Shown: positions 1 to 64,000 of the stretch, in pieces
How the letters are laid out: every line of letters begins with the position of its first letter
Position numbering within the stretch: the stretch's first letter is position 1
From: Candidatus Zymogenus saltonus
Lineage (GTDB): Bacteria; Desulfobacterota; Zymogenia; Zymogenales; Zymogenaceae
Length of the DNA: 64,000 bases
Direction of reading: 5' to 3'
Assembly: GCA_016929395.1 (NCBI GenBank)
Contig: JAFGIX010000019.1
Span: 1 to 64,000 of the forward strand
Made by a program: the position numbers and the translations under genes
The notes under the pieces: generated by a model
What the model saw: the letters and a program-made list of their open reading frames with translations, nothing else
Told to the model about the DNA's origin: nothing
The model's database searches: none

Positions 1-95
1 AAAGAAACGAGATACCAAAGGAAGCCGCCTAAATCGGCGGCCCCGAGAGGACATACTGTACGGAAGGTGCTTGACTTTTACACATTACCTTTATC

Positions 96-740
96 ATGGA
101 GTGCTATATTTTGGCCCCGTTGATATTCCTTTTATTGGAGAAAACTCCGAAATGGATTTTTTTTCTCGTAATTACAATACTACTGTTCCTTGTGCAGATA
201 CTCGACTTTCATATCTTGCATATTAAGGCAAGGCACGCACATGACTATGGATTTATAGCCTCGCATATTTATCTCTTTTCTTTGGGTATGTTTATGTGCG
301 GAGTTAAATTTGAGAACCTGAAAATACCCCCCATATTTCTCCTGCTATATCCTATATTATATATATTCCAAAGATTTCTTTTTTACACGGGGGGATTGTC
401 CGAGCAGATGATTGCCAATTACATAATATCGTATATCCTTATTATTTTCTATTTCCTTTTTTGTCTATATATAATTAATTACAGTAAAGAATTGCCCCTT
501 CAAAAAATCTTTGAAAACCTCGGTAAATACTCATATTCGATCTATCTTTTTCATTTGCTCTATTATTCCCTGATAGGTCTCTCTATAGGTGCAGACGGGT
601 TTTCAGACGTTATCTTAACGACTTTACTTTTTCCATTATTTTTTATATTCTGTAGTCTGATAGAGAATGGATTCAGTATTGAAAATTGGAAGTCAATCTA
701 TGACGCCAAGTTTGGAAAACAAGAAACTCTGTCAAATTAA
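96..740 (+). pseudogene. C-terminal remnant of an acyltransferase family 3 (OafA/YrhL-like) membrane protein
   Basis: The product has about six hydrophobic helices and ends with the family's last-helix signature GKYSYSIYLFHLLYY (about residue 140). The reading frame is open only from 75, after a TGA at 72-74, and the residues before the ATG (HITFIMECY) still resemble the mid-protein H-x-WF-x-E-x-Y motif. The N-terminal half with the catalytic His/Arg region is therefore missing, and no frame in bases 1-71 restores it. The stretch is much more AT-rich than genes downstream, suggesting a transferred surface-polysaccharide acylation gene that has decayed. A short hairpin (GCCGCC/GGCGGC, 24-41) lies upstream. 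A functional short protein is possible but unlikely. Confidence 0.6.
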
Positions 741-832
741 TAAATATGACATCTACGCCCCGGAGGAGATCCCCTGTTGACTGATCGGCATTCTCTGCTA
801 AACGTTGAAAGAAAACTAAGAGGAATTGAAAA

Positions 833-1243
833 ATGAAAAAGGCGGTTTTGTTTTTGGCCGTTCTTTTTGTCTTTGCTTCCGCCGCTCACGCCGAGGAGTG
901 CAAATGCACAAAACCCGCCGCCATAAGGTGGGGGCAGGAGCATAAGTACGACGGGGACGACGCCTATTTCAGTAAGTACCTGGAGTATCTCACCTACGGC
1001 CAGAACCACATGGCCAAAAAGGAGTACTCGAGGGCTATAGATTATTTCAAGTCGGCCATAGAGTTAGAGAGGTGCCTGCCGGAGCCATACGCCAATACAG
1101 CGTGGTGCTATGTGCAGCTCGGCTATGAAAACGAGGCGATGGATTACTACGAGAAGGCGTGCGAGAGGGCCGGCTGCGACAGCCTGTTTGCCGATTCCTG
1201 CAATGAATATCAGAAGCTCCGCAATAGGCTTTTGGGCTACTGA
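833..1243 (+). CDS. Secreted small TPR-repeat protein
   Basis: The 136-residue product starts with a clear Sec signal peptide (MKKAVLFLAVLFVFASAAHA, cleavage about residue 20). The mature part is Cys-rich at its N-terminus (EECKCTKP) and has about two tetratricopeptide units, for example KKEYSRAIDYFKSAIELE and LGYENEAMDYYEKACERAG. TPRs mediate protein contacts, so this is probably a periplasmic or lipid-free exported scaffold. The conserved Cys residues may form disulfides. A purine-rich RBS (AAGAGG) precedes the ATG. It is monocistronic and followed by the palindromic repeat field; specific partners are unknown. Confidence 0.75.
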   Translation: MKKAVLFLAVLFVFASAAHAEECKCTKPAAIRWGQEHKYDGDDAYFSKYLEYLTYGQNHMAKKEYSRAIDYFKSAIELERCLPEPYANTAWCYVQLGYENEAMDYYEKACERAGCDSLFADSCNEYQKLRNRLLGY

Positions 1244-1311
1244 TCGCTTTCAGATGGTGTCGAAATAGTCACCGCACAAAGGCCAAGAAAAACCTCCTTT
1301 AAAAAACTATA

Positions 1312-1500
1312 CTGTCATTCCCTTGGGAAGCGGGAATCCAGCATTATATGTAATTCCCGTGAAAGCGGGAATCCAGCCTGTCCCTGCGTATGTAGGGATT
1401 GATATCAATCTGGATTCCCAATCAAGTTGGGAATGACAGGATAGATTTCCGGTCAAGTTGGGAATGACGGAATAGGGGCTCCCAATAAACTTGGGAATTA
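1312..1500. repeat. Cluster of degenerate palindromic ATTCCC...GGGAAT repeats
   Basis: About five imperfect copies of a short palindromic unit occur in alternating orientation: TTCCCTTGGGAAGCGGGAAT, ATTCCCGTGAAAGCGGGAAT, ATTCCCAATCAAGTTGGGAAT-type, GTCAAGTTGGGAATGACGG and CTCCCAATAAACTTGGGAAT. They read TGTCATTCCC...GGGAATCCAG or its complement, the common REP/MITE-like element type scattered in many bacterial genomes. Short ORFs through it are translations of the repeat, not genes. Confidence 0.75.
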
Positions 1501-1505
1501 CAAAC

Positions 1506-1567
1506 AAAAAGGGATTGCTGAAATATCAAGTCCCGCAATCCCCTGTATTACTGGCTTGAGGACAATA
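1506..1567 (-). repeat. Decayed second copy of the tRNA-Gln 3' end plus terminator
   Basis: On the minus strand this block copies the end of the tRNA-Gln gene and its terminator. Bases 1548-1567 match 1634-1653 at 16 of 20 positions (plus-strand TTACTGGC then a G-rich tRNA 3' part), and both are followed on the minus strand by a hairpin and T-run. Here the hairpin is GGGATTGC (1511-1518) / GCAATCCC (1535-1542) with the T-run at 1506-1510. It could be an attachment-site remnant of integration into the tRNA 3' end, or a dead tandem tRNA copy. Confidence 0.6.
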
Positions 1568-1596
1568 ATTATCCTGTAATCTATCCCACACCTGAT

Positions 1597-1628
1597 AAAA
1601 AGGGGGTTACGAAAATATCGCAACCCCC
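1597..1628 (-). terminator. Rho-independent terminator of tRNA-Gln
   Basis: On the minus strand, stem GGGGGTT / AACCCCC (1622-1628 and 1602-1608) with an additional inner CG pair is followed by TTTTT (1601-1597). It lies ten bases past the tRNA CCA end, as expected for its terminator. Confidence 0.8.
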
Positions 1629-1637
1629 TGACCTTAC

Positions 1638-1711
1638 TGGCTGGGGGACAAGGATTCGAACCTTGGTTGATGGATCCAGAGTCCACAGTCCTGCCGCTAG
1701 ACGATCCCCCA
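1638..1711 (-). tRNA. tRNA-Gln (anticodon CUG)
   Basis: The minus strand folds as a full cloverleaf of 74 nt including encoded CCA: acceptor TGGGGGA / TCCCCCA, D stem GTCT/GGAC, anticodon stem GTGGA / TCCAT with loop CTCTGGA (anticodon CTG), T arm CAAGG-TTCGAAT-CCTTG, and discriminator G. CUG reads the glutamine codon CAG. A strong terminator follows directly. Confidence 0.96.
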
Positions 1712-1812
1712 ATTTTTTCTAATATAAAAATACTATTGAAAAAAAGACCTCGTGTCAATACTAAAGTGGGATAAAGCGGCTTTTTATCTTTTTAAGACAA
1801 GTCACTGCGAGT

Positions 1813-2814
1813 TTAGAATTCTATATTTAGTCCCCTCTTTCTGGGGGCAACCTGAGATATGGCCGATTGAGTTTTCATCCACCTGTATATCGATTCCGTC
1901 GGCGCGATCCACACCCTCCCGGTCCCCCTAAAGGTCTGAAGAAGCCCTTCGCCGCCTGCTATGCTTCCAATCAGGCTCTTTGTAGATCTCTGAACGGTAA
2001 AGTCGACGCTGTCGGTCCACATCAATGCGAAATTGCCGTCAATCGAGAGCTTTTGGTCCATGAGGTCTATCCTCTTGATCTCGCTTAGGGGCACCGGGCT
2101 TTCCAGTGCCGCGATTCCGGTGCCGGTGAGCTTCGTCTGAAACAGCCCCTCTCCGCCGAAGAGGACAGCAGAGATGTTTTTGAGCCTCACCACGTCCACG
2201 TCGACCGCTCCCTCGCAGCAGTAGAACATCCCCTTGTTTACTACAAGGGACTCGTTTTTGAGCCTGTAGATGACGTAGTGGCCGAAGGAGGGCTCCAGGA
2301 ATATCTCCCCCGTGCCCGAGTACCTCGGCTTGTAGGCGGTCTCCTTGGCCAGAAATTTGGATTTGAGGGCCTTTCTCCCCTCCAGCTTGGACTCCATTTC
2401 GACGTCGCCCTTCATATACTGCAGGGCTCCCGCCTCGACGACCGCCTCGCCGTTGTCTAACGTAATCTTGACCTGCTTGAGCTTGATGCCGCTCTTGTTG
2501 GCGTAATAGAGGGCCTCGGCCGTTTCGATGTCCTTCGAGCCCTCGATCTTTTCGTACTGCAGAATCTCGATCTTGCACCCCCTGCCGAGCGCCGAGTCGA
2601 GGACCTCAATCTTTACCGGATCCTTGACGACCTGGCTGCTTATCGGGGGAAGCGCCGATACGACGGTCGCCGTCACAGTTTCCATGCCCGGCTTCGGTCT
2701 CTTGATCAAGAATCTGTGTTTGCATTTTGGGCAGTTTAGATATTTGCCACTCTCCGGGATTTTCTCCTCGTTGATGTTTCCCCTAAAGTCGCATTTTGGA
2801 CAGTGTATTTCCAT
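1813..2814 (-). CDS. AIM24/TIGR00266-family protein with N-terminal MJ0042-type zinc ribbon
   Basis: The product is 333 residues from the ATG at 2814, chosen over a TTG at 2826 because GGAGG sits at proper spacing before the ATG. Residues 1-40 hold a zinc finger with CPKC near residue 4 and CPKC near residue 28 (the MJ0042 pattern). The remainder, from about residue 70, is the beta-helical AIM24 fold, with family-type segments such as GTGEIFLEPSFGHY and GGEGLFQTKLTGTG. The AIM24 family is widespread and lacks a settled biochemical role; Gly-rich beta repeats suggest a self-associating scaffold. It stands alone, followed by the tRNA region. Confidence 0.85.
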   Translation of the reverse strand: MEIHCPKCDFRGNINEEKIPESGKYLNCPKCKHRFLIKRPKPGMETVTATVVSALPPISSQVVKDPVKIEVLDSALGRGCKIEILQYEKIEGSKDIETAEALYYANKSGIKLKQVKITLDNGEAVVEAGALQYMKGDVEMESKLEGRKALKSKFLAKETAYKPRYSGTGEIFLEPSFGHYVIYRLKNESLVVNKGMFYCCEGAVDVDVVRLKNISAVLFGGEGLFQTKLTGTGIAALESPVPLSEIKRIDLMDQKLSIDGNFALMWTDSVDFTVQRSTKSLIGSIAGGEGLLQTFRGTGRVWIAPTESIYRWMKTQSAISQVAPRKRGLNIEF

Positions 2815-2881
2815 ATCGCCCTCCAAACAGATATTCCGAAATTTACTGTTGCGCCCTCTATTAAGCCAAAGACCTGTGATT

Positions 2882-3055
2882 CTAAATGTCCCACTTTCTG
2901 AAAGCGAGGTAGATTATCATCAGCGAGATCAGGGGGAGATTTGCGGTCAGCAGGTCAAGGCGGTTCAGTTTAACCTCGACGATAATCCCCATAAGGAGAA
3001 ACGTCAGGAGAACCAGAAACGGTATCTCGGACGTTATCCACTTTTCAATTTTCAC
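2882..3055 (-). CDS. Small membrane protein, 57 residues, GTG start
   Basis: A GTG-started frame of 57 codons lies on the minus strand between carB and the AIM24 gene. It is preceded by an excellent RBS (GAGGAGG about 6 nt upstream of GTG). The product begins MKIEKWITSEIPFLVLLTFL and ends AFRKWDI, with two hydrophobic spans (about 11-26 and 35-51) and charged ends. I do not recognise a family. The RBS, codon use and topology argue that it is a real gene. It might be cotranscribed after carB, from which it is separated by about 130 bases and a weak hairpin. Confidence 0.6.
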   Translation of the reverse strand: MKIEKWITSEIPFLVLLTFLLMGIIVEVKLNRLDLLTANLPLISLMIIYLAFRKWDI

Positions 3056-3125
3056 CTCAATCCTCCTCGATTGAAAAAATCATGGACTTTCCGCTTCTTC
3101 CCTTGATCCGTGATTTTACGGCCTG

Positions 3126-3147
3126 AAAAAGCCGATTAATAAACGGC
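3126..3147 (-). terminator. Weak terminator-like hairpin after carB
   Basis: On the minus strand GCCG-(9 nt)-CGGC is followed by TTTTT (3130-3126), about 40 bases past the carB stop. The stem is only four pairs, so efficiency is doubtful. Confidence 0.35.
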
Positions 3148-3186
3148 GGCTCATCCGAGAAAGACATCCCGAAGCATCGAAGCGCT

Positions 3187-6450
<3,264 letters not shown>

Positions 6451-6451
6451 A

Positions 6452-7597
6452 TTATCGGCTGTGTTCCGTCATCATTTCAAGAAAGTTACTAAAGAGGTAC
6501 CTGGAATCGTGGGGGCCGGGCGAAGCCTCCGGGTGGTACTGCACCGAAAAGAGGGGAAGCTCCCTGTGTCTCAGCCCCTCCACCGTGTTGTCGTTGAGGT
6601 TTATGTGGGTCACCTCCGCCTCCTTAGGCAGGGACTCGGCCTCGACCGCAAAGCCGTGGTTCTGGGAGGTTATCTCCACCTTTGACGTTGCGAGGTTCTT
6701 GACCGGCTGGTTTGCGCCTCTGTGTCCGAATTTCAGCTTGTATGTCTTTCCACCCAGCGCCAGGGCGAGGAGCTGGTGCCCCAGACATATCCCGAAGATC
6801 GGAATCTTTGCACCCTTCTTTTCGATCAGCTTCTTGATCTCGTTTATGGCGTATGGAACGCCCTCCGGGTCGCCCGGGCCGTTGGAGAGAAATATCCCGT
6901 CGGGTTTGAACTCCATAACCATATCCGCCGGGGCGGACGCCTTGACTACCTTCACTCTTATCCCGAGGGAGGTCAGGTTAAAGAGGATGTTGTCCTTCAT
7001 CCCGTAGTCGTAGGCCACCACGAGAAGCCCCGTGTCCTTCTCCGCCTTCGGCCTTTCCCCCGTAACTGTGGATAGATCTATGGGCTCCCTCTTGAAATCG
7101 TAGGTATCCTCGGTGGTCACCTCGCTTACGAGGTCCCTCCCGATGAGTCCGGGGGAGTCCTTCGCCTTCTGAACCATGATCTTGGGGGAGAGGTCGACGG
7201 TGGAGATGACCGACTTCATGGCGCCCGCCGTCCTGATGTGTCTGGTCAATGCCCTCGTGTCGATATTTCGTATGCCGATGATGTTGTGCCTCTTTAAAAA
7301 GGCGCCAAGGCTCTCCTCGCTACGGAAGTTGCTCACTATCGGCGAGATGTCCTTTACGATAAATCCGCTCACGTGGGGCTTCTTCGATTCGTTGTCGAAG
7401 GAGTTCGTCCCGTAGTTTCCGATCTGCGGGTAGGTCATGGTAACGATCTGCCCCTTGTAGGAGGGATCGGTCAATATCTCCTGGTAGCCGGTCATCGACG
7501 TGTTGAAGACCACCTCCCCGTCCCTTATGCCGTCGGCGCCGAAGGACTTCCCGTAGAAGATTGTGCCGTCCTCCAGGGCGATTGCCGCATTGTTCAT
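6452..7597 (-). CDS. carA: Carbamoyl-phosphate synthase small subunit (glutaminase)
   Basis: CarA hydrolyses glutamine and passes ammonia to CarB. The 381-residue protein has the N-terminal CPSase small-chain domain (about 1-140) and a class I glutamine amidotransferase domain (about 190-375). The catalytic triad is visible: Cys271 in FGICLGHQ, His355 and Glu357 in [10 protein letters not shown]. The oxyanion motif SNGPGDPEG is near 238. It is the first gene of carA-carB, transcribed divergently from the HD-domain gene; a promoter-like pair and a dyad lie just upstream. Confidence 0.98.
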
Positions 7598-7622
7598 ATT
7601 TTGTACACTCCTTGAGTAAAGA

Positions 7623-7669
7623 AATATATAGCAATTTTAAATTTATTTCAAGTCTAATTCTGGACTTGA
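7623..7669 (-). promoter_or_regulatory. carAB promoter with overlapping dyad
   Basis: Minus-strand TTGAAA (7651-7646), 17-bp spacer, TATATT (7628-7623) fits a sigma-70 promoter pointing to carA. A dyad TCAAGTC (7648-7654) - 8 nt - GACTTGA (7663-7669) overlaps the -35 element and could be the operator through which pyrimidine or arginine supply controls carAB. The regulator is not identified. Confidence 0.5.
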
Positions 7670-7714
7670 GTCAAAATATGGCTTATAATTGGAAGATTTT
7701 TTAAAGAGGCCCAA

Positions 7715-8278
7715 GTGATACCGAAGAGGGACGAGTGCCTTAAAATACTTCGGGAGCATGACGTCCCGGAGCACATCATCAGCCACAGCCTTACGGTGGA
7801 GCGGGTGGCCCTCTTCATCGCGGAAGAGGTAAACGCCGCGCTCGACAAGGAAGATTCGAGGCTTGACAATGATCTCATCAGCGCCGGGGCGCTCCTTCAC
7901 GACATCGCGAAGGTAAAGGCGATGGAGACGGGGGAGCATCACGGCATGTTGGGGGGGAAGATGGTGAGGGAGATCGGATTTCCCGAGGTTGCCGATCTGG
8001 TCGAGCAGCACATCCGTCTGCGCAGTTACGACAAGAACGGCCGGATCTCGGAGGCGGAGGTAATCAACTACGCCGACAAGAGAGTTACCCACGACGATGT
8101 GGTGACGCTCTCCCATCGCTTTTCGGACATACGGCGCCGCTACGGGAAGAACTCCGACGAGATATTCGACAGGATCGACAAGACAATGGAGCTGACCTTG
8201 ATTATCGAAAGGAAGATATTTGACGTTATCCCGATAGACCCGGATGATCTAGTGAAGATGCTGGAATTGACCGATTGA
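7715..8278 (+). CDS. HD-domain (HDIG) metal-dependent phosphohydrolase
   Basis: The 187-residue product starts at a GTG with AAAGAGG five bases upstream; no ATG exists in frame. HD-superfamily metal ligands are in order: His in ISHSLTVERV (about 23), the HD pair in LLHDIAK (about 62), His in HHGMLGG (about 75) and Asp in NYADKRVTHDD (about 120). This arrangement fits the HDIG/TIGR00277 group of small phosphohydrolases acting on nucleotides or phosphoesters; substrate cannot be told from sequence. It heads a short plus-strand run with the phosphatase and acetyltransferase genes that follow and is divergent from carA. Confidence 0.85.
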   Translation: MIPKRDECLKILREHDVPEHIISHSLTVERVALFIAEEVNAALDKEDSRLDNDLISAGALLHDIAKVKAMETGEHHGMLGGKMVREIGFPEVADLVEQHIRLRSYDKNGRISEAEVINYADKRVTHDDVVTLSHRFSDIRRRYGKNSDEIFDRIDKTMELTLIIERKIFDVIPIDPDDLVKMLELTD

Positions 8279-8296
8279 AAAAGGAGGAAAGAGAAG

Positions 8297-8755
8297 TTGG
8301 ATTTCATACTCGACAGGCTCGCCATAGGCGACCTTTCAGACGCCAAGAACGAACAAATACTGAAAGACAGCGGCATTACCGCGATACTGAACGTCGCCCA
8401 GGAGGCGCACCTCGAGCCCGATCTCGACTATTTTGACTACTATAAAGTTAATATAGACGACGGACAGGCGATGGACCTCTCCCACATCGGGGACGCGGTG
8501 GACTTCATCCACACGCGCATCAGGCACGGCAAGGTCCTCGTCCACTGTCTGATGGGAGTCAGCCGTTCTTCCACCATAGTCCTCTGCTATCTCCACGAGT
8601 GCGGCTTCAGCCTGAGAAACGCCATGGACCTGGTCAAACGAAAGCGACCCGACGCCCAGCCCCACGTGGCGCTCTACAACTCCGTTCAGGAATACTATTT
8701 GAAGAAGGAGAGGGAGATCGCACAAGAGAGGGTAGCAAAAAGAAACAGCGTATGA
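8297..8755 (+). CDS. Dual-specificity protein phosphatase family protein
   Basis: The 152-residue cytoplasmic protein starts at TTG with AAGGAGG upstream. The CX5R phosphatase loop reads HCLMGVSRSS with Cys84 as nucleophile and Arg90 as phosphate binder. The general acid Asp is probably in the NIDDGQAMD segment (about 52-60). This is a compact bacterial DSP of the plant/animal VHR-like fold that removes phosphate from Ser/Thr/Tyr (or other phosphoesters). It lies 18 bases after the HD phosphohydrolase, so the two probably form one transcript. No kinase partner is nearby. Confidence 0.9.
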   Translation: MDFILDRLAIGDLSDAKNEQILKDSGITAILNVAQEAHLEPDLDYFDYYKVNIDDGQAMDLSHIGDAVDFIHTRIRHGKVLVHCLMGVSRSSTIVLCYLHECGFSLRNAMDLVKRKRPDAQPHVALYNSVQEYYLKKEREIAQERVAKRNSV

Positions 8756-8841
8756 GGGTTGGGGGAAGGCGGGGCGGGTCGATCGATTTTAATGGCGGGA
8801 TCGCTTCTTCTCACCCATTAAGACGGGGCTCAAGGAAAACC

Positions 8842-9279
8842 GTGAGGAAAAGGGACGACTTGAAAGCAGAGATCAGGGAGATGTCAATCGATGACTACGA
8901 CCATGTCATCGCCCTCTGGAAGGGGTTTTCCGGAATCGGCCTGTCGAGCGCGGACGAGAGGGAGGAGATCGGAAAATTCCTCGATCTTAATCCCCACACT
9001 TCGCTCGTCGTCGAGATCAACGGTGAGATCGCAGGGACGGCCCTCGGGGGCTTCGACGGGAGGAGGGGGTATGTTTACCACTTCGTGATCGAAAAGGAGA
9101 TGCAGGGGAGGGGGCTAGGGACTTTGCTGTTGAAGGAGCTGGAAAGTCAATTCAAAAAGCTCGGCGCCCAGAGGCTCCACCTCATGATATACAACGACAA
9201 CAAGGCGTGGAGATTCTACGAGAAGAGGGGGTACTTCAGGCGGGACGGCGAGCTCTTTATTATGAGCAGGGATATATGA
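8842..9279 (+). CDS. GNAT-family N-acetyltransferase
   Basis: The 145-residue GNAT domain begins about residue 8 (AEIREMSIDDYDHVIALW). Acetyl-CoA-binding motif A is clear at about 88-105 (VIEKEMQGRGLGTLLLKEL), followed by the motif B region NDNKAWRFYEKRGYF near 125. I use the GTG at 8842, with AAGGA upstream. The frame stays open further upstream inside the phosphatase gene, but that part is only a shadow. The acceptor, a small molecule amine or protein N-terminus, is unknown. It is probably cotranscribed with the preceding phosphatase and the following membrane protein. Confidence 0.85.
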   Translation: MRKRDDLKAEIREMSIDDYDHVIALWKGFSGIGLSSADEREEIGKFLDLNPHTSLVVEINGEIAGTALGGFDGRRGYVYHFVIEKEMQGRGLGTLLLKELESQFKKLGAQRLHLMIYNDNKAWRFYEKRGYFRRDGELFIMSRDI

Positions 9280-9292
9280 TAAAGGTTTGTCT

Positions 9293-10330
9293 ATGAGAAA
9301 TCGCACGGCAGTTTTCTCTACGGTCGCCGTCGTTTCGGGATTTGCCGTCTCGATCCTGGGGGCGTTTTTGATGACGAGGGCAGAGGCCCTCCAAAAGATA
9401 GTCGCCGGGCTTGTCATAGCCGTCGGCGTTATTTCGGTCTTTGTCGGCGTCGTACTCTATACGATCACATCGATAATCTACATGGTCTCCAAGCAGCCCA
9501 AGTACGAGACGGGGGCGGCCGTGGAGGGGGAGTATTACTCCCTCATGGAGTCGGGGGAGATCGAGGAGGTGCCGGTAAGGTTCCCGGCCCGGAGAACCCT
9601 CTCGGGCGGGATAGATAGGGTGCCCCTTACTATCAGGCTCTATTTCACACCTACCGGCAGATACACGGCATCAAGGACCGAGTTCTTCTCGCCCTTTGAG
9701 GGGGGCGGGGGACGAAAGAAGATGTTCAGGCTCTATCCCACGGGGCAGGAGGTGAGGTCGGACTTGGGCGTTGGGGAGAGGTTCGCCCGGGCGTTCTATG
9801 TGCCGAAGTCCGACTACGAGGCGTTTAAGGCTTCGGGGCTGAGCGCAGAGGCGATGGGGGCGCTGCTCGATTTTCAGGACGAGAACGGCGGTGTTTTGAG
9901 CATGGACCGGCGGGGCCTCTTCTGGAGCATCGGCCAACTCGATTTGGGGGGGCTCGGCTCCGATATCGCCCGGCAGTTCATTGAGACATTTAGAGTCGTT
10001 TCCGATTCCCTTGAACGAGTAGACGGTTCGGAGGTTGGTGATACCGAATCGGTGCCTGAAGAGCTCGTTTTCAATCCTAATAAAAGAATCGGAGGATCGT
10101 CGCAGCCGACCTACGCCACAAGGAGGACGCTGGTCGGTATAGTGGCGGCGCTTCTCCTGATCGGCGGCTTCTGCCTAATCGGTGCCGTCGTCACCTACGG
10201 TGGCGGAGGAGACAGGGAGACCTTCATAACCCTCACGGCGGTATCCGCCTTTACCCTTACCCCCGGCGTCGTCATGCTCCCCATATTGATTTACCACTTG
10301 GTTACGAGCAGGCCCGCATCAAAGCCTTAG
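9293..10330 (+). CDS. Membrane protein of unknown function, 345 residues
   Basis: I do not recognise a family. Two N-terminal hydrophobic helices (about 8-30 and 36-60) precede a soluble stretch of about 210 residues rich in beta-type segments, then two more helices (about 275-297 and 308-332). Both termini are therefore probably on the same side. The soluble part contains RLYFTPTGRYTASRTEFF and a Gly-rich loop (FEGGGGRKKMF). The ATG at 9293 is preferred to a TTG at 9287 because AAAGG is seven bases upstream. It starts 13 bases after the GNAT gene and is likely the last gene of that run. Confidence 0.6.
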   Translation: MRNRTAVFSTVAVVSGFAVSILGAFLMTRAEALQKIVAGLVIAVGVISVFVGVVLYTITSIIYMVSKQPKYETGAAVEGEYYSLMESGEIEEVPVRFPARRTLSGGIDRVPLTIRLYFTPTGRYTASRTEFFSPFEGGGGRKKMFRLYPTGQEVRSDLGVGERFARAFYVPKSDYEAFKASGLSAEAMGALLDFQDENGGVLSMDRRGLFWSIGQLDLGGLGSDIARQFIETFRVVSDSLERVDGSEVGDTESVPEELVFNPNKRIGGSSQPTYATRRTLVGIVAALLLIGGFCLIGAVVTYGGGGDRETFITLTAVSAFTLTPGVVMLPILIYHLVTSRPASKP

Positions 10331-10671
10331 GCTCAGATAAGGCCGTCCTCTCGACCTCTTCATATACAGCCGTCACGGCGATATACGGGATGGTTGTAAT
10401 ATACAATATACAATACGGGCGGCGGCGCTTCGCCTCGCGCTTATCTTTAAATATCGCTTTAATCTTTTCCTCGAACCTTGCGTTTACCCCAAACGCTATC
10501 CCGGAGTCAATTATAACCTCTCAGTATTTTTCCTATATATAGTATGGCAATGTAGTATTCTCATTTTTACCCTTTAAAAAAATCACAGAAAAATCATAAA
10601 AAAATCACATTAAAATCACACAAAAATAATAATTATATTTACATTTCTGTAAACACCGGGAAAATGAGAAA
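10331..10671. other. Intergenic region with decayed frame and AT-rich upstream zone
   Basis: The left part (about 10331-10525) holds a minus-strand open frame of about 70 codons without ATG/GTG/TTG start or RBS. It is conceivably a gene remnant; I recognise nothing in it. The right part is AT-rich and carries the phased AATCACA array leading into the PAS gene. Confidence 0.4.
10581..10620 (+). repeat. Four AATCACA repeats at exact 11-bp spacing
   Basis: AATCACA, AATCATA, AATCACA and AATCACA start at 10581, 10592, 10603 and 10614, each preceded by an A-tract. The 11-bp period puts every copy on the same helix face, as in an intrinsic bend or a cooperative binding site. It lies about 50 bases before the PAS-domain gene. 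Confidence 0.7.
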
Positions 10672-11304
10672 GTGGTCGGGTTACAAAAACTGGGACAATC
10701 GATGAACGAAGACAAATTCTTTGATCTATTTGAAAATGCGCCGAATGCGTACTTCTCGTTCGGGGCCGATTCCATCATACGTGTTTGCAACAGACGAGCC
10801 GAAGAGTTGACCGGATATGCCAGGGATGAAATGATGGGTCGGTCGATATTCGATTTTTATGCGGATACAATAGAGGGAAAGGCAAAGGCCGTAAAGGTCT
10901 TTAACGAAATCTTAAGAGGTGGTGGTTTTGGTGATGTGGAACTTATGATGCAAAGATCCGACAAAACGCATATTTGGGTGAACATTTCGTTGAATGCGAT
11001 TTTAAATGAAAACGGAAAGCCGTCCGAGTTTCGTTCCATGGTTGTTGATATAACCGATCGCAAACGGGTGGAAGAAGAACAGGATATATTCATTAGAGAA
11101 TTGATGGGGATTTTTTCCAAGGTTGGAGAGCTTGTGGGATTACTGCCAATCTGTTCTCACTGTAAAAAGATAAGGGACGATAATGGCGATTGGAAGCGAA
11201 TAGAGGAGTATTTCGGTCAACATTTCGGGATGGAGTTCACTCACGCCTTCTGCCCCGATTGTATAGGCAAATTTCAATCCGAGGATATAAAGAATTGTAA
11301 ATAG
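10672..11304 (+). CDS. PAS-domain sensor protein with C-terminal Cys-pair module
   Basis: This is a single PAS domain (about residues 14-130: FFDLFENAPNAYFSFG ... MVVDITDRKR) followed by a short helix and a C-terminal module with CSHCKKIRDDNGDW and FCPDC (two Cys-x2-Cys pairs about 40 apart). The same module is common at the end of PAS and response-regulator proteins in Deltaproteobacteria; its Cys pairs suggest metal or redox sensing. No kinase, GGDEF or DNA-binding domain follows, so it probably signals by contact. The GTG at 10672 or the ATG at 10702 could start it; neither has a strong RBS. A terminator follows. Confidence 0.8.
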   Translation: MVGLQKLGQSMNEDKFFDLFENAPNAYFSFGADSIIRVCNRRAEELTGYARDEMMGRSIFDFYADTIEGKAKAVKVFNEILRGGGFGDVELMMQRSDKTHIWVNISLNAILNENGKPSEFRSMVVDITDRKRVEEEQDIFIRELMGIFSKVGELVGLLPICSHCKKIRDDNGDWKRIEEYFGQHFGMEFTHAFCPDCIGKFQSEDIKNCK

Positions 11305-11319
11305 AACGGGTGAAAAGAT

Positions 11320-11408
11320 GCAACTCCCACGAGCTTATTCGTTTTATCCCTGAAAATACAATAAACATGCTGAAGTTGAGAGAGGCTTCACGCTGTCGTG
11401 GGAGTTGC
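11320..11408. repeat. Long inverted repeat, 13-bp perfect arms, 63-nt interior
   Basis: GCAACTCCCACGA (11320-11332) and TCGTGGGAGTTGC (11396-11408) are perfect complements, with GAT/ATC flanks continuing imperfectly. It begins 15 bases after the PAS gene stop. It could be a MITE-like remnant or a structured 3' RNA. Confidence 0.6.
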
Positions 11409-11419
11409 ACATCCTTTAA

Positions 11420-11450
11420 AAAACCTCGTAAAAAATTTTGCGGAGGTTTT
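11420..11450. terminator. Hairpin AAAACCTC/GAGGTTTT, probably bidirectional
   Basis: An 8-bp stem (11420-11427 with 11443-11450) has A/T-rich flanks on both sides. It sits between the PAS gene and the convergent small membrane-protein gene. Confidence 0.55.
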
Positions 11451-11459
11451 ACATAAAAA

Positions 11460-11484
11460 GGGGGCCTAAAAGAGGCTTCCTTTT
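11460..11484 (+). terminator. Rho-independent terminator after the PAS gene
   Basis: GGGGGCCT (11460-11467) pairs with AGGCTTCC (11473-11480), two G-U pairs included, with loop AAAAG, followed by TTTT. Confidence 0.7.
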
Positions 11485-11576
11485 ATAATATACATCTTGG
11501 CGGGAAATATATAGATTCGTCGATAATTGACTCGTCTTATGTCGACACCTTTAGTGACCGGGGCGGACTGAAAATC

Positions 11577-11815
11577 CTAAAAAAATCCCCTTATGATCAA
11601 CAGCACCCCGAAAATCAGGAGGGGGATGCCGATTATGGCGCCGACCATCGTTGCGGACAGGATAACGCCGACGATCATAAAGACCAGGCCGAGGATCACG
11701 GCGACGAGCCTCCCGGTGAGCTTGGTAATCGCGGCCAACAGCCTCCAGAGGGCGACGAACGGCCAGAGTATCCACGGCGTCTTTCTCTCACTTTTAGTTA
11801 TTTTTCCACTTCCAT
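11577..11815 (-). pseudogene. Small two-helix membrane protein with a one-base frameshift near its start
   Basis: From about 11800 down, the minus strand reads a coherent protein: ITKSERKTPWILWPFVALW, then two long hydrophobic helices and the end IPLLIFGVLLIIRGFF. This frame has no start codon. The only nearby ATG (11815-11813) gives MEVEK then a stop. Adding one A to the A5 run just after it joins the two frames into a 79-residue protein. It is therefore either a sequencing or assembly error, a true frameshift mutation, or slippage decoding. The product would be a small inner-membrane protein of unknown role. Confidence 0.6.
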
Positions 11816-11845
11816 AAAAATCTTTGGGGGAAGTATTTCTCGTTT

Positions 11846-11885
11846 AACGAAAAAGGGGGCCTTGAACCGACCCCCCTTTCTCGTT
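11846..11885 (-). terminator. Terminator of the DUF35/thiolase-fold operon
   Basis: Inverted repeat AACGA...AAAGGGGG / CCCCC...TTTCTCGTT gives on the minus strand a GGGGG/CCCCC stem followed by TTTTTCGTT. It lies about 95 bases past the last operon gene. Confidence 0.75.
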
Positions 11886-11979
11886 ATCCATCTCAAAAGA
11901 AAGGCGATGACTCGTAATTTGTTAACTCATCACATATCAAGACTTTCAGTGACATGGGGATTCTAACAAACTATCTTCC

Positions 11980-12450
11980 CTAATCCACCACCACAAAGTG
12001 CTCGATGTCGACGATCTTTCCCTCTCTCTTCTCCTTGAAGATCGCCTTGACCCTTGCCCCGACCTTCACCTTCGACTCGTCCTTTATCTCCACGAAGTGC
12101 TGGAAGCAGGTGTCCGCGCCGTCGAGCTTGATGAAGGCATATCCGTATGGAACCGGCTTTTTCTCTCCGGTCTCCGGATCGAGAAAGGCGAAGCGCAGGA
12201 TCGTGAAGCTGTAGAGGACTCCCTCGCTTGCCACCTCCACCCACTCGTCCATCTCGGTGAAGCAGGGCCCGCAGAGCTTTCTCGGCGGGATGTAGACCTT
12301 TTTACATTTAGGGCACCTCACGCCCATGAATTTTTTATTGTCGCGGATCTCGGTCAGGAATCTGCTTCCATATTCACCTACCGCGTAGTTGAAGGGCTGT
12401 TCCCCTTCGCCGGAGTGCATCGTCAAGAGGTCGACTCCTTGGCTGCTCAT
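11980..12450 (-). CDS. DUF35 zinc-ribbon/OB-fold protein (second of the operon)
   Basis: DUF35 proteins bind thiolase-fold enzymes and carry substrate-binding OB domains (known from archaeal thiolase/HMG-CoA synthase complexes, benzoylsuccinyl-CoA thiolase BbsAB and the ChsH2-Ltp2 aldolase). This 156-residue copy has a helix-rich start, a rubredoxin-like zinc ribbon CPKC...CGPC (about 46-64), and an OB fold (about 72-150) ending IVDIEHFVVVD. It shares the segment GSRFLTEIRDNKK with the DUF35 protein at the operon start, so they are paralogues. It is the last gene, 18 bases after the thiolase-like gene with which it probably pairs. Confidence 0.88.
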   Translation of the reverse strand: MSSQGVDLLTMHSGEGEQPFNYAVGEYGSRFLTEIRDNKKFMGVRCPKCKKVYIPPRKLCGPCFTEMDEWVEVASEGVLYSFTILRFAFLDPETGEKKPVPYGYAFIKLDGADTCFQHFVEIKDESKVKVGARVKAIFKEKREGKIVDIEHFVVVD

Positions 12451-12468
12451 AAAAGACCTCCTCTCTAT

Positions 12469-13626
12469 TTACGGTTTTGTACTTCTTAAAACTGTCATAT
12501 CGCTCCAGAAACACCCTCCGAATCCCGTGGCGACGGCCGTCTTCACGTCCGGGACCTGTCTCGCTCCGCCCTTGCCCATTATCTGAATTGCGGCCTCCGC
12601 CATCCTGAGGAGGGCGGTCGCGCCGATGCAGTTTGTGGCGATAACCCCTCCCGACGGATTTATCGGAAGCTCGCCGTCCATGTCCGTTTTGCCGTCTGCG
12701 ATAAGTTTAGGCGCCCCTCCGGGCTTGCAGAGGTCCATCGCCTCTATCCAGGAGAGTCCGGCGTAAGAGTAGGGGAGGTATAGCTCCATGACGTCGATCT
12801 CTTTCAACGGCTCCTTGATTCCCGCCTTCTGGTACACCTCCTTCGCCGCAAGCTCCATCGAGCGAAGCCCGACCAGGTCTGTGTCGCCCAGGAGGTTGTA
12901 GGGGTGTTTTACCGCCCCTGCATGAAACCACGCCGGCTTCGGGCATATCTTCTCGGCGTATTCCTCCGTGGCGTAGACCACGGCGCATGCCCCGTCGGTC
13001 CTTGGGCATACGTCCAGAAGCTTGATTGGATCAGACAGCATCGGGGAGTTCATCACGTCCTCGACGGTGATTTCCTTTCTGAGTTGGGCGTAGGGATTGT
13101 TGCAGGCGTGCTTTCTGTCCCTTACGGCAACCCTCGCCGCGTCCTCCTGGGTGGCGCCGTATGTATGGAGGTACAGCATGGCCTCGACGGCAAGTCCCCC
13201 GATGGCCCCGGCGAAGACCAATCTGTCCCAGATCGGATCGAAGGCCGTGGTGATGGCGGCGGTCGTGTCCGACTCGGAGTTTTTTTCCCAGCCGATCGCC
13301 AGTACCTTGTCGAACATCCCGGAGGCGGTGAGGTAGTAACCGGCCTGGCCCACTGTGGAGCCGGTGGTTCCTCCTGTGGTGAGCTTGAACACCGGCTTCA
13401 TGAATCCGCCGGTCCCGTCGATGCTCCACATGTCCACGTAGTTGATCCCCTCGAAGTGGTCCATGTTTCCTATAACCACGGCGTCGATGTCGTCGATGGT
13501 AAGCTCGCCGTCCTCAAGACAGCGATCGACCGCCTCGTTAATCAGTTCTATTCCGTTCACGTCCAGACGGCTCGAGCGGTGATTGGTCTGGCCCGTGGCA
13601 ACTATTGCAGTTCTTTTCTTACCCAT
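12469..13626 (-). CDS. Thiolase-fold (SCP2-thiolase-like) protein lacking the nucleophilic Cys
   Basis: The 385-residue product starts MGKKRTAIVATGQTNH (ATG 13626; the open frame continues upstream into the neighbour but is a shadow). The fold is recognisable from TTGGTTGSTVGQAGYYLTAS, DVMELYLPYSY and the end NPSGGVIATNCIGATALLRM. In thiolases the first of these segments reads N-A-C-A-S-G; here the Cys position is Gly. The later G-H-P motif is also lost (TNC). It therefore cannot act as a classical thiolase by itself. It could be an Ltp2-like retro-aldolase or a structural partner of the preceding thiolase-like protein. It is 5 bases downstream of that gene. Confidence 0.85.
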   Translation of the reverse strand: MGKKRTAIVATGQTNHRSSRLDVNGIELINEAVDRCLEDGELTIDDIDAVVIGNMDHFEGINYVDMWSIDGTGGFMKPVFKLTTGGTTGSTVGQAGYYLTASGMFDKVLAIGWEKNSESDTTAAITTAFDPIWDRLVFAGAIGGLAVEAMLYLHTYGATQEDAARVAVRDRKHACNNPYAQLRKEITVEDVMNSPMLSDPIKLLDVCPRTDGACAVVYATEEYAEKICPKPAWFHAGAVKHPYNLLGDTDLVGLRSMELAAKEVYQKAGIKEPLKEIDVMELYLPYSYAGLSWIEAMDLCKPGGAPKLIADGKTDMDGELPINPSGGVIATNCIGATALLRMAEAAIQIMGKGGARQVPDVKTAVATGFGGCFWSDMTVLRSTKP

Positions 13627-13631
13627 GTCGT

Positions 13632-14780
13632 TTACCTCCCTACTATCCAGACACAATGTGATTGGCCGCAGGCGCCGTTTATTCCGTGGGCGAGGGCCGT
13701 CTTGACTCCGTCGACCTGGTGCTCGCCGGCGTCTCCCCTGACCTGCAGGACCGCCTCTATAAGCCTTATCATTCCCCCCGGCGTCACAGGGTGGCCGGAG
13801 AGGAGTCCCCCGGACGGATTGACCGGCAGGTCCCCGTCCATCTCGGTTATCCCTTTGTCGATCAGCTTTCCTCCGCCGCCCGGCGGGCAGAAGCCGAGTC
13901 CCTCGTACCACATGAGCTCCATGTATGAGAAGGCGTCGTACACCTCGGCCACGTCAATCTCGTTAAGGGGGTCTTCGATCCCCGCCATTTCGTAGGCCTC
14001 CAGGGCCGCCTTGTCAAGGGCGCTGGCATCGGCCAGGTCCCTGTCTCCCAGAAAATATGCGTCGGCGGTGTAAGATACCCCCTTTACCCATACTGGCTTT
14101 TTGGCTTTTTTGGCCTTGTCGCCCCCCGCAAGAATGACCGCCGCCGCCGCATCCGATACCGGCGAACAGTCGTAGAGCTTTAACGGGTCCGAGATTACCC
14201 TTGAATTAAGGACGTCGTCCACGCTGATGTCCATGGCGATCTGGGCGTAAGGATTTTTAAGGGCGTTTTTATGGTTTTTTACGGAGACCTTTGCACACTG
14301 CTCCTCGGTTATACCGTATTTCGTCATGTAACGACGCATCTGCAGGGCCGAGCTGTTGATGGAGTCGAGGCCGATGGGTCTCATGTATAACGGGTCGAAA
14401 ATCGCGTTGGTGATTAAGACATTTTCCGACTCCGATCCCTTTACGTGAGAGACGACGAGCGTGGTGTCGTATACGCCCGACAGGATTCTGGCCATCCCGT
14501 AGAATGCGGAGAAGGTGCCGTCTCCCTCCACGGCGGACATGTTCTTGGCGAGCCCGCCGCCGCAGGCGTCGTTTACCGCCATCGTCGAGATCGTCCGGCC
14601 GTCCCAGAAATCGTTGGATGTGGTTATTACGTTATCGATATCGTCCATGGTCATGCCGGCGTCGTCAAGCGCCTTTTTGGTAGCCTCGTATACCATATCT
14701 GCGAAGGTATCGCCGAGCTTATTCCTCTCGATCTTCGTCTGGCCGACACCGACAACGGCGATGTTTTCAATTTCTTTCAT
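13632..14780 (-). CDS. Thiolase-fold (SCP2-thiolase-like) protein, Cys position replaced
   Basis: The 382-residue thiolase-fold protein starts MKEIENIAVVGVGQTKIE and ends with the C-terminal signature NPSGGLLSGHPVTPGGMIRL, so the His of G-H-P is kept, and INGACGQSHC carries Cys near the C-terminus. Alignment by eye of AVEGDGTFSAFYGMARILSG with the thiolase motif NACASG puts an acidic or Gly residue at the nucleophile; the nearby DACGGG Cys is about 14 residues too early, though it might serve another role. It follows the first DUF35 gene by 11 bases. A two-subunit acyl-CoA lyase or aldolase complex with the DUF35 proteins is my inference. Confidence 0.87.
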   Translation of the reverse strand: MKEIENIAVVGVGQTKIERNKLGDTFADMVYEATKKALDDAGMTMDDIDNVITTSNDFWDGRTISTMAVNDACGGGLAKNMSAVEGDGTFSAFYGMARILSGVYDTTLVVSHVKGSESENVLITNAIFDPLYMRPIGLDSINSSALQMRRYMTKYGITEEQCAKVSVKNHKNALKNPYAQIAMDISVDDVLNSRVISDPLKLYDCSPVSDAAAAVILAGGDKAKKAKKPVWVKGVSYTADAYFLGDRDLADASALDKAALEAYEMAGIEDPLNEIDVAEVYDAFSYMELMWYEGLGFCPPGGGGKLIDKGITEMDGDLPVNPSGGLLSGHPVTPGGMIRLIEAVLQVRGDAGEHQVDGVKTALAHGINGACGQSHCVWIVGR

Positions 14781-14791
14781 TTTTCCCCTCG

Positions 14792-15250
14792 CTAAATCGG
14801 TTTGAAGTGTTTAATGTCGAGTATGTGCCCTTTTCGGTCTTTGTTGAAAACGGCCTTTACCCTCATGCCGACCTTGATCTTTTCCGGGGGCGCCTCGCCT
14901 ATAAGGTGAACCAGCCCTGTGTCCGCGCCGTCGAGGAGAATGATCCCGATTATTTGGGGCGAATCCTGCGGTATAAGGTCTGTCTTGTATCTGGCGATGG
15001 TGTAGGTCTGCAGTACTCCCTCGTCTTTGACCTCAGTCCACTCGTGGATTGGGACGAAGCAGTAGGTGCAGGTCTTTTTCGGCGGAACGAAAACCGCGTC
15101 ACAGACGGGACACCTGGTGCCCCATATCTTCTGGTTCTCCTTTATCTCGGTGAGAAACCGGCTTCCCACCTCTCCAACTGACCAGGTGTAGGGCACTTTT
15201 ATCCTACTTTTGTAGACTATAAGCTCCTGGTCGCCCGCTTTTTGGGTCAT
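14792..15250 (-). CDS. DUF35 zinc-ribbon/OB-fold protein (first of the operon)
   Basis: This 152-residue DUF35 protein has a zinc ribbon CPVC...CTYC (about 46-64), where the second pair is C-T-Y-C, and an OB fold (about 72-150, GVLQTYTIARYKT ... GHILDIKHFKPI). It is the first gene of the four-gene operon DUF35, thiolase-like, thiolase-like, DUF35. The ATG has GGAGG at good spacing. In known systems a DUF35 subunit is required for the partner's activity and can channel acyl-CoA substrate; substrate here is unknown, but an anaerobic acyl-CoA pathway is likely. Confidence 0.88.
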   Translation of the reverse strand: MTQKAGDQELIVYKSRIKVPYTWSVGEVGSRFLTEIKENQKIWGTRCPVCDAVFVPPKKTCTYCFVPIHEWTEVKDEGVLQTYTIARYKTDLIPQDSPQIIGIILLDGADTGLVHLIGEAPPEKIKVGMRVKAVFNKDRKGHILDIKHFKPI

Positions 15251-15325
15251 AATTAACCTCCGTAAATCCTACATAATGATGTTAGATGTTATTATTGCCG
15301 TTTGCAGCCGTTAGATTAAATACAT

Positions 15326-15391
15326 AATTCGTATATGAATTCGCATATAGATTGGTTTAAAAAAAGTATCAGAGTTGGTCATATATGTCAA
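15326..15391 (-). promoter_or_regulatory. Promoter and operator-like dyad of the DUF35/thiolase-fold operon
   Basis: On the minus strand TTGACA (15391-15386), 17-bp spacer and TACTTT (15368-15363) form a promoter. Just downstream are two 12-bp direct repeats AATTCGTATATG / AATTCGCATATA (15326-15349), which contain the dyad TATATG-6-CATATA (15332-15349). Position in the early transcribed region suits a repressor. No regulator gene is adjacent. Confidence 0.55.
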
Positions 15392-15438
15392 GGGTGGAGC
15401 GAGTTTTATGGAAGATTTGGTCGATTTTTTTAAAATGA

Positions 15439-15468
15439 TTGATTTTTGACCAAAATTCGTCGTATAAT
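15439..15468 (+). promoter_or_regulatory. Candidate promoter toward the 3D-domain gene
   Basis: TTGATT (15439-15444), 18-bp spacer, TATAAT (15463-15468). A second -35-like TTGACA occurs at 15577 closer to the gene. The rest of 15392-15648 is AT-rich with nothing else I can name. Confidence 0.4.
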
Positions 15469-15648
15469 GGGAAAAGGGGCGATCACAACATATAGATGTT
15501 TCCTTTTAAGACCCCACAAAATATTCATGGTTGTGGAGAAAAAACGCATAAGTTTGCTATAAATTTACTTAATTTCTTGACAATTTAGTGAAATTATATG
15601 AGAATTTAACCAAAAGGGTCTTGTTTTTTATTCACAAAAGAGTTTTTA

Positions 15649-16560
15649 ATGGAACGAAAGGACATTCTTAACCTCCTGGCTGAAGAGCTTAGGACCGGTG
15701 GCAGGAAAGACCGAGAGGTGGCGGCCCTCTTTCTCAAGGATGTGCTCATTCGACGCAACGAATCGATATCCAACAAGATATTTGCGGCCAAACACCTCTT
15801 TGTCAATTGGTTGGAAGAGACCCTCACAAACGAAATACTCCTCATAAGAAAGGGTTACTACTCATATGTCATAAAGGAGTCTATTTTCAGGCTGAAGAGA
15901 TCGCTCTTCGCATACCTGAGAAATATCAAGGATGAGCTCTTCTGGGATGAGGCCTATTCGGACCTGCTGATCAGGAATATCGTTTCGGTTGCGGCCGTTG
16001 TTGTCCTGGCCGTTCATGTCGGCAGCTGGAAGACGGTGGAAGACCTTAAAAAGCCGTCCCACAGTTACGTTACGATGGACAACAAGAACTGGGACGACGA
16101 GGTCCTGTCTACCATTCTGGCCGCGGAGGAGTTCGACTCGGTCCTTAGCGAAAGTCTGCGGGAAAACAGGATCCAGGAGCTTTTGGAATCGGGGCATTCT
16201 TACGTAAGGCTCATTCGTGTGACCGGCTACTACTCCCCGCTTCCGGACCAGGAGAGATACGCCACCGGCAGTTATAATGGAGACATCAGGTTGAACGGGA
16301 GGGGAGTGGCCGGCGCCGATTCCACACCCGTCTACCTGGGGATGGCGGCGGGACCGCCAAGCATGGGTTACGGCACGAAGCTAATCATAAGGGACCTCGC
16401 CAAGTACGACATGCCCGATATTTACACCGTGCACGACAGGGGCTCGGCCATCAAGGGCAACAGGGTGGATATCTGGATGGGGGCGGGCGAGGAGGCGATG
16501 GAAAAGGCCTACGAGATAACCGGTTACTACAAGGTGACGGTGGTAAAGGAGAAGAGGTAG
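15649..16560 (+). CDS. Membrane-anchored 3D-domain protein (MltA/RpfB-type double-psi barrel)
   Basis: The 303-residue product has a basic, helical N-terminal cytoplasmic part (1-105), one transmembrane helix (about 107-125, IVSVAAVVVLAVHVG) and a C-terminal 3D domain (about 195-300). The domain starts VTGYYSPLPDQERYATG and includes the three-Asp signature region ending DRGSAIKGNRVDIW, the catalytic barrel shared with lytic transglycosylase MltA and stationary-phase survival proteins. It probably cleaves or binds peptidoglycan outside the membrane. It is monocistronic, with a strong terminator about 160 bases downstream. Confidence 0.85.
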   Translation: MERKDILNLLAEELRTGGRKDREVAALFLKDVLIRRNESISNKIFAAKHLFVNWLEETLTNEILLIRKGYYSYVIKESIFRLKRSLFAYLRNIKDELFWDEAYSDLLIRNIVSVAAVVVLAVHVGSWKTVEDLKKPSHSYVTMDNKNWDDEVLSTILAAEEFDSVLSESLRENRIQELLESGHSYVRLIRVTGYYSPLPDQERYATGSYNGDIRLNGRGVAGADSTPVYLGMAAGPPSMGYGTKLIIRDLAKYDMPDIYTVHDRGSAIKGNRVDIWMGAGEEAMEKAYEITGYYKVTVVKEKR

Positions 16561-16718
16561 ACCCGGCCCTGTATGTGAAAGGCTGTCTCGTTGTACTCCG
16601 TCTCCCGAATGGCGAGTTCCCGAAGAGGCAGGCCCGGACAAATTATTTAGGATCAATATAAGATTATACATAATAGACGGTCGGCGGGAGCCGGCGTCAT
16701 TTATTTAATTGAAAAAAG

Positions 16719-16745
16719 CCCCTCTATTTGGAGGGGATTTTTTTT
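16719..16745 (+). terminator. Rho-independent terminator
   Basis: CCCCTC (16719-16724), loop TATTTG, GAGGGG (16731-16736), A, then eight T. The A-run at 16712-16717 also makes it able to work in reverse. It separates the 3D gene from the aromatic operon. Confidence 0.85.
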
Positions 16746-16843
16746 GCCAAATAAGGTTTTTAACGGGGTTTTTTGACGAGAAGGATTTCTTCATATCGAC
16801 GGAGGCGGTCATACCGACATCGATCTGTTTGCTAAAAAATATG

Positions 16844-16872
16844 TTGATTTATTTATCCTTTTCTGATAAAAC
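16844..16872 (+). promoter_or_regulatory. Candidate promoter of the aromatic amino acid operon
   Basis: TTGATT (16844-16849), 17-bp spacer, TAAAAC (16867-16872), about 45 bases before pheA. The match is moderate. Confidence 0.35.
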
Positions 16873-16918
16873 ATTAAACTATTCTAATATCAAAATGATC
16901 CAGGGGGGATAAAAGGGA

Positions 16919-18010
16919 TTGAAGGAGAATCGAAGCTTAAAGGAACTCAGGGATCAGATAGACCTGATGGATGACGAGATACTGTCGCTCCTGAAAAAAC
17001 GTGTGGATCTGGCAAAGCGGCTGGGGTTTGTCAAGAAGGACGCCAAGATGGACATCTTCGATCCCGCGAGGGAGGAGGAGGTCCTAAAGAGGCTCCTGAC
17101 CTTTTCTTCCGACGAGCTGCCCGAAAAGTTCATTAACTCGGTCTACCGGGAGATAATCGGCTTTTCCAGATCGCTCCAGAGGCCGCCCCGGATAGCGTAT
17201 CTGGGGCCGGTGGCGAGCTTTACCTACTCCGCGGCCCTGAGGAAGTTCGGAAGCTACGGGGAGTTCTACGCCTGTGTGAGTACAGACGATGTCTTCGATG
17301 CGGTTTTCAGAAAGGAGGCGGATTTCGGCGTCGTGCCGGTGGAAAACTCCACAGAGGGGATAGTCAGCCACACCCTCGACCAGTTTATAGAGTCGGGCCT
17401 CAAGATCTCTGGAGAGATATTCTTGAGGATCACGTTCGACCTGATGTCGAAGACCGGAAAGATCGAGGATATAAAGAAGGTGCTATCTCACCCCCACGGC
17501 CTCGCCCAGACCAGAAGGTGGCTCTCACACAATCTCCCGAAGGTCGAGCTTGTCGAGACGAACAGCACGTCGGAGGCGGCTCTTATCGCCTCGAAAGACA
17601 AGGGAGTTGCCGCCATAGGTAGCGAGGAGGCGGGAAAGATATACGAGCTGATCGCAGTGGAGAGGGACATCGGCGACAAGTCGGACAACTATACGAGGTT
17701 TCTGGTAATCTCCGAAAAATCACCTAAGGCCACCGGAAACGACAAGACCTCGATCCTCTTTTCGGTCAAGGACAAGCCGGGCATCCTCAATAAGGTGCTG
17801 GGGTCTTTCGCCAAGGTGAATATCAACCTGACGAAGATAGAATCCCGGCCCTCCAGAAGGGAGATATGGGACTACGTCTTTTTCCTGGACATGGAGGGAC
17901 ACGCCGAGGATAAAAAGGTGAAGAGGGCGCTTAAGGAGATCAACAAATACACGACATTCGTAAAGCTGATGGGTTCATACCCGAGAGACGAGAAAAGGAG
18001 CACAACATGA
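16919..18010 (+). CDS. pheA: Bifunctional chorismate mutase / prephenate dehydratase (P-protein)
   Basis: PheA converts chorismate to prephenate and then phenylpyruvate, committing to phenylalanine. Order of domains in the 363 residues: AroQ-type mutase helix bundle (about 1-85, LKELRDQIDLMDDEILSLL), prephenate dehydratase (about 92-270, YLGPVASFTYSAA ... NSTEGIVSHTLD), ACT regulatory domain (about 280-355, SILFSVKDKPGILNKVL ... KIESRPSR), which normally binds phenylalanine for feedback inhibition. Start is TTG with a GGGGGAT-type RBS. Its stop overlaps the hisC start (ATGA), so the pair is translationally coupled. Confidence 0.96.
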   Translation: MKENRSLKELRDQIDLMDDEILSLLKKRVDLAKRLGFVKKDAKMDIFDPAREEEVLKRLLTFSSDELPEKFINSVYREIIGFSRSLQRPPRIAYLGPVASFTYSAALRKFGSYGEFYACVSTDDVFDAVFRKEADFGVVPVENSTEGIVSHTLDQFIESGLKISGEIFLRITFDLMSKTGKIEDIKKVLSHPHGLAQTRRWLSHNLPKVELVETNSTSEAALIASKDKGVAAIGSEEAGKIYELIAVERDIGDKSDNYTRFLVISEKSPKATGNDKTSILFSVKDKPGILNKVLGSFAKVNINLTKIESRPSRREIWDYVFFLDMEGHAEDKKVKRALKEINKYTTFVKLMGSYPRDEKRSTT

Positions 18011-19107
18011 TTAAAAAAATAGTCCCGGAGCACATCCAGAGTTTAACGCCTTACCCGCCCGGAAAACCGATCGAGGAGCTGGAGAGGGAACTGGGAATCA
18101 CCGGCTCCATAAAGCTTGCATCAAACGAGAATCCCCTGGGCCCGTCGCCCATGGCGGTCGAAGCGATGAAAAAAGCGGTGGCCAACGTCCACCGATACCC
18201 GGACGGGAGCTGCTTCTATCTAAAGGAGAAGCTGAGCGAGCTCCAGGGGCTGAAGCCGGAGAATTATATTATAGGTAACGGCTCCAACGAGATCATCGAG
18301 ATTCTGATAAGGGTCCTGGTCAGGGAAGGGGACGAGGTTATCATGGGGGACCCGAGCTTCATCGTCTACAGGCTTGTCACGCAGGGGGTTGGAGGAAAGA
18401 GCGTGATCGTCCCCCTGAAGGACTGGGTCTTCGACCTTGACGCCATGAAGGGGGCAATCACCGACAGGACGAGGCTCATCTTTATAGACAATCCGAACAA
18501 TCCGGTGGGCACGACGATAAAGAAAGACGACTTCTCCCGCTTCATGGAGGGTCTTCCGAGGAGTTTGGTGGTTGTCCTCGACGAGGCGTACAAGGAGTTC
18601 GATACCAGCGGCGAAAGCCCAATATTCTCCGAATACATGGAGGGGGACGTTCCGATAATCTCGACCAGGACCTTCTCGAAGCTCTACGGCATCTCCGGGG
18701 CGAGAATAGGGTACGGCGTTGCCGTGCCGGAGACAATCTCGATGCTCAACAGGATCAGGTCTCCCTTCAACGTGAACTCCTTTGCCCAGGCCGGGGCTTT
18801 GGCGGCGCTCAGCGATCATGATTTTGTGAAGAAGACCCTCGACCTGACCCGCTCCGGGATGGAGTATCTCTACGGTGAATTTAAGAAACTTGGACTCAAT
18901 TATATTCCGTCTCAGGCGAATTTCGTCCTCGTGGACGTGGGACAGCCGTCGCCGGCGGTCTATAATGCGATGCTGAAAGAGGGGGTAATAGTCAGGCCTA
19001 TGGCCGGCTACGGCCTTGCTAATTACATAAGGATCACACTGGGGATCCCGGAGGAGAATGAGCGTTTTGTGGCGGCTTTAAAGAAGATTTTGGAGAGGGG
19101 GCTGTAA
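18007..19107 (+). CDS. hisC: Histidinol-phosphate/aromatic aminotransferase
   Basis: This is a PLP-dependent fold-type I aminotransferase of 366 residues. Visible family marks: [13 protein letters not shown] near 38, [11 protein letters not shown] near 86, DNPNNPVGT near 160, DEAYKEF near 189 and the Schiff-base Lys in [15 protein letters not shown] near 217. HisC enzymes transaminate imidazole-acetol phosphate, and copies placed between pheA and aroF commonly act on phenylpyruvate or hydroxyphenylpyruvate, so here the last step of Phe/Tyr synthesis is the likely role. It overlaps pheA by 4 bases and ends 2 bases before aroF. Confidence 0.93.
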
Positions 19108-19109
19108 AG

Positions 19110-20123
19110 ATGATTTTGATTTTAAAACCGGGCTATACGGAAGAGGAACTTGAGCACCTGCTGGAGAGGATCGAGGAGGCGGGCCTGACGCCGCACATAT
19201 CCAAGGGTAAAGAGAGGACGATTGTGGGCGCGATAGGGGAGGAGCGAATCCTCCAGGCGCTCCCTATAGAATCGCTTCCGGGGGTCGAAAGGGCCGTCCC
19301 GATCCTTAAGCCGTATAAGGTGGTGAGTCGGGATTTCAAGAAGGAGGATTCTGTAGTCATGATAGGGGATGTCCCGATCGGGGGGGCGAAGATACAGGTA
19401 ATAGCGGGGCCGTGCGCGGTGGAAGGCCTCGATATGTTAAGGGATATAGCAAGGAAAACCAAGGGGTCGGGATCGACGGTGCTCAGGGGCGGAGCGTACA
19501 AACCCAGGACGTCCCCCTATTCGTTTCAGGGTCTCGGGGAAGAGGGGCTCAAATACCTCGCCGAGGTGAGGGAAGAGGTCGGCCTTCCGGTGGTGACGGA
19601 GCTTATGAATATCAGATACTCCGACCTCGTCAATAAATATGCTGACGCCATTCAGGTAGGAGCGAGGAACATGCAGAACTTCGATCTCCTAAAGGAAATC
19701 GGCAAGATGAAGAAGCCGGTCATCCTGAAGAGGGGGCTTTCGGCCACGATCATGGAGCTCCTCATGAGCGCCGAGTACATCGCCTCCGAGGGAAATACCG
19801 ATATTATCTTGTGTGAGAGGGGGATCAGGACCTTCGAAACGGAGACGAGAAACACCCTCGATATCAACGCCGTCCCCGTCCTGAAGATGCTTACACATCT
19901 CCCCGTGGTCGTCGACCCAAGCCACGCCACCGGCCGATGGGAGCTGGTGACGCCGATCGGGCTTGCGGGAATTGCGGCCGGGGCGGACGGGCTACTCGTT
20001 GAGGTGCACACGAATCCGGAGAAGGCCGTGAGCGACGGGAACCAATCCCTGAAGCCGGACAGGTTCCAGGAGCTGATGGAAAAGGCGAAAAGGGTCGCCG
20101 AGGCGGTCGGTAGGGTTATGTAG
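19110..20123 (+). CDS. aroF: 3-deoxy-7-phosphoheptulonate (DAHP) synthase, class I-beta
   Basis: This enzyme condenses phosphoenolpyruvate and erythrose 4-phosphate, the entry to the shikimate pathway. Residues 1-68 form the ferredoxin-like regulatory domain typical of the Thermotoga-type enzyme ([18 protein letters not shown]). The TIM barrel follows with IAGPCAVEG near 97, [17 protein letters not shown] near 128, [14 protein letters not shown] near 205 and DPSHATGR near 270. The length of 337 fits the family. It is tightly packed after hisC, followed by a G-rich repeat spacer where many relatives carry tyrA. Confidence 0.96.
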
Positions 20124-20275
20124 GTGTTCGATTGGGGGGCCGGATTGTTTGATTGGGGGCGGGATTATTTGTTGGGGGTTGGGTTATTCGGTGTAGGTTT
20201 GGTTATTAGGTGGGGATTGGGTTATTCTGCGGGGGTTGAGGCCGGCCGGGGTTATTTAGGGGTTGATTAGTATTA
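20124..20275 (+). repeat. G/T-rich degenerate tandem repeat, about 20-bp unit
   Basis: The spacer between aroF and aroA is built of about six to seven imperfect units such as GATTGGGGGCGGGATTATTT, GTTGGGGGTTGGGTTATTCG and GTGGGGATTGGGTTATTCTG. There is no coding capacity. Repeated G4-G6 runs could fold as a quadruplex in DNA or RNA. Confidence 0.7.
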
Positions 20276-20308
20276 CAGCGGTCAACATTTTTGTGAGGCG
20301 GTCTTTTG

Positions 20309-21598
20309 ATGAAAGGTGATGTGCAGGTAAAGCCGGTCAGGGGACTCGTGGGCGAGATGGAGGTGCCCGGGGACAAGTCGGTTTCCCACAGGGCGGCCAT
20401 CTTCGCCTCGATGGCGTCGGGGAGATCGGAGGTGGGTAACTTCCTCTTTTCGGAAGACACGCTGAGGACGGTCGAGATCATGAGGGGTTTGGGGGCGGAT
20501 ATTTCCTCTCATTCGAGATCGCTTCTGATTACGGGCGTGGGGGAGGGGGGATTCAGGGAGCCGGAGTCGGTTCTCGATTGCGGGAACTCCGGCACCACGA
20601 TGAGGCTCATGATCGGCCTTCTTGCCGCCCAGGATTTCTTTTCCGTCCTCTCCGGGGACGCCTCCCTCGTTAAGAGGCCGATGGGGAGAGTGACGGTGCC
20701 ATTGAGGGAGATGGGGGCCAAGATGATGGGGAGGGAGGACGCCTCTTTTGCCCCCATCGCCGTAAGGGGCGGAGGGCTTACCGGCATAAAATACGATATG
20801 CCGGTCAGCTCCGCTCAGGTGAAATCGGCGCTCCTCCTGGCCGGGATGGGGGCGGAGGGGTTGACCCGGGTGTCAGATCCCGGAAACTCGAGGGATCATA
20901 CCGAGAGGATGATGCGCTACTTCAATATCCCGGTCGATGAAGAGGAAGGTTACATAACCGTTAGGCGCTGCGGAACGTTTAAGGGCCGGGACATCGACGT
21001 CGTCGGGGATATTTCTTCGGCGGCCTTTTTCATCGTCGGGGCGCTGGTAACCGAAAAGTCCGATCTTACGATCAAGGGGGTGGGGATGAATCCGGGGCGG
21101 AAGGGGTTTATCGAAACCCTGATAAAAATGGGGGCCGATATTACAATATTGAACGAGCGGGAAGTCTCCGGCGAGCCGGCCGGGGACGTCCGCGTGAAAT
21201 CATCGGGACTCACGGGGATAGAGATCGGGGGCGACTCCATCCCCGGGATGATAGACGAGGTTCCGGTCCTCGCCGTGGCAGCAGCCTACGCCGAAGGGGA
21301 GACGGTAATCACAGGGGCTAAGGAGCTCAGGGTCAAGGAGTCGGACAGGATAAAGACAACGGCCGAAAACCTGACATCGCTGGGCGTTTCTGTGGAGGAG
21401 CTGCCGGACGGCCTCGTGGTAAGGCCAAAGGGGAGGGTAAGGGGGGGCGAGGCAAGGTCGTACGGAGACCATCGGGCGGCGATGGCGGCGGCGGTAGCCG
21501 GAATTTCGTCGGAGGCGGGAGTTAATATCTCCGATGCGGGCTGCGTGAGTGTCTCCTTTCCCGGATTCTTTGAAATGTTGCGCGAGGTTTCGATCTAA
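20309..21598 (+). CDS. aroA: 3-phosphoshikimate 1-carboxyvinyltransferase (EPSP synthase)
   Basis: AroA adds enolpyruvate to shikimate 3-phosphate, the sixth shikimate step. The 429-residue protein shows GDKSVSHRA near 22, LDCGNSGTTMRLM near 90, and KESDRIKTTAENL near 345, with DHRAAMAAAV near 390, the standard two-domain inverse alpha/beta barrel. A TTG at 20306 with better spacing from GAGG is an alternative start and would add one residue. It lies in the order aroF, aroA, cmk, rpsA that is usual in Deltaproteobacteria. Confidence 0.96.
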   Translation: MKGDVQVKPVRGLVGEMEVPGDKSVSHRAAIFASMASGRSEVGNFLFSEDTLRTVEIMRGLGADISSHSRSLLITGVGEGGFREPESVLDCGNSGTTMRLMIGLLAAQDFFSVLSGDASLVKRPMGRVTVPLREMGAKMMGREDASFAPIAVRGGGLTGIKYDMPVSSAQVKSALLLAGMGAEGLTRVSDPGNSRDHTERMMRYFNIPVDEEEGYITVRRCGTFKGRDIDVVGDISSAAFFIVGALVTEKSDLTIKGVGMNPGRKGFIETLIKMGADITILNEREVSGEPAGDVRVKSSGLTGIEIGGDSIPGMIDEVPVLAVAAAYAEGETVITGAKELRVKESDRIKTTAENLTSLGVSVEELPDGLVVRPKGRVRGGEARSYGDHRAAMAAAVAGISSEAGVNISDAGCVSVSFPGFFEMLREVSI

Positions 21599-21630
21599 CA
21601 TTATAACTGAAGCGGCGGTCTAATGACGAT

Positions 21631-22299
21631 ATGACGGGTGAAAATCGGCTTATAATAACGATGGACGGGCCAGCCGGCTCCGGGAAGAGCAGTGTAAGCA
21701 AGGAGGTTGCAGCAAGGCTCGGCTACCGATATATCGACACCGGGGCGATGTACAGGGCTGTGGCGGTGATGTCTCACGAGCTCGGGATCGAGCCGGACGA
21801 CGACGAGGGTCTCGAAAGGCTATGTGATAAGATCAACATCGAGTTTGTCGACGGGAATATAATAGTGGACGGCAGGGATCTGTCCAGCGAGATCAGGACG
21901 CCCACGGCGGACGGCCTCTCCTCTATGGTCTCCTCCAGGGAGCCGGTGAGGAGGGCAATGATAGCCCTCCAGCGGAAGATGGCCGCCAGGGGCGGCGTGG
22001 TCATGGAGGGGAGGGACATCGGGACCGTGGTTTTACCCAATGCGGACGCAAAGTTTTATATAACGGCCTCTCCCGAGATCAGAGGGGAGAGGAGACACAG
22101 AGAGCGGCTGGGAAAAGGGGAGGAATCTAACCTCGACGAGGTGATAGAGGCGATAAGGGATCGGGATGAGAGAGACTCCAGGAGGGAGCTCTCTCCCCTG
22201 AAGCCCGCCTCAGACGCCCAGATCATCGATACCTCAAATCTGGATATATCCGAGGTGGTGGGTACAATTCTAAAAAGGCTTGGAAAAGACGATTCTTGA
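21631..22299 (+). CDS. cmk: Cytidylate kinase
   Basis: Cmk phosphorylates CMP and dCMP with ATP for nucleotide recycling. The 222-residue protein has a P-loop in ITMDGPAGSGKSSVSKEVA (about 9-27), the CMP-binding segment YIDTGAMYRAV (about 35-45), GRDIGTVVLPNADAKFY near 128 and RRHRERLGKGE near 150, which are all diagnostic. The gene sits between aroA (32 bases before) and rpsA, as in many bacteria where cmk-rpsA are neighbours; rpsA appears to have its own promoter in the 157-base gap. Confidence 0.96.
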   Translation: MTGENRLIITMDGPAGSGKSSVSKEVAARLGYRYIDTGAMYRAVAVMSHELGIEPDDDEGLERLCDKINIEFVDGNIIVDGRDLSSEIRTPTADGLSSMVSSREPVRRAMIALQRKMAARGGVVMEGRDIGTVVLPNADAKFYITASPEIRGERRHRERLGKGEESNLDEVIEAIRDRDERDSRRELSPLKPASDAQIIDTSNLDISEVVGTILKRLGKDDS

Positions 22300-22360
22300 C
22301 GCGGAATAGTGAAATTGTAAGCTTTTATTCCATTTTTAGTATCGATAATGTCTTTTTAAC

Positions 22361-22427
22361 TTGACTATTTGAAAAATATGGTTTAGTTTTAAGTTTTGAT
22401 TTTGCATATAACCACCTGAGCGTGGTT
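22361..22427 (+). promoter_or_regulatory. rpsA promoter and leader hairpin
   Basis: TTGACT (22361-22366), 17-bp spacer, TAGTTT (22384-22389) forms a promoter. About 20 bases further the leader can fold AACCAC (22410-22415) - CTGAGC - GTGGTT (22422-22427), extended by flanking A/T pairs, just before the RBS. Such a hairpin could serve S1 autoregulation, but that is inference. Confidence 0.45.
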
Positions 22428-22456
22428 TATATAGAAAATTAGGGGGTAAAAACTGA

Positions 22457-24286
22457 ATGATGAATAAGGAGGAGGAAGGCAAATTGCCCGAAGAGAATCT
22501 GAATGAGATTGCGGCGTCTGCAATCAAAGAGGAGAAGAAGGAAGGTAAAGACGTGGACATCGAGAAGCTCTACGAAGAGAGCCTGCAGAGACTCAAGGAG
22601 GACGAGATAGTCAAGGGGAAGGTAATCCAGGTGACAAAGGACTTTGTCCTGGTCGACGTAGGGTACAAGTCCGAGGGACAGATCCCCATCGAGGAATTTG
22701 CCGAGGGCGGTAAGGGGAACGTGGACGTTCAGGTGGGTGACGAGGTGGACGTCTACATAGAGAGGGGCGAAAACGAAAACGGCATGATCGTTCTCTCCAA
22801 GGAGAAGGCGGATCAGTTCATCCTGTGGGACGAGATTAGAAAGGCGTGTGAGGATGACGAGATTGTCGAGGGCAAGATCGTCGGAAAGATCAAAGGGGGA
22901 TTGGTGGTGGATATCGGCGTTAAGGCGTTCCTCCCCGGCTCCCAGATAGATCTCCATCCGGTGAGAAACCTCGATTCCCTCCTTGGCCAGACGCACCGCT
23001 TCAAGATAGTAAAGTTCAACCGCAGAAGGGGAAACATAGTCCTCTCCAGAAGGGCGCTCTTGGAGCAGGAGCGCGAGGAGCAGAAGAAGGAGACCCTGAA
23101 AATTCTGGAGGAGGGTATGATTCTCGAGGGAGTCGTCAAGAACATCACCGACTACGGGGCGTTTATCGACCTGGGAGGCATAGACGGGCTCCTGCACATC
23201 ACTGATATATCCTGGGGCAGGGTAAACCACCCAACCGAACAGCTCTCCATCGGAGAAAAAATCGAGGTGAAGGTCCTAAAGTTTGACAAAGAGAAGGAGC
23301 GGGTCTCCCTCGGGATGAAGCAGATCACCCCGAATCCGTGGGATAAGGCGACCAATAAATACGTCCCGGGGAACAGGGTTAAGGGAAAGGTGGTAAGCCT
23401 GACCGATTACGGGGCGTTTATCGAGCTGGAGGAGGGAATAGAGGGGCTGGTTCATATATCCGAGATGTCCTGGACGAAGAACATCAAGAGCCCGACCCAG
23501 GTGGTGTCACTCAGCGACGAGGTGGAGACGGTGGTCCTCAATGTGGACGCCGAAAACAAGCGAATATCTCTGGGACTCAAGCAGGTCGAGCCGAATCCCT
23601 GGGAGATAATAAAAGAGAAATACAGCCCGGGAACGGTGATAAAAGGAACCGTGAAGAACGTCACGGAGTTCGGCGTTTTTGTGGGCACCGACGAGGGCGT
23701 GGACGGCCTGGTTCATATCTCCGATATCTCGTGGCACAAGAAAATCAAGCACCCGGCCGAGTATTACAAGAGGGGCCAGGAGGTGGAGGCCGTCGTCCTG
23801 AACGTGGATCCCACGGCGGAGCGCTTCTCGCTGGGGATAAAACAGCTTACCGAAGATCCGTGGAAAACGGAGTTTGCCGAGAAGTACAAGCCGGGAACGA
23901 TAGTCGAGGGTAATGTCGTCAGCATAACGAGCTTCGGCGTGTTTTTGAAGCTCCAGGCAGACATAGAGGGACTCATCCACGTCTCCGAGCTGGCCAAGGG
24001 AAGGGTGGAAGACCCCCAGAAATTCTGCAAGGTGGGAGAAACCCTGAAGGCCGTGGTGATTAATCTGGATTCCAATGAAAAGAAGATCGGTCTCTCTCTC
24101 AGGGCGCTTATCCAGTCCGAGGAGCAGGGCGATGTCTCAAGCTACATAGACAATCAGGAGGGGAGAAACGTGGTGCTGGGCGATGTCCTTAAGAAGAAAT
24201 TTGAAGAGACAAATATCTCCTTTTCCGATGGAGAAAAAAAGAGCGAAGATAAGGGCGAAGAGGATAGCGAAGAGAAGGAAGAATAG
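22457..24286 (+). CDS. rpsA: 30S ribosomal protein S1
   Basis: S1 holds mRNA on the 30S subunit to help initiation. The 609-residue product has six S1 (OB) repeats at about 50-118, 134-196, 220-288, 305-375, 392-460 and 478-550; repeats 3-6 show the canonical TDYGAFIDLGG...GLLHITDISW type pattern and repeats 1-2 are the divergent ribosome-binding ones. An acidic N-terminal extension (about 1-45) and a highly acidic C-terminal tail (last 20 residues, Lys/Glu/Asp only) are notable. The RBS is AGGGGG. A terminator lies about 190 bases downstream. Confidence 0.97.
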   Translation: MMNKEEEGKLPEENLNEIAASAIKEEKKEGKDVDIEKLYEESLQRLKEDEIVKGKVIQVTKDFVLVDVGYKSEGQIPIEEFAEGGKGNVDVQVGDEVDVYIERGENENGMIVLSKEKADQFILWDEIRKACEDDEIVEGKIVGKIKGGLVVDIGVKAFLPGSQIDLHPVRNLDSLLGQTHRFKIVKFNRRRGNIVLSRRALLEQEREEQKKETLKILEEGMILEGVVKNITDYGAFIDLGGIDGLLHITDISWGRVNHPTEQLSIGEKIEVKVLKFDKEKERVSLGMKQITPNPWDKATNKYVPGNRVKGKVVSLTDYGAFIELEEGIEGLVHISEMSWTKNIKSPTQVVSLSDEVETVVLNVDAENKRISLGLKQVEPNPWEIIKEKYSPGTVIKGTVKNVTEFGVFVGTDEGVDGLVHISDISWHKKIKHPAEYYKRGQEVEAVVLNVDPTAERFSLGIKQLTEDPWKTEFAEKYKPGTIVEGNVVSITSFGVFLKLQADIEGLIHVSELAKGRVEDPQKFCKVGETLKAVVINLDSNEKKIGLSLRALIQSEEQGDVSSYIDNQEGRNVVLGDVLKKKFEETNISFSDGEKKSEDKGEEDSEEKEE

Positions 24287-24471
24287 TCTTCTTTGATTCA
24301 TCAAGCGGAGGAGGGGATGGGGAAAGAGGTGTGGTGGAGGGATGAATGAGGAGAGTAAGGGGGAGAGGGAGGGGGAGATTTCTGGGACGGGAACTTAAAT
24401 GGCGGGAAATAGTAGAAGAGGTCTTTTGGAGCAAGAGGCCCTTTATTTAAGTGTTTTTTTTAACCAATATA

Positions 24472-24506
24472 CTGGTTCAGGCGCTGTCTGAACCGGTTTC
24501 TTTTAT
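24472..24506 (+). terminator. Rho-independent terminator between rpsA and sppA
   Basis: CTGGTTCAG (24472-24480), 7-nt loop, CTGAACCGG (24488-24496), then TTTCTTTTAT. The preceding 24297-24400 is a purine/G-rich tract without a gene. Confidence 0.75.
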
Positions 24507-24527
24507 ATAGAAAAAGAGGTGAAAAGA

Positions 24528-25415
24528 ATGGTCAAACGAAAGGGGATAATTATTGCCGTAGTCATCGCGGTTTCCTTGGTGATGATTGTAGGTATTTACT
24601 CCCTCTCTTTATATATGGTTATGGGGATAAAGCCCTTCTCCAAGAGCGTGGGTGTAATAGAGGTCAAAGGGGTTATTTACGAGTCTGGGGATGTTATCAA
24701 GAACATAAAGGATTTTAGAGACAGAGAGGATATAGCCGCAGTCGTCCTGAGGGTGGACTCCCCGGGGGGAGGCGTGGCCGCGGCCCAGGAGATATACGAG
24801 GAGATCAAAAAGCTTGCGTCGGAAAAGGTGGTGGTTACCTCCATGGGAGGCGTTGCGGCCTCCGCGGGCTATTACATCTCATTGGGCTCGAGCTACATCT
24901 TTGCAAATCCTGGCACCACGACTGGCAGCATCGGAGTCATAGTCCAGGGAATGGAGTTTCACGACGCCCTCGATTCCCTCGGAATCAAGGGATTTGTTAT
25001 CAAGAGCGGAAAATTCAAAGATACCGGAAGTCCCTTTCGTGAGATGACGGCGGAGGAGAGGCAGTACCTCCAGGATTATATCGACAATATCTTTCAGCAG
25101 TTTGTAAATGTCGTGGTGAAGGAGAGAAAGCTCCCCAAGGAGAAGGTGCTGGAGATCGCGGACGGAAGGATATTGAGCGGCGAACAGGCGTTGAAGCTCA
25201 AGCTCATTGACGAGCTGGGGAACATGGAAGACGCCGTCAAAAAGGCCGCCGAGATGGCCGGCATCGAGGGCGAGCCGAGGCTTGTCTATCCCCCAAAGGA
25301 GAAGATCTCCCTTCTCTCGATTCTCCTTAACGATATGAAGACAGGGCTTGCGGATGTAATATTTGACAGGCTGATGGAAAATAGGATCAGGGTGGAATAC
25401 AGGCTTGTGCCCTGA
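24528..25415 (+). CDS. sppA: Signal peptide peptidase SppA (36K type)
   Basis: SppA is a membrane-anchored serine protease that degrades leftover signal peptides. The protein is 295 residues from the ATG at 24528, favoured over GTG 24519 because AAAGAGG has proper spacing to it. One N-terminal helix (about 6-32) is followed by the S49 protease domain. Ser112 in GGVAASAGYYIS is the nucleophile and Lys164 in KSGKFKDTGSPF the general base, 52 residues apart as in the single-domain B. subtilis enzyme. DSPGGGVAAAQEIYEEI near 77 is also conserved. It probably assembles as an octamer. Confidence 0.95.
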   Translation: MVKRKGIIIAVVIAVSLVMIVGIYSLSLYMVMGIKPFSKSVGVIEVKGVIYESGDVIKNIKDFRDREDIAAVVLRVDSPGGGVAAAQEIYEEIKKLASEKVVVTSMGGVAASAGYYISLGSSYIFANPGTTTGSIGVIVQGMEFHDALDSLGIKGFVIKSGKFKDTGSPFREMTAEERQYLQDYIDNIFQQFVNVVVKERKLPKEKVLEIADGRILSGEQALKLKLIDELGNMEDAVKKAAEMAGIEGEPRLVYPPKEKISLLSILLNDMKTGLADVIFDRLMENRIRVEYRLVP

Positions 25416-25434
25416 CATCTCTCCTTGAAAACTA

Positions 25435-26313
25435 TTGAAAAAAATGACCTGTTTCGATAAAAGAGTACTTATCAGCGTCGCATCTTTCCTCATCGCCTTC
25501 GATTTAGTAATATGTCGGGGGGCCTTCGCCCTCGATTACATACTCATCCAGATCAAACACAGGCCCGCTGACGAGCTCGTCGAGCTGGTTCTCCCGTTGC
25601 TCACGGAGAGCGGCAAGGTCACTGCGGACTTGAACACAAACTCGATCCTTGTGGTCGACGAGAGGGAAAGTCTCGAAAGGGTAAAAGAGTTTATAGCCCG
25701 CGTGGACAGACCGTCCAAGCAGGTGCGGATAAAGGCGAAGTTCTTTGACGAAAATGGATTCAGCGATCTGAAGCTCGGTGTAAACTGGCTCTACTCGGAC
25801 GATCACTTCACCGTGGGAAACATCACCGGCACACCTATGGGTAGGGGCCTCTATATCGATGCGTCGCCGAGTGGAGGCACGGGGAGGTCTCATCGGGAAA
25901 TCGCCCAGGAACTCCTGATCGCCTCCGGCTCCTCCGGCGACTTTGTGACCGGAAGGAGCGTGCCGGTGGACGGGAGGGTAACGATATATCTCAGGAACCG
26001 GGGGATAAAGATCGAGGGGGTTACGTTTCGGGACGTATCCACGGGATTTAAGGTAACACCGGTGGTTACCGGGGACGGCAAGATCAGTATCGACATAGAG
26101 CCCTTTCTTTCGTATTTCGCGGACGAGAGGAGGGGGGAGATCGTATTCAAGGAGGCAAGGACAAGCGTTGTGTCTGCGGATGGAAGGGATGTCGTGATAG
26201 CGTCGAACGACTCTTCGGGGGGCGATCTGGTTTACGACGTCTTTTCCGGCTTTTCGGGCGGCCGCGGCGACGGCAGATACTATTTTGCGATAAACGCCTC
26301 GATCGAAAAATAA
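25435..26313 (+). CDS. Exported secretin-N-domain-like protein
   Basis: A signal peptide (about 1-32, RVLISVASFLIAF) precedes a secretin N1/NolW-type domain: ADELVELVLPLL ... VTADLNTNSILVVDERESLERVKEFIARVD (about 44-92), the ring-building domain of type II/III and pilus secretins. The following beta-rich part (about 95-290) resembles the start of a secretin C domain (VRIKAKFFDENG) but is too short for the outer-membrane barrel. It may therefore be a small periplasmic ring-domain protein rather than a full secretin. The start is a TTG at 25435 or ATG at 25444. The next gene, a coiled-coil protein, is 28 bases downstream. Confidence 0.7.
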   Translation: MKKMTCFDKRVLISVASFLIAFDLVICRGAFALDYILIQIKHRPADELVELVLPLLTESGKVTADLNTNSILVVDERESLERVKEFIARVDRPSKQVRIKAKFFDENGFSDLKLGVNWLYSDDHFTVGNITGTPMGRGLYIDASPSGGTGRSHREIAQELLIASGSSGDFVTGRSVPVDGRVTIYLRNRGIKIEGVTFRDVSTGFKVTPVVTGDGKISIDIEPFLSYFADERRGEIVFKEARTSVVSADGRDVVIASNDSSGGDLVYDVFSGFSGGRGDGRYYFAINASIEK

Positions 26314-26341
26314 AGTTTGAAAAAGGAGGGAACAGCGGTAA

Positions 26342-26764
26342 ATGAAGAATCTTGAGACAAAGGTAAATGGACTAAAGGCCGAAGTCCAGAAGATGACGGG
26401 GACGGCAGAAAAGTACGACACCGAATTGAGAAAAAAGCGCAAGGAGCTGAAGAGGGCCCAGAGAAAGCTGAGAAAATTCATGACAAGAAAACAGTCCATC
26501 GACTCAAAGATGGCAAAGGTCAGGGAGAAGCACGAGCGGGCAGTAAAGAAGGCCGAGGAGCTTCATAAGGCCGCCGAGCAGGCGAGGGTAGAGGGGGAGA
26601 AGATAAAGGAGGAGAGGGAGACAAAGGAGGAGACCGGGGCGGCGGAGGAGAAGGGAGAGAAAAAGGAGGCGGAAATCCAGGCGGAGCCCGCCGAAAAGGC
26701 GGATGATTCAAAGCCGGAGGATAAAGAGGACGGGGGGGGAGAGAAGGAAGAGGGAGGGGAGTGA
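26342..26764 (+). CDS. Highly charged coiled-coil protein
   Basis: The 140-residue protein has no signal peptide or membrane helix. Residues 1-90 form a Lys/Arg-rich coiled coil with heptad-like spacing (MKNLETKVNGLKAEVQKM ... MAKVREKHERAVKKAEELH). Residues 90-140 are a disordered Glu/Lys tail ending in acidic Gly-Glu repeats. The composition and length recall small DNA- or ribosome-associated coiled-coil proteins, but I recognise no family. An RBS (AAGGAGG) lies about 10 bases before the ATG. It is probably cotranscribed with the secretin-like gene before it. Confidence 0.65.
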   Translation: MKNLETKVNGLKAEVQKMTGTAEKYDTELRKKRKELKRAQRKLRKFMTRKQSIDSKMAKVREKHERAVKKAEELHKAAEQARVEGEKIKEERETKEETGAAEEKGEKKEAEIQAEPAEKADDSKPEDKEDGGGEKEEGGE

Positions 26765-27084
26765 CTCAAAGGTCGTTTTAGAGGCCGATCTACCCGTGGG
26801 AGTCAAGGGGTTTCGTGTTCTCATTTGAAGTACGGAGACATAGTTTTTCTACCGCCGGGGTATGATAGTAGATGTTAGGGGCCGATGAGATATGATGTTG
26901 GGGGGGAAGGAGATACTTAGGGGGGCGGGAGGGACGGGGCCTTGAAGGAACAGGCTAAAGATGACGGACGCCCGGACGCCGATAATATCCGGGTGGGGAA
27001 GGAGATATTTGAGGAGGACGGGATGGACGTGATCTTGACGGAGTCGACGGCCGATGAATATCGAGGTTGAGTTTATATTAAGAA
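26765..27084 (+). other. Intergenic region, G-rich, with a doubtful 42-codon frame
   Basis: The middle part carries many G4-G7 runs. From 26942 a TTG-started frame of 42 codons (acidic, ends STADEYRG at 27070) runs up to nfo without a good RBS. It might be a gene remnant or chance. I see no promoter that I would defend. Confidence 0.35.
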
Positions 27085-27963
27085 ATGAAAGATACAAAAC
27101 CGCCGCTTTTGGGGGCGCATATATCCATCGCCGGCGGAGTCTATACGGCCGCAGACAGGGCGGCGGAGCTCTCCATAAACTGCTTCCAGCTATTCACCAA
27201 GAACAGCAACAGGTGGCAGGCCAGGAAGTTCAACACCGGTGAGCCGGAGAGATTCACGGAGGCGGTTTCAAACGGGGGATTCAGGGGGGTGGTGGCCCAC
27301 GTCGATTACCTGACGAGCCTCGCCTCTCCCGATGACGCCGTCCGGGAGAAATCGAAGGCGGGTCTTTTACTGGAGCTTGGTAGGTGCAGGGAGCTGAAGA
27401 TCGAGGTCCTTGTGGTTCATCCCACAAGCCACGGCGGCGCCGGGGTCGAGAGCGGGATAAGGCGCTACGCCGCCGGATTGAGGGAGGTGTTGGAAGAGTA
27501 CGATGACGGGGGGGGAGGAGATGTAGAGGTAATCCTCGAAACCGTCGCCGGGCAGGGAAACGCGATAGGAAAGACCTTCGAGGAGTTAGGCGCCATCCGC
27601 GACGAGACAGGATTTAAAGAGAGGATCGGCGTCTGCTACGACACCTGCCACACCTTTGCGGCCGGCTACGACATCACAACGAGGGATAAGTACGAGTCGG
27701 TAATCGAGGAGTTCGACAGTCTGCTAGGACTTGAGAGCCTAAAGCTCTTTCACCTCAACGACTCGAAGAAGGGCCTCGGCTCAAACGTGGACAGGCATCA
27801 GCACATCGGCTGGGGTGAGATGGGCCTCGAGCCGTTCAGGCTGATAATGAACGACGAGAGGTTTGCCGGGATTCCCAAGATAATAGAGACCCCCAAGGAG
27901 GGTGATTATCTCAAGTACGACAGGATAAACCTCGACACGCTGATCGGCCTTGTTGAGAGTTGA
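27085..27963 (+). CDS. nfo: Deoxyribonuclease IV (AP endonuclease)
   Basis: Nfo cuts the backbone 5' of abasic sites in base-excision repair and uses three zinc ions. The 292-residue TIM barrel contains the family motifs: LLGAHISIAGGVYTAA near 8, VVHPTSHGG near 110, ILETVAGQGNAIG near 152, CYDTCHTFAAGYD near 190 and LKLFHLNDSKKGLGSNVDRH near 228, followed by HIGWGEMG, which supply the His/Asp/Glu zinc ligands. The glycine-rich insert near 145 is slightly long. Start is ATG. Crotonase follows after 27 bases. Confidence 0.95.
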   Translation: MKDTKPPLLGAHISIAGGVYTAADRAAELSINCFQLFTKNSNRWQARKFNTGEPERFTEAVSNGGFRGVVAHVDYLTSLASPDDAVREKSKAGLLLELGRCRELKIEVLVVHPTSHGGAGVESGIRRYAAGLREVLEEYDDGGGGDVEVILETVAGQGNAIGKTFEELGAIRDETGFKERIGVCYDTCHTFAAGYDITTRDKYESVIEEFDSLLGLESLKLFHLNDSKKGLGSNVDRHQHIGWGEMGLEPFRLIMNDERFAGIPKIIETPKEGDYLKYDRINLDTLIGLVES

Positions 27964-27990
27964 AAATGACTGACCCTGAGGATAAAAACC

Positions 27991-28764
27991 ATGGCGGAAA
28001 AATATAAAGATATTATATATGAATACTCGGCGGGCGTGGGGATCGTCACCTTGAACCGGCAGAGGGAGATGAACGCCCTCTCGAAAAACCTCTGTCAGGA
28101 GCTTTCTCACTTGATGGAGGCCGCAAGGAAGGATGACGCCGTAAAGGTCCTCGTCTTCACCGGCGGCAGCGAGGTGTTCTCCGCCGGGATCGACATCGAA
28201 GAGCTCGTAAAGCTCGCACCCCATGAATATCAGGATCACTTCGAGCCGTTAATCGATTACTATCTCGACCTTTACGAGTTTCCCAAGCCGATGATCGCGG
28301 CGGTGACGGGCATCGCGATGGGGGGAGGCTTTAACCTCGCCCTCTCTTGCGATTTCATCATAGCGTCGGATACCTCCATCTTCGCCCATCCGGAGGTCAA
28401 GTTCGGCCTAAATCCCATCTTCGACCCCCTCTGGAGGAGGGTGGGCATTGCAAGGGCGAAGGAGATAACGATGACCGGAGAGCCTGTCGGGGCCCGTGAG
28501 GCGGAGCGGATGGGACTTGTCAACAGGGTGCTCCCGTCCGAGGAGGTAATGGAGGCCGCCATGACCCTTGCAAAGAACATCGCCGATAAATCGCCCAAGG
28601 TACTCTCCATGATCAAGCGGGTCTCCGACCTCGTCCCCCGGCTGGACAGGCGCTCCGCCATAGAACACGAGGTGGAGCTCTCGGCGCTCCTCCTTTCATA
28701 CGAGGAGACCCGAACCAAGCTGAACGAGGCGCTGGAAAGGCTGAAGAGGAAAAAAGGTAAATAG
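27991..28764 (+). CDS. Enoyl-CoA hydratase/isomerase (crotonase) family protein
   Basis: The 257-residue crotonase fold has IVTLNRQREMNALS near 20, the CoA-binding loop SAGIDIEELVKL near 65 and the oxyanion-hole segment GIAMGGGFNLALSCDFIIAS near 106. In typical hydratases GGG is followed by C/A-E, the first catalytic Glu; here it is Asn. The second Glu (FAHPEVKFGLNP) is present. It may therefore be an isomerase, hydrolase or lyase rather than a hydratase. Neighbours (nfo, cyclic-nucleotide-binding protein 8 bases later) do not define a pathway. Confidence 0.88.
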   Translation: MAEKYKDIIYEYSAGVGIVTLNRQREMNALSKNLCQELSHLMEAARKDDAVKVLVFTGGSEVFSAGIDIEELVKLAPHEYQDHFEPLIDYYLDLYEFPKPMIAAVTGIAMGGGFNLALSCDFIIASDTSIFAHPEVKFGLNPIFDPLWRRVGIARAKEITMTGEPVGAREAERMGLVNRVLPSEEVMEAAMTLAKNIADKSPKVLSMIKRVSDLVPRLDRRSAIEHEVELSALLLSYEETRTKLNEALERLKRKKGK

Positions 28765-28772
28765 GTGGAAAC

Positions 28773-29255
28773 ATGACAGGAGCTCCCCCCGACCTCGATG
28801 GAAAGCTTGATGGAAAGATATTGGACTCGCTCCTCTTCGATGAGATGAGCGGTAAGGAGGTGAAGCGCCTATTCCGTTATTTCGAGAGGAGAGGATTTCC
28901 CGAAAACAGCACGATATTTATCGAGAAGATGGACGGAGAGTCCCTCTTCCTGATCGCCGACGGGAGGGTCGAGCTGACGTGGATGGTGGCGGAGGGGAGC
29001 GAAAAGAAGTTGGTGGAGCTTTCACCCGGAGAGAGCTTCGGGGAGCTGGCCCTCTTTGACCCGGGCCCCAGGGCCGTGACGGCAAGGGTGGTCGAGGATT
29101 CGGATATCTATATCCTAACCAGGGAGAAATTTAACGAGATGAGAAAAAAGGATCCGGATATCTGCTTGAGTCTCGTCATCGCCCTGTCGAAGAAGATCGC
29201 CGGAAGCCTGAGGGGGAGCATAAGGACGCTTTCGGATTCAATCGTCAAGGGGTAA
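28773..29255 (+). CDS. Cyclic nucleotide-binding domain protein
   Basis: A 160-residue protein consists of one cNMP-binding beta-roll (about 25-135), with the phosphate-binding cassette LSPGESFGELALFDPGPRAV near 85-105 showing the expected G-E-L-A and Arg. No C-terminal helix-turn-helix of the Crp type is present; instead it ends with a helix (LSLVIALSKKIAGSLRGS). Proteins of this shape usually bind cAMP/cGMP and act by contact with a partner. Start ATG is 8 bases after the crotonase gene, so they are probably cotranscribed. Confidence 0.85.
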   Translation: MTGAPPDLDGKLDGKILDSLLFDEMSGKEVKRLFRYFERRGFPENSTIFIEKMDGESLFLIADGRVELTWMVAEGSEKKLVELSPGESFGELALFDPGPRAVTARVVEDSDIYILTREKFNEMRKKDPDICLSLVIALSKKIAGSLRGSIRTLSDSIVKG

Positions 29256-29393
29256 TGGATGGGGGCAGAGGACGGAGGCAAAGGTAAAAGGGGCGGAATA
29301 TAATAGGGATTATATTAGAACGTATAAATGTTCATATATTAAAGGGCAACGTCAATCAGAAATAACAGTGACCATAATGGTGATCGCAAAAGG

Positions 29394-30437
29394 TTGGCCG
29401 CCGTGGATGTGGGAAGCAACACCGTAAGGCTCATGGTGGCCGAGGGAAGATCGGGACCTGAAAGGGGGGACAAGCGTCCCCCCTTTGACGTTATGGCGCG
29501 GAGATTCAAGATAACGAGGTTGGGGGAGGGAATGGGAGACGGGTGGAAGGAGGGAAGGGCGCTGAAGAGGGGGGCGATTGAGAGGACCGTGGGCGCCCTC
29601 TCGCAGTTCAAGGAGGAGTGGACAAGGCTTAAGGTTTACGACTACAGGGTGGTGGCCACGAGCGCCGCGAGGGAGGCGGAAAACGGCGGGGAGCTTGTCG
29701 ATGCCGCCGAGGATTTGGGGATCGCGGTGGAGATAATATCGGAGCTTGAGGAGGCGAGGCTTTCCCTTGTGGGGATAGCCGGCTCGGCCGGTATCGACAT
29801 CGACAGGGGGTCGGCGCTGATATTTGACGTGGGCGGGGGAAGCACGGAGTTTACCTTGACAGAGAACGGCCGCGTGCTCGGTACGCTCAGCACCGACCTG
29901 GGCGTGGTCAGGCTGACGGAGATGTTTGTTGCCCACAATCCCCCGGAGGAGAGAGAAATCCTTAATATCGAGAAATTTGTGGAAAATCGTCTCTCGATGA
30001 TATATAATCGCTTGACGGCGGGAGACGGCAAATGGAGCGGTAACGGGGGGAAGGGGGGTATGGAGGGGGATCGGGTCGATTTCCCAAAGCTGCCCTTTGA
30101 CAGGCTCGTGGGAACGGCGGGGACGGTGACCACCTTGGCCGCAATCGACATGGGAGTCGAGTCGGTCGACAAGTACGATCCCGCGAGGGTCGACGGCTAC
30201 AGACTGGACCGTTCGAGAATATCCGGGATTTTCGATATTTTAAGGTCGATTCCGAACGAAGAGAGGCTCTCGAGATACCCGGTCCTCGAGAAGGGGAGGG
30301 AGGACGTGATTGTCGCGGGGGTTGTTATAGTGCTGTCCGTAATGAAGACCTTCGGACAAAAGCTCCTGACCGCTTCCGACAGCGGGCTTTTAGAGGGGAT
30401 AGTGGTCGATTTAATTGGGCTTGACAAGGTTGATTAA
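29394..30437 (+). CDS. Ppx/GppA-family exopolyphosphatase / pppGpp phosphatase
   Basis: The ASKHA-fold phosphatase hydrolyses terminal phosphate of polyphosphate or pppGpp. Phosphate-binding motifs: MAAVDVGSNTVRLMVAEG (1-18), VATSAAREAENG near 86, IFDVGGGSTEFTL near 142 and the second-half motif LVGTAGTVTTLAAID near 243. At 347 residues it is the short two-domain form without the HD extension. A TTG is the only plausible start for the conserved N-terminus; AAAGG precedes it. The insert near 215-235 is Gly-rich. Ppx and GppA activities cannot be separated by sequence here. Confidence 0.92.
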   Translation: MAAVDVGSNTVRLMVAEGRSGPERGDKRPPFDVMARRFKITRLGEGMGDGWKEGRALKRGAIERTVGALSQFKEEWTRLKVYDYRVVATSAAREAENGGELVDAAEDLGIAVEIISELEEARLSLVGIAGSAGIDIDRGSALIFDVGGGSTEFTLTENGRVLGTLSTDLGVVRLTEMFVAHNPPEEREILNIEKFVENRLSMIYNRLTAGDGKWSGNGGKGGMEGDRVDFPKLPFDRLVGTAGTVTTLAAIDMGVESVDKYDPARVDGYRLDRSRISGIFDILRSIPNEERLSRYPVLEKGREDVIVAGVVIVLSVMKTFGQKLLTASDSGLLEGIVVDLIGLDKVD

Positions 30438-30451
30438 AAAGTTTTCATTGA

Positions 30452-31957
<1,506 letters not shown>

Positions 31958-31961
31958 TAAA

Positions 31962-33518
31962 TTGACAGAAGATATCCATAAAGAAAAGGTACTGATCCTC
32001 GACTTCGGCTCCCAGTACACCCAGCTTATCGCCAGGAGGGTGAGGGAGGAGAAGATCTACTGCGAGATATATCCCTTTAATATCCCGGTAGATCAGATCA
32101 GGGAGATGTCGCCCAATGCGGTTATACTCTCCGGGGGGCCGGCCAGCGTTTACGACAAGGGGGCGCCGATGATCACCGACGAACTGTTCAGGCTCGGCAT
32201 CCCGGTTCTCGGAATCTGCTACGGGATGCAGATCATCGCTTATTTGTTGGGGGGGAAGGTCGTCTCCGCTAGAAAGAGGGAGTATGGCAGGGCGGTTGTC
32301 AGGCCCGTTTCCAACAACGGGATTTTTTCGGGCTTCAGGGCCGACGAAAAGGTCGAGGTGTGGATGAGCCACGGCGACAGCCTTAAAAGCCCCCCGAAGG
32401 GCTTCACGATTACCGCCGAGAGCGAAAACAGGCTCATGGCCGCGATAGAGAACGAGAAATCGAGGATCTACGGCGTCCAGTTCCACCCGGAGGTCGTCCA
32501 CACCCCCAGGGGTGAAGAGATATTGCGTAACTTCCTGTTCGACATCTCGGGGCTCCACGGACTCTGGGATATGAGGTCGTTTGTGGAGATGGAGGTGGAG
32601 GAGATAAGAAACAGGGTGGGGGACGACCGCGTCATCTGCGCCCTCTCCGGCGGGGTGGACTCCTCGGTGGTGGCGGCGCTCCTCTTCAGGGCCATCGGGG
32701 ACAAGCTGACCTGCATCTTCGTCAACAACGGCGTTCTGAGAAAGGGGGAGGCCGACCGGGTGAAGAAGGTCTTTCGCGGCCACTTCAACGTTGACCTCGA
32801 CTACGTGGACGCCGGGGATTTCTTCCTGAAGAGGCTCTCCAACGTAGAAGACCCGGAGAAGAAGAGAAAGATCATAGGCAACACCTTCATTGAGATATTC
32901 GAGGCGGAGGCGGAGAAGATCTCCGGCGTAAAATATCTTGCTCAGGGGACCCTCTACCCTGACGTGATCGAGAGCGTCTCCTTCAGGGGGCCTTCCGCCA
33001 CCATAAAGTCCCACCACAACGTGGGCGGGCTGCCGGAGAAGATGAACCTGGAGCTGATCGAGCCGCTGAGGGAGCTTTTCAAGGACGAGGTGAGGCTACT
33101 GGGCAAGGAGCTGGGGCTCCCGGACGAGATGATCAAGCGCCACCCGTTCCCGGGGCCGGGGCTTGCCGTGAGAATCCTGGGGGAGGTGACGAAGGAGAAC
33201 GTCGCCATGCTCCAGGAGGCGGACATGATCATGGAAAACGAGATAAAGTCGAGCGGCTGGTACGACAAGATTTGGCAGGCCTTCGCCGTCCTGTTGCCCG
33301 TAAAGAGCGTCGGCGTGATGGGGGACGAGCGCACCTACGACAACGTCGTCGCCTTAAGGGCAGTGGACAGCCTCGACGGCATGACCGCCGACTGGTCTCG
33401 GATCCCCCACGAGATACTCGCCAAGATATCCAACAGGATCATAAACGAGGTCAAGGGAGTAAACAGGGTCGTTTACGATATATCCTCCAAACCCCCCAGC
33501 ACCATCGAATGGGAGTAG
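31962..33518 (+). CDS. guaA: GMP synthase (glutamine-hydrolysing)
   Basis: GuaA aminates XMP to GMP. The N-terminal class I amidotransferase (about 8-200) has Cys86 in GICYGMQ and HPEVVHT near 172. The ATP-pyrophosphatase domain follows with the PP-loop [15 protein letters not shown] near 226, and the C-terminal dimerisation domain ends PPSTIEWE. The length of 518 is standard. The TTG start lies 4 bases after the guaB stop, without a clear Shine-Dalgarno, so translation is probably coupled to guaB. dnaE begins 5 bases downstream. Confidence 0.97.
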
Positions 33519-33523
33519 CCCCG

Positions 33524-36500
33524 ATGGCCGAGAAGAGAACATCCAACTTCGTTCACCTGCACCTCCACACGCAGTACAGCCTGCTCGACGGCGCCATAAG
33601 GCTGGACGATCTCTTCTCCGCCGCCAACGATTTCAATATGCCGGCCGTGGCCATAACCGACCACGGAAATCTCTTCGGGGCGGTCGACTTTTACATAAAG
33701 GCAAGAGACGCCGGGATAAAGCCTATAATCGGTTGTGAGATGTACGTGGCGAGGGGGAGATACGACTCGAAGGGGGGAGGCGCTGCCAAAGACGACTCCC
33801 ACCACCTTGTACTCCTCGTGGAAAACGAGGCGGGCTACAAGAACCTGACGAGGCTTCTCACCCACGCCCACCTGGAGGGCTTCTACTACAAGCCGAGGGT
33901 AGATAAGGAGCTGCTCTCAAAACACAGCGGGGGGCTTGTCGCCTCATCCGCGTGCCTGAAGAGCGAGATAGCTGAAAAAATATTGGGGGACGACAAGAAG
34001 GGGGCGAGGGAGGTCGCCGGGATGTACGCCGGGATGTTCCCAGGCAGGTTCTACCTCGAGCTTATGGAGAACGGCATCGAAGACCAGAGGCGGGTGAATA
34101 CGGAGCTTATCCGAATCTCAAAGGAGATGAACCTTCCCCTTGTGGCCACCAACGACTGCCACTATCTCAAAAAAAGCGACTCGGAGGCCCACGACGCCCT
34201 CCTATGCATCCAGACCGGAAAGACGATAAACGACACGAACAGGATGAAGTTCTCGACGAACCAGTTCTACTTCAAGTCCCCGGAGGAGATGACAAGCGCC
34301 TTCAGGGATGTGCCAGAGGCTATCAAAAACACCCTGGCCGTAGCCGAGAGGTGCGATTTTTCCTTTTCCTTCGGGCGGTTCCAGTTTCCGGAATACAGCG
34401 TCTCTTCCGGTGAGAGCCTGGACGACGTCCTCGACAGGGCGGCGATAGAGGGCCTTAAGGCGAGGATGGATCTGATGAGGGCAAATCGCGGCGGAAATAT
34501 CGAGGGCGTCGAGAGGCAATACCGGGATCGACTCGAAAGGGAGCTCAGGATGATCAAGGAGATGGGATTCTCCGGCTACTTCCTCATCGTCGCCGATTTC
34601 ATTGACTACGCCAAGGAGAACTCGATCTCCGTCGGCCCTGGGAGGGGGTCGGCCGCCGGGAGCCTTGTGGCCTACGCCCTCGGGATTACCGATATAGATC
34701 CGATCGAATACGACCTTCTCTTCGAGCGGTTCCTCAACCCTGAGAGAATAAGCATGCCCGATATCGACATTGACTTCTGCAAGAACGGCAGGGACGACGT
34801 CATCAGGTACGTCTCGGAGAAGTACGGCGGGGAGGAAAAGGTCGCCCAGATCGTCACGTTCGGGAAGATGCAGGCGAGGGCGGTCATCCGGGACGTTGGG
34901 CGGGTCCTCGACATGCCCTATCCCGACGTGGACAGGATAGCCAAGCTCATCCCCGCCATGCCCCTTAACATAACCCTCGATGACGCCTTGAAGGCGGAGC
35001 CGCGCTTCAAGGAGATGGTCGATAGCGACCCAAAGGTTCAGAAACTCGTGAAGATCGCAAAGGGGCTGGAGGGATTGAACCGCCACTCCTCGACTCACGC
35101 CGCGGGGATGGTGATCTCAAACCTTCCCCTCGTGGAGTACATGCCCCTGACGCGGGGTCAAAAGGGGGAGGTCGTAACCCAGTTTGACATGAAATGCGTG
35201 GAGAAGCTGGGGCTGATCAAGTTCGACTTTTTGGGTTTGAGGACCCTGACCGTAATCGAAGACGCCATAAAGCTCATCAGGGAGAACAGGGGCGTCGACC
35301 TCGATATATCTAAAATCTCCCTCAAAGACCCTGAAACCTTCAAGCTCCTCCAGTCGGGGAACACAGACGGTGTCTTTCAGCTGGAGAGCTCCGGCATGAA
35401 GGACCTGATGGTGAGGCTCATCCCGGAGAAGTTCGAGGAGGTGATAGCGCTCGTGGCCCTCTACAGGCCGGGCCCGCTGAACACGGGGATGGCCGAGGAG
35501 TTCATAAAGCGCAAGCACAACCGGAAGCTGATAAAATACGAGCTTCCCCAGCTGGAGGAAATCCTTGGCGACACCTACGGCGTTATGGTGTATCAGGAAC
35601 AGGTGATGCAGATTGCCACGGCCCTCGCCAACTTCACCATAGCGGACGGCGACCTCCTGAGGAGGGCGATGGGAAAGAAGATCAGAGAAGAGATGGCCGC
35701 CCAGAAGGAGAAGTTCATGGAGGGTGCCCTGAAAAACGGGATAAACGAGAAAAAGGCGGAGAAGATATTCGACCAGATGGAGGAATTTGCCGAGTACGGA
35801 TTCAACAAGTCCCACAGCGCAGCATACGCGATGGTGTCGTATCGGACAGCCTTTCTCAAGGCGCACTACCCGGTGGAGTTCATGGCGGCGCTTCTGACCT
35901 CCGAGATGGACGACACCGACAAGATAATGAAGTATATAGGAGAGGCGAGGGAGATGGGGATAAACGTCCTCCCGCCCCACATAAACGACAGCGGCCTCAC
36001 GTTTTCCGCCTCCGGGGACGAGATACTCTTCGGGCTTGCCGCCGTGAAAAACGTAGGAGCGGCGGCGATCCAGTCGATCATAGAGTCGAGGAGAGACGGA
36101 GGCGACTTTTCGTCGCTGTTCGATTTTGCAAAAAGGGTCGATCTCAGGAAGGTGAACAAGAGGGTATTGGAGAGCCTCATCAAATGCGGGGCGTTCGATT
36201 TCTCCAACGTCTCCAGGGCCAGGATGATGGCCGCGATAGACAGGGCGGTCGAGATGGGACAGAGCTACCAGGACGAGAAGAGGATCGGACAGGCCAACCT
36301 ATTTGAAAACCTAATCGGCCCCGGGGACGGCATGATTGATTCGGAGGAGTATCCGGACGTTCCGGACTGGAGCGACCAGATGCTGATGGCAAACGAGAAG
36401 GAGAGCCTCGGGTTTTACATAACCGGGCATCCCCTCCTATCGTACGAGAACGCCTTTAAGTCGAAGACAAACTGTGATACCATTACCATAAATGAAAAGC

Positions 36501-37006
36501 CGGACAGGTCGTCTGTGTGGATAGGGGGGATATGCGCCGCAAAGAAGGAGATAATGACGAAGAAGGGGGATAGGATGGCCTTTCTGACCCTCGAGGACAT
36601 GAAGGGATTCATCGAGGTCGTGGTCTTCTCCGACCTCTATCAGAAGTCCATTCAGCTCATGGAAGACGACGTCCCGATCCTCGTGGGGGGAGTGCTGGAC
36701 AGGGGGGACGAGACAAGCAAGGTCCTCGCAAAGGAGATATTGAGCTTAAAAGACGCGCCGATAAGGGGCGAGAAGAAGGTTTTTATCGAGATGGATAACC
36801 TCAGCGTTCCGGCGGAGGACATCGAGAGGCTGAAGCAGATTATGGAGAGACACAGGGGCAGGAGCCGTGTCTTCCTCCTCGTGAGGGATAGCGACAGCGG
36901 CAGCATCACCCTCTCTCTGCCGGGGAGCCTGGGAGTTGACCCGAGCAATGATTTCATAAACGAGGTAAAGACCCTCTTTAGCGGCGGTTCCGTCTGGTTG
37001 GACTGA
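33524..37006 (+). CDS. dnaE: DNA polymerase III subunit alpha
   Basis: This is the replicative polymerase catalytic subunit. The start is the ATG at 33524 (GGGAG upstream, inside the end of guaA); an in-frame ATG at 33509 overlapping guaA is possible. Domains in the 1160 residues: PHP (about 5-205, HLHLHTQYSLLDGA, TDHGNLFGAVDFY), polymerase core (PGRGSAAGSLVAY, then the acidic pair in MPDIDIDF), fingers with YQEQVMQIA and FNKSHSAAYAMVSYRTAFLK, helix-hairpin-helix, and OB fold (about 985-1060, VWIGGICAAKKEIMTKKGDRM). It is the DnaE1 type. A G-rich tract follows the stop. Confidence 0.98.
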   Translation: MAEKRTSNFVHLHLHTQYSLLDGAIRLDDLFSAANDFNMPAVAITDHGNLFGAVDFYIKARDAGIKPIIGCEMYVARGRYDSKGGGAAKDDSHHLVLLVENEAGYKNLTRLLTHAHLEGFYYKPRVDKELLSKHSGGLVASSACLKSEIAEKILGDDKKGAREVAGMYAGMFPGRFYLELMENGIEDQRRVNTELIRISKEMNLPLVATNDCHYLKKSDSEAHDALLCIQTGKTINDTNRMKFSTNQFYFKSPEEMTSAFRDVPEAIKNTLAVAERCDFSFSFGRFQFPEYSVSSGESLDDVLDRAAIEGLKARMDLMRANRGGNIEGVERQYRDRLERELRMIKEMGFSGYFLIVADFIDYAKENSISVGPGRGSAAGSLVAYALGITDIDPIEYDLLFERFLNPERISMPDIDIDFCKNGRDDVIRYVSEKYGGEEKVAQIVTFGKMQARAVIRDVGRVLDMPYPDVDRIAKLIPAMPLNITLDDALKAEPRFKEMVDSDPKVQKLVKIAKGLEGLNRHSSTHAAGMVISNLPLVEYMPLTRGQKGEVVTQFDMKCVEKLGLIKFDFLGLRTLTVIEDAIKLIRENRGVDLDISKISLKDPETFKLLQSGNTDGVFQLESSGMKDLMVRLIPEKFEEVIALVALYRPGPLNTGMAEEFIKRKHNRKLIKYELPQLEEILGDTYGVMVYQEQVMQIATALANFTIADGDLLRRAMGKKIREEMAAQKEKFMEGALKNGINEKKAEKIFDQMEEFAEYGFNKSHSAAYAMVSYRTAFLKAHYPVEFMAALLTSEMDDTDKIMKYIGEAREMGINVLPPHINDSGLTFSASGDEILFGLAAVKNVGAAAIQSIIESRRDGGDFSSLFDFAKRVDLRKVNKRVLESLIKCGAFDFSNVSRARMMAAIDRAVEMGQSYQDEKRIGQANLFENLIGPGDGMIDSEEYPDVPDWSDQMLMANEKESLGFYITGHPLLSYENAFKSKTNCDTITINEKPDRSSVWIGGICAAKKEIMTKKGDRMAFLTLEDMKGFIEVVVFSDLYQKSIQLMEDDVPILVGGVLDRGDETSKVLAKEILSLKDAPIRGEKKVFIEMDNLSVPAEDIERLKQIMERHRGRSRVFLLVRDSDSGSITLSLPGSLGVDPSNDFINEVKTLFSGGSVWLD

Positions 37007-37013
37007 TTATTTT

Positions 37014-37062
37014 AAGGACGTCATGGGGGGATGGGGGGGATGGGGGGGACTAAATGTGCAGA
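37014..37062 (+). repeat. G-run tract downstream of dnaE
   Basis: The spacer carries three spaced G6-G7 runs (ATGGGGGGATGGGGGGGATG type) right after the dnaE stop. It is quadruplex-prone on the coding strand, with no hairpin terminator nearby. Confidence 0.6.
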
Positions 37063-37173
37063 AACCGGCGAAACTTTAAATCCTTTTACATTATTTTTGA
37101 CGGGCCGTAAAACATTGGAATATCAAATCATTGAGCGAATAATCGAGCGAGACATCGAGCGGAGGGACTTCTT

Positions 37174-38127
37174 ATGAATGAGGTGAAATTTGACAGGAGC
37201 ATCCGGGAGCTTACGAGGAAGATCAACGAGATAAAAAAGACCGCCGATAATCTTGACGGGTCAAAGATATCCGGCAACGTTCGCGATCTTCAGGAGAGGG
37301 CAAAGAGGCTCGAAGAAGACTACTACCTGAAGGGCGACCGGTGGATGAAGGTCGAGATCTCGAGGCACGATAAGAGACCCCAGATGCTCGACTACATCTC
37401 CCGTATCTTTGACGGCTTTTTGGAGCTCAAGGGGGACAGGTTATACGGCAATGACAGGGCCGTTGTCGGAGGGCTTTCCAGGCTCGACGAAATCGGCGTA
37501 ATGGTGATCGGCAACCACAAGGGGAGGGGATTAAAGGAGCGTCTCGAAAGGAATTTCGGGATGCCTCACCCGGAGGGGTATAGAAAGGCTATCAGGCTTA
37601 TGAAACTGGCCGAGCGCTTCGGAATCCCCTTGATCACGATGATAGACACCCCCGGCGCATATCCAGGCGTAGAGGCGGAGGAGAGGGGGCAGTCGGAGGC
37701 GATAGCGAGCTGTATGTACACCATGATGAGGCTTAAGGTCCCCATAATCTCGGTGGTCCTCGGAGAGGGAGGGAGCGGGGGCGCCCTAGCCCTCGGAATC
37801 TCCGACAGGGTGTTGATGATGGAAAACGCCAACTACTCGGTCGTCTCCCCGGAGGCGTGCGCCTCGATCCTCTGGAAGGACAGGAAGATGAAGAAACAGG
37901 CCGCCGAGGCGTTGAAGTCTACGGCGAAGGACAACCTCGAAAACGGACTGATAGACGAGATCGTGCCGGAGCCGCTGGGAGGCGCGCACCGCAGCCACAA
38001 GGAGGCGGCGGACGCCCTTTACGGCGTGCTGAGGAGGCACCTCGCGGAGCTTTTGGATATGGACGTCGACAGGCTCTTAAAGAACCGCTACGAGCGCTTC
38101 AGGGATATAGGGGTCTTTTCATTGTAG
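37174..38127 (+). CDS. accA: Acetyl-CoA carboxylase carboxyltransferase subunit alpha
   Basis: AccA with AccD transfers CO2 from biotin-carrier protein to acetyl-CoA, making malonyl-CoA for fatty acid synthesis. The 317 residues show the family start (ELTRKINEIKKTADN), ARLEEDYYLKGDRWMKVEISRH-like region near 50, GRGLKERLERNFGMPHPEGYRKA near 115-135, IDTPGAYPGVEAEERGQSEAI near 165 and GEGGSGGALALGISDRVLMMENA near 200, forming the oxyanion hole. AccD is not in the window. Start ATG has GGAGGG upstream. Confidence 0.97.
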   Translation: MNEVKFDRSIRELTRKINEIKKTADNLDGSKISGNVRDLQERAKRLEEDYYLKGDRWMKVEISRHDKRPQMLDYISRIFDGFLELKGDRLYGNDRAVVGGLSRLDEIGVMVIGNHKGRGLKERLERNFGMPHPEGYRKAIRLMKLAERFGIPLITMIDTPGAYPGVEAEERGQSEAIASCMYTMMRLKVPIISVVLGEGGSGGALALGISDRVLMMENANYSVVSPEACASILWKDRKMKKQAAEALKSTAKDNLENGLIDEIVPEPLGGAHRSHKEAADALYGVLRRHLAELLDMDVDRLLKNRYERFRDIGVFSL

Positions 38128-38200
38128 GATTTGTTAATCTGGATACTTGCTTGAAAACATGATATAATCAGTAATATTAAATCTGAAAAAGCTGGAAGAT

Positions 38201-38932
38201 ATGCTTAAGTTCATAAAGACTATAAGGGAAGATATACGGGTTGTCTTCGAGAGGGATCCCGCCGCAAGGTCGACCCTCGAGATAATTCTCTGCTACCCGG
38301 GGCTTCACGCCGTGATTTTTTACAGGGTGGCCCACTGGTTCTGGACAAAGAGGCTCTACCTGATAGGCCGCATGATCTCCCACCTGGGGAGGTTTCTGAC
38401 CGGAATCGAGATCCACCCCGGGGCGAAGATCGGGCGAAGGTTCTTTATTGACCACGGCATGGGGGTGATCATCGGGGAGACCTCGGAGATCGCCGACAAC
38501 GTTACAATCTATCAGGGGGTGACGCTGGGGGGCAAAAGCTGGAAGAAGGAGAAGCGCCACCCAGACCTCGGGGAGCACGTGGTTGTGGGCGCCGGTACGA
38601 AGATCATCGGCCCGTGCAGGCTCGGCGCCTTTTCGAGGATAGGGGCGAACTCCGTCGTGGTAAGGGACGTTCCGCCGAAGTCGACCGTTGTGGGTGTGCC
38701 AGGCAGGATCATCTATTCGATGGAGGGGGAGATTCACGACGACGTGAACCTGGAGCATCACCTCCTGCCCGACCCGGAGGAGCAGGCGCTCCTCTGCCTG
38801 ATCGAGAGAGTCAAGGAGCTTGAGAAAAAGGTGAGGCTCCTTGAGGGCGAGAACAGGAAAAGGGAGACCGAAGAGGCGGGGGAGGCATATCCCGAAGGTC
38901 GAAAAGAGCAGAAAGACCTCGGGATCAAATGA
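38201..38932 (+). CDS. cysE: Serine O-acetyltransferase
   Basis: CysE acetylates serine with acetyl-CoA, the first step of cysteine synthesis. It has the helical N-terminal domain (about 1-65, [14 protein letters not shown]) and a left-handed parallel beta helix with hexapeptide repeats (about 66-175: [38 protein letters not shown]), including the catalytic His in DHGMGV and the gatekeeper loop near KRHPDLG. Unusually long for the short-type enzyme, it carries a charged coiled C-terminal tail (about 190-243, [18 protein letters not shown]). A G-rich tract follows. Confidence 0.94.
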
Positions 38933-39083
38933 GGCGGGGGGCCGGGGACGAAGGTGAGTTGGGGCTGATGGGGGGATAGGGGGGAAGGATAATATTTTGT
39001 CTTAATTATATATCTTCCGATATGTAACACATCAATATATCCAACATATTCAGATATTCAATATTCAATATTTCAGACTGGAC

Positions 39084-39869
39084 TTGAATCCAATCCAAGG
39101 CCGTGAGGCTAAGAAATTGCGTGACATTTTCGCGAACAGGCTGTATCGAATAGGGCGGGGTGGTCGTGGTCTTGTGCAGTTCACCGTTACCGTCAAGGAG
39201 ACAAACCTGTTAATTCAGGCCGAGGAGGATTTTACCAAGGAAGCTATTGACACCGTCTTAAATCTTCGCGGAAACATTGAGAGCTATATGAAATCTAGGC
39301 CCGAGTTCGCCTCATCCCTCGAACCGATAGAGGCCTATCCCTACGCTCCGAATATCGTCAAGGAGATGATCGAGGATTCGAGGCTTGCCGGGACTGGGCC
39401 GATGGCCGCCGTAGCGGGGGCGATAGCGGAGTTTTTGGCGCGGGCGCTTTCCGATCGTGGGGATGGGAAGAGGGGGGAGGTTATTGTGGAGAACGGCGGG
39501 GATGTCTTTATGATGACCGGAGGTGAGAGGGTCGTCGGCCTTTACGGCAGCGAAATTCTATTTGGCCTCGGAATCAAGATTCCCGCCGCCGATTCGGGGG
39601 AGATGGGCGTCGGCATCTCTTCGTCCTCGGCCCTCTTCGGCGAGTCGTTGAGCTTCGGAAGATGCGAACTTGCAACGGCCGTTGCAGAGAGGGGGGCGCT
39701 TTCGGATGCCGCGGCCACGGCACTCGGAAACATGGTCAGGAGCGAAAGGGATATCGAGGGCGCACTAAAGGAGATTTTGGATATCCCGGGTGTGACGGGG
39801 GGGATTGTGGTGATTGACGGCAGAATGGGGATAAAGGGCGATATTGAGCTTATCGCCCTGAGTGATTAG
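39084..39869 (+). CDS. UPF0280 (ApbE-fold) protein
   Basis: The 261-residue protein belongs to the UPF0280 family related to ApbE flavin transferases. Marks: FTVTVKETNLLIQAEED near 33, SLEPIEAYPYAPNIVKEM near 80, GTGPMAAVAGAIAEF near 105 and VENGGDVFMMTGGE near 137, all at the Mg-FAD pocket of the ApbE fold. Function in this family is not proven; homologues sit near methanogenesis or corrinoid genes in some organisms. Start TTG at 39084 without strong RBS. It stands alone between G-rich and C-rich spacers. Confidence 0.85.
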   Translation: MNPIQGREAKKLRDIFANRLYRIGRGGRGLVQFTVTVKETNLLIQAEEDFTKEAIDTVLNLRGNIESYMKSRPEFASSLEPIEAYPYAPNIVKEMIEDSRLAGTGPMAAVAGAIAEFLARALSDRGDGKRGEVIVENGGDVFMMTGGERVVGLYGSEILFGLGIKIPAADSGEMGVGISSSSALFGESLSFGRCELATAVAERGALSDAAATALGNMVRSERDIEGALKEILDIPGVTGGIVVIDGRMGIKGDIELIALSD

Positions 39870-40129
39870 CTTTTAATAAGGTTGAAAATCGGTAATTTGA
39901 TGATTTGGCCCGAATAACGATGATACAGGGTATCTACGAAATGTCTTTTGGCAACCGCTGTTTTTGAAATACGCGTTCCCTCTAATCCCGAATCGACTAT
40001 ATCATGCTACCAATGCGCTTCGATTCAGCCTTCCCACTCTCCCCCCTTTACATCGTTTCCCTCTTCGCCTTCCCTAAATTATATCGGCTCCAACTTGTGT
40101 TTTACTTTTCCTCTGTTCCGCCCCCGGAT

Positions 40130-40440
40130 TGCATCGATCCAACTTTAAGCCGACCCCTCCTTGCGACAGTCCCAACTTGGGCCGTCCCCCGACTTGAGTC
40201 GCTCCCAAACTTGCCCCACCCCAACTTATGCCACCCCCTGCCGCAACTTGACCTGCCCTAAACCTGCGCCGACCCCCGCTCCAATTTGCGACAATTCCAA
40301 TCCCAGCCTGCATCTCCCCAAAATTGCGATAGCCCCAACTTGCCCTGACCCCCAACTTGCCCTGACCCTCAACTTGCCCCGCTCTAATTTGCGCTAACTC
40401 CCCTTTGCCCTGCTTTAAATCTGCGCCGACCCTCTCCCTG
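40130..40440 (-). repeat. Degenerate 17-bp-unit tandem repeat (CAACTTGCCCTGACC)
   Basis: About fifteen diverged units lie end to end. The last three (40336, 40353, 40370) are near identical 17-mers starting CAACTTGCCC; earlier units vary in length from 15 to 22. On the minus strand it is G-rich and starts just past the stop of the small lipoprotein. The remaining 39870-40129 contains no gene I can support. Confidence 0.7.
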
Positions 40441-40457
40441 TCTGTTGTTCGGTGGAT

Positions 40458-40622
40458 TTACTTTTCGTATCCAATCCCCACGCCGAGACCCACGTTGCCA
40501 CGGGGTGCATCGGTTTTGTAGTAGCCGTAACCGACGTAGGGGTTTGAAGTGGCGCATCCTGAAATGACGAGAATGGCGAATATGGATAGAAGCAGAAAGG
40601 CCAGTTTAATTTTTCTAATCAT
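40458..40622 (-). CDS. Small lipoprotein
   Basis: A 54-residue product has a typical lipoprotein signal: basic start MIRKIK, hydrophobic core LAFLLLSIFAILV and lipobox I-S-G-C with Cys at 23. The mature part is only about 30 residues, Gly/Tyr-rich (PYVGYGYYKT ... NVGLGVGIGYEK), which recalls small entericidin-like or glycine-loop surface peptides, but I assign no family. ATG 40622 is chosen because GGGGGG lies about 7 bases before it; an in-frame start eight codons upstream is possible. Confidence 0.65.
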   Translation of the reverse strand: MIRKIKLAFLLLSIFAILVISGCATSNPYVGYGYYKTDAPRGNVGLGVGIGYEK

Positions 40623-40843
40623 TCTAAAACCCCCCGAATAATTCACTCATAAGTATTTTTATGGTATTAGATTATTATAATTTTATGGTCAAGTCAAGAG
40701 GAAACGTAATAGGTTATAGAAAAATTGGAGGGAGAAGGGGGCTAAAAGGGGTAGGAGAGGGAGAGTTTAAGAAATAGACCGGGACGATGCCCCTCTTCTT
40801 TGTATCAACGGCGGCATGATTAGAGACTCACGGCCCGATTAAC

Positions 40844-41380
40844 TCATTTAGAGTATCTCTTTATCGCCTCCTCCCAAATGCCCTGGCTCTTGAGGATGAA
40901 CTCAACGACCTCCCTGACGGCACCCCTTCCTCCAGGCTTTTCCGTAATAATATCTGCGGTTTTAAGGACCTCGTCGACGGAATCGGCGACGGCGACCGCG
41001 AAGCCTACCAATTTCATCGCCGGTATGTCGATGAGGTCGTCCCCGACGTAGGCCGCATCGCCGCCGGTCAGCCCCGTCTGTTTAAGGATATTCTCTACCG
41101 TTTCCCCCTTTTTGATCGCCCCCTGATAAATGTAGTCTATTGAAAGCTCCCTGGCGCGGTGTTTTACGACCTTGGAGTTCCTCCCCGTCACGATGGCTGT
41201 CTTTATCCCCGCACGGCCCAGCATCTTTATTCCGTGGCCGTCCCTCACGTCGAAGAACTTGGACTCTATGCCTTTGTCATCAATCACGATCCGGCCGTCG
41301 GTCAAGACGCCGTCCACGTCCATGATTAGTATCTTCACCTTTGACGCCCGCTTAAGGGCATCCTTGCTTTTTATTTTCAT
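40844..41380 (-). CDS. kdsC: HAD-IIIA phosphatase, KdsC-like (3-deoxy-manno-octulosonate-8-phosphatase)
   Basis: KdsC removes phosphate from KDO 8-phosphate in lipopolysaccharide core synthesis. The 178-residue C-type cap-less HAD protein has the nucleophile loop MDVDGVLTDG with Asp21 and Asp23, TGRNS near 67 (motif II), Lys in QGAIKKG near 88 and GDDLIDIPAM near 114 (motif III). The start at ATG 41380 has AAGGA 5 bases upstream; a TTG nine codons earlier is less likely. KdsC is also similar to NeuA-associated phosphatases, so substrate is probable rather than certain. It is last in the minus-strand run after the ThyX-like gene. Confidence 0.85.
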   Translation of the reverse strand: MKIKSKDALKRASKVKILIMDVDGVLTDGRIVIDDKGIESKFFDVRDGHGIKMLGRAGIKTAIVTGRNSKVVKHRARELSIDYIYQGAIKKGETVENILKQTGLTGGDAAYVGDDLIDIPAMKLVGFAVAVADSVDEVLKTADIITEKPGGRGAVREVVEFILKSQGIWEEAIKRYSK

Positions 41381-41414
41381 CTGTCCTTTTCCAACGAGTT
41401 TTAACAAATTTTAT

Positions 41415-42923
41415 CTACAGTCTTTTTTTCGTCTCTTCGAACGTGTCCTTTGAGCAGGCGAGGACCGTGCCTATGGGGAAAACCTCCCCCGCCTGCCTTA
41501 CCATCTCCGACGACAGTCTCCTTATGTCCCACTGGGCCGTCTTGTCCATCCTGATCCTTGCGATGTGGTAGAGCTCCCTGAGGTTCAGTGAGATCAGCAG
41601 CCTCAGCCTGTGGGCGTTGGTCAGGATATATGGCGCGGCCTTAGGCGATAGCGCCCTTATCTTTTCGTACACGTCCCTTGTTCCTTCGACGGCCCTTATG
41701 AAATTGTCTTTGAGGCCCGCCTCTACGATCGTCTCCGGGACTTCAACGCCGAGGTCGGGATTGTAGTCCTGTTTTATTATCGTCGCCATCCTGTGGCGTT
41801 TGAGCTGTGCGAAGCAGGAGGAGGATATAATCGCCTCGAAGGTGAGTCCTATCGTCTCAAACTCCCTCATGGCGCGGTCGTAAGACTCCATGTATTTGAA
41901 GGAGGACTTGACAATCTCCTCGACCTTGTCTTTTTCCATCCCCTTGATTGAATTCAGAAGTGTTTCGTGGTCGAGGTTGGTCAAGGGAAAGACCAGCGCC
42001 GCCGCAAGGCGAAACTCCCCGTCCCGTGTGTAATCGACGAGCTTTAAGGACGTGTCTTTTTTCCCCTTGTCGCCCCGGCTTCCTTGCGCGTGTTTTGTGA
42101 ACGATTCACCTATCAGGTCCTTTGTCTTTGTGTCGTAGTCGGTCCCCTTGGTGTATTTTATGACGGAGGGGGCGTAGGGTGAGACGGCGTCGTAGATAGT
42201 CTTGGAGAGCTCGACCGCCTCGTTAAGCCCGCTTGCCGAGAGCCTTCTTAAGGTCATCTCGAGGACCCTGGCGTTTGCGGTCATTCCCATCTGGGTCAGG
42301 GTGGCGAGGGGGACGACGTATCGCGCGTCCTCCTTTGCCCAGCCGTCGAGGGTGACCTTGCCCCTTTTGTCCTCTGCGAGGTCGGGGTGTTTTTTGTGTA
42401 TAAAGGGGAGGAGTTTTTCATAGAGGGTGTGGTACGTCCCGTTTAGGCTCTTGACTGCGTCTCTGAAGGGGGTTTCGAGGCCGGCGTCGACTATCTCCTT
42501 TGGGATAACGTGATCGTCCGTAAGGGTAATGTACCTCTGGGATTTCTCGGTGTATGAGGCGAGCCTCGTCCTCTGTAGCTCCTCGGTAACGAGCCTCGAT
42601 ATCCCGATGATGTCGAGGTTGAAGACGGCGTGCTCCGCCACGGACGAGTGTCCCATGCCGAAGATGATCGATTCGTTTGACCTTCTCGCCTTTTCGACCT
42701 CATCAAGGGCGTTGAGCCTTAACTCGTTTACCGGCCTTGGGTCCCTGCTTATACGGGCGTAGGCCGCGCTGAAGGTCTCCGGGGTCAGCTCTTCGGAGGC
42801 CCCGAACCTGTCGAGGAAGCCTTCAATCTCTTCTTTGTCTCCCCCTATCAGCTTGAGGGCCGCGCCCTTGTATTCGAACAGTCTTTCTTTGTCGACGTTG
42901 AATCCGGAAAGAATGACCTTCAT
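41415..42923 (-). CDS. Tandem-domain ThyX-like protein (flavin-dependent thymidylate synthase family)
   Basis: ThyX converts dUMP to dTMP with FAD, folate and NAD(P)H; known enzymes are about 220-250 residues. This 502-residue protein carries two ThyX-like halves. The first has GHSSVAEHAVFNLDIIGISR near 92 and RTRLASYTEKSQRY near 122, where the signature RHR is RTR. The second half has SSCFAQLKRHRMATIIKQDY near 375, where RHR is kept but the Ser-x-Arg part is changed. Each half may supply part of a joint active site. Whether it still makes dTMP is open; no other thymidylate synthase is in the window. Confidence 0.8.
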   Translation of the reverse strand: MKVILSGFNVDKERLFEYKGAALKLIGGDKEEIEGFLDRFGASEELTPETFSAAYARISRDPRPVNELRLNALDEVEKARRSNESIIFGMGHSSVAEHAVFNLDIIGISRLVTEELQRTRLASYTEKSQRYITLTDDHVIPKEIVDAGLETPFRDAVKSLNGTYHTLYEKLLPFIHKKHPDLAEDKRGKVTLDGWAKEDARYVVPLATLTQMGMTANARVLEMTLRRLSASGLNEAVELSKTIYDAVSPYAPSVIKYTKGTDYDTKTKDLIGESFTKHAQGSRGDKGKKDTSLKLVDYTRDGEFRLAAALVFPLTNLDHETLLNSIKGMEKDKVEEIVKSSFKYMESYDRAMREFETIGLTFEAIISSSCFAQLKRHRMATIIKQDYNPDLGVEVPETIVEAGLKDNFIRAVEGTRDVYEKIRALSPKAAPYILTNAHRLRLLISLNLRELYHIARIRMDKTAQWDIRRLSSEMVRQAGEVFPIGTVLACSKDTFEETKKRL

Positions 42924-42961
42924 ACTTAATATTGCTCCTCAAAATATCTTCGTTTTACTCA

Positions 42962-43825
42962 TTAATATGTGCTTTTTAGTCTCAGTCCGCTTATTACGCC
43001 TATTACGAGAAACATCAGGATAATGGGGATACCGCCGAGGAGGGCGGCAGAGCAGAACTCCGGCCAGTTGGTGGAAAAATCCCCCTCTAAGAAAGACCTC
43101 AATCCCAGGGCCAGGGTGTAGAGCTTCGAGTCTGTCAAGACCACCGCCGCGAGGAGGAAATCGCAGTAGGAGGCGATGAAGTTGAAGGCGAAGGCGACAA
43201 GGAGGATCGGGGCCGTGGTGGGGAGGACGATGGACAGATATATTCTTAAAGGCCCCGCCCCGTCGAGGGTCGCCGCCTCCTCCATTGACCTCGGGACCGT
43301 GTCGAAAAAGCCCTTGATCATCCATGTGGTGAAGGGGATGGCCCCGGCCAGATAGACGAGGACGAGGGCCGTCAGCGTGTCAAGGATTTTGAAGAACTGG
43401 AGTATCTTGTATAAGGCGACGATCGACATGATCCCCGGAAAGAGCTGTACGATAAGGAGGGTCGAGGTCATTACCTCCCTTCCCCTGAAAGCGTACCGGG
43501 AGAGGACCTGGGCGGATAGGGAAGTGAGGACGACGGCAAGAAGGGCGGTCATCCCCGATACGTAGACGGAGTTCTTTATCCAGATAAGGAAGTCGGTCTC
43601 GGCCATGAGCCTGACGTAGTTGTCGAGGGTGAAGCCCTCGGGAAGAAGCCTCCCGGAGTAGAGTTCCCCCCCGGCCGAGAAGGAGACGGACAGGATGAAG
43701 AGGATCGGGATAGAGGAAAAGAGGGCGATAAGGACTATGAAGGAACTCCCCGCTAGAGAGGCGGGAAAGCCCTTCACCGCCTTGGCCCCTGCCACGGTTG
43801 ATTCTATTTCGGTCGCCTTCCTCAT
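42962..43825 (-). CDS. ABC transporter permease, MalG type (carbohydrate uptake CUT1)
   Basis: The 287-residue inner-membrane protein has about six helices. The cytoplasmic EAA loop that docks the ATPase reads EEAATLDGAGPLRIYLSIVL near 205. The N-terminal extension (MRKATEIESTVAGAKAVKGF) is cytoplasmic. It forms the second half of the importer channel with the MalF-type protein encoded 31 bases upstream. CUT1 importers take up oligosaccharides or glycerol-phosphate-like substrates; the sequence does not tell which. No ATPase gene is adjacent, so a shared MsmK/MalK type ATPase elsewhere is needed. Confidence 0.92.
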   Translation of the reverse strand: MRKATEIESTVAGAKAVKGFPASLAGSSFIVLIALFSSIPILFILSVSFSAGGELYSGRLLPEGFTLDNYVRLMAETDFLIWIKNSVYVSGMTALLAVVLTSLSAQVLSRYAFRGREVMTSTLLIVQLFPGIMSIVALYKILQFFKILDTLTALVLVYLAGAIPFTTWMIKGFFDTVPRSMEEAATLDGAGPLRIYLSIVLPTTAPILLVAFAFNFIASYCDFLLAAVVLTDSKLYTLALGLRSFLEGDFSTNWPEFCSAALLGGIPIILMFLVIGVISGLRLKSTY

Positions 43826-43856
43826 TTGGTGGTCTCCTCGATTCTCCTCATCTCTC

Positions 43857-44777
43857 TCAAAATACCTCCTCTCTCCCCCTTCTTATCCACCCGAGATTAT
43901 ACAGGGTAATAATGCCGATGGCAACAAATACGATTACCGCATATGCGGCGGCAAGACCGTATCTCCTGCTCTGGAGGGTGAGCTTGAAGATGTACGAGAT
44001 AATGATGTCCGTCGAGCCGGCGCCGCCTATGCTCCCGGGGCTTGTGGGGCCGCCCGCCGTCAGGAGGTAAATGGCGGTGAAGTTGTTGAACGAGGCGGAA
44101 AATCCCATCACCAGAACAGGTATCATCCGTCTGGTCACAAGCGGAAATGTAAAGGAGGTGAAGATCGCGATCGGACCGGCGCCGTCGATACGCGCCGCCT
44201 CCATCACACCATTGGGGATCGTCCTTATTATTCCTGTGGCCATGGTCGTCATAAACGGTATCCCCAGCCAGACGCTGACCGCGATCACGGAAAGCCTGGC
44301 CAGATTTGGATCCATGAGCCACGGGGTCTTTGAGAGGCCGAGCCGCTCGAGTATGAGATTTATAGCTCCGAAGTTGTAATTGAAGAGCCCCTTCCATATC
44401 AGGATTGTGATGAAGGCCGGCACTACCCAAGGGAGTATCATGAGGGGCAATGCTGTGGCGGATATGAAGCGGGGGGTTCTGGTCAGGGCAGAAGCCGCCA
44501 GGACGCCTATGATAAAGGGGACTGCGATCGATACGACGGAATAGACGACGTTCCACAGCCCCACCCTGAAGAAGTCTGAAACGGGGCTTGTGAAGATGGT
44601 TATGTAGTTAAAAAGTCCCACGAAATCGTAGCTGTCGTAGTGGTAGAGGCTCATGTTCGTGGTTGAGATGTAGACGTTGTAGAGGATGGGCGAGACGGAG
44701 AGGACGAGGAGAAAGAAGGCGATCGGGGCGAGCGTCGAGAATATAAACAGGCCTTCCGTTTTTCTCCCGCTCTTCAT
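43857..44777 (-). CDS. ABC transporter permease, MalF type (carbohydrate uptake CUT1)
   Basis: The 306-residue permease has six predicted helices and the EAA loop GVMEAARIDGAGPIAIFTSF near 192. It begins with the usual MalF-like first helix (FIFSTLAPIAFFLLVLSVSP) and lacks the large periplasmic P2 loop of E. coli MalF, as in most CUT1 systems. The ATG overlaps the stop of the solute-binding protein by 4 bases (ATGA), and the MalG-type gene follows. These three genes form the core of one importer. Confidence 0.92.
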   Translation of the reverse strand: MKSGRKTEGLFIFSTLAPIAFFLLVLSVSPILYNVYISTTNMSLYHYDSYDFVGLFNYITIFTSPVSDFFRVGLWNVVYSVVSIAVPFIIGVLAASALTRTPRFISATALPLMILPWVVPAFITILIWKGLFNYNFGAINLILERLGLSKTPWLMDPNLARLSVIAVSVWLGIPFMTTMATGIIRTIPNGVMEAARIDGAGPIAIFTSFTFPLVTRRMIPVLVMGFSASFNNFTAIYLLTAGGPTSPGSIGGAGSTDIIISYIFKLTLQSRRYGLAAAYAVIVFVAIGIITLYNLGWIRRGREEVF

Positions 44778-46138
44778 TTCTTTATCTCCGAGATTACAGT
44801 CTTGAGGCGCTCCTCCATCGTGCAGAGGGCGTCCTTCGGGGTCGATTTTCCCTCGAGGGTGAGGCTTGCGCCGTCGGCAAAGGCGTCCCAGACAAGCTCG
44901 CCCGCCGGGTCGTTCGGGAAGGGTAGGGAGTCCCCGGCGATTTTCACCGAGGTCTCCAAGGTCGGCTCCCTCTCGTAGTCCTCATCCGTGTAGATTTTCG
45001 GGTTGACCATGACGCGCACTCCCCCGGAGGCCTCGAAGTAAGCCCTCATGTTTTCGGGTCTTAGGAAAAAGGCAACGAACTTCAGGGCGTCCTCCTTTTT
45101 GTCCGAGTAAGCCGAAACGGCGATCCCCATAAGCGTGGATAGGGGGCACCCCCGCCTCCCGTCGGAGAAGGGGGGGATTGGGTAATACCCCACGTCGATG
45201 CCGAGCGACCTGTAGTAGGGGATCAGGTAGGTCCCGTGGATCATCGCCGCCGCCTTCCCCTTGGAGAATAGGTCTGATATGATCGGATACGTGATCCCCT
45301 TGGGGATCAGAGCCGGAGCGCCGCAACGCGACTGCGTCAGGCCTTGCATGAACGTCAGGGCCGAAACACCGCCTTCCGTGCAGAAGCCGAGGTTCCCTGT
45401 GTCGTAACACCCGGCTGCGTTTTCAGCGAAGATATAGGCGCCGTTTGCATCGTAGAATGGGAAGGTGAAGTAGAAGTTAGTCGGGTCGGTCAAAAAGCCG
45501 TAGGTGTCTACCTTCCCGTCGCCGTCCGTGTCCCGGGTGAGATTAGTGGCCGTCTCGATCAGCTCCTCCATCGTATCGGGGACGCTTTTGATAATGCCCC
45601 TGTTGATAACGAGCCCGTAAGACTCCACGGTCAAGGGAACGCCGTAGAGCACCGCGTCTTTCCCCTCCCCGCCGCTCCACGTGAACGCGGAGACGAGGGA
45701 TTCCGGGCAGTCTTTAAGGGACGCCGTGATATTCGCCGATATATTCGATATATCGGTTGTGTCAACATCCATAGGCGCAATATCCATCGCAATCGGCGTT
45801 ATCAGTTTCATCAGCGCCAGGGCCCCAACCGAGGTGTGTGTGATGCTCAGGATGTCCGGTCCCTTCCCTGCCGGGGCGGCGAGCTCCAGCTTCGTCGTTA
45901 TCTCGAATATCCCGATCTCCCTCACGTCGACCGCAATTCCGCTCTCCTCCGTAAACTTCTTCCCGATCAATCTTACGGCCTCCGCCTCTTCACCACTCAT
46001 GGTTACCCAGAAGGTCAGAGTGTCCGTTTCCGTTTCGGGCGCCCTCCTGCAGGAGCTTAAAAAAATTGAGCAGGAGAGGAGACAGATCGCGATTATGGAT
46101 ACGGCTCCCCTAATTTTTGTGCCGTGTATAAAATCCAT
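44774..46138 (-). CDS. ABC transporter solute-binding lipoprotein, family 1 (sugar type)
   Basis: This lipoprotein captures the substrate outside the membrane and delivers it to the MalFG-type permeases. The signal is a type II: IICLL-rich helix and lipobox S-S-C with Cys about residue 30 from ATG 46138. The mature part is a two-lobe SBP: LTFWVTMSGEEAEAVRLIGK near 40, GKGPDILSITHTSVGALA near 95, and a calcium-type loop DTDGDGKVDTYGF near 205 common in this family. The upstream TTG at 46177 would add 13 residues. Substrate unknown. A hairpin terminator lies upstream. Confidence 0.9.
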   Translation of the reverse strand: MDFIHGTKIRGAVSIIAICLLSCSIFLSSCRRAPETETDTLTFWVTMSGEEAEAVRLIGKKFTEESGIAVDVREIGIFEITTKLELAAPAGKGPDILSITHTSVGALALMKLITPIAMDIAPMDVDTTDISNISANITASLKDCPESLVSAFTWSGGEGKDAVLYGVPLTVESYGLVINRGIIKSVPDTMEELIETATNLTRDTDGDGKVDTYGFLTDPTNFYFTFPFYDANGAYIFAENAAGCYDTGNLGFCTEGGVSALTFMQGLTQSRCGAPALIPKGITYPIISDLFSKGKAAAMIHGTYLIPYYRSLGIDVGYYPIPPFSDGRRGCPLSTLMGIAVSAYSDKKEDALKFVAFFLRPENMRAYFEASGGVRVMVNPKIYTDEDYEREPTLETSVKIAGDSLPFPNDPAGELVWDAFADGASLTLEGKSTPKDALCTMEERLKTVISEIKK

Positions 46139-46210
46139 TCGGAACGCTTGAAAAGCCTCCAACAATGTTTTAGCCAACGACTAAAATTCTGATTGAAGAT
46201 AAAAATCTGA

Positions 46211-46243
46211 AAACCGCCTTATAAGTCTATTTCAAGGCGGTTT
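46211..46243 (-). terminator. Hairpin AAACCGCCTT/AAGGCGGTTT upstream of the ABC operon
   Basis: A perfect 10-bp stem (46211-46220 with 46234-46243) and a 13-nt loop. On the minus strand it is followed within a few bases by ATTTTTAT. It probably terminates transcripts coming from the membrane-protein cluster. Confidence 0.6.
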
Positions 46244-46394
46244 ACGGGTCAAGCTTAAAAGGCGGATTCGAGATTTTTTCGGTCTTGATGGGATTGGGGG
46301 ACGAGTGCTGCAGCCTGTGGATTTTAGCGGGGATCCCTTTCTTGACGTTAGTGGGGGCTTCAGGAATCTCTTGTTATGTTAAAGCTAAAGCGAC

Positions 46395-46415
46395 AAAAAG
46401 CCCGCGGCGGCGGGC
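46395..46415 (-). terminator. Rho-independent terminator of the membrane-protein cluster
   Basis: On the minus strand GCCCGC-CGCC-GCGGGC type stem (46415-46400) is followed by TTTTT (46399-46395), about 80 bases after the stop of the 124-residue membrane protein. Confidence 0.8.
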
Positions 46416-46496
46416 ATTCAACATGGACGGTGTCACTGCTTGGGACAGCTTGAGTGGTGATGACCGCTTCCCCGCACCCCGCCCGGGATGAGCCGC

Positions 46497-46871
46497 TCAG
46501 ACGTTTTTGGAGCCGACCCTTTTTAGGATGTAGGCCGTCAGGTAGAGGGCGAAGACGATGATGAGATAGATCATCAGGTAATAAAGAGCCCCCTCGATCT
46601 GTCCCATGACCTTGAAGTTAAGGGCGGTCGGGTTTCCTACCAGGGATTCGTACTTGTAATTGCAGCCGTAGAATTTCCGGGATATCCCCCCGACAAGGAC
46701 CGCGGCTATGGCGAAGAGCTTGATAAGCGTGGAGAGACGCTTCGGGTTGACGGGGATGGATGTAAAGGAGAGAACCTCCTCGATGTTCCTTAAGAGTAAA
46801 AGCGTCAATATGACACCGACTGCGGTTGCGGCGACAAGCCCCAAAACGTAATATGTGAGGACGGTGTTCAT
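46497..46871 (-). CDS. Small membrane protein, related to the neighbour at 47227-47574
   Basis: I do not recognise a named family. The 124-residue protein has three to four hydrophobic helices (about 5-27, 48-64, 90-116), a cytoplasmic basic end, and a loop SRKFYGCNYKYESLVG between helices. Its layout and several positions (RLSTLIKLFAIAAVLVGGIS, then VMGQIEGALYYLMIYLIIVF) match the other membrane protein one gene upstream, so the two look like paralogues. The ATG overlaps the stop of a short upstream frame by 4 bases (ATGA), so it is translationally coupled to it. Confidence 0.65.
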   Translation of the reverse strand: MNTVLTYYVLGLVAATAVGVILTLLLLRNIEEVLSFTSIPVNPKRLSTLIKLFAIAAVLVGGISRKFYGCNYKYESLVGNPTALNFKVMGQIEGALYYLMIYLIIVFALYLTAYILKRVGSKNV

Positions 46872-46978
46872 TTAATGGCCCTTTTTGGGTCGATGGATAG
46901 GAGGTCTTTCATGCTTTTTGTCGGTATAAATATCTGATTTGCATACGTCATATGATATATTCCCAATATGAGTATCAC
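46868..46978 (-). CDS. Short coupled frame, possibly a truncated YcxB-like/PH-type domain
   Basis: A 36-residue frame starts at a GTG that has AAGGAG five bases upstream, and its TGA overlaps the next gene's ATG. The peptide (GIYHMTYANQIFIPTKSMKD ...) resembles the last strand-helix of a YcxB-like domain. The frame stays open about 20 codons upstream of the GTG with sensible residues (RIKGKDILYGFQGDG), then meets a stop and a purine-rich tract. It is probably a remnant of a longer gene, perhaps still translated to couple the next gene. Confidence 0.45.
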   Translation of the reverse strand: MILILGIYHMTYANQIFIPTKSMKDLLSIDPKRAIK

Positions 46979-47095
46979 TCCATCTCCTTGAAATCCGTAA
47001 AGAATGTCCTTTCCCTTTATCCTGTCGACAGATAAAAAATCATATCAAATCGCTGTCTATGTTGGAAAAGGACAAGCGACAACCTGACAAGACGA

Positions 47096-47170
47096 TCAGC
47101 CCTTCCCCTTCTTTTCCCTTTATCCCCTTTCCTTTCTCCCTCCTTTCCTCCCTTCTTCCCGCCTCCTTTG
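47096..47170 (-). repeat. Purine-rich tract (minus strand) downstream of 47227-47574
   Basis: A long GA/GGGA-rich stretch on the minus strand (CTTCCC/CCTTTCC on the plus) without coding features. It follows the membrane-protein gene as other G-rich tails do in this window. Confidence 0.5.
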
Positions 47171-47226
47171 TGGAGCATCCCCTTGATGCGCGTGTTTTAG
47201 AGGTCGCTTGAACCTTTCCCGGCAGG

Positions 47227-47574
47227 TCACTTCTTCTTGGCGCCGATTGCCCACCCGATGAGGAAGACGGAAAAGAGAATCAAGAAAACCCAGAGCAGCC
47301 TAAAGAGCATGGCCTCGAGCTGATCCACCACGGCCCAGACGAGGACGAGCTTATCTTCCTTGGCGCTTTCCGGATAGGTGTTGGACAAGGCCCCGGATAC
47401 CGATGAAAGGATTATAACCGTATAGACTATCCTTGCCCAGAATTTTTGAACCTGTGATTCCGAAAAGAGGGTGCCGATGAAGGATTTTAAGCCGCCCCTG
47501 AAGATAAGACACAGGAGGATGCCGAAGAGTGCGGATAGTGCGGCTACTGTAAGGTAAATGTTGAAGATATTCAT
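47227..47574 (-). CDS. Small membrane protein, paralogue of 46497-46871
   Basis: The 115-residue protein has three helices (about 3-25, 44-62, 86-110) and a Lys-rich C-terminus (GAKKK). The pattern of helix, WARIVYTVIILSSVSGALS, polar loop with NTYPESAKED, then VDQLEAMLFRLLWVFLILFS parallels the 124-residue neighbour downstream, suggesting gene duplication. No family recognised. GGAG precedes the ATG at good spacing. A small XRE regulator gene lies about 180 bases upstream on the same strand. Confidence 0.6.
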   Translation of the reverse strand: MNIFNIYLTVAALSALFGILLCLIFRGGLKSFIGTLFSESQVQKFWARIVYTVIILSSVSGALSNTYPESAKEDKLVLVWAVVDQLEAMLFRLLWVFLILFSVFLIGWAIGAKKK

Positions 47575-47752
47575 TTTATTTCTCCAAAGGATTCAAACAG
47601 AAATAGAATTACGAAGCTCAACGGATATTATTAAACATAGCCCCGAAATCGGAAAGCGCTCTCTCTAAATTAAAGTAATATCGCAACCGCATGGTGAGGT
47701 TACAAAGAAGATGAAACACCATTCAAGCAGTTAAAGGGATCAAAGGGAAAAT

Positions 47753-47950
47753 CTAATCAATGAATATCTTTCTGCTCTCCGAAAAGTCTATCCCGAGGGC
47801 GGTCAGGATTTTCCTCTTTGTCTCCATGCGGCAGCTCTTCCCCTTCTCGATGCGGTCGATGGTAAGAACGCTGACGCCAGCCTGTCTGGCCAGTTCAGAT
47901 TTGCTCAGAAGCATTTGTTCCCTTATCTCTGTCAACGTATTCTTAGCCAT
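47753..47950 (-). CDS. Small XRE-family helix-turn-helix regulator
   Basis: The 65-residue protein is a single Cro/C1-type HTH: TEIREQMLLSKSELARQAGV (helices 1-2) and VLTIDRIEKGKSCRMETKRK (recognition helix and helix 4), ending with GIDFSESRKIFID. It probably binds as a dimer and represses a nearby operator, plausibly its own or that of the downstream membrane-protein genes. Small lone XRE proteins also occur as antitoxins, but no toxin is next to it. Confidence 0.85.
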   Translation of the reverse strand: MAKNTLTEIREQMLLSKSELARQAGVSVLTIDRIEKGKSCRMETKRKILTALGIDFSESRKIFID

Positions 47951-48195
47951 CAGTATAACCGATTCCTAATTGTGACTTTGCTTTGTATAAATGCATCTCT
48001 CGGAGCTTTACAAGATTTTTACTCCGCCTATTTGTTGTGGCTTCAAAATCTCCGAAGACAACGGCGAAAGACCTGATAACGTTTCCCAGCCGATGAATTA
48101 AAACCTAAACGGGCAAATTCCCATCTGCTTAAATTGTATAAATTACTCTGTTAAAACAGGCAATCACCCGTCGGCTTAAAGTTATTAATTCACCG

Positions 48196-48603
48196 TCAGT
48201 ATTCCACAACGGGAGGGAGTTTCTTCGCCTGCTCGATCCAGTCGGCTACGCTCTTCTCCGAGGGGAGCCTCCTTACGAGGTTCTTCTTATCGTTGATCTC
48301 CTTGATCTGCTGATAGAGGTTATCCGCCCTTCTGTTTCTGAGCTCCTTGACCGTATCGACGCCGGCTTCTTCCAGGAGGTCGGAGTATTCCTCCGCCACA
48401 CCCTTTATCCTCATCAGGTCAGCCAGATTTACCCACTCCAGGATCAGCTTGTGTCCGATGCCCGTTGAGTCTTCCAGCTCCTTTCTCCCCTTAGGGGTTT
48501 TGCCCCGTTCGAGGAGCTGGTTGGTGTTTGTAATTCCAACTTTGTTGAGTTTTCCCTTGTAAGCGTCTCCGATTCCCTCTATGTCTTTGATCGGGTATCC
48601 CAT
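48196..48603 (-). CDS. DUF4332-type helix-hairpin-helix protein
   Basis: A 135-residue soluble protein has two helix-hairpin-helix-like repeats: PIKDIEGIGDAYKGKLNKVG (about 4-23) and NLADLMRIKGVAEEYSDLLE (about 58-77), each followed by TNTNQLLERG or VDTVKELRNR. This is the DUF4332 pattern, related to DNA-binding HhH folds of PolX or ribosomal S13. Function unproven; DNA binding or structural role likely. It has a good RBS (AAAGGAG) before the ATG and stands alone. Confidence 0.85.
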   Translation of the reverse strand: MGYPIKDIEGIGDAYKGKLNKVGITNTNQLLERGKTPKGRKELEDSTGIGHKLILEWVNLADLMRIKGVAEEYSDLLEEAGVDTVKELRNRRADNLYQQIKEINDKKNLVRRLPSEKSVADWIEQAKKLPPVVEY

Positions 48604-49180
48604 ATTAAACTCCTTTAAGATTTTGAATAAAATATATTTCCATTAATCTGTCGATGAGGGTTCAAATCCTTAGTGCAACAGGTTGATTAGAGAATAATTA
48701 AAGATTTTTATAAAAGACGCTTTCTTGGCCTGCTGTTATATTTTTGAATGTGAAAGACCTTTTGCCTACTCCCTCCCGCCCTCTACCCCGTCCCGTTTTT
48801 AGCCCATTCCCCCATCCCCCCCACTCCCTCGATCCTTCAATTCATTGATGAAAAATCCTGCGATGTCCTATCGGCAAAAATCCTTTTTTTAGAAAGATAC
48901 TTATCGGTGCGCTACAAAAAAGTATTTGTTTTTCTTATTTATTCTGTTTTCCGATATAGTGCTATTAGTTAGCATAAGAGAGTTATCAATTTAATTTAAT
49001 TATTTATAAAAGTCAAGCAATTTTATAAAATTGTACGCTTTTTTTATAAATTCCCCTATTTTTTTCTCTCGGGGTGGATTTTAGCACTTTTTTGAGGGGG
49101 TATAAGCGATTTCTCGGTCGCGGTTATGTTGAACAAGGCCAATAAGGCACATACTACATATAACAGGTTGTTATGTAATA
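48604..49180. other. Long AT-rich intergenic region
   Basis: No gene found. It holds a C-rich (minus-strand G-rich) tract at about 48770-48840 and a perfect 16-bp palindrome CAATTTTATAAAATTG at 49018-49033. An imperfect hairpin TACATATAACA-GGT-TGTTATGTA (49155-49177), directly after the stop of the swivel gene, may act as a weak terminator on the minus strand. Confidence 0.4.
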
Positions 49181-49624
49181 CTAATTAACGACTGTGGTTC
49201 CGTCGCTCTTGATCTCTAAAGACATACCGTTTTTTACATAGTTTATAAAGTCGTCGCCAAGGCAATCAACGGTGACAATCCTTTTGTTCAGCCATATATC
49301 TGTCAGGATCACACCAGAGCAAGCTAAGGAGTCTATATTTTCAGAAAACAGGAAGGCCTTTGGTGAAAGGTTCAATTCCGAGGCGGTCATAATGACGAGA
49401 CCGCCCATGGTGGATCCAATTGTTTTTGGCAAGCATATTATCTTATCGGTGAGATCCTTTTTATAAAGGTCAATGTTATTTTGGTCGGAGCATATTGCGC
49501 GCTTTGAGCGCTTGATCGCGCTTTTGATGTATGATGCGAGGGTGTTGAAACCCTCCCTCGTGACGATCGCTTCACCAGTCACGTTGCCTTGAAGTATTAC
49601 TCTCCCCTTAAATTCCCTTTTCAT
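49181..49624 (-). CDS. Aconitase X small (swivel, DUF126) subunit
   Basis: This is the small subunit of an aconitase X-type dehydratase, split from the catalytic subunit encoded just upstream. The 147 residues fit DUF126: FKGRVILQGNVTGEAIVTRE at the start, CLPKTIGSTMGGLVIMT near 65 and ACSGVILTDIWLNKRIVTVD near 102. ATG 49624 is selected because AGGAG is 8 bases upstream; a TTG two codons earlier is weaker. In known systems the pair acts as phosphomevalonate dehydratase (archaea) or cis-3-hydroxyproline dehydratase (bacteria). Confidence 0.88.
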   Translation of the reverse strand: MKREFKGRVILQGNVTGEAIVTREGFNTLASYIKSAIKRSKRAICSDQNNIDLYKKDLTDKIICLPKTIGSTMGGLVIMTASELNLSPKAFLFSENIDSLACSGVILTDIWLNKRIVTVDCLGDDFINYVKNGMSLEIKSDGTTVVN

Positions 49625-49642
49625 CACCAAGACTCCTTTTAT

Positions 49643-50923
49643 TTACCCTGTTATAATATCAAGCACGTCATCGTCATTGCAGAACCTTGCCGTCGTATAG
49701 GTGCGAAGCTTGTTCGAGTTTGTAATCGTGGGTTTTTTTGCTGAGAGGGGATTGCTCATAAACGCCACCGGGCATATCGAAGATAATACAATCCCGTTCC
49801 TCTTCAACAGTACTGAAGTGGATCTGTTCTCATCGAACTTCTTGACCACGGCGGGAGGCGCGTTAAGTATCGTCTGAATCTTAACCTTATTTCTCCCCTT
49901 TTTTTGTAATGTTCCTGATATGTTTTCAATCCACCAAGAGACCTGCTCAAACGACAGGTGGGGACAACCTATCAAACATCTTTTCGGCTGGCCATTTGGG
50001 TTTTTCCAAAGAACGGGATATGAGGCTACTATCCTCTCTATCTCGCAATCATCGACAGTATAGTTTCTAAAACCTTTGGAGATGAGTTTTCTCTTATCAT
50101 CCTTCGCTTCCGGGGTTATATTTTCCACATGGAACAAACCCACCGCCCCGTTGGAAGCGGAGGCAGCACCCATATCCTTCATATAGTCCCTGATTTCAGT
50201 GGTGCTTCTATTCTTGAAATGAGTGTCAAGCCCGACAATATAGGGCACATCCTCCATTACCTTCATCCCTATCGCCGAGCCCAAAACCTGGGGATTGGGA
50301 AGTTCCGACGTCTTGAGCTCTACCAGCCAGGATGCCTTTCGTCCCTCATCGGTCAAGAAGCCGAAATAGGGGGCCTTGCCGATGATGTTCATTAGAACGT
50401 CTATTCCCACGGAATTCCTGTTGGTCCGAGCGCCGAGAACCGAATTGGCAAACACCACCGCCGAAGACTCCGACCACGCGAGGACCTCCCCCTTTTTCGG
50501 TATATTCCCGACCTCCGGGAGATAGCAGGCGCAAGAAAATGTGTCGCTGCTTATTATCCCCAGTATTTGGAGCTTCCTTTCAAGTTCGGGTTGGGAGCCA
50601 TAGACGAATTTGGATAGGACCTTCTCCAAAAAGGAATAAGGTATCCTTTTAAAATCATACGTTCTTGGGTTAGTTGTAAAAGAAATTTTCGGTTTCAACC
50701 CAGCCTCGATTATCTCATCGAGTACTTTATAATATGGGGTTATGATTGATGCCCCAAACGACATGGCGAAGTGGGGTGTGCCGGCCACAGGGACGAGTCT
50801 ATCGGCGCCGAACGCTTCCCCGTAGAGAATTACCGATCTCAGTATCTTTCCAAGTACCGTATTTTGGTCGTCCTTTAAGATTCTTTCCTCTTCCTGTGTA
50901 AGTTTACAAATACCCTTTTTCAT
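49643..50923 (-). CDS. Aconitase X catalytic subunit (DUF521)
   Basis: This is the large subunit of a hydro-lyase with an iron-sulfur cluster. The 426 residues carry SSDTFSCACYLPEVGNIPKK near 125, where the Cys pair is one cluster ligand site, VVFANSVLGARTNRN near 158, and two more Cys in CLIGCPHLSF (about 320) and SSICPVAFMSNPLSAK (about 380). It begins with the family's typical LTQEEERIL segment. The gene lies between the amidohydrolase and the swivel gene (18 bases), with which it must form a heterodimer. Substrate cannot be read from sequence; neighbours point to catabolism rather than mevalonate synthesis. Confidence 0.9.
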   Translation of the reverse strand: MKKGICKLTQEEERILKDDQNTVLGKILRSVILYGEAFGADRLVPVAGTPHFAMSFGASIITPYYKVLDEIIEAGLKPKISFTTNPRTYDFKRIPYSFLEKVLSKFVYGSQPELERKLQILGIISSDTFSCACYLPEVGNIPKKGEVLAWSESSAVVFANSVLGARTNRNSVGIDVLMNIIGKAPYFGFLTDEGRKASWLVELKTSELPNPQVLGSAIGMKVMEDVPYIVGLDTHFKNRSTTEIRDYMKDMGAASASNGAVGLFHVENITPEAKDDKRKLISKGFRNYTVDDCEIERIVASYPVLWKNPNGQPKRCLIGCPHLSFEQVSWWIENISGTLQKKGRNKVKIQTILNAPPAVVKKFDENRSTSVLLKRNGIVLSSICPVAFMSNPLSAKKPTITNSNKLRTYTTARFCNDDDVLDIITG

Positions 50924-50956
50924 AATCTATCCCCCGGATATTTATCTCAATAAAAC

Positions 50957-51790
50957 TCAAATGCTCTGAAGCCCAAAAATTCTTTTTGCATTTTCATGGA
51001 GGAATAGAGACTTCACTTCTTTATCGAGCTTGAGAGAATCAAGGTCTTCAAGGCATCTTTCGGCCGTCAGCATGGGGTAATTTGTGCCGAATAGGACCTT
51101 CTTCTTGCCGTTTCGTTTCATATAGTCTAAAAGCTCTGCGGGGAATCTCTTTGAAATGTAAGCGGAAGTTTCAATAAAAACATTAGTATGTTTTGTGGCA
51201 ACGGCTATCATCTCTTGCGTCCAAGGATACCCGATGTGTCCGCACACGATCTTCAATTCAGGAAAATCCAGAGCCGCTTCATCTATGTATGGAATAGGCC
51301 TTCCAGGCTCGGACGGGCACATGGGGCCTGTATGGCCGACCTGAAGACACACCGGAATACCCAGCTTAACGCACTCGGCAAAGATCGGATAGTAATACCT
51401 GTGAGTGGGCGGGAGGTTCCAGTACCATTGAACGATCCTGAGGCCGATAAATCCCAATTCTTTGGCGCAGCGATTGAGTTCTCTTATTCCCTCCATGGGC
51501 CTGGAGATATCGACGGAAGCTATTCCCCGGAATCGGTCGGGATGGTGATTGACAATTTCCTTCACCTCGTCGTTTGAAATGAGTGCTCCTTGCGGACCCC
51601 ACCACGCACAGATGAGCCCTGTTTGAACACCGGCCCTGTCCATAGTCTCTAAAGTATATTCAACCGGTATCTCCTGCTCGAATTTTTCAATTCCCATCCA
51701 GCGACGAAGAGATTCAAACATCGGATGGTTAATAAACTTCATCGTGGGATGCTGCATCCATACGTCAATGATATTGGAATCACCGTTCAT
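50957..51790 (-). CDS. Amidohydrolase-2 family protein with altered metal site
   Basis: The 277-residue TIM barrel is of the ACMSD/decarboxylase-like amidohydrolase_2 group. The usual N-terminal H-x-H is replaced by IDVWMQHP (only His14), and the Asp of the C-terminal G-T-D-x-P is Asn (LFGTNYPM near 240). Other ligand positions, QVGHTGP near 150 and CGHIGYPW near 185, remain. It may bind metal weakly or act without it. It sits 33 bases before the aconitase X gene and 29 bases after the MarR gene, so it is part of the same operon. Confidence 0.85.
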   Translation of the reverse strand: MNGDSNIIDVWMQHPTMKFINHPMFESLRRWMGIEKFEQEIPVEYTLETMDRAGVQTGLICAWWGPQGALISNDEVKEIVNHHPDRFRGIASVDISRPMEGIRELNRCAKELGFIGLRIVQWYWNLPPTHRYYYPIFAECVKLGIPVCLQVGHTGPMCPSEPGRPIPYIDEAALDFPELKIVCGHIGYPWTQEMIAVATKHTNVFIETSAYISKRFPAELLDYMKRNGKKKVLFGTNYPMLTAERCLEDLDSLKLDKEVKSLFLHENAKRIFGLQSI

Positions 51791-51819
51791 CGCAATACCT
51801 CAATAGTTAACTCTGTCGG

Positions 51820-52281
51820 CTATTTGCTGTTTTGTTTCATTTCAGCTTCGCAGCTTATTAGGTTGTCGAGGATTCTTCGGAGTTTATCCTCTAAGTCGTC
51901 CAACTCCTCTTCCGTAAAACCCCTGCATACAATGGCGGCTATCTCTTCGGAGACTTTGGCATAGGTATCCATTAGATTTTGGTCTTTCTCGGTAAGCTTG
52001 ATGAGGACCTCGCGACGGTCGCTTTTTGAACGAATTCGCTTAATATGCCCAGCTATCTCCAGCCCGTCCAACATAGCCGTCAGCGTAGACTTGCTGAGGG
52101 AGGTTTCCTTGGCAAGCTGTTGGATGGGGATGTTGTCTTTGCGCCATAAAACGAAGAGTATCCTCCCCTGGGCGGGGGTGATATGGCCGATTTTGTGTTC
52201 TCTGAGGATATTCGTAAAAATCCTGCCCGCTGTCTGGTTTATCCTGGCGACAAGAAAGGCGCCCTCTCGTTTTAACTTCAC
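51820..52281 (-). CDS. MarR-family transcriptional regulator
   Basis: The 153-residue protein has the winged HTH in order: ITPAQGRILFVLW near 34, IQQLAKETSLSKSTLTAMLD (recognition helix about 55-72), wing KRIRSKSDRREVLIKLTEKD near 80, and C-terminal dimer helices. DRR in the wing is the family signature. MarR proteins usually repress their own operon and release DNA on binding a small aromatic or phenolic ligand. GTG start. It is the first gene of the operon with the amidohydrolase and aconitase X subunits; dyads fit as its operators. Confidence 0.92.
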   Translation of the reverse strand: MKLKREGAFLVARINQTAGRIFTNILREHKIGHITPAQGRILFVLWRKDNIPIQQLAKETSLSKSTLTAMLDGLEIAGHIKRIRSKSDRREVLIKLTEKDQNLMDTYAKVSEEIAAIVCRGFTEEELDDLEDKLRRILDNLISCEAEMKQNSK

Positions 52282-52329
52282 CTTCTGATTTACCTTTCAA
52301 TAACTGCTTTAACTAATTCTACAACAAAA

Positions 52330-52407
52330 GAACACATATGTTCTAAATCGTATTGTTCTATATAGAATTATATTATATAATACTATACTTTTTGGAATGT
52401 TTGTCAA
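52330..52407 (-). promoter_or_regulatory. Promoter and two dyads upstream of the MarR operon
   Basis: On the minus strand TTGACA (52407-52402), 16-bp spacer, TAGTAT (52385-52380). Downstream are two dyads, TTCTATATAGAA (52356-52367) and GAACA-CATA-TGTTC (52330-52343), sharing TGTTCTA half-sites 15 bp apart. Placement over the start site fits MarR autorepression. Confidence 0.6.
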
Positions 52408-52541
52408 GAAGAAAATGCACTATTTTTTTTGAAGTATTTTACCGTTGAAATGACATTCCGTCGGTTTCCGAAACAGTCAATTGCAGATAAGATATGATCC
52501 CTCTACGCCACTCTCAATCATTACTTAACCTTACTTTTCCC

Positions 52542-53909
52542 TTACCCCATCTTTTTCAGGAGCGAGCGCGCCGCTACGAGTATCGGGTCGATGGTGGGCG
52601 TAAACGGCGGGGCGTAGGCGAGGTCGAGGTCGACGATGTCGTCGATAGAGAGGTTTCCGAAAAGCGCCGCGGCAAGGATGTTTATCCGGTGGCCGGCGCC
52701 GTCCCTGCCGGCGATCTGGGCGCCGATGAGCCTTCGACTCTTTCTCTCGGCCACGAGGTGCACGCGAATCGGGGCTGATCCGGGATAGAGCCCGGGCCGT
52801 GATCTCCCCTCGATCGTCTCGCAGACGGCGTCGATCCCCTCCTTTTGGGCGGCTGAGAGGGTAAGCCCCGTGAATCCGACCTCGAGGTCGAACAGTTTGA
52901 AGTGGGCCGAGCCCAAAACTCCGGGATAAACTATATCTCCGCCGGCGGCGTTCTCCCCGGCGACCCAGCCCTGCTTGTTGGCGAGGTCACCGAGAGCGAT
53001 GTTTACCCCTTTTCCCGTTATGAGGTGCTTCACCTCGACGCAGTCGCCCGCGGCGTAGATATTTTCGTCCGAAGTTCGCTGGCGCTCGTCGACCCATATC
53101 GCCCCGGTCTCGCCTATCTTTAGGCCCGCATCCACCGCCAGCGAAACATTGGGCAGAAAGCCGACCGAGACGAGGACCATATCCGCATCGAATCTTCCCT
53201 TGTCGGTCACTACGGATCTGACGTTTCCGTTTGAGACGTCAAGTGAGGAGATCTTGGCGTCGGTGACGAACTTCGTCCCCTTTTCGGAAAGCTCGTCCAA
53301 GACCATCTCCGCAATATCCTTTCCGAGCTGCCTCATCGGGAGGTCACGGCGGTGGACGATGGTGTTTTCTATCCCCAGCTCCCCGAAGGCCTCGGCCATC
53401 TCGAGGGAGATGAAGCCCGCCCCGATCGTCACAACCCTTTTGGGTCCTTTATCGTTGATATAATCCTTTATCCTCTTCCCGTCTAAGAGGGATTTGAGGG
53501 AAAATACATTCGGGGCGTCCTCGTTTTCTACCCCGAGTTTTCTGGAGCGGGAGCCGGTGGTGATGATCAGCTTGTCGTAGGGTTTTGTCAACTCCTCGTC
53601 CTTATCGAGATCACGAATAAGTATCTCCTTTTTATTCCTGTCGATATGCAGGACCTCGTGATTCGTGTGGATGTCGATGTCGTGATCTTTCTTGAAGACT
53701 TCGGGTGGCCTGACGACGTATTTGTCAATGACCCTTGACTTGGCTACATCTCCGATGTAGTAGGGCATAAGTCAGGCGGAATAGGAGATATATGGATCCT
53801 TTTCGTAGAGGTCTATCTTCAGGTTTCGATCCGTCCTGCGGGCGCGGCTGGCGGCGGCGGTTCCGGCCGCCACACCCCCGCAGATCAGAAGGCCGCTTTG
53901 GTTTTTCAT
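52542..53909 (-). CDS. Probable selenocysteine-containing CoA-disulfide reductase / NADH oxidase family flavoprotein
   Basis: Read through an in-frame TGA (53774-53772, codon 46), the minus strand encodes 455 residues with a normal start (MKNQSGLLICGGVAAGTAAA, GGGAG upstream). Domains: FAD binding (about 7-120), NADH binding with TIGAGFISLEMAEAFGELG near 155, AAGDCVE near 290, and the C-terminal dimerisation domain. The TGA falls in ISYSA-[TGA]-LMPYYIGD, where relatives have SYSACG(L/M)PYYI and the Cys is the catalytic redox residue. A SECIS-like hairpin lies 18 nt after the TGA. Selenocysteine at the active site is therefore the best reading; without recoding, the gene would be split (the downstream ATG at 53768 lacks most of the FAD domain). 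Likely role: NAD(P)H-dependent thiol/disulfide or oxygen reduction. Confidence 0.8.
53744..53760 (-). promoter_or_regulatory. SECIS-like stem-loop for TGA at 53774-53772
   Basis: On the minus strand CTACATC-GGA-GATGTAG is a perfect 7-bp stem with a G-starting 3-nt loop. There are 18 nt between the TGA and the loop. In bacteria SelB binds such a hairpin inside the coding region just after UGA; loop G and spacing agree with that model as I recall it. Confidence 0.7.
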
Positions 53910-53965
53910 GGTTAAAATCTCCCAAGCGTTTAATTTAATATTGGTTTGTTTTTTGGTTGAGTTTC

Positions 53966-53994
53966 ATTATCGATGGGGAAGGTTGAAATGTCAA
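53966..53994 (-). promoter_or_regulatory. Promoter of the selenoprotein candidate
   Basis: On the minus strand TTGACA (53994-53989), 17-bp spacer, GATAAT (53971-53966), about 57 bases before the ATG at 53909. The rest of the gap to 54217 holds a G-rich tract (54005-54040) and no gene that I can support. Confidence 0.65.
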
Positions 53995-54217
53995 GACCTT
54001 AAAATCGGGAGGAAGGGGGAGGAGAGAGGGGAGGGCGGTTGGGTATAGCCTTTATTGTAGGAATGTCTTATTTGCTTTAGAGTCGGTCAGTCGTCTGTGT
54101 GGCGGCATCGCCTCACCGTATTTTCACGGCAGTTGGATAGTAGGGAGGGCGATGAAAACTCGAGGCCCCCAAAAACAGACATCCGAGATTTCACGGCTGA
54201 TGGATCGTTTTACATAT

Positions 54218-57200
54218 TTAACGACTTTTTCTCCCGGCTATCTTCAGCTTTATATCCTCGATGACAAGATACAGACATGGAATTATGACGAGGGTCAAAA
54301 GGACGCCGAACGCCAGTCCCCAGACGATGGAGACCGCCATCGGTGTCAGCATCGGCTCCCTCCCGCCGATACCGATCGCCATGGGGAACAGACCGCCGAT
54401 GGTCGTCAAGGTGGTCAGCAGGATCGGCCTAAGGCGGATCTTTCCCGTCTCGATGACCGCGTCATAGAGGTCTGTTCCCTTCTCCCTCGCCCTGTTGATG
54501 AAATCGACCATGACTATGGCGTCGTTGACGACAATCCCTACCAGCGCAATGATTCCGATGCCCGCCATCAGGGAAAGCTCGATGTTCGAGATAAAGAGGC
54601 CGAACACCACCCCGATGAAGGAAAAGGGCACCGTAACCATTATGATAAGGGGCTGCACGTACGATCTGAAGAGGGCCGCCAGGATTATGTAGATGAGCAA
54701 GATTGCTATTAAGAGAGAGCGAAGGAGCGAGAGGATAGATTCCATCGTGTCTTCATATTCCCCGCCGTACTTGAAGGTATAACCCGGGTACTTGACACTT
54801 CTGGTGCCGAATTTCTTGATCAGCGCCTCGTTTATCTCCTTCGACGTGTTCTGACCCTCGACGAGATTGGCCGATACCGTGATGGTGCGCTCGCGGTCGT
54901 CATGGTAAATCCTCAACATCCCGTCGCCGTAGCTCACATCCGCAAAGGTCTTTATGGGGATCCTGTCACCGTTGCCGTTGGAGACGGAGAAGTTCATGAG
55001 ATTGTTGAGATTTGCCATATACTCATTGTATTTTACGATGATGTCGATTTTGTCCGTGCCCCGCATTATCTTTCCCGCATCCCCCCCGGAAAAGGCGCTG
55101 CGTAACTCCGTGGAGACGTCGTTCACGTTGAGCCCCAAGGATCCCATCGTGTGTTCGTCGTAAATAAAGCGAATCTCCTCCTTCCCCCTCCTGTAATCGT
55201 CTTCGATATCCACCACTCCCTTCATCGTGGCCAATTCCTTTTTAAACTCCTCCGAAAGCTTCTGGAGGGTCTCGAACTCGTCTCCCTGGATGCTGACCTC
55301 AACGGCCGAGCCCCTCGGCGGCCCCCTCCTCTGGGACCTGTACGTAATGGACGTGGCCCCGGCGATGAGATCGCTCTCCTCCCTGAGCTCTTCGGTGATT
55401 GTTTCGGCCCCGATCTTTTTGTATCCGTGTTCGGTCAGCTCCACCCGGATACGCCCGCTATAGGAGCTGGAGGAACCGCCCACGGACGCCATGATAACAG
55501 AAATCTCGTCTTTCGGGCGCTCAAGGATGAGCTCCTCAACCTTTTTAATCACCCGGTCGGTCGCATCCAGATTGCTGTCCGTGGGAAGGTTTACAGAGAC
55601 CCTGAATTCTTCGGCGATGGAGCTTCCCATAAAGACGAATTTCATGGTAAAGAGGCCGAAGAAGATGGTTACAATCGCAACCCCGACGAGACTCGAGAAA
55701 ACCAGATAGCGCCGTCTCAATATCGAGGTAAGGAGGTTGCCGTAATAATTCCTGACTCGATTAAACCAGGCCCTCGCCTCTCTGTTGGCCTCGGATACGT
55801 TATCCTTGACGAAATCGTGGAGGTGTGAGGGAAGGATAAGAAACGCCTCCAAAAGCGAGGCCAGAAGCGTTACTATGACTACAAAGGGAATCGTCTTTAA
55901 AAATTTGCCCATGATCCCCGATATAAAAAGGAGCGGGATGAACGCCGCAATATTCGTGGCGATGGCCGCAATGATGGGCATAATGACCTCCTGCGTGCCC
56001 AAGACAACGGCCTCAGTGAGGTTGTACCCCATCTCGCGGTATCGAAAAAAGTTTTCAGCAACGACTATGGCGTCGTCGACAACTATACCCAGAACGAGGA
56101 TCAGGGCGAACATGGAGAGGAGGTTTAGGGTGATCCCAGCGTAGCTCATTATGATAATCGTGAGAAGAAACGAGAAGGGGATTCCCATCGAGGCCCAGAA
56201 GGCCACCCGCGAGTCTAAAAATGCGTAGAGAATCAGGATCACCAGCATCATGCCGAGGGCGGCGTTGAGCAGAAGCGTCTTCAGCCTTCTTTCCACGTAT
56301 ATCGATTCATCGTCCGCCAGCGAGATATTTATTCCTTCATCGAGATGAGCCCGCTCGTTTTTAACGATCCCTTTGACCTCTTCGGCAATGTTGATAACGT
56401 CCCCGGAGCCGCTCTTCATGACGTCAAGCAAAATCGCCCGGCGCCCGTTGAACCTGACATAGGACTCCTCTTCCTCAAAGGTCTCGGCCACATTTGCCAC
56501 ATCCCCCACCCTTACAACGCCGTCCGCGTAAGAGGAGACGATGATGTTTTTAATATCTTTGGCCCCCTTTACCTCTCCGATGGACCTTATCATAAGCTCC
56601 TTCTCACCCGAATCAAATGTTCCGCTAGGGAGGTTGAGGTTGCGCTTCTTTATGGCGTTTATGATAGTGCTGAACTTGAGGTTCAGGGCGTCGAGTTTCC
56701 TGGGGTCAACTTCCACCCAGACCTCCCGATCGAGGTACCCATCCATATCAACATTGCTGACACCCTTAATCAATTCAATCTCGTCCTTCAATCGGTCGGC
56801 GGTGTTCCTGAGCTTCTCCTGATCGGCATCGCCCCAGATGCCTATCGTGATGACGTCGAACCTCGGCTCCCTCTTCGTCACGTTTGGATCCTCGGCGTCC
56901 TCGGGGAGGTCGGAGACCTTGTCGACCTCGCTCTTTATATCGTTCAGGAGCTGGTCGAGCTTTGTCCCCTCGATGCCCGCCTCCGCCTTAATGGTAATGG
57001 CGGAAGACCCCTCGTTGCTGGTGGAGGTGATCGTGTCGATCCCATCCACGTCGAAGATCTGCTCCTCGATAGGGACGGTGATGAGATTTTCAATCTCCTC
57101 CGGCGAGGCGCCCTTGTACGTTGTGTTTATGTTGATGTAGCCGAAATCGACGGAGGGAAAGACCTCCCTGTTGAGCTTGGTCGCAAAATATATCCCCATT

Positions 57201-57268
57201 ATGAGAACCGCTACCGTTATCATATTGACAAGGACGGAATTTTTTACCGAGAATCGAGCTATAGACAT
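54218..57268 (-). CDS. RND-type efflux pump inner-membrane transporter (HAE/AcrB-like)
   Basis: This is the proton-driven pump of a tripartite efflux system. The 1016 residues show the RND layout: first helix (about 9-28), periplasmic porter loop (30-325), helices 2-6 with the proton-relay pair in LGIVVDDAIVVAENFFRY near 400, a second porter loop (about 545-845) and helices 8-12 with AGIGIIALVGIVVNDAIVMV near 925. The membrane adaptor and outer-membrane protein genes lie upstream on the same strand (TolC, adaptor, RND order). Substrates are unknown; hydrophobic compounds are most likely. AAGGAG precedes the ATG. Confidence 0.95.
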   Translation of the reverse strand: MSIARFSVKNSVLVNMITVAVLIMGIYFATKLNREVFPSVDFGYININTTYKGASPEEIENLITVPIEEQIFDVDGIDTITSTSNEGSSAITIKAEAGIEGTKLDQLLNDIKSEVDKVSDLPEDAEDPNVTKREPRFDVITIGIWGDADQEKLRNTADRLKDEIELIKGVSNVDMDGYLDREVWVEVDPRKLDALNLKFSTIINAIKKRNLNLPSGTFDSGEKELMIRSIGEVKGAKDIKNIIVSSYADGVVRVGDVANVAETFEEEESYVRFNGRRAILLDVMKSGSGDVINIAEEVKGIVKNERAHLDEGINISLADDESIYVERRLKTLLLNAALGMMLVILILYAFLDSRVAFWASMGIPFSFLLTIIIMSYAGITLNLLSMFALILVLGIVVDDAIVVAENFFRYREMGYNLTEAVVLGTQEVIMPIIAAIATNIAAFIPLLFISGIMGKFLKTIPFVVIVTLLASLLEAFLILPSHLHDFVKDNVSEANREARAWFNRVRNYYGNLLTSILRRRYLVFSSLVGVAIVTIFFGLFTMKFVFMGSSIAEEFRVSVNLPTDSNLDATDRVIKKVEELILERPKDEISVIMASVGGSSSSYSGRIRVELTEHGYKKIGAETITEELREESDLIAGATSITYRSQRRGPPRGSAVEVSIQGDEFETLQKLSEEFKKELATMKGVVDIEDDYRRGKEEIRFIYDEHTMGSLGLNVNDVSTELRSAFSGGDAGKIMRGTDKIDIIVKYNEYMANLNNLMNFSVSNGNGDRIPIKTFADVSYGDGMLRIYHDDRERTITVSANLVEGQNTSKEINEALIKKFGTRSVKYPGYTFKYGGEYEDTMESILSLLRSLLIAILLIYIILAALFRSYVQPLIIMVTVPFSFIGVVFGLFISNIELSLMAGIGIIALVGIVVNDAIVMVDFINRAREKGTDLYDAVIETGKIRLRPILLTTLTTIGGLFPMAIGIGGREPMLTPMAVSIVWGLAFGVLLTLVIIPCLYLVIEDIKLKIAGRKSR

Positions 57269-57298
57269 TGCGTCGTGTTACTCCTTAAAAGTCACTCC

Positions 57299-58255
57299 TT
57301 AATAGTCTTCCGTAACGACAATCGAAGAATCCTCTTTAAGATTTTCCTTGCCGACAACAACCACCTTCTCCCCGACCTTTATGCCCGAGAGCGCCTCGGC
57401 GCTCTTCTCGTTCACTATCCCGAGGGTAAGGGGACGCTTTTTAGCCTTGTTGCCCTCGACCATGAAACAGTACGGCCCGTCTCTTCCCTGCCTCTCGTAC
57501 ATAAGGGCCTTGGCGGGGATGATCATCACCCCCTCTTTTTCCTCGGTGATTATGAAGATATCCCCGAACATTCCGGCTATGAGGGACGTAATGCCGTCCT
57601 TGAAGAGGAGCTCGACACGGGCGGTGCGGGTGGTCGTATCGAGAACCGGGCTTACCTGGCTTACCTCGCCGATGTAGGCCACGTCCGGGGTGGAGGGGAC
57701 GACGAGCTCCGCCTTCATCCCGACCTTCATAAGAGGAAGCTCATTGTCCGGCACCTTGATCGTCACCGTAATTCCGCGGCCCCCCACGATCAAGGATATG
57801 GCGGTCGTCTCCGTTGCGAGCTCCCCCCTGTCGAGGTAGTTTCGGGCAACGATTCCGGATATGGGTGCCCTGACGGTTACCGGCATGTAATCGTCCCACC
57901 TCTCCTGGCGCTCGAGCGTTGCTATGACGCTCCCCCTACTGACGTAATCCCCCTCCTTGTAGTAGTATTTGATGATCTTTCCCGCCGCGACGCTGAAGAC
58001 CTTGACCTCCTCCTCCGCGTGGATCTCTCCTGAATAGAAGAGGGCGCTCCTTATTTTGCCCAGTTCGACCTCCGCCAGCATTACGGGGACGGCCCTGTCA
58101 GAATCCATCCCCCTTCCCCTCTTGCCGGGCGACTTGGAGGCGAAAAAGGCTATTACCAGAACCACCATCAATAAAAGGACAAGGATGATCCCTATCCTGG
58201 CGTACTTTCTCTTCAATTTATCCAATATTTTTTTGATCAATCTAAAACTCCTCAT
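57299..58255 (-). CDS. RND efflux periplasmic adaptor (HlyD/MFP family)
   Basis: The adaptor links the inner-membrane pump to the TolC channel. Residues 1-40 hold a cytoplasmic basic start and one transmembrane anchor (IGIILVLLLMVVLVIAFFA). The lipoyl-type barrel halves follow (EVKVFSVAAGKIIKYYYKEG about 78-97 and VRAPISGIVARNYLDRGEL about 128-146) with an unusually short helical hairpin between them. The beta-barrel and membrane-proximal domains end with LSGIKVGEKVVVVGKENL. 318 residues is compact for the family. It lies 30 bases before the pump gene. Confidence 0.92.
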   Translation of the reverse strand: MRSFRLIKKILDKLKRKYARIGIILVLLLMVVLVIAFFASKSPGKRGRGMDSDRAVPVMLAEVELGKIRSALFYSGEIHAEEEVKVFSVAAGKIIKYYYKEGDYVSRGSVIATLERQERWDDYMPVTVRAPISGIVARNYLDRGELATETTAISLIVGGRGITVTIKVPDNELPLMKVGMKAELVVPSTPDVAYIGEVSQVSPVLDTTTRTARVELLFKDGITSLIAGMFGDIFIITEEKEGVMIIPAKALMYERQGRDGPYCFMVEGNKAKKRPLTLGIVNEKSAEALSGIKVGEKVVVVGKENLKEDSSIVVTEDY

Positions 58256-58353
58256 CAGAAATCAAAATACTCTTGAAAAAAAATCAACGGCCCCCCCATC
58301 CTCATCCCCCTTTGATCTCGTTTCGGTGGACGGTCGTTCCTCTATAATATCTA

Positions 58354-59697
58354 TCAGTTGGTCGTTCCCTCTCTCCCCAGAAGCTTCCTTATCTGAGAGA
58401 GCGACTTCTCGTGATTGAACAGGGCGGTCAGATAGTTCAGCTTCGCCTCGGTGACCGCCAGGCGCGCGTCTAAAAGCTCCAAAAGGGTGCCGACCCCGTT
58501 TTCGTAGCGGAGCTCCGCGGTCTTCAGGTTTTCCTCTGAGAGCCCTATGTTGTACTCCTGCAGCTTGATTATCTCCTTGGACTCGACAAGGTCGTAGTAG
58601 GCGCTCCTGATGCTGTACTCCATATCCCTCTTTGTGTCTTTAAGCTTGAGCTCGGCCACTTTATACTCCGCGTTCGCCTGTTTCTTCTTGGCCATCGAGA
58701 GGACGAGGTCGGTGATCGGTATCTCAACCACCACGCCCGCCGTGAACTCCCAGTCCGGCTCGTTGAAGCTTATCTTCTCCCATCCGGTCGCGGAGTGGTC
58801 GTAGTTGGCAAAGGCCTTTACCGCCGGGAAGAAATCCCCTATGGCGATATCAACGTTCCTGTCGGCGATCCGCTCGTTCAGCCCCGCGATGTTCCGCTCG
58901 GGGCTTTCGGTCTCGGCGGCGGTAAGAAGCAATTTCAGATCCGCCTCCCTCTCGTAATATTTGAGCTCCCCCTCTATCTCGATCGGCTTTCCCAGGTCGA
59001 TGTCAAGGAGCTTCTTCAGGTCTTCGTAGGCGACGGTAAGGTCGTTCTTCGCCTCGATGAGGGAAGTGCGGGCGTTGATCGCCTCGACCTCTATGCGCAT
59101 TACGTCATACTTCGGGACGAGGCCGTTTCTGTATTTGTCTTCCGTCTTTTCCAGGTTCCTCGTCAAGAGATCCAGCTCCTCCAAACGCATCTCGATCTTC
59201 TTTTTGGCCAGGAGAATCGCGTAAAAGGCGACCTTCGTATCGTAAACCGCCTCGTTTACGGCGATCCTGTACTGCTCTTCAGCGACTTGGAGTTGGAGGT
59301 GCGCGATGTTCAGCCCCCAGATGACCTTCCCTCCCGAAAAGAGGGTGAGGGAGGCGGTGATGCCGAAATCGTATTGATCGTCCGGCTCGTCCAGCGGGGT
59401 GGAAAGCCCGGAAGAGAGACCCGATGCGGAAGTGGTCTCCGGGATCAGGCCAGTGTAGGTGTATTTCGCCTCGGCGTTGACCGAAAGTATGCTCGACCAT
59501 TTCTCGAAGACCACGCCCTTCGCCAGTTTTATCCCCTCCTTGGCCGTAAGGATATCGGATGACCTTTCCATGGCAATCTCTACGCAGTCGTCGAGGGTGT
59601 ATTTGGATACCGGCCCTCCTTCCTGGGCGTAAAGGGGGGCGAAGAGAAAAAAGACGAGGATTAAAGGGGAGAAGAAATTTATAATAACGGTCTTCAT
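58354..59697 (-). CDS. TolC-family outer membrane efflux protein
   Basis: This is the outer-membrane channel of the efflux complex. The 447-residue precursor has a signal peptide (about 1-24, ending LYAQE) and two repeats of the OEP coiled-coil type: SKYTLDDCVEIAMERSSDIL at about 30, LTRNLEKTEDKYRNGLVPKY near 185, then EENLKTAELRYENGVGTLLE near 400, the classic end-of-helix motif. The alpha-helical barrel and beta-barrel segments are of normal length. It heads the operon TolC, adaptor, pump. A 9-bp dyad lies in its leader. Confidence 0.94.
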   Translation of the reverse strand: MKTVIINFFSPLILVFFLFAPLYAQEGGPVSKYTLDDCVEIAMERSSDILTAKEGIKLAKGVVFEKWSSILSVNAEAKYTYTGLIPETTSASGLSSGLSTPLDEPDDQYDFGITASLTLFSGGKVIWGLNIAHLQLQVAEEQYRIAVNEAVYDTKVAFYAILLAKKKIEMRLEELDLLTRNLEKTEDKYRNGLVPKYDVMRIEVEAINARTSLIEAKNDLTVAYEDLKKLLDIDLGKPIEIEGELKYYEREADLKLLLTAAETESPERNIAGLNERIADRNVDIAIGDFFPAVKAFANYDHSATGWEKISFNEPDWEFTAGVVVEIPITDLVLSMAKKKQANAEYKVAELKLKDTKRDMEYSIRSAYYDLVESKEIIKLQEYNIGLSEENLKTAELRYENGVGTLLELLDARLAVTEAKLNYLTALFNHEKSLSQIRKLLGREGTTN

Positions 59698-59717
59698 TTA
59701 AGTGTCCTGAATTTGAA

Positions 59718-59743
59718 CTTCTCGACAATCCTTGGTCGAGAAG
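59718..59743 (-). promoter_or_regulatory. Dyad in the leader of the efflux operon
   Basis: CTTCTCGAC (59718-59726), 8 nt, GTCGAGAAG (59735-59743): a perfect 9-bp inverted repeat, 20 bases before the tolC-like ATG, with AATTTGAA on both outer sides. It could be a repressor operator or an RNA hairpin controlling translation. Confidence 0.55.
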
Positions 59744-59947
59744 AATTTGAAGTATTACACAAAAGGTATTTTTTTTCTAACAGTAGATCAAAAGCAAAAG
59801 CCATTTGACAAAAAATGTTTCAGTATGTTAAACCGCCGACCAAAAGAAAACCTTCGGAAAAACTTCAAAATCTGTTATCAACGACTATTATTTCGATCTT
59901 CTTTCTGTCAGCGGTAAGTAAAAATATCTTCCCCTTTAACAATTTTA

Positions 59948-60005
59948 ACATGTAAAACCTTGTTCGTCACTTTAATATTACATACTTGTACATGCTTTTA
60001 CATGT
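59948..60005 (+). promoter_or_regulatory. ACATGTAAAA / TTTTACATGT inverted repeat upstream of the permease
   Basis: Perfect 10-bp arms (59948-59957 and 59996-60005) with an extra TGTACA half-site at 59987. TGTAAA and TTTACA resemble TyrR half-sites, but the spacing differs from the N6 known for TyrR. A TATAAT at 60048-60053 follows. The rest of 59744-60165 shows no gene. Confidence 0.35.
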
Positions 60006-60165
60006 CTCGGCGGCTCAAATAATTATACTGCCATTCAAAATACATGATATAATAGGCGCGCCTCACATATCGATATATCGGCGGGCCAGATACAAAGCCC
60101 TTGACGGTGAGATATATTGCGGTGCTATATTTTTACTGTTGCTTCCCTTCGGATACTCAAAATTC

Positions 60166-60220
60166 GAGGGGGGCTTTTTATGGCTTGACGTACCCCCTCT
60201 TTTCCTGTTATCAAGGGGGT
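60166..60220 (+). promoter_or_regulatory. Terminator/antiterminator leader of the permease gene
   Basis: GAGGGGG (60166-60172) pairs with CCCCCTC (60193-60199), followed by TTTT, as an intrinsic terminator. The same ACCCCC (60192-60197) can instead pair with GGGGGT (60215-60220). The two folds are mutually exclusive, as in attenuation, and lie 40 bases before the start codon. Confidence 0.5.
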
Positions 60221-60261
60221 AAATTAAATCAATTTTCGTACGTATTTTTAAGGAGGTAATT

Positions 60262-61416
60262 GTGACCGGAGATAAAAAAGACCTCACTTTTTTTGAGGCC
60301 ACGGCCATCGTTACGGGCTACGGCGTGGGCGCTGGGATAATGGCTGTGCCCTATCTTGCCTCTCTGAGCGGTCTCATCCCGCTCCTCGGGCTTCTTGTCA
60401 TAGGGTACGGGATCAGTCTTCTGCTGCACCTTATGATAGTCGAGATGATGATGCGCGATGACGAGACGACGCAGCTGGTGGAGCTTTTAGGGAAGTACCT
60501 CTTCAGGGGGACCATAGGGAAGATATTCCTCTGGATATTCTTCGTGCTGATCGCCGTCGCCTTTGTCGGCACCCTGACCATATACATTGTCGGGGGCGGG
60601 GAGATATTGAATGAGATTATCGGCATCCCACTCTGGGTCGGGGAGATCATAGTCTATCTACTGGCGGCGGCGGTGGTCTTTTTCGGTCTGAAGGTCGTGG
60701 GGATAAGCGAGAAATACGCAATCCTTGCCATAACCTTGGTGGTGCTGTGCCTTACAATACTTTCGCTTCGACTTCCCACCTTCTCCCTCGATTTCGCAAC
60801 CGTCGGCGGGGTAAAGGAGGGGCTGGCGCTCTTCGGAATGATAATGTTCAGCTTCTGGTCGTTCTTCTCCGTGCCCCAGGCGGTGGAGGGTCTTCAGTGG
60901 AACAAGAAGCTGGCGCCGAAGGCGGTTGTTTACGGGATCGGGATTACGTTTGTCTTTATAGTGTTTGTGTCGCTGATGGCGATGGGGGCGTCCAAGGAGG
61001 TGACCGTGATAGCGATACTCGGCTGGACCGAGGCGATCGGCCCAATGGTGAAAATCTTGGGATCCATCTTTATACTACTGGCAATGCTGACGAGTTTCTG
61101 GTCGGTTTCGCTGGCGCTTTCGGTGGTTCTCCAGGAGAGACTGGGGTGGGGCGAGAGGCTGGCGTGGGTAATTGCCACCGTTCCGTCCCTGATTTTGGCC
61201 TTTTCGGGGCTGACCGGCTTCCTCGGGTTTTTGCGCTTTACGGGCGGGGTCATCGCGATATTGGCGGCGATCCTCATGGTCCCGGCTTATCTCTCCACCA
61301 AGAAGCGCGGAGTGAACAAAAATCCGGAGTGGACGATGGGGGTCTTCGGGCACTGGATATTCCTCGCAATAGTGATAATAGGCTACATCTTGACAGCAGT
61401 GGGGAACTCCGTTTAA
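60262..61416 (+). CDS. Amino acid permease (aromatic/HAAAP-like)
   Basis: This 384-residue inner-membrane transporter has about eleven helices and a short soluble start (MTGDKKDLTFFEATAIVTGYG). The first helix carries the glycine-rich break GVGAGIMAVPYLAS typical for proton- or sodium-coupled amino acid permeases of the AAAP/HAAAP group (TyrP, Mtr, SdaC). A tryptophan-rich helix GMIMFSFWSFFSVPQAVEG lies near 190. The substrate is probably an aromatic or hydroxy amino acid. GTG start with AAGGAGG. The leader has a terminator/antiterminator pair. GTPase-like gene follows after 34 bases. Confidence 0.85.
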   Translation: MTGDKKDLTFFEATAIVTGYGVGAGIMAVPYLASLSGLIPLLGLLVIGYGISLLLHLMIVEMMMRDDETTQLVELLGKYLFRGTIGKIFLWIFFVLIAVAFVGTLTIYIVGGGEILNEIIGIPLWVGEIIVYLLAAAVVFFGLKVVGISEKYAILAITLVVLCLTILSLRLPTFSLDFATVGGVKEGLALFGMIMFSFWSFFSVPQAVEGLQWNKKLAPKAVVYGIGITFVFIVFVSLMAMGASKEVTVIAILGWTEAIGPMVKILGSIFILLAMLTSFWSVSLALSVVLQERLGWGERLAWVIATVPSLILAFSGLTGFLGFLRFTGGVIAILAAILMVPAYLSTKKRGVNKNPEWTMGVFGHWIFLAIVIIGYILTAVGNSV

Positions 61417-61450
61417 AATAATTCGACAATATCATCCATTGAGGGAGTAA

Positions 61451-62806
61451 ATGCGTAAGAGAGTCATAATCCTCGGCGCCGCAGGCAGGGATTTTCACAA
61501 CTTCAACGTCAGGTTCAGGGACGACGATAGTTTTGAGGTGGTCGCCTTCACCGCGGCCCAGATTCCGAACATCGAGGGGAGGGTCTACCCGAAAGAGCTT
61601 TCGGGGAGGCTATATCCGGACGGGATACCGATATACGAGGAGGGGAGGCTGGAGGAGCTGATCGTGGATCAAAAGATCGACATCGCCGTCTTCTCCTACA
61701 GCGACGTCCCCCACACCCACGTGATGCACATCGCGTCGAGGATTACCGCATCCGGGGCGGATTTCGTGCTGCTTGACGCCGTCTCCACCATGATACCGTC
61801 CAAGAGGGACGTCGTATCGGTGACGGCGGTGCGCACCGGCTGCGGGAAGAGCCAGACCAGCAGGATGATCTGCGATATCCTCAAGGATATGGGAAAGAAG
61901 GTCGTGGCGATAAGACACCCGATGCCCTACGGGGATTTGAAGAAGCAGATGGTTCAGCGATTTTCGGAGTACTCCGATTTCGAGAAATACGGGGTCACCA
62001 TCGAGGAGCGGGAGGAGTACGAGCCGATGGTCGAGAGGGGGATCGTCGTTTACGCGGGCGTCGATTACGGAAAGATCCTCGAGGAGGCGGAGAAAGAGGC
62101 GGAAGTGGTTGTCTGGGACGGGGGAAACAACGACACGCCCTTTCTGAAGCCGGATCTCAACGTGGTCATCTTCGATCCTCACCGGGCCGGGCACGAGCTT
62201 CTCTATCACCCGGGGGAGACAAATTTAAGGATGTGCGACGTTGCGGTGATAAACAAGGTGGATACTGCAACCGACGAGGGCGTGAATACGGTGAGGAAAA
62301 ACATAGAGGCGATAAACCAGAAGGCCAAGATCATCTATGCCGAGTCGCCTGTCTCCATGGACAACCCGGAGATGGTTAAGGGTAAGAGGGTATTGGTCGT
62401 TGAGGACGGCCCGACGGTGACCCACGGCGAGATGGGATTCGGCGCGGGGATAATCGCCGCCGAGACCTACGGGGCCGCGGAGATAGTCGATCCCAGGCCC
62501 TTCTCTGTGGATTCGATCCGCGGGGTCTACGAAAAATATCCGCACTTGGGAAAGAGTGGGGATTCGGGGAATGACGGAAAGAGCCAAAGGATGCCCCTTC
62601 CGGCGATGGGGTACGGAGCCGATCAGATGGAAGACCTCGAAGAGACTATCAACTCCGCCGACTGTGATCTGGTGATCTTTGCGACCCCGATAGACCTGAC
62701 GAGGATAATCAATATAAAGAAGCCTACGGTCAGGGTCCGCTATTCCTACCGGGACTCAGGATCGCCCACGATCGTCGATATTCTTAATGAGAAGTTCGGC
62801 GGATAG
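61451..62806 (+). CDS. COG2403-type GTPase, cyclic 2,3-diphosphoglycerate synthetase-like
   Basis: The 451-residue protein belongs to the predicted GTPases related to cDPG synthetase. It starts with a Rossmann-like domain (RVIILGAAGRDFHNFNVRFR, 4-23), then a P-loop VRTGCGKSQTSRMICDIL near 128-145, WDGGNNDTPFLKPD near 218, and the N-K-x-D element VINKVDTA near 262, which fits GTP specificity. The family frequently neighbours carbamate kinase, as here (67 bases). The reaction is not known: the first domain may bind a nucleotide while the second transfers phosphate to a small molecule. Confidence 0.85.
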   Translation: MRKRVIILGAAGRDFHNFNVRFRDDDSFEVVAFTAAQIPNIEGRVYPKELSGRLYPDGIPIYEEGRLEELIVDQKIDIAVFSYSDVPHTHVMHIASRITASGADFVLLDAVSTMIPSKRDVVSVTAVRTGCGKSQTSRMICDILKDMGKKVVAIRHPMPYGDLKKQMVQRFSEYSDFEKYGVTIEEREEYEPMVERGIVVYAGVDYGKILEEAEKEAEVVVWDGGNNDTPFLKPDLNVVIFDPHRAGHELLYHPGETNLRMCDVAVINKVDTATDEGVNTVRKNIEAINQKAKIIYAESPVSMDNPEMVKGKRVLVVEDGPTVTHGEMGFGAGIIAAETYGAAEIVDPRPFSVDSIRGVYEKYPHLGKSGDSGNDGKSQRMPLPAMGYGADQMEDLEETINSADCDLVIFATPIDLTRIINIKKPTVRVRYSYRDSGSPTIVDILNEKFGG

Positions 62807-62873
62807 ACGCTCAAGACCTCTTCCTTTGAGGTCTTCGGCGCCAGTAGATTGAAACCGATTTTCGGGGGAAGTT

Positions 62874-63845
62874 ATGGACGGGACAGGGGGGGGCAAGAGG
62901 GCGGTGGTTGCCTTGGGCGGAAACGCCATCATCAGGGAGGGGGAGGAGGGGAGGATAGACCAGCAGTTCAGGAACACCCGTATCTCCCTCTCAGGGGTGG
63001 TTCGGCTGATAAAGGAGGGGTGGGAAGTGCTCATCACCCACGGCAACGGCCCCCAGGTCGGAAACCGCCTCCTGTCAAACGAGATGGCCCACGAGATGGT
63101 CCCGAACCTCCCCCTGGGCGTCCTCTGCGGGGACACCGAGGGCGCCATGGGATATATGATCCAGCAGAGCCTCGTCAACAAGCTTATCTACCACTCGATA
63201 AAGAGTTCGGTCGTTACCGTCATTACCCAGACCGAGGTCGATATCGACGACATGTCGATGAGAAATCCAACAAAGCCGATCGGTCCGTTCTATTCGAAGG
63301 AGGAGTCGGAGAAGCTCGAGAGGGAGGAGGGATGGCGGTTCGTGGAGGATTCCGGGAGGGGTTACAGACAGGTGGTTCCCTCCCCGTATCCGATCGATAT
63401 TATCGAAATAGATGTCATCAAAAGCCTTCTTGGGATGGGCGTGATAGTGATCGCCCTCGGCGGCGGGGGGATCCCCGTCATGAGGCAGCCGGACGGCACC
63501 CTTGAGGGTGTGGACGGGATCATCGACAAGGATTTGGCGTCGAGCCTGGCCGGGCGGAAGATCGGAGCCTCGCTCTTCGTTATGGTGACGGGGGTTGAGA
63601 AGGTGGCCCTGAACTACGGAAAGCCGAATCAGAAAAATATCGATAAGATGACCGTCTCCGAGGCGGTGGGGTATCTCGACGGGGGGCATTTCCCCCCGGG
63701 CAGCATGGGGCCGAAGATCAGGGCGGCGGTGGAGTTTTTGGAGGGGGGGGAGGGGGGAGAGGGCAGCGGGGTGATTATCACGTCGCCGGAAGGGCTTTCC
63801 GGGGCCGTTTTTGGAGGCGCCGGGACGACCATCGTAAAAGATTAA
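62874..63845 (+). CDS. arcC: Carbamate kinase
   Basis: ArcC makes ATP and carbamate from carbamoyl phosphate and ADP, the last step of arginine, agmatine, creatinine or purine fermentation. The 323 residues show the amino acid kinase fold: VVALGGNAIIREGEEGRIDQ near 10, LITHGNGPQVGNRLL near 52, GRGYRQVVPSPYP near 162, ALGGGGIPVMR near 195, VDGIIDKDLASSLA near 212 and FPPGSMGPKIRAAVEFL near 275. A short Gly-rich insert (GGEGGEG) lies near 292. No arcA or arcB is in the window, so the carbamoyl phosphate source is unclear; the GTPase-like gene and permease upstream suggest a nitrogen compound. Confidence 0.95.
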   Translation: MDGTGGGKRAVVALGGNAIIREGEEGRIDQQFRNTRISLSGVVRLIKEGWEVLITHGNGPQVGNRLLSNEMAHEMVPNLPLGVLCGDTEGAMGYMIQQSLVNKLIYHSIKSSVVTVITQTEVDIDDMSMRNPTKPIGPFYSKEESEKLEREEGWRFVEDSGRGYRQVVPSPYPIDIIEIDVIKSLLGMGVIVIALGGGGIPVMRQPDGTLEGVDGIIDKDLASSLAGRKIGASLFVMVTGVEKVALNYGKPNQKNIDKMTVSEAVGYLDGGHFPPGSMGPKIRAAVEFLEGGEGGEGSGVIITSPEGLSGAVFGGAGTTIVKD

Positions 63846-63886
63846 ATGGGGTATTTCTTATAGGTTTTCAAAAGGATGGGTGGATC

Positions 63887-64000
63887 ATGAAAATTCTATT
63901 TTTGGGCGGGGCGGGTGACATGGCGGTCACCATGCTCGATTTGATGAAAGACGAAGTGGAGGTCAAGGAGGTCACCATCTGCGACCTGGACGGCGACAAG
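63887..64000 (+). CDS. Saccharopine dehydrogenase-like NAD(P)-binding protein (partial, runs off the window)
   Basis: Only the first 38 codons are seen. MKILFLGGAGDMAVTMLDLM carries the Rossmann G-x-G-x-x-G/A pattern, and VTICDLDGDK ends strand 2 with the acidic dinucleotide-specificity region. This is the start of the saccharopine dehydrogenase/homospermidine synthase family. It follows carbamate kinase by 41 bases and probably belongs to the same operon. The catalytic part lies beyond 64000. Confidence 0.65.
   Translation, partial: MKILFLGGAGDMAVTMLDLMKDEVEVKEVTICDLDGDK

Follow-up and report, generated by a model that had tools for sequence, protein, structure and literature searches.

The family to which the gene described below belongs was entered in 2006 as "NADH oxidase," a predicted selenoprotein family with one member, from Geobacter metallireducens, on a list of selenoproteins that also includes SelD (PMC1794560), and it was seen again under the same name in ocean metagenomes in 2008 (PMC2398784). 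Reviews of 2022 and 2026 carry it as FAD-dependent oxidoreductase (CoA-disulfide reductase), with WP_011365774.1 as the representative (PMC9312934, PMC13188914), and the selenocysteine (Sec) motif given for it in 2026 is UGxP (PMC13188914). Solved relatives reduce per-, poly-, and disulfides at the expense of NAD(P)H, using a single Cys located beside FAD and a bound CoA (PMC7969121, PMC6026696). Among these, Npsr from A. fulgidus prefers per- and polysulfides, and CoA-disulfide is not reduced (PMC7969121).

The window, i.e., the whole stretch of 64,000 nucleotides of Candidatus Zymogenus saltonus DNA that was analyzed (contig JAFGIX010000019.1, positions 1 to 64,000), contains a gene of this kind. 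With great confidence, it can be explained as encoding a selenoprotein in which UGA46 would be decoded via SelB and a hairpin, and which would be a flavoenzyme of the CoA-disulfide/CoA-persulfide reductase group.

The gene and its predicted enzyme

Once translated, the frame is interrupted only by TGA at codon 46 and ends with TAA (Table 1). The peptide around codon 46 reads SYSA-U-LMPYYIGDV; the FAD domain is conserved 5' of TGA46, and the remaining enzyme follows 3' of it in the same frame. The original prediction had described this single TGA, together with a 7-bp hairpin with a G-opened loop 18 nt past it and an intact promoter and RBS. Translation confirms the first, the hairpin is found as described, and promoter-like and RBS-like motifs were located upstream of the ATG.

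Table 1. Positions, within the window, of the predicted selenoprotein gene and its associated signals.
Feature	Position	Strand	Remarks
Predicted Sec-containing CoA-disulfide/persulfide reductase homologue	52542..53909	-	455 aa, U46, ATG to TAA
In-frame TGA, residue 46, aligned with the catalytic Cys of homologues	53772..53774	-	Predicted to be read as selenocysteine
Putative apical SECIS hairpin CTACATC[GGA]GATGTAG	53744..53760	-	7 bp, loop 18 nt after TGA, also encodes YIGDV
Possible lower stem UGACUU/AAGUCA, including UGA itself	53736..53774	-	From the fold of 53774-53735; seen in this gene
Promoter-like TTGACA-17-GATAAT	53966..53994	-	11/12 consensus matches, not counted as evidence of function
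RBS-like GGGAG	53919..53923	-	9 nt 5' of ATG, from sequence

The best NCBIfam model for the window protein is TIGR03385 (E = 2.1e-125, 419 bits), but the score does not reach the equivalog cut-off of 578.8 bits, so that the protein is to be regarded as a homologue and not as a certified TIGR03385 equivalog, and CoA-disulfide is not secured as its substrate. The CoA-disulfide reductase (CoADR) signature, S-x-x-x-C before PYY together with a C-terminal YAPP, is found with the predicted Sec in place of Cys, and S42, residue 46, P49, and Y432 do not vary across the alignment. A rhodanese domain was absent in a Pfam scan of the protein, which ends at residue 455, shortly past YAPP. Regarding the structure, the AlphaFold model has a pLDDT of 88.6 and is least certain at residues 44-49 (pLDDT under 50), and among PDB folds it is most similar to those of the A. 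fulgidus persulfide reductase, the P. horikoshii CoADR, and the B. anthracis CoADR-RHD.

By analogy with the solved relatives, the enzyme may be a homodimeric FAD flavoprotein of the CoA-disulfide/CoA-persulfide reductase group without a rhodanese tail, in which NAD(P)H would reduce FAD, FAD would reduce the mixed bond between residue 46 and the bound CoA (Se-S here, not S-S), and the CoA thiolate and the selenolate would then reduce a persulfide, polysulfide, or disulfide. Considering the chemistry of the solved relatives and the missing rhodanese tail, a Sec-based, CoA-dependent per/polysulfide or disulfide reductase is proposed, which most likely would use bound CoA and NAD(P)H to reduce persulfides, polysulfides, or CoA-disulfides. 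That the main activity of the selenoenzyme is instead that of an NADH oxidase or peroxidase, on O2 or H2O2 and not on persulfides, polysulfides, or CoA-disulfide, seems unlikely. While family members are annotated "NADH oxidase," A. fulgidus Npsr has NADH oxidase activity (PMC7969121), and Nox and NADH peroxidase have the same fold, the H2O-forming NADH oxidase model yields 245 bits vs. 419 for the CoADR model, and the closest solved proteins in the fold search are CoA-persulfide/CoADR enzymes with 33-40% identity, compared to 23-27% for Nox/Npx. The faster thiol or peroxide reductase put forward in the original prediction is possible, but sequence and fold point to CoA-disulfide, persulfide, and polysulfide reductases and not to peroxidases.

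Regarding the gene neighborhood, a TolC/membrane-fusion/AcrB-type RND efflux operon (54218-59697, minus strand) ends just upstream of the Sec reductase gene, an order also present in one distant relative (L162 in genome G032), there followed by a cation-efflux (CDF) gene, and in none of the others compared. Downstream are found a MarR regulator (51820-52281) and an Amidohydro_2 gene (50957-51790), the latter adjoining a two-piece aconitase X made of a large subunit and a swivel domain (49181-50923, minus strand). These upstream and downstream neighbors are mostly not common to the relatives compared and therefore give no clue to the substrate. A DUF4332 helix-hairpin-helix-like protein is encoded, standing alone, at 48196-48603 (minus strand).

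Homologues and the hairpin after the TGA codon

Relatives were searched first in a set of 59 and then in 395 genomes of the phylum; with a single protein as the query no relatives were found, whereas an alignment query retrieved them. Across both sets, dozens of full-length homologues have exactly one internal stop, a TGA. At the catalytic position, the extracted loci carry TGA in 46 cases and TGC/TGT in 87; three more TGA loci had been missed only by the motif search, and 29 further ones were added later. After removal of near-duplicates, and with a set of distant Cys proteins left out, 63 TGA genes, mostly from one phylum, and 54 Cys genes were kept for the tree, the TGA column of the former being the TGC/TGT column of the latter.

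The apical loop of the window hairpin, GGA, is small, opens with a G, and lies inside the coding region. The first 40 nt from the TGA (53774-53735) fold with -9.6 kcal/mol (z = -2.54 vs. shuffles), and comparison of the hairpin region with Rfam gave chance matches only. Because the peptide by itself tends to form a hairpin, synonymous codons were randomized with the peptide fixed, being drawn from the own usage of each gene, and 1.2% of such randomizations equaled the window hairpin (p = 0.012). By the same procedure, the actual hairpin ranks within the top 5% for 28 of 34 TGA homologues vs. 2 of 82 Cys homologues, and hairpins are stronger behind TGA than behind Cys codons (Mann-Whitney p 1e-15). 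One TGA homologue, L108, is devoid of a convincing hairpin under the hairpin rule used.

In the branch of the window gene (type A, peptide PYYIGDV), a loop GGN is located 18 nt after the TGA on a stem of 7-11 bp. Among 22 distinct type A sequences, 91% of the cells are paired and three pairs change on both sides, with a covariation score of 0.158 vs. 0.087 in shuffles that was reached by none of 500 shuffles. The stem is kept in L152, where Tyr is replaced by His (TAC to CAC) and the Val codon GTA by GTG, as well as in L031, where TAC is changed to TAT and GTA to ATA; in L142, a D-to-N change opens the top pair. The Cys genes L197, L199, and L200, nested within the type A clade, keep most of PYYIGD and have a broken stem. 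In this branch, the SECIS and the peptide YYIGDV would be locked together.

Predicted decoding of TGA46

The assembly containing the window, which is 99.6% complete, harbors selA (E = 1.6e-178), a full-length selB (645 aa frame, E = 8.7e-119), selD (E = 2.7e-108), and a tRNA-Sec with anticodon TCA (Rfam 74.9 bits, gathering score 47). In selD, too, a TGA lies within the frame, close to the N-terminus (L009:1531-1533, MVKAAG-U-AAK); such a codon is common in selD among Sec-using bacteria, and the product is likely to be a selenophosphate synthetase that contains Sec. Of the 47 TGA-carrying genomes with a completeness of 90% or more, 46 have selB, the exception being G035 (94% complete, TGA form), where a selB match is absent. 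The presence of selB does not discriminate, since it is also found in 25 of the 28 genomes sampled that have no listed TGA form.

Compared to the closest homologue (67% identical), the 38 codons 5' of TGA46 show a dN of 0.16 and a dS of 1.2, and dN is low in eight further pairs, of which one has a saturated dS. The codons upstream of TGA46 evolve as protein-coding sequence under purifying selection, which speaks against a pseudogene and also against a product made solely from ATG 53768. A 408-aa ORF does begin at this ATG, two codons past the TGA, and automatic pipelines would call it. However, that the TGA is a real stop, due to a recent nonsense mutation or a sequencing error and leaving either a pseudogene or only a C-terminal part, is highly improbable: besides the upstream selection, TGA occupies this codon in more than 60 homologues, spread over many families, whose frames are otherwise open, a product begun at ATG 53768 would be without the GGVAAG motif that binds FAD at the N-terminus, and a conserved, covarying hairpin is unexpected behind a dead stop. 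Standard gene callers would pick ATG 53768 and thereby cut off both the catalytic residue and the FAD-binding motif, so that wrong annotations are probably frequent among such enzymes. A reassignment of TGA to another amino acid in this lineage (e.g., Trp, code 4/25) would explain its position within an open frame but is hardly conceivable, since TGA is the normal stop of 11 of the 39 ORFs in the window that do not overlap and reach 200 aa or more, codon 46 aligns with Cys and not with Trp, and selABCD are found in the genome. The purifying selection upstream, the use of TGA as a normal stop, and the Cys of the homologues speak against ordinary ALTERNATIVES.

Selenocysteine, the 21st amino acid, is almost certainly inserted at TGA46, the catalytic position of the flavoenzyme, judging from the sequence comparisons. 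SelB carrying Sec-tRNA(UCA) would dock on the mRNA hairpin, with its loop 18 nt after the UGA, and UGA46 would be decoded as selenocysteine during translation. The original prediction had placed Sec at the catalytic Cys and a bacterial SECIS just past the TGA, and had named missing selABCD and tRNA-Sec and decayed frames in close relatives among the signs against it. The comparison supports this placement and shows neither of these signs, as U aligns with the Cys of homologues, the hairpin is conserved, covarying, and favored by synonymous codon choice, selA, selB, selD, and tRNA-Sec(UCA) are all present in the genome, independent genomes share the TGA, and the frames of relatives are intact with one TGA at the same place.

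Sec and Cys in the tree and comparison with known systems

Type A forms one supported clade (SH-aLRT 99) enclosing three Cys rows, and four other types sit elsewhere in the tree among Cys proteins. In type B, with the peptide (I/V)G-x-x-VD and most of the UGxP members, the loop is usually 22 nt after the TGA; type C (YVSGQ) has a loop GGTC at 21 nt, type D (NIADPGRD) a loop GGTC at 27 nt, and type E (NLAEPERG) a loop GGA at 20 nt. A hairpin 27 nt after the TGA is seen in L186 (G292), where it reads AGATCCC[GGTC]GGGATCT, and, in a shorter form, in L033 (G035). The residue following U can be L, S, E, D, P, A, or G among the TGA homologues and is outside the conserved upper stem; since position 47 varies freely, Leu47 is rejected as the mark of a SECIS constraint that it had been supposed to be.

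On the tree as drawn, at least nine Sec/Cys changes are counted, at least five of them forced by well-supported branches, although the split between gains and losses is tentative because the tree is a quick, midpoint-rooted one without bootstraps. The four further hairpin geometries in other branches suggest repeated Cys-to-Sec gains. It can be put forward, with modest confidence, that Sec was gained several times at the same catalytic residue, in five lineages with hairpins differing in position and sequence (loop 18, about 22, 21, 27, and 20 nt after the UGA), and that Cys reversions inside a Sec clade lost the hairpin. Alternatively, and tentatively, these geometries may reflect hairpin turnover inside an ancient Sec lineage. 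At least two Cys reversions accompanied by loss of the hairpin are tentatively recognized. Genome G032 holds closely related Sec (L031) and Cys (L197) copies, the latter keeping PYYIGDI with the hairpin lost, and the pair looks like a duplication followed by a Sec-to-Cys reversion.

If Sec was indeed gained repeatedly, the family constitutes a natural experiment on the origin of a SECIS inside a coding sequence. Having grown from one listed member in 2006 to 63 genes with Sec gains and losses, it could serve to test what makes selenium worth its cost to anaerobes in sulfur (persulfide/polysulfide) chemistry and how the evolution of a SECIS proceeds when the sequence must also code. No description of several hairpin architectures or of Cys reversions was found in a few literature searches of open-licence papers.

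The window gene belongs to an already known selenoprotein family, in a large, little-described branch of it. It had been put forward as a probable new selenoprotein, which does not hold at the family level, since published lists have carried the family since 2006. It has in common with the listed FAD-dependent oxidoreductase (CoA-disulfide reductase) the assignment to TIGR03385/COG0446, a predicted Sec aligned with the catalytic Cys, a predicted bacterial SECIS past the UGA, and a deltaproteobacterial setting. In contrast to the published UGxP, the window gene has U-L-M-P, where only the Pro is kept, and its branch has U-[LSEDP]-x-P; UGxP was taken as describing the listed representative and not as a hard rule, and other TGA homologues in the tree do have it. 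The hairpin also differs from those of the UGxP branches compared, the loop being 18 nt after the UGA in the branch of the window gene and about 22 nt in type B, and the family, with one member on the 2006 list, amounts to 63 non-redundant TGA genes in the present collection.

With regards the solved enzymes, the A. fulgidus NADH-dependent persulfide reductase (6pfz) is about 39-40% identical to the window protein over the FAD, NADH, and dimerization domains, with a TM of 0.93, and its catalytic Cys42 aligns with U46. It has a Cys and a C-terminal rhodanese domain, whereas the window protein has the predicted Sec and no rhodanese domain (PMC7969121). The P. horikoshii CoA-disulfide/CoA-persulfide reductase (4fx9, 5l1n; PMC6026696) shares the same fold (TM 0.92, 36% identical) and, like the window protein, is devoid of a rhodanese tail; its single active-site Cys, C48, aligns with U46, but this enzyme is archaeal and uses Cys, not Sec.
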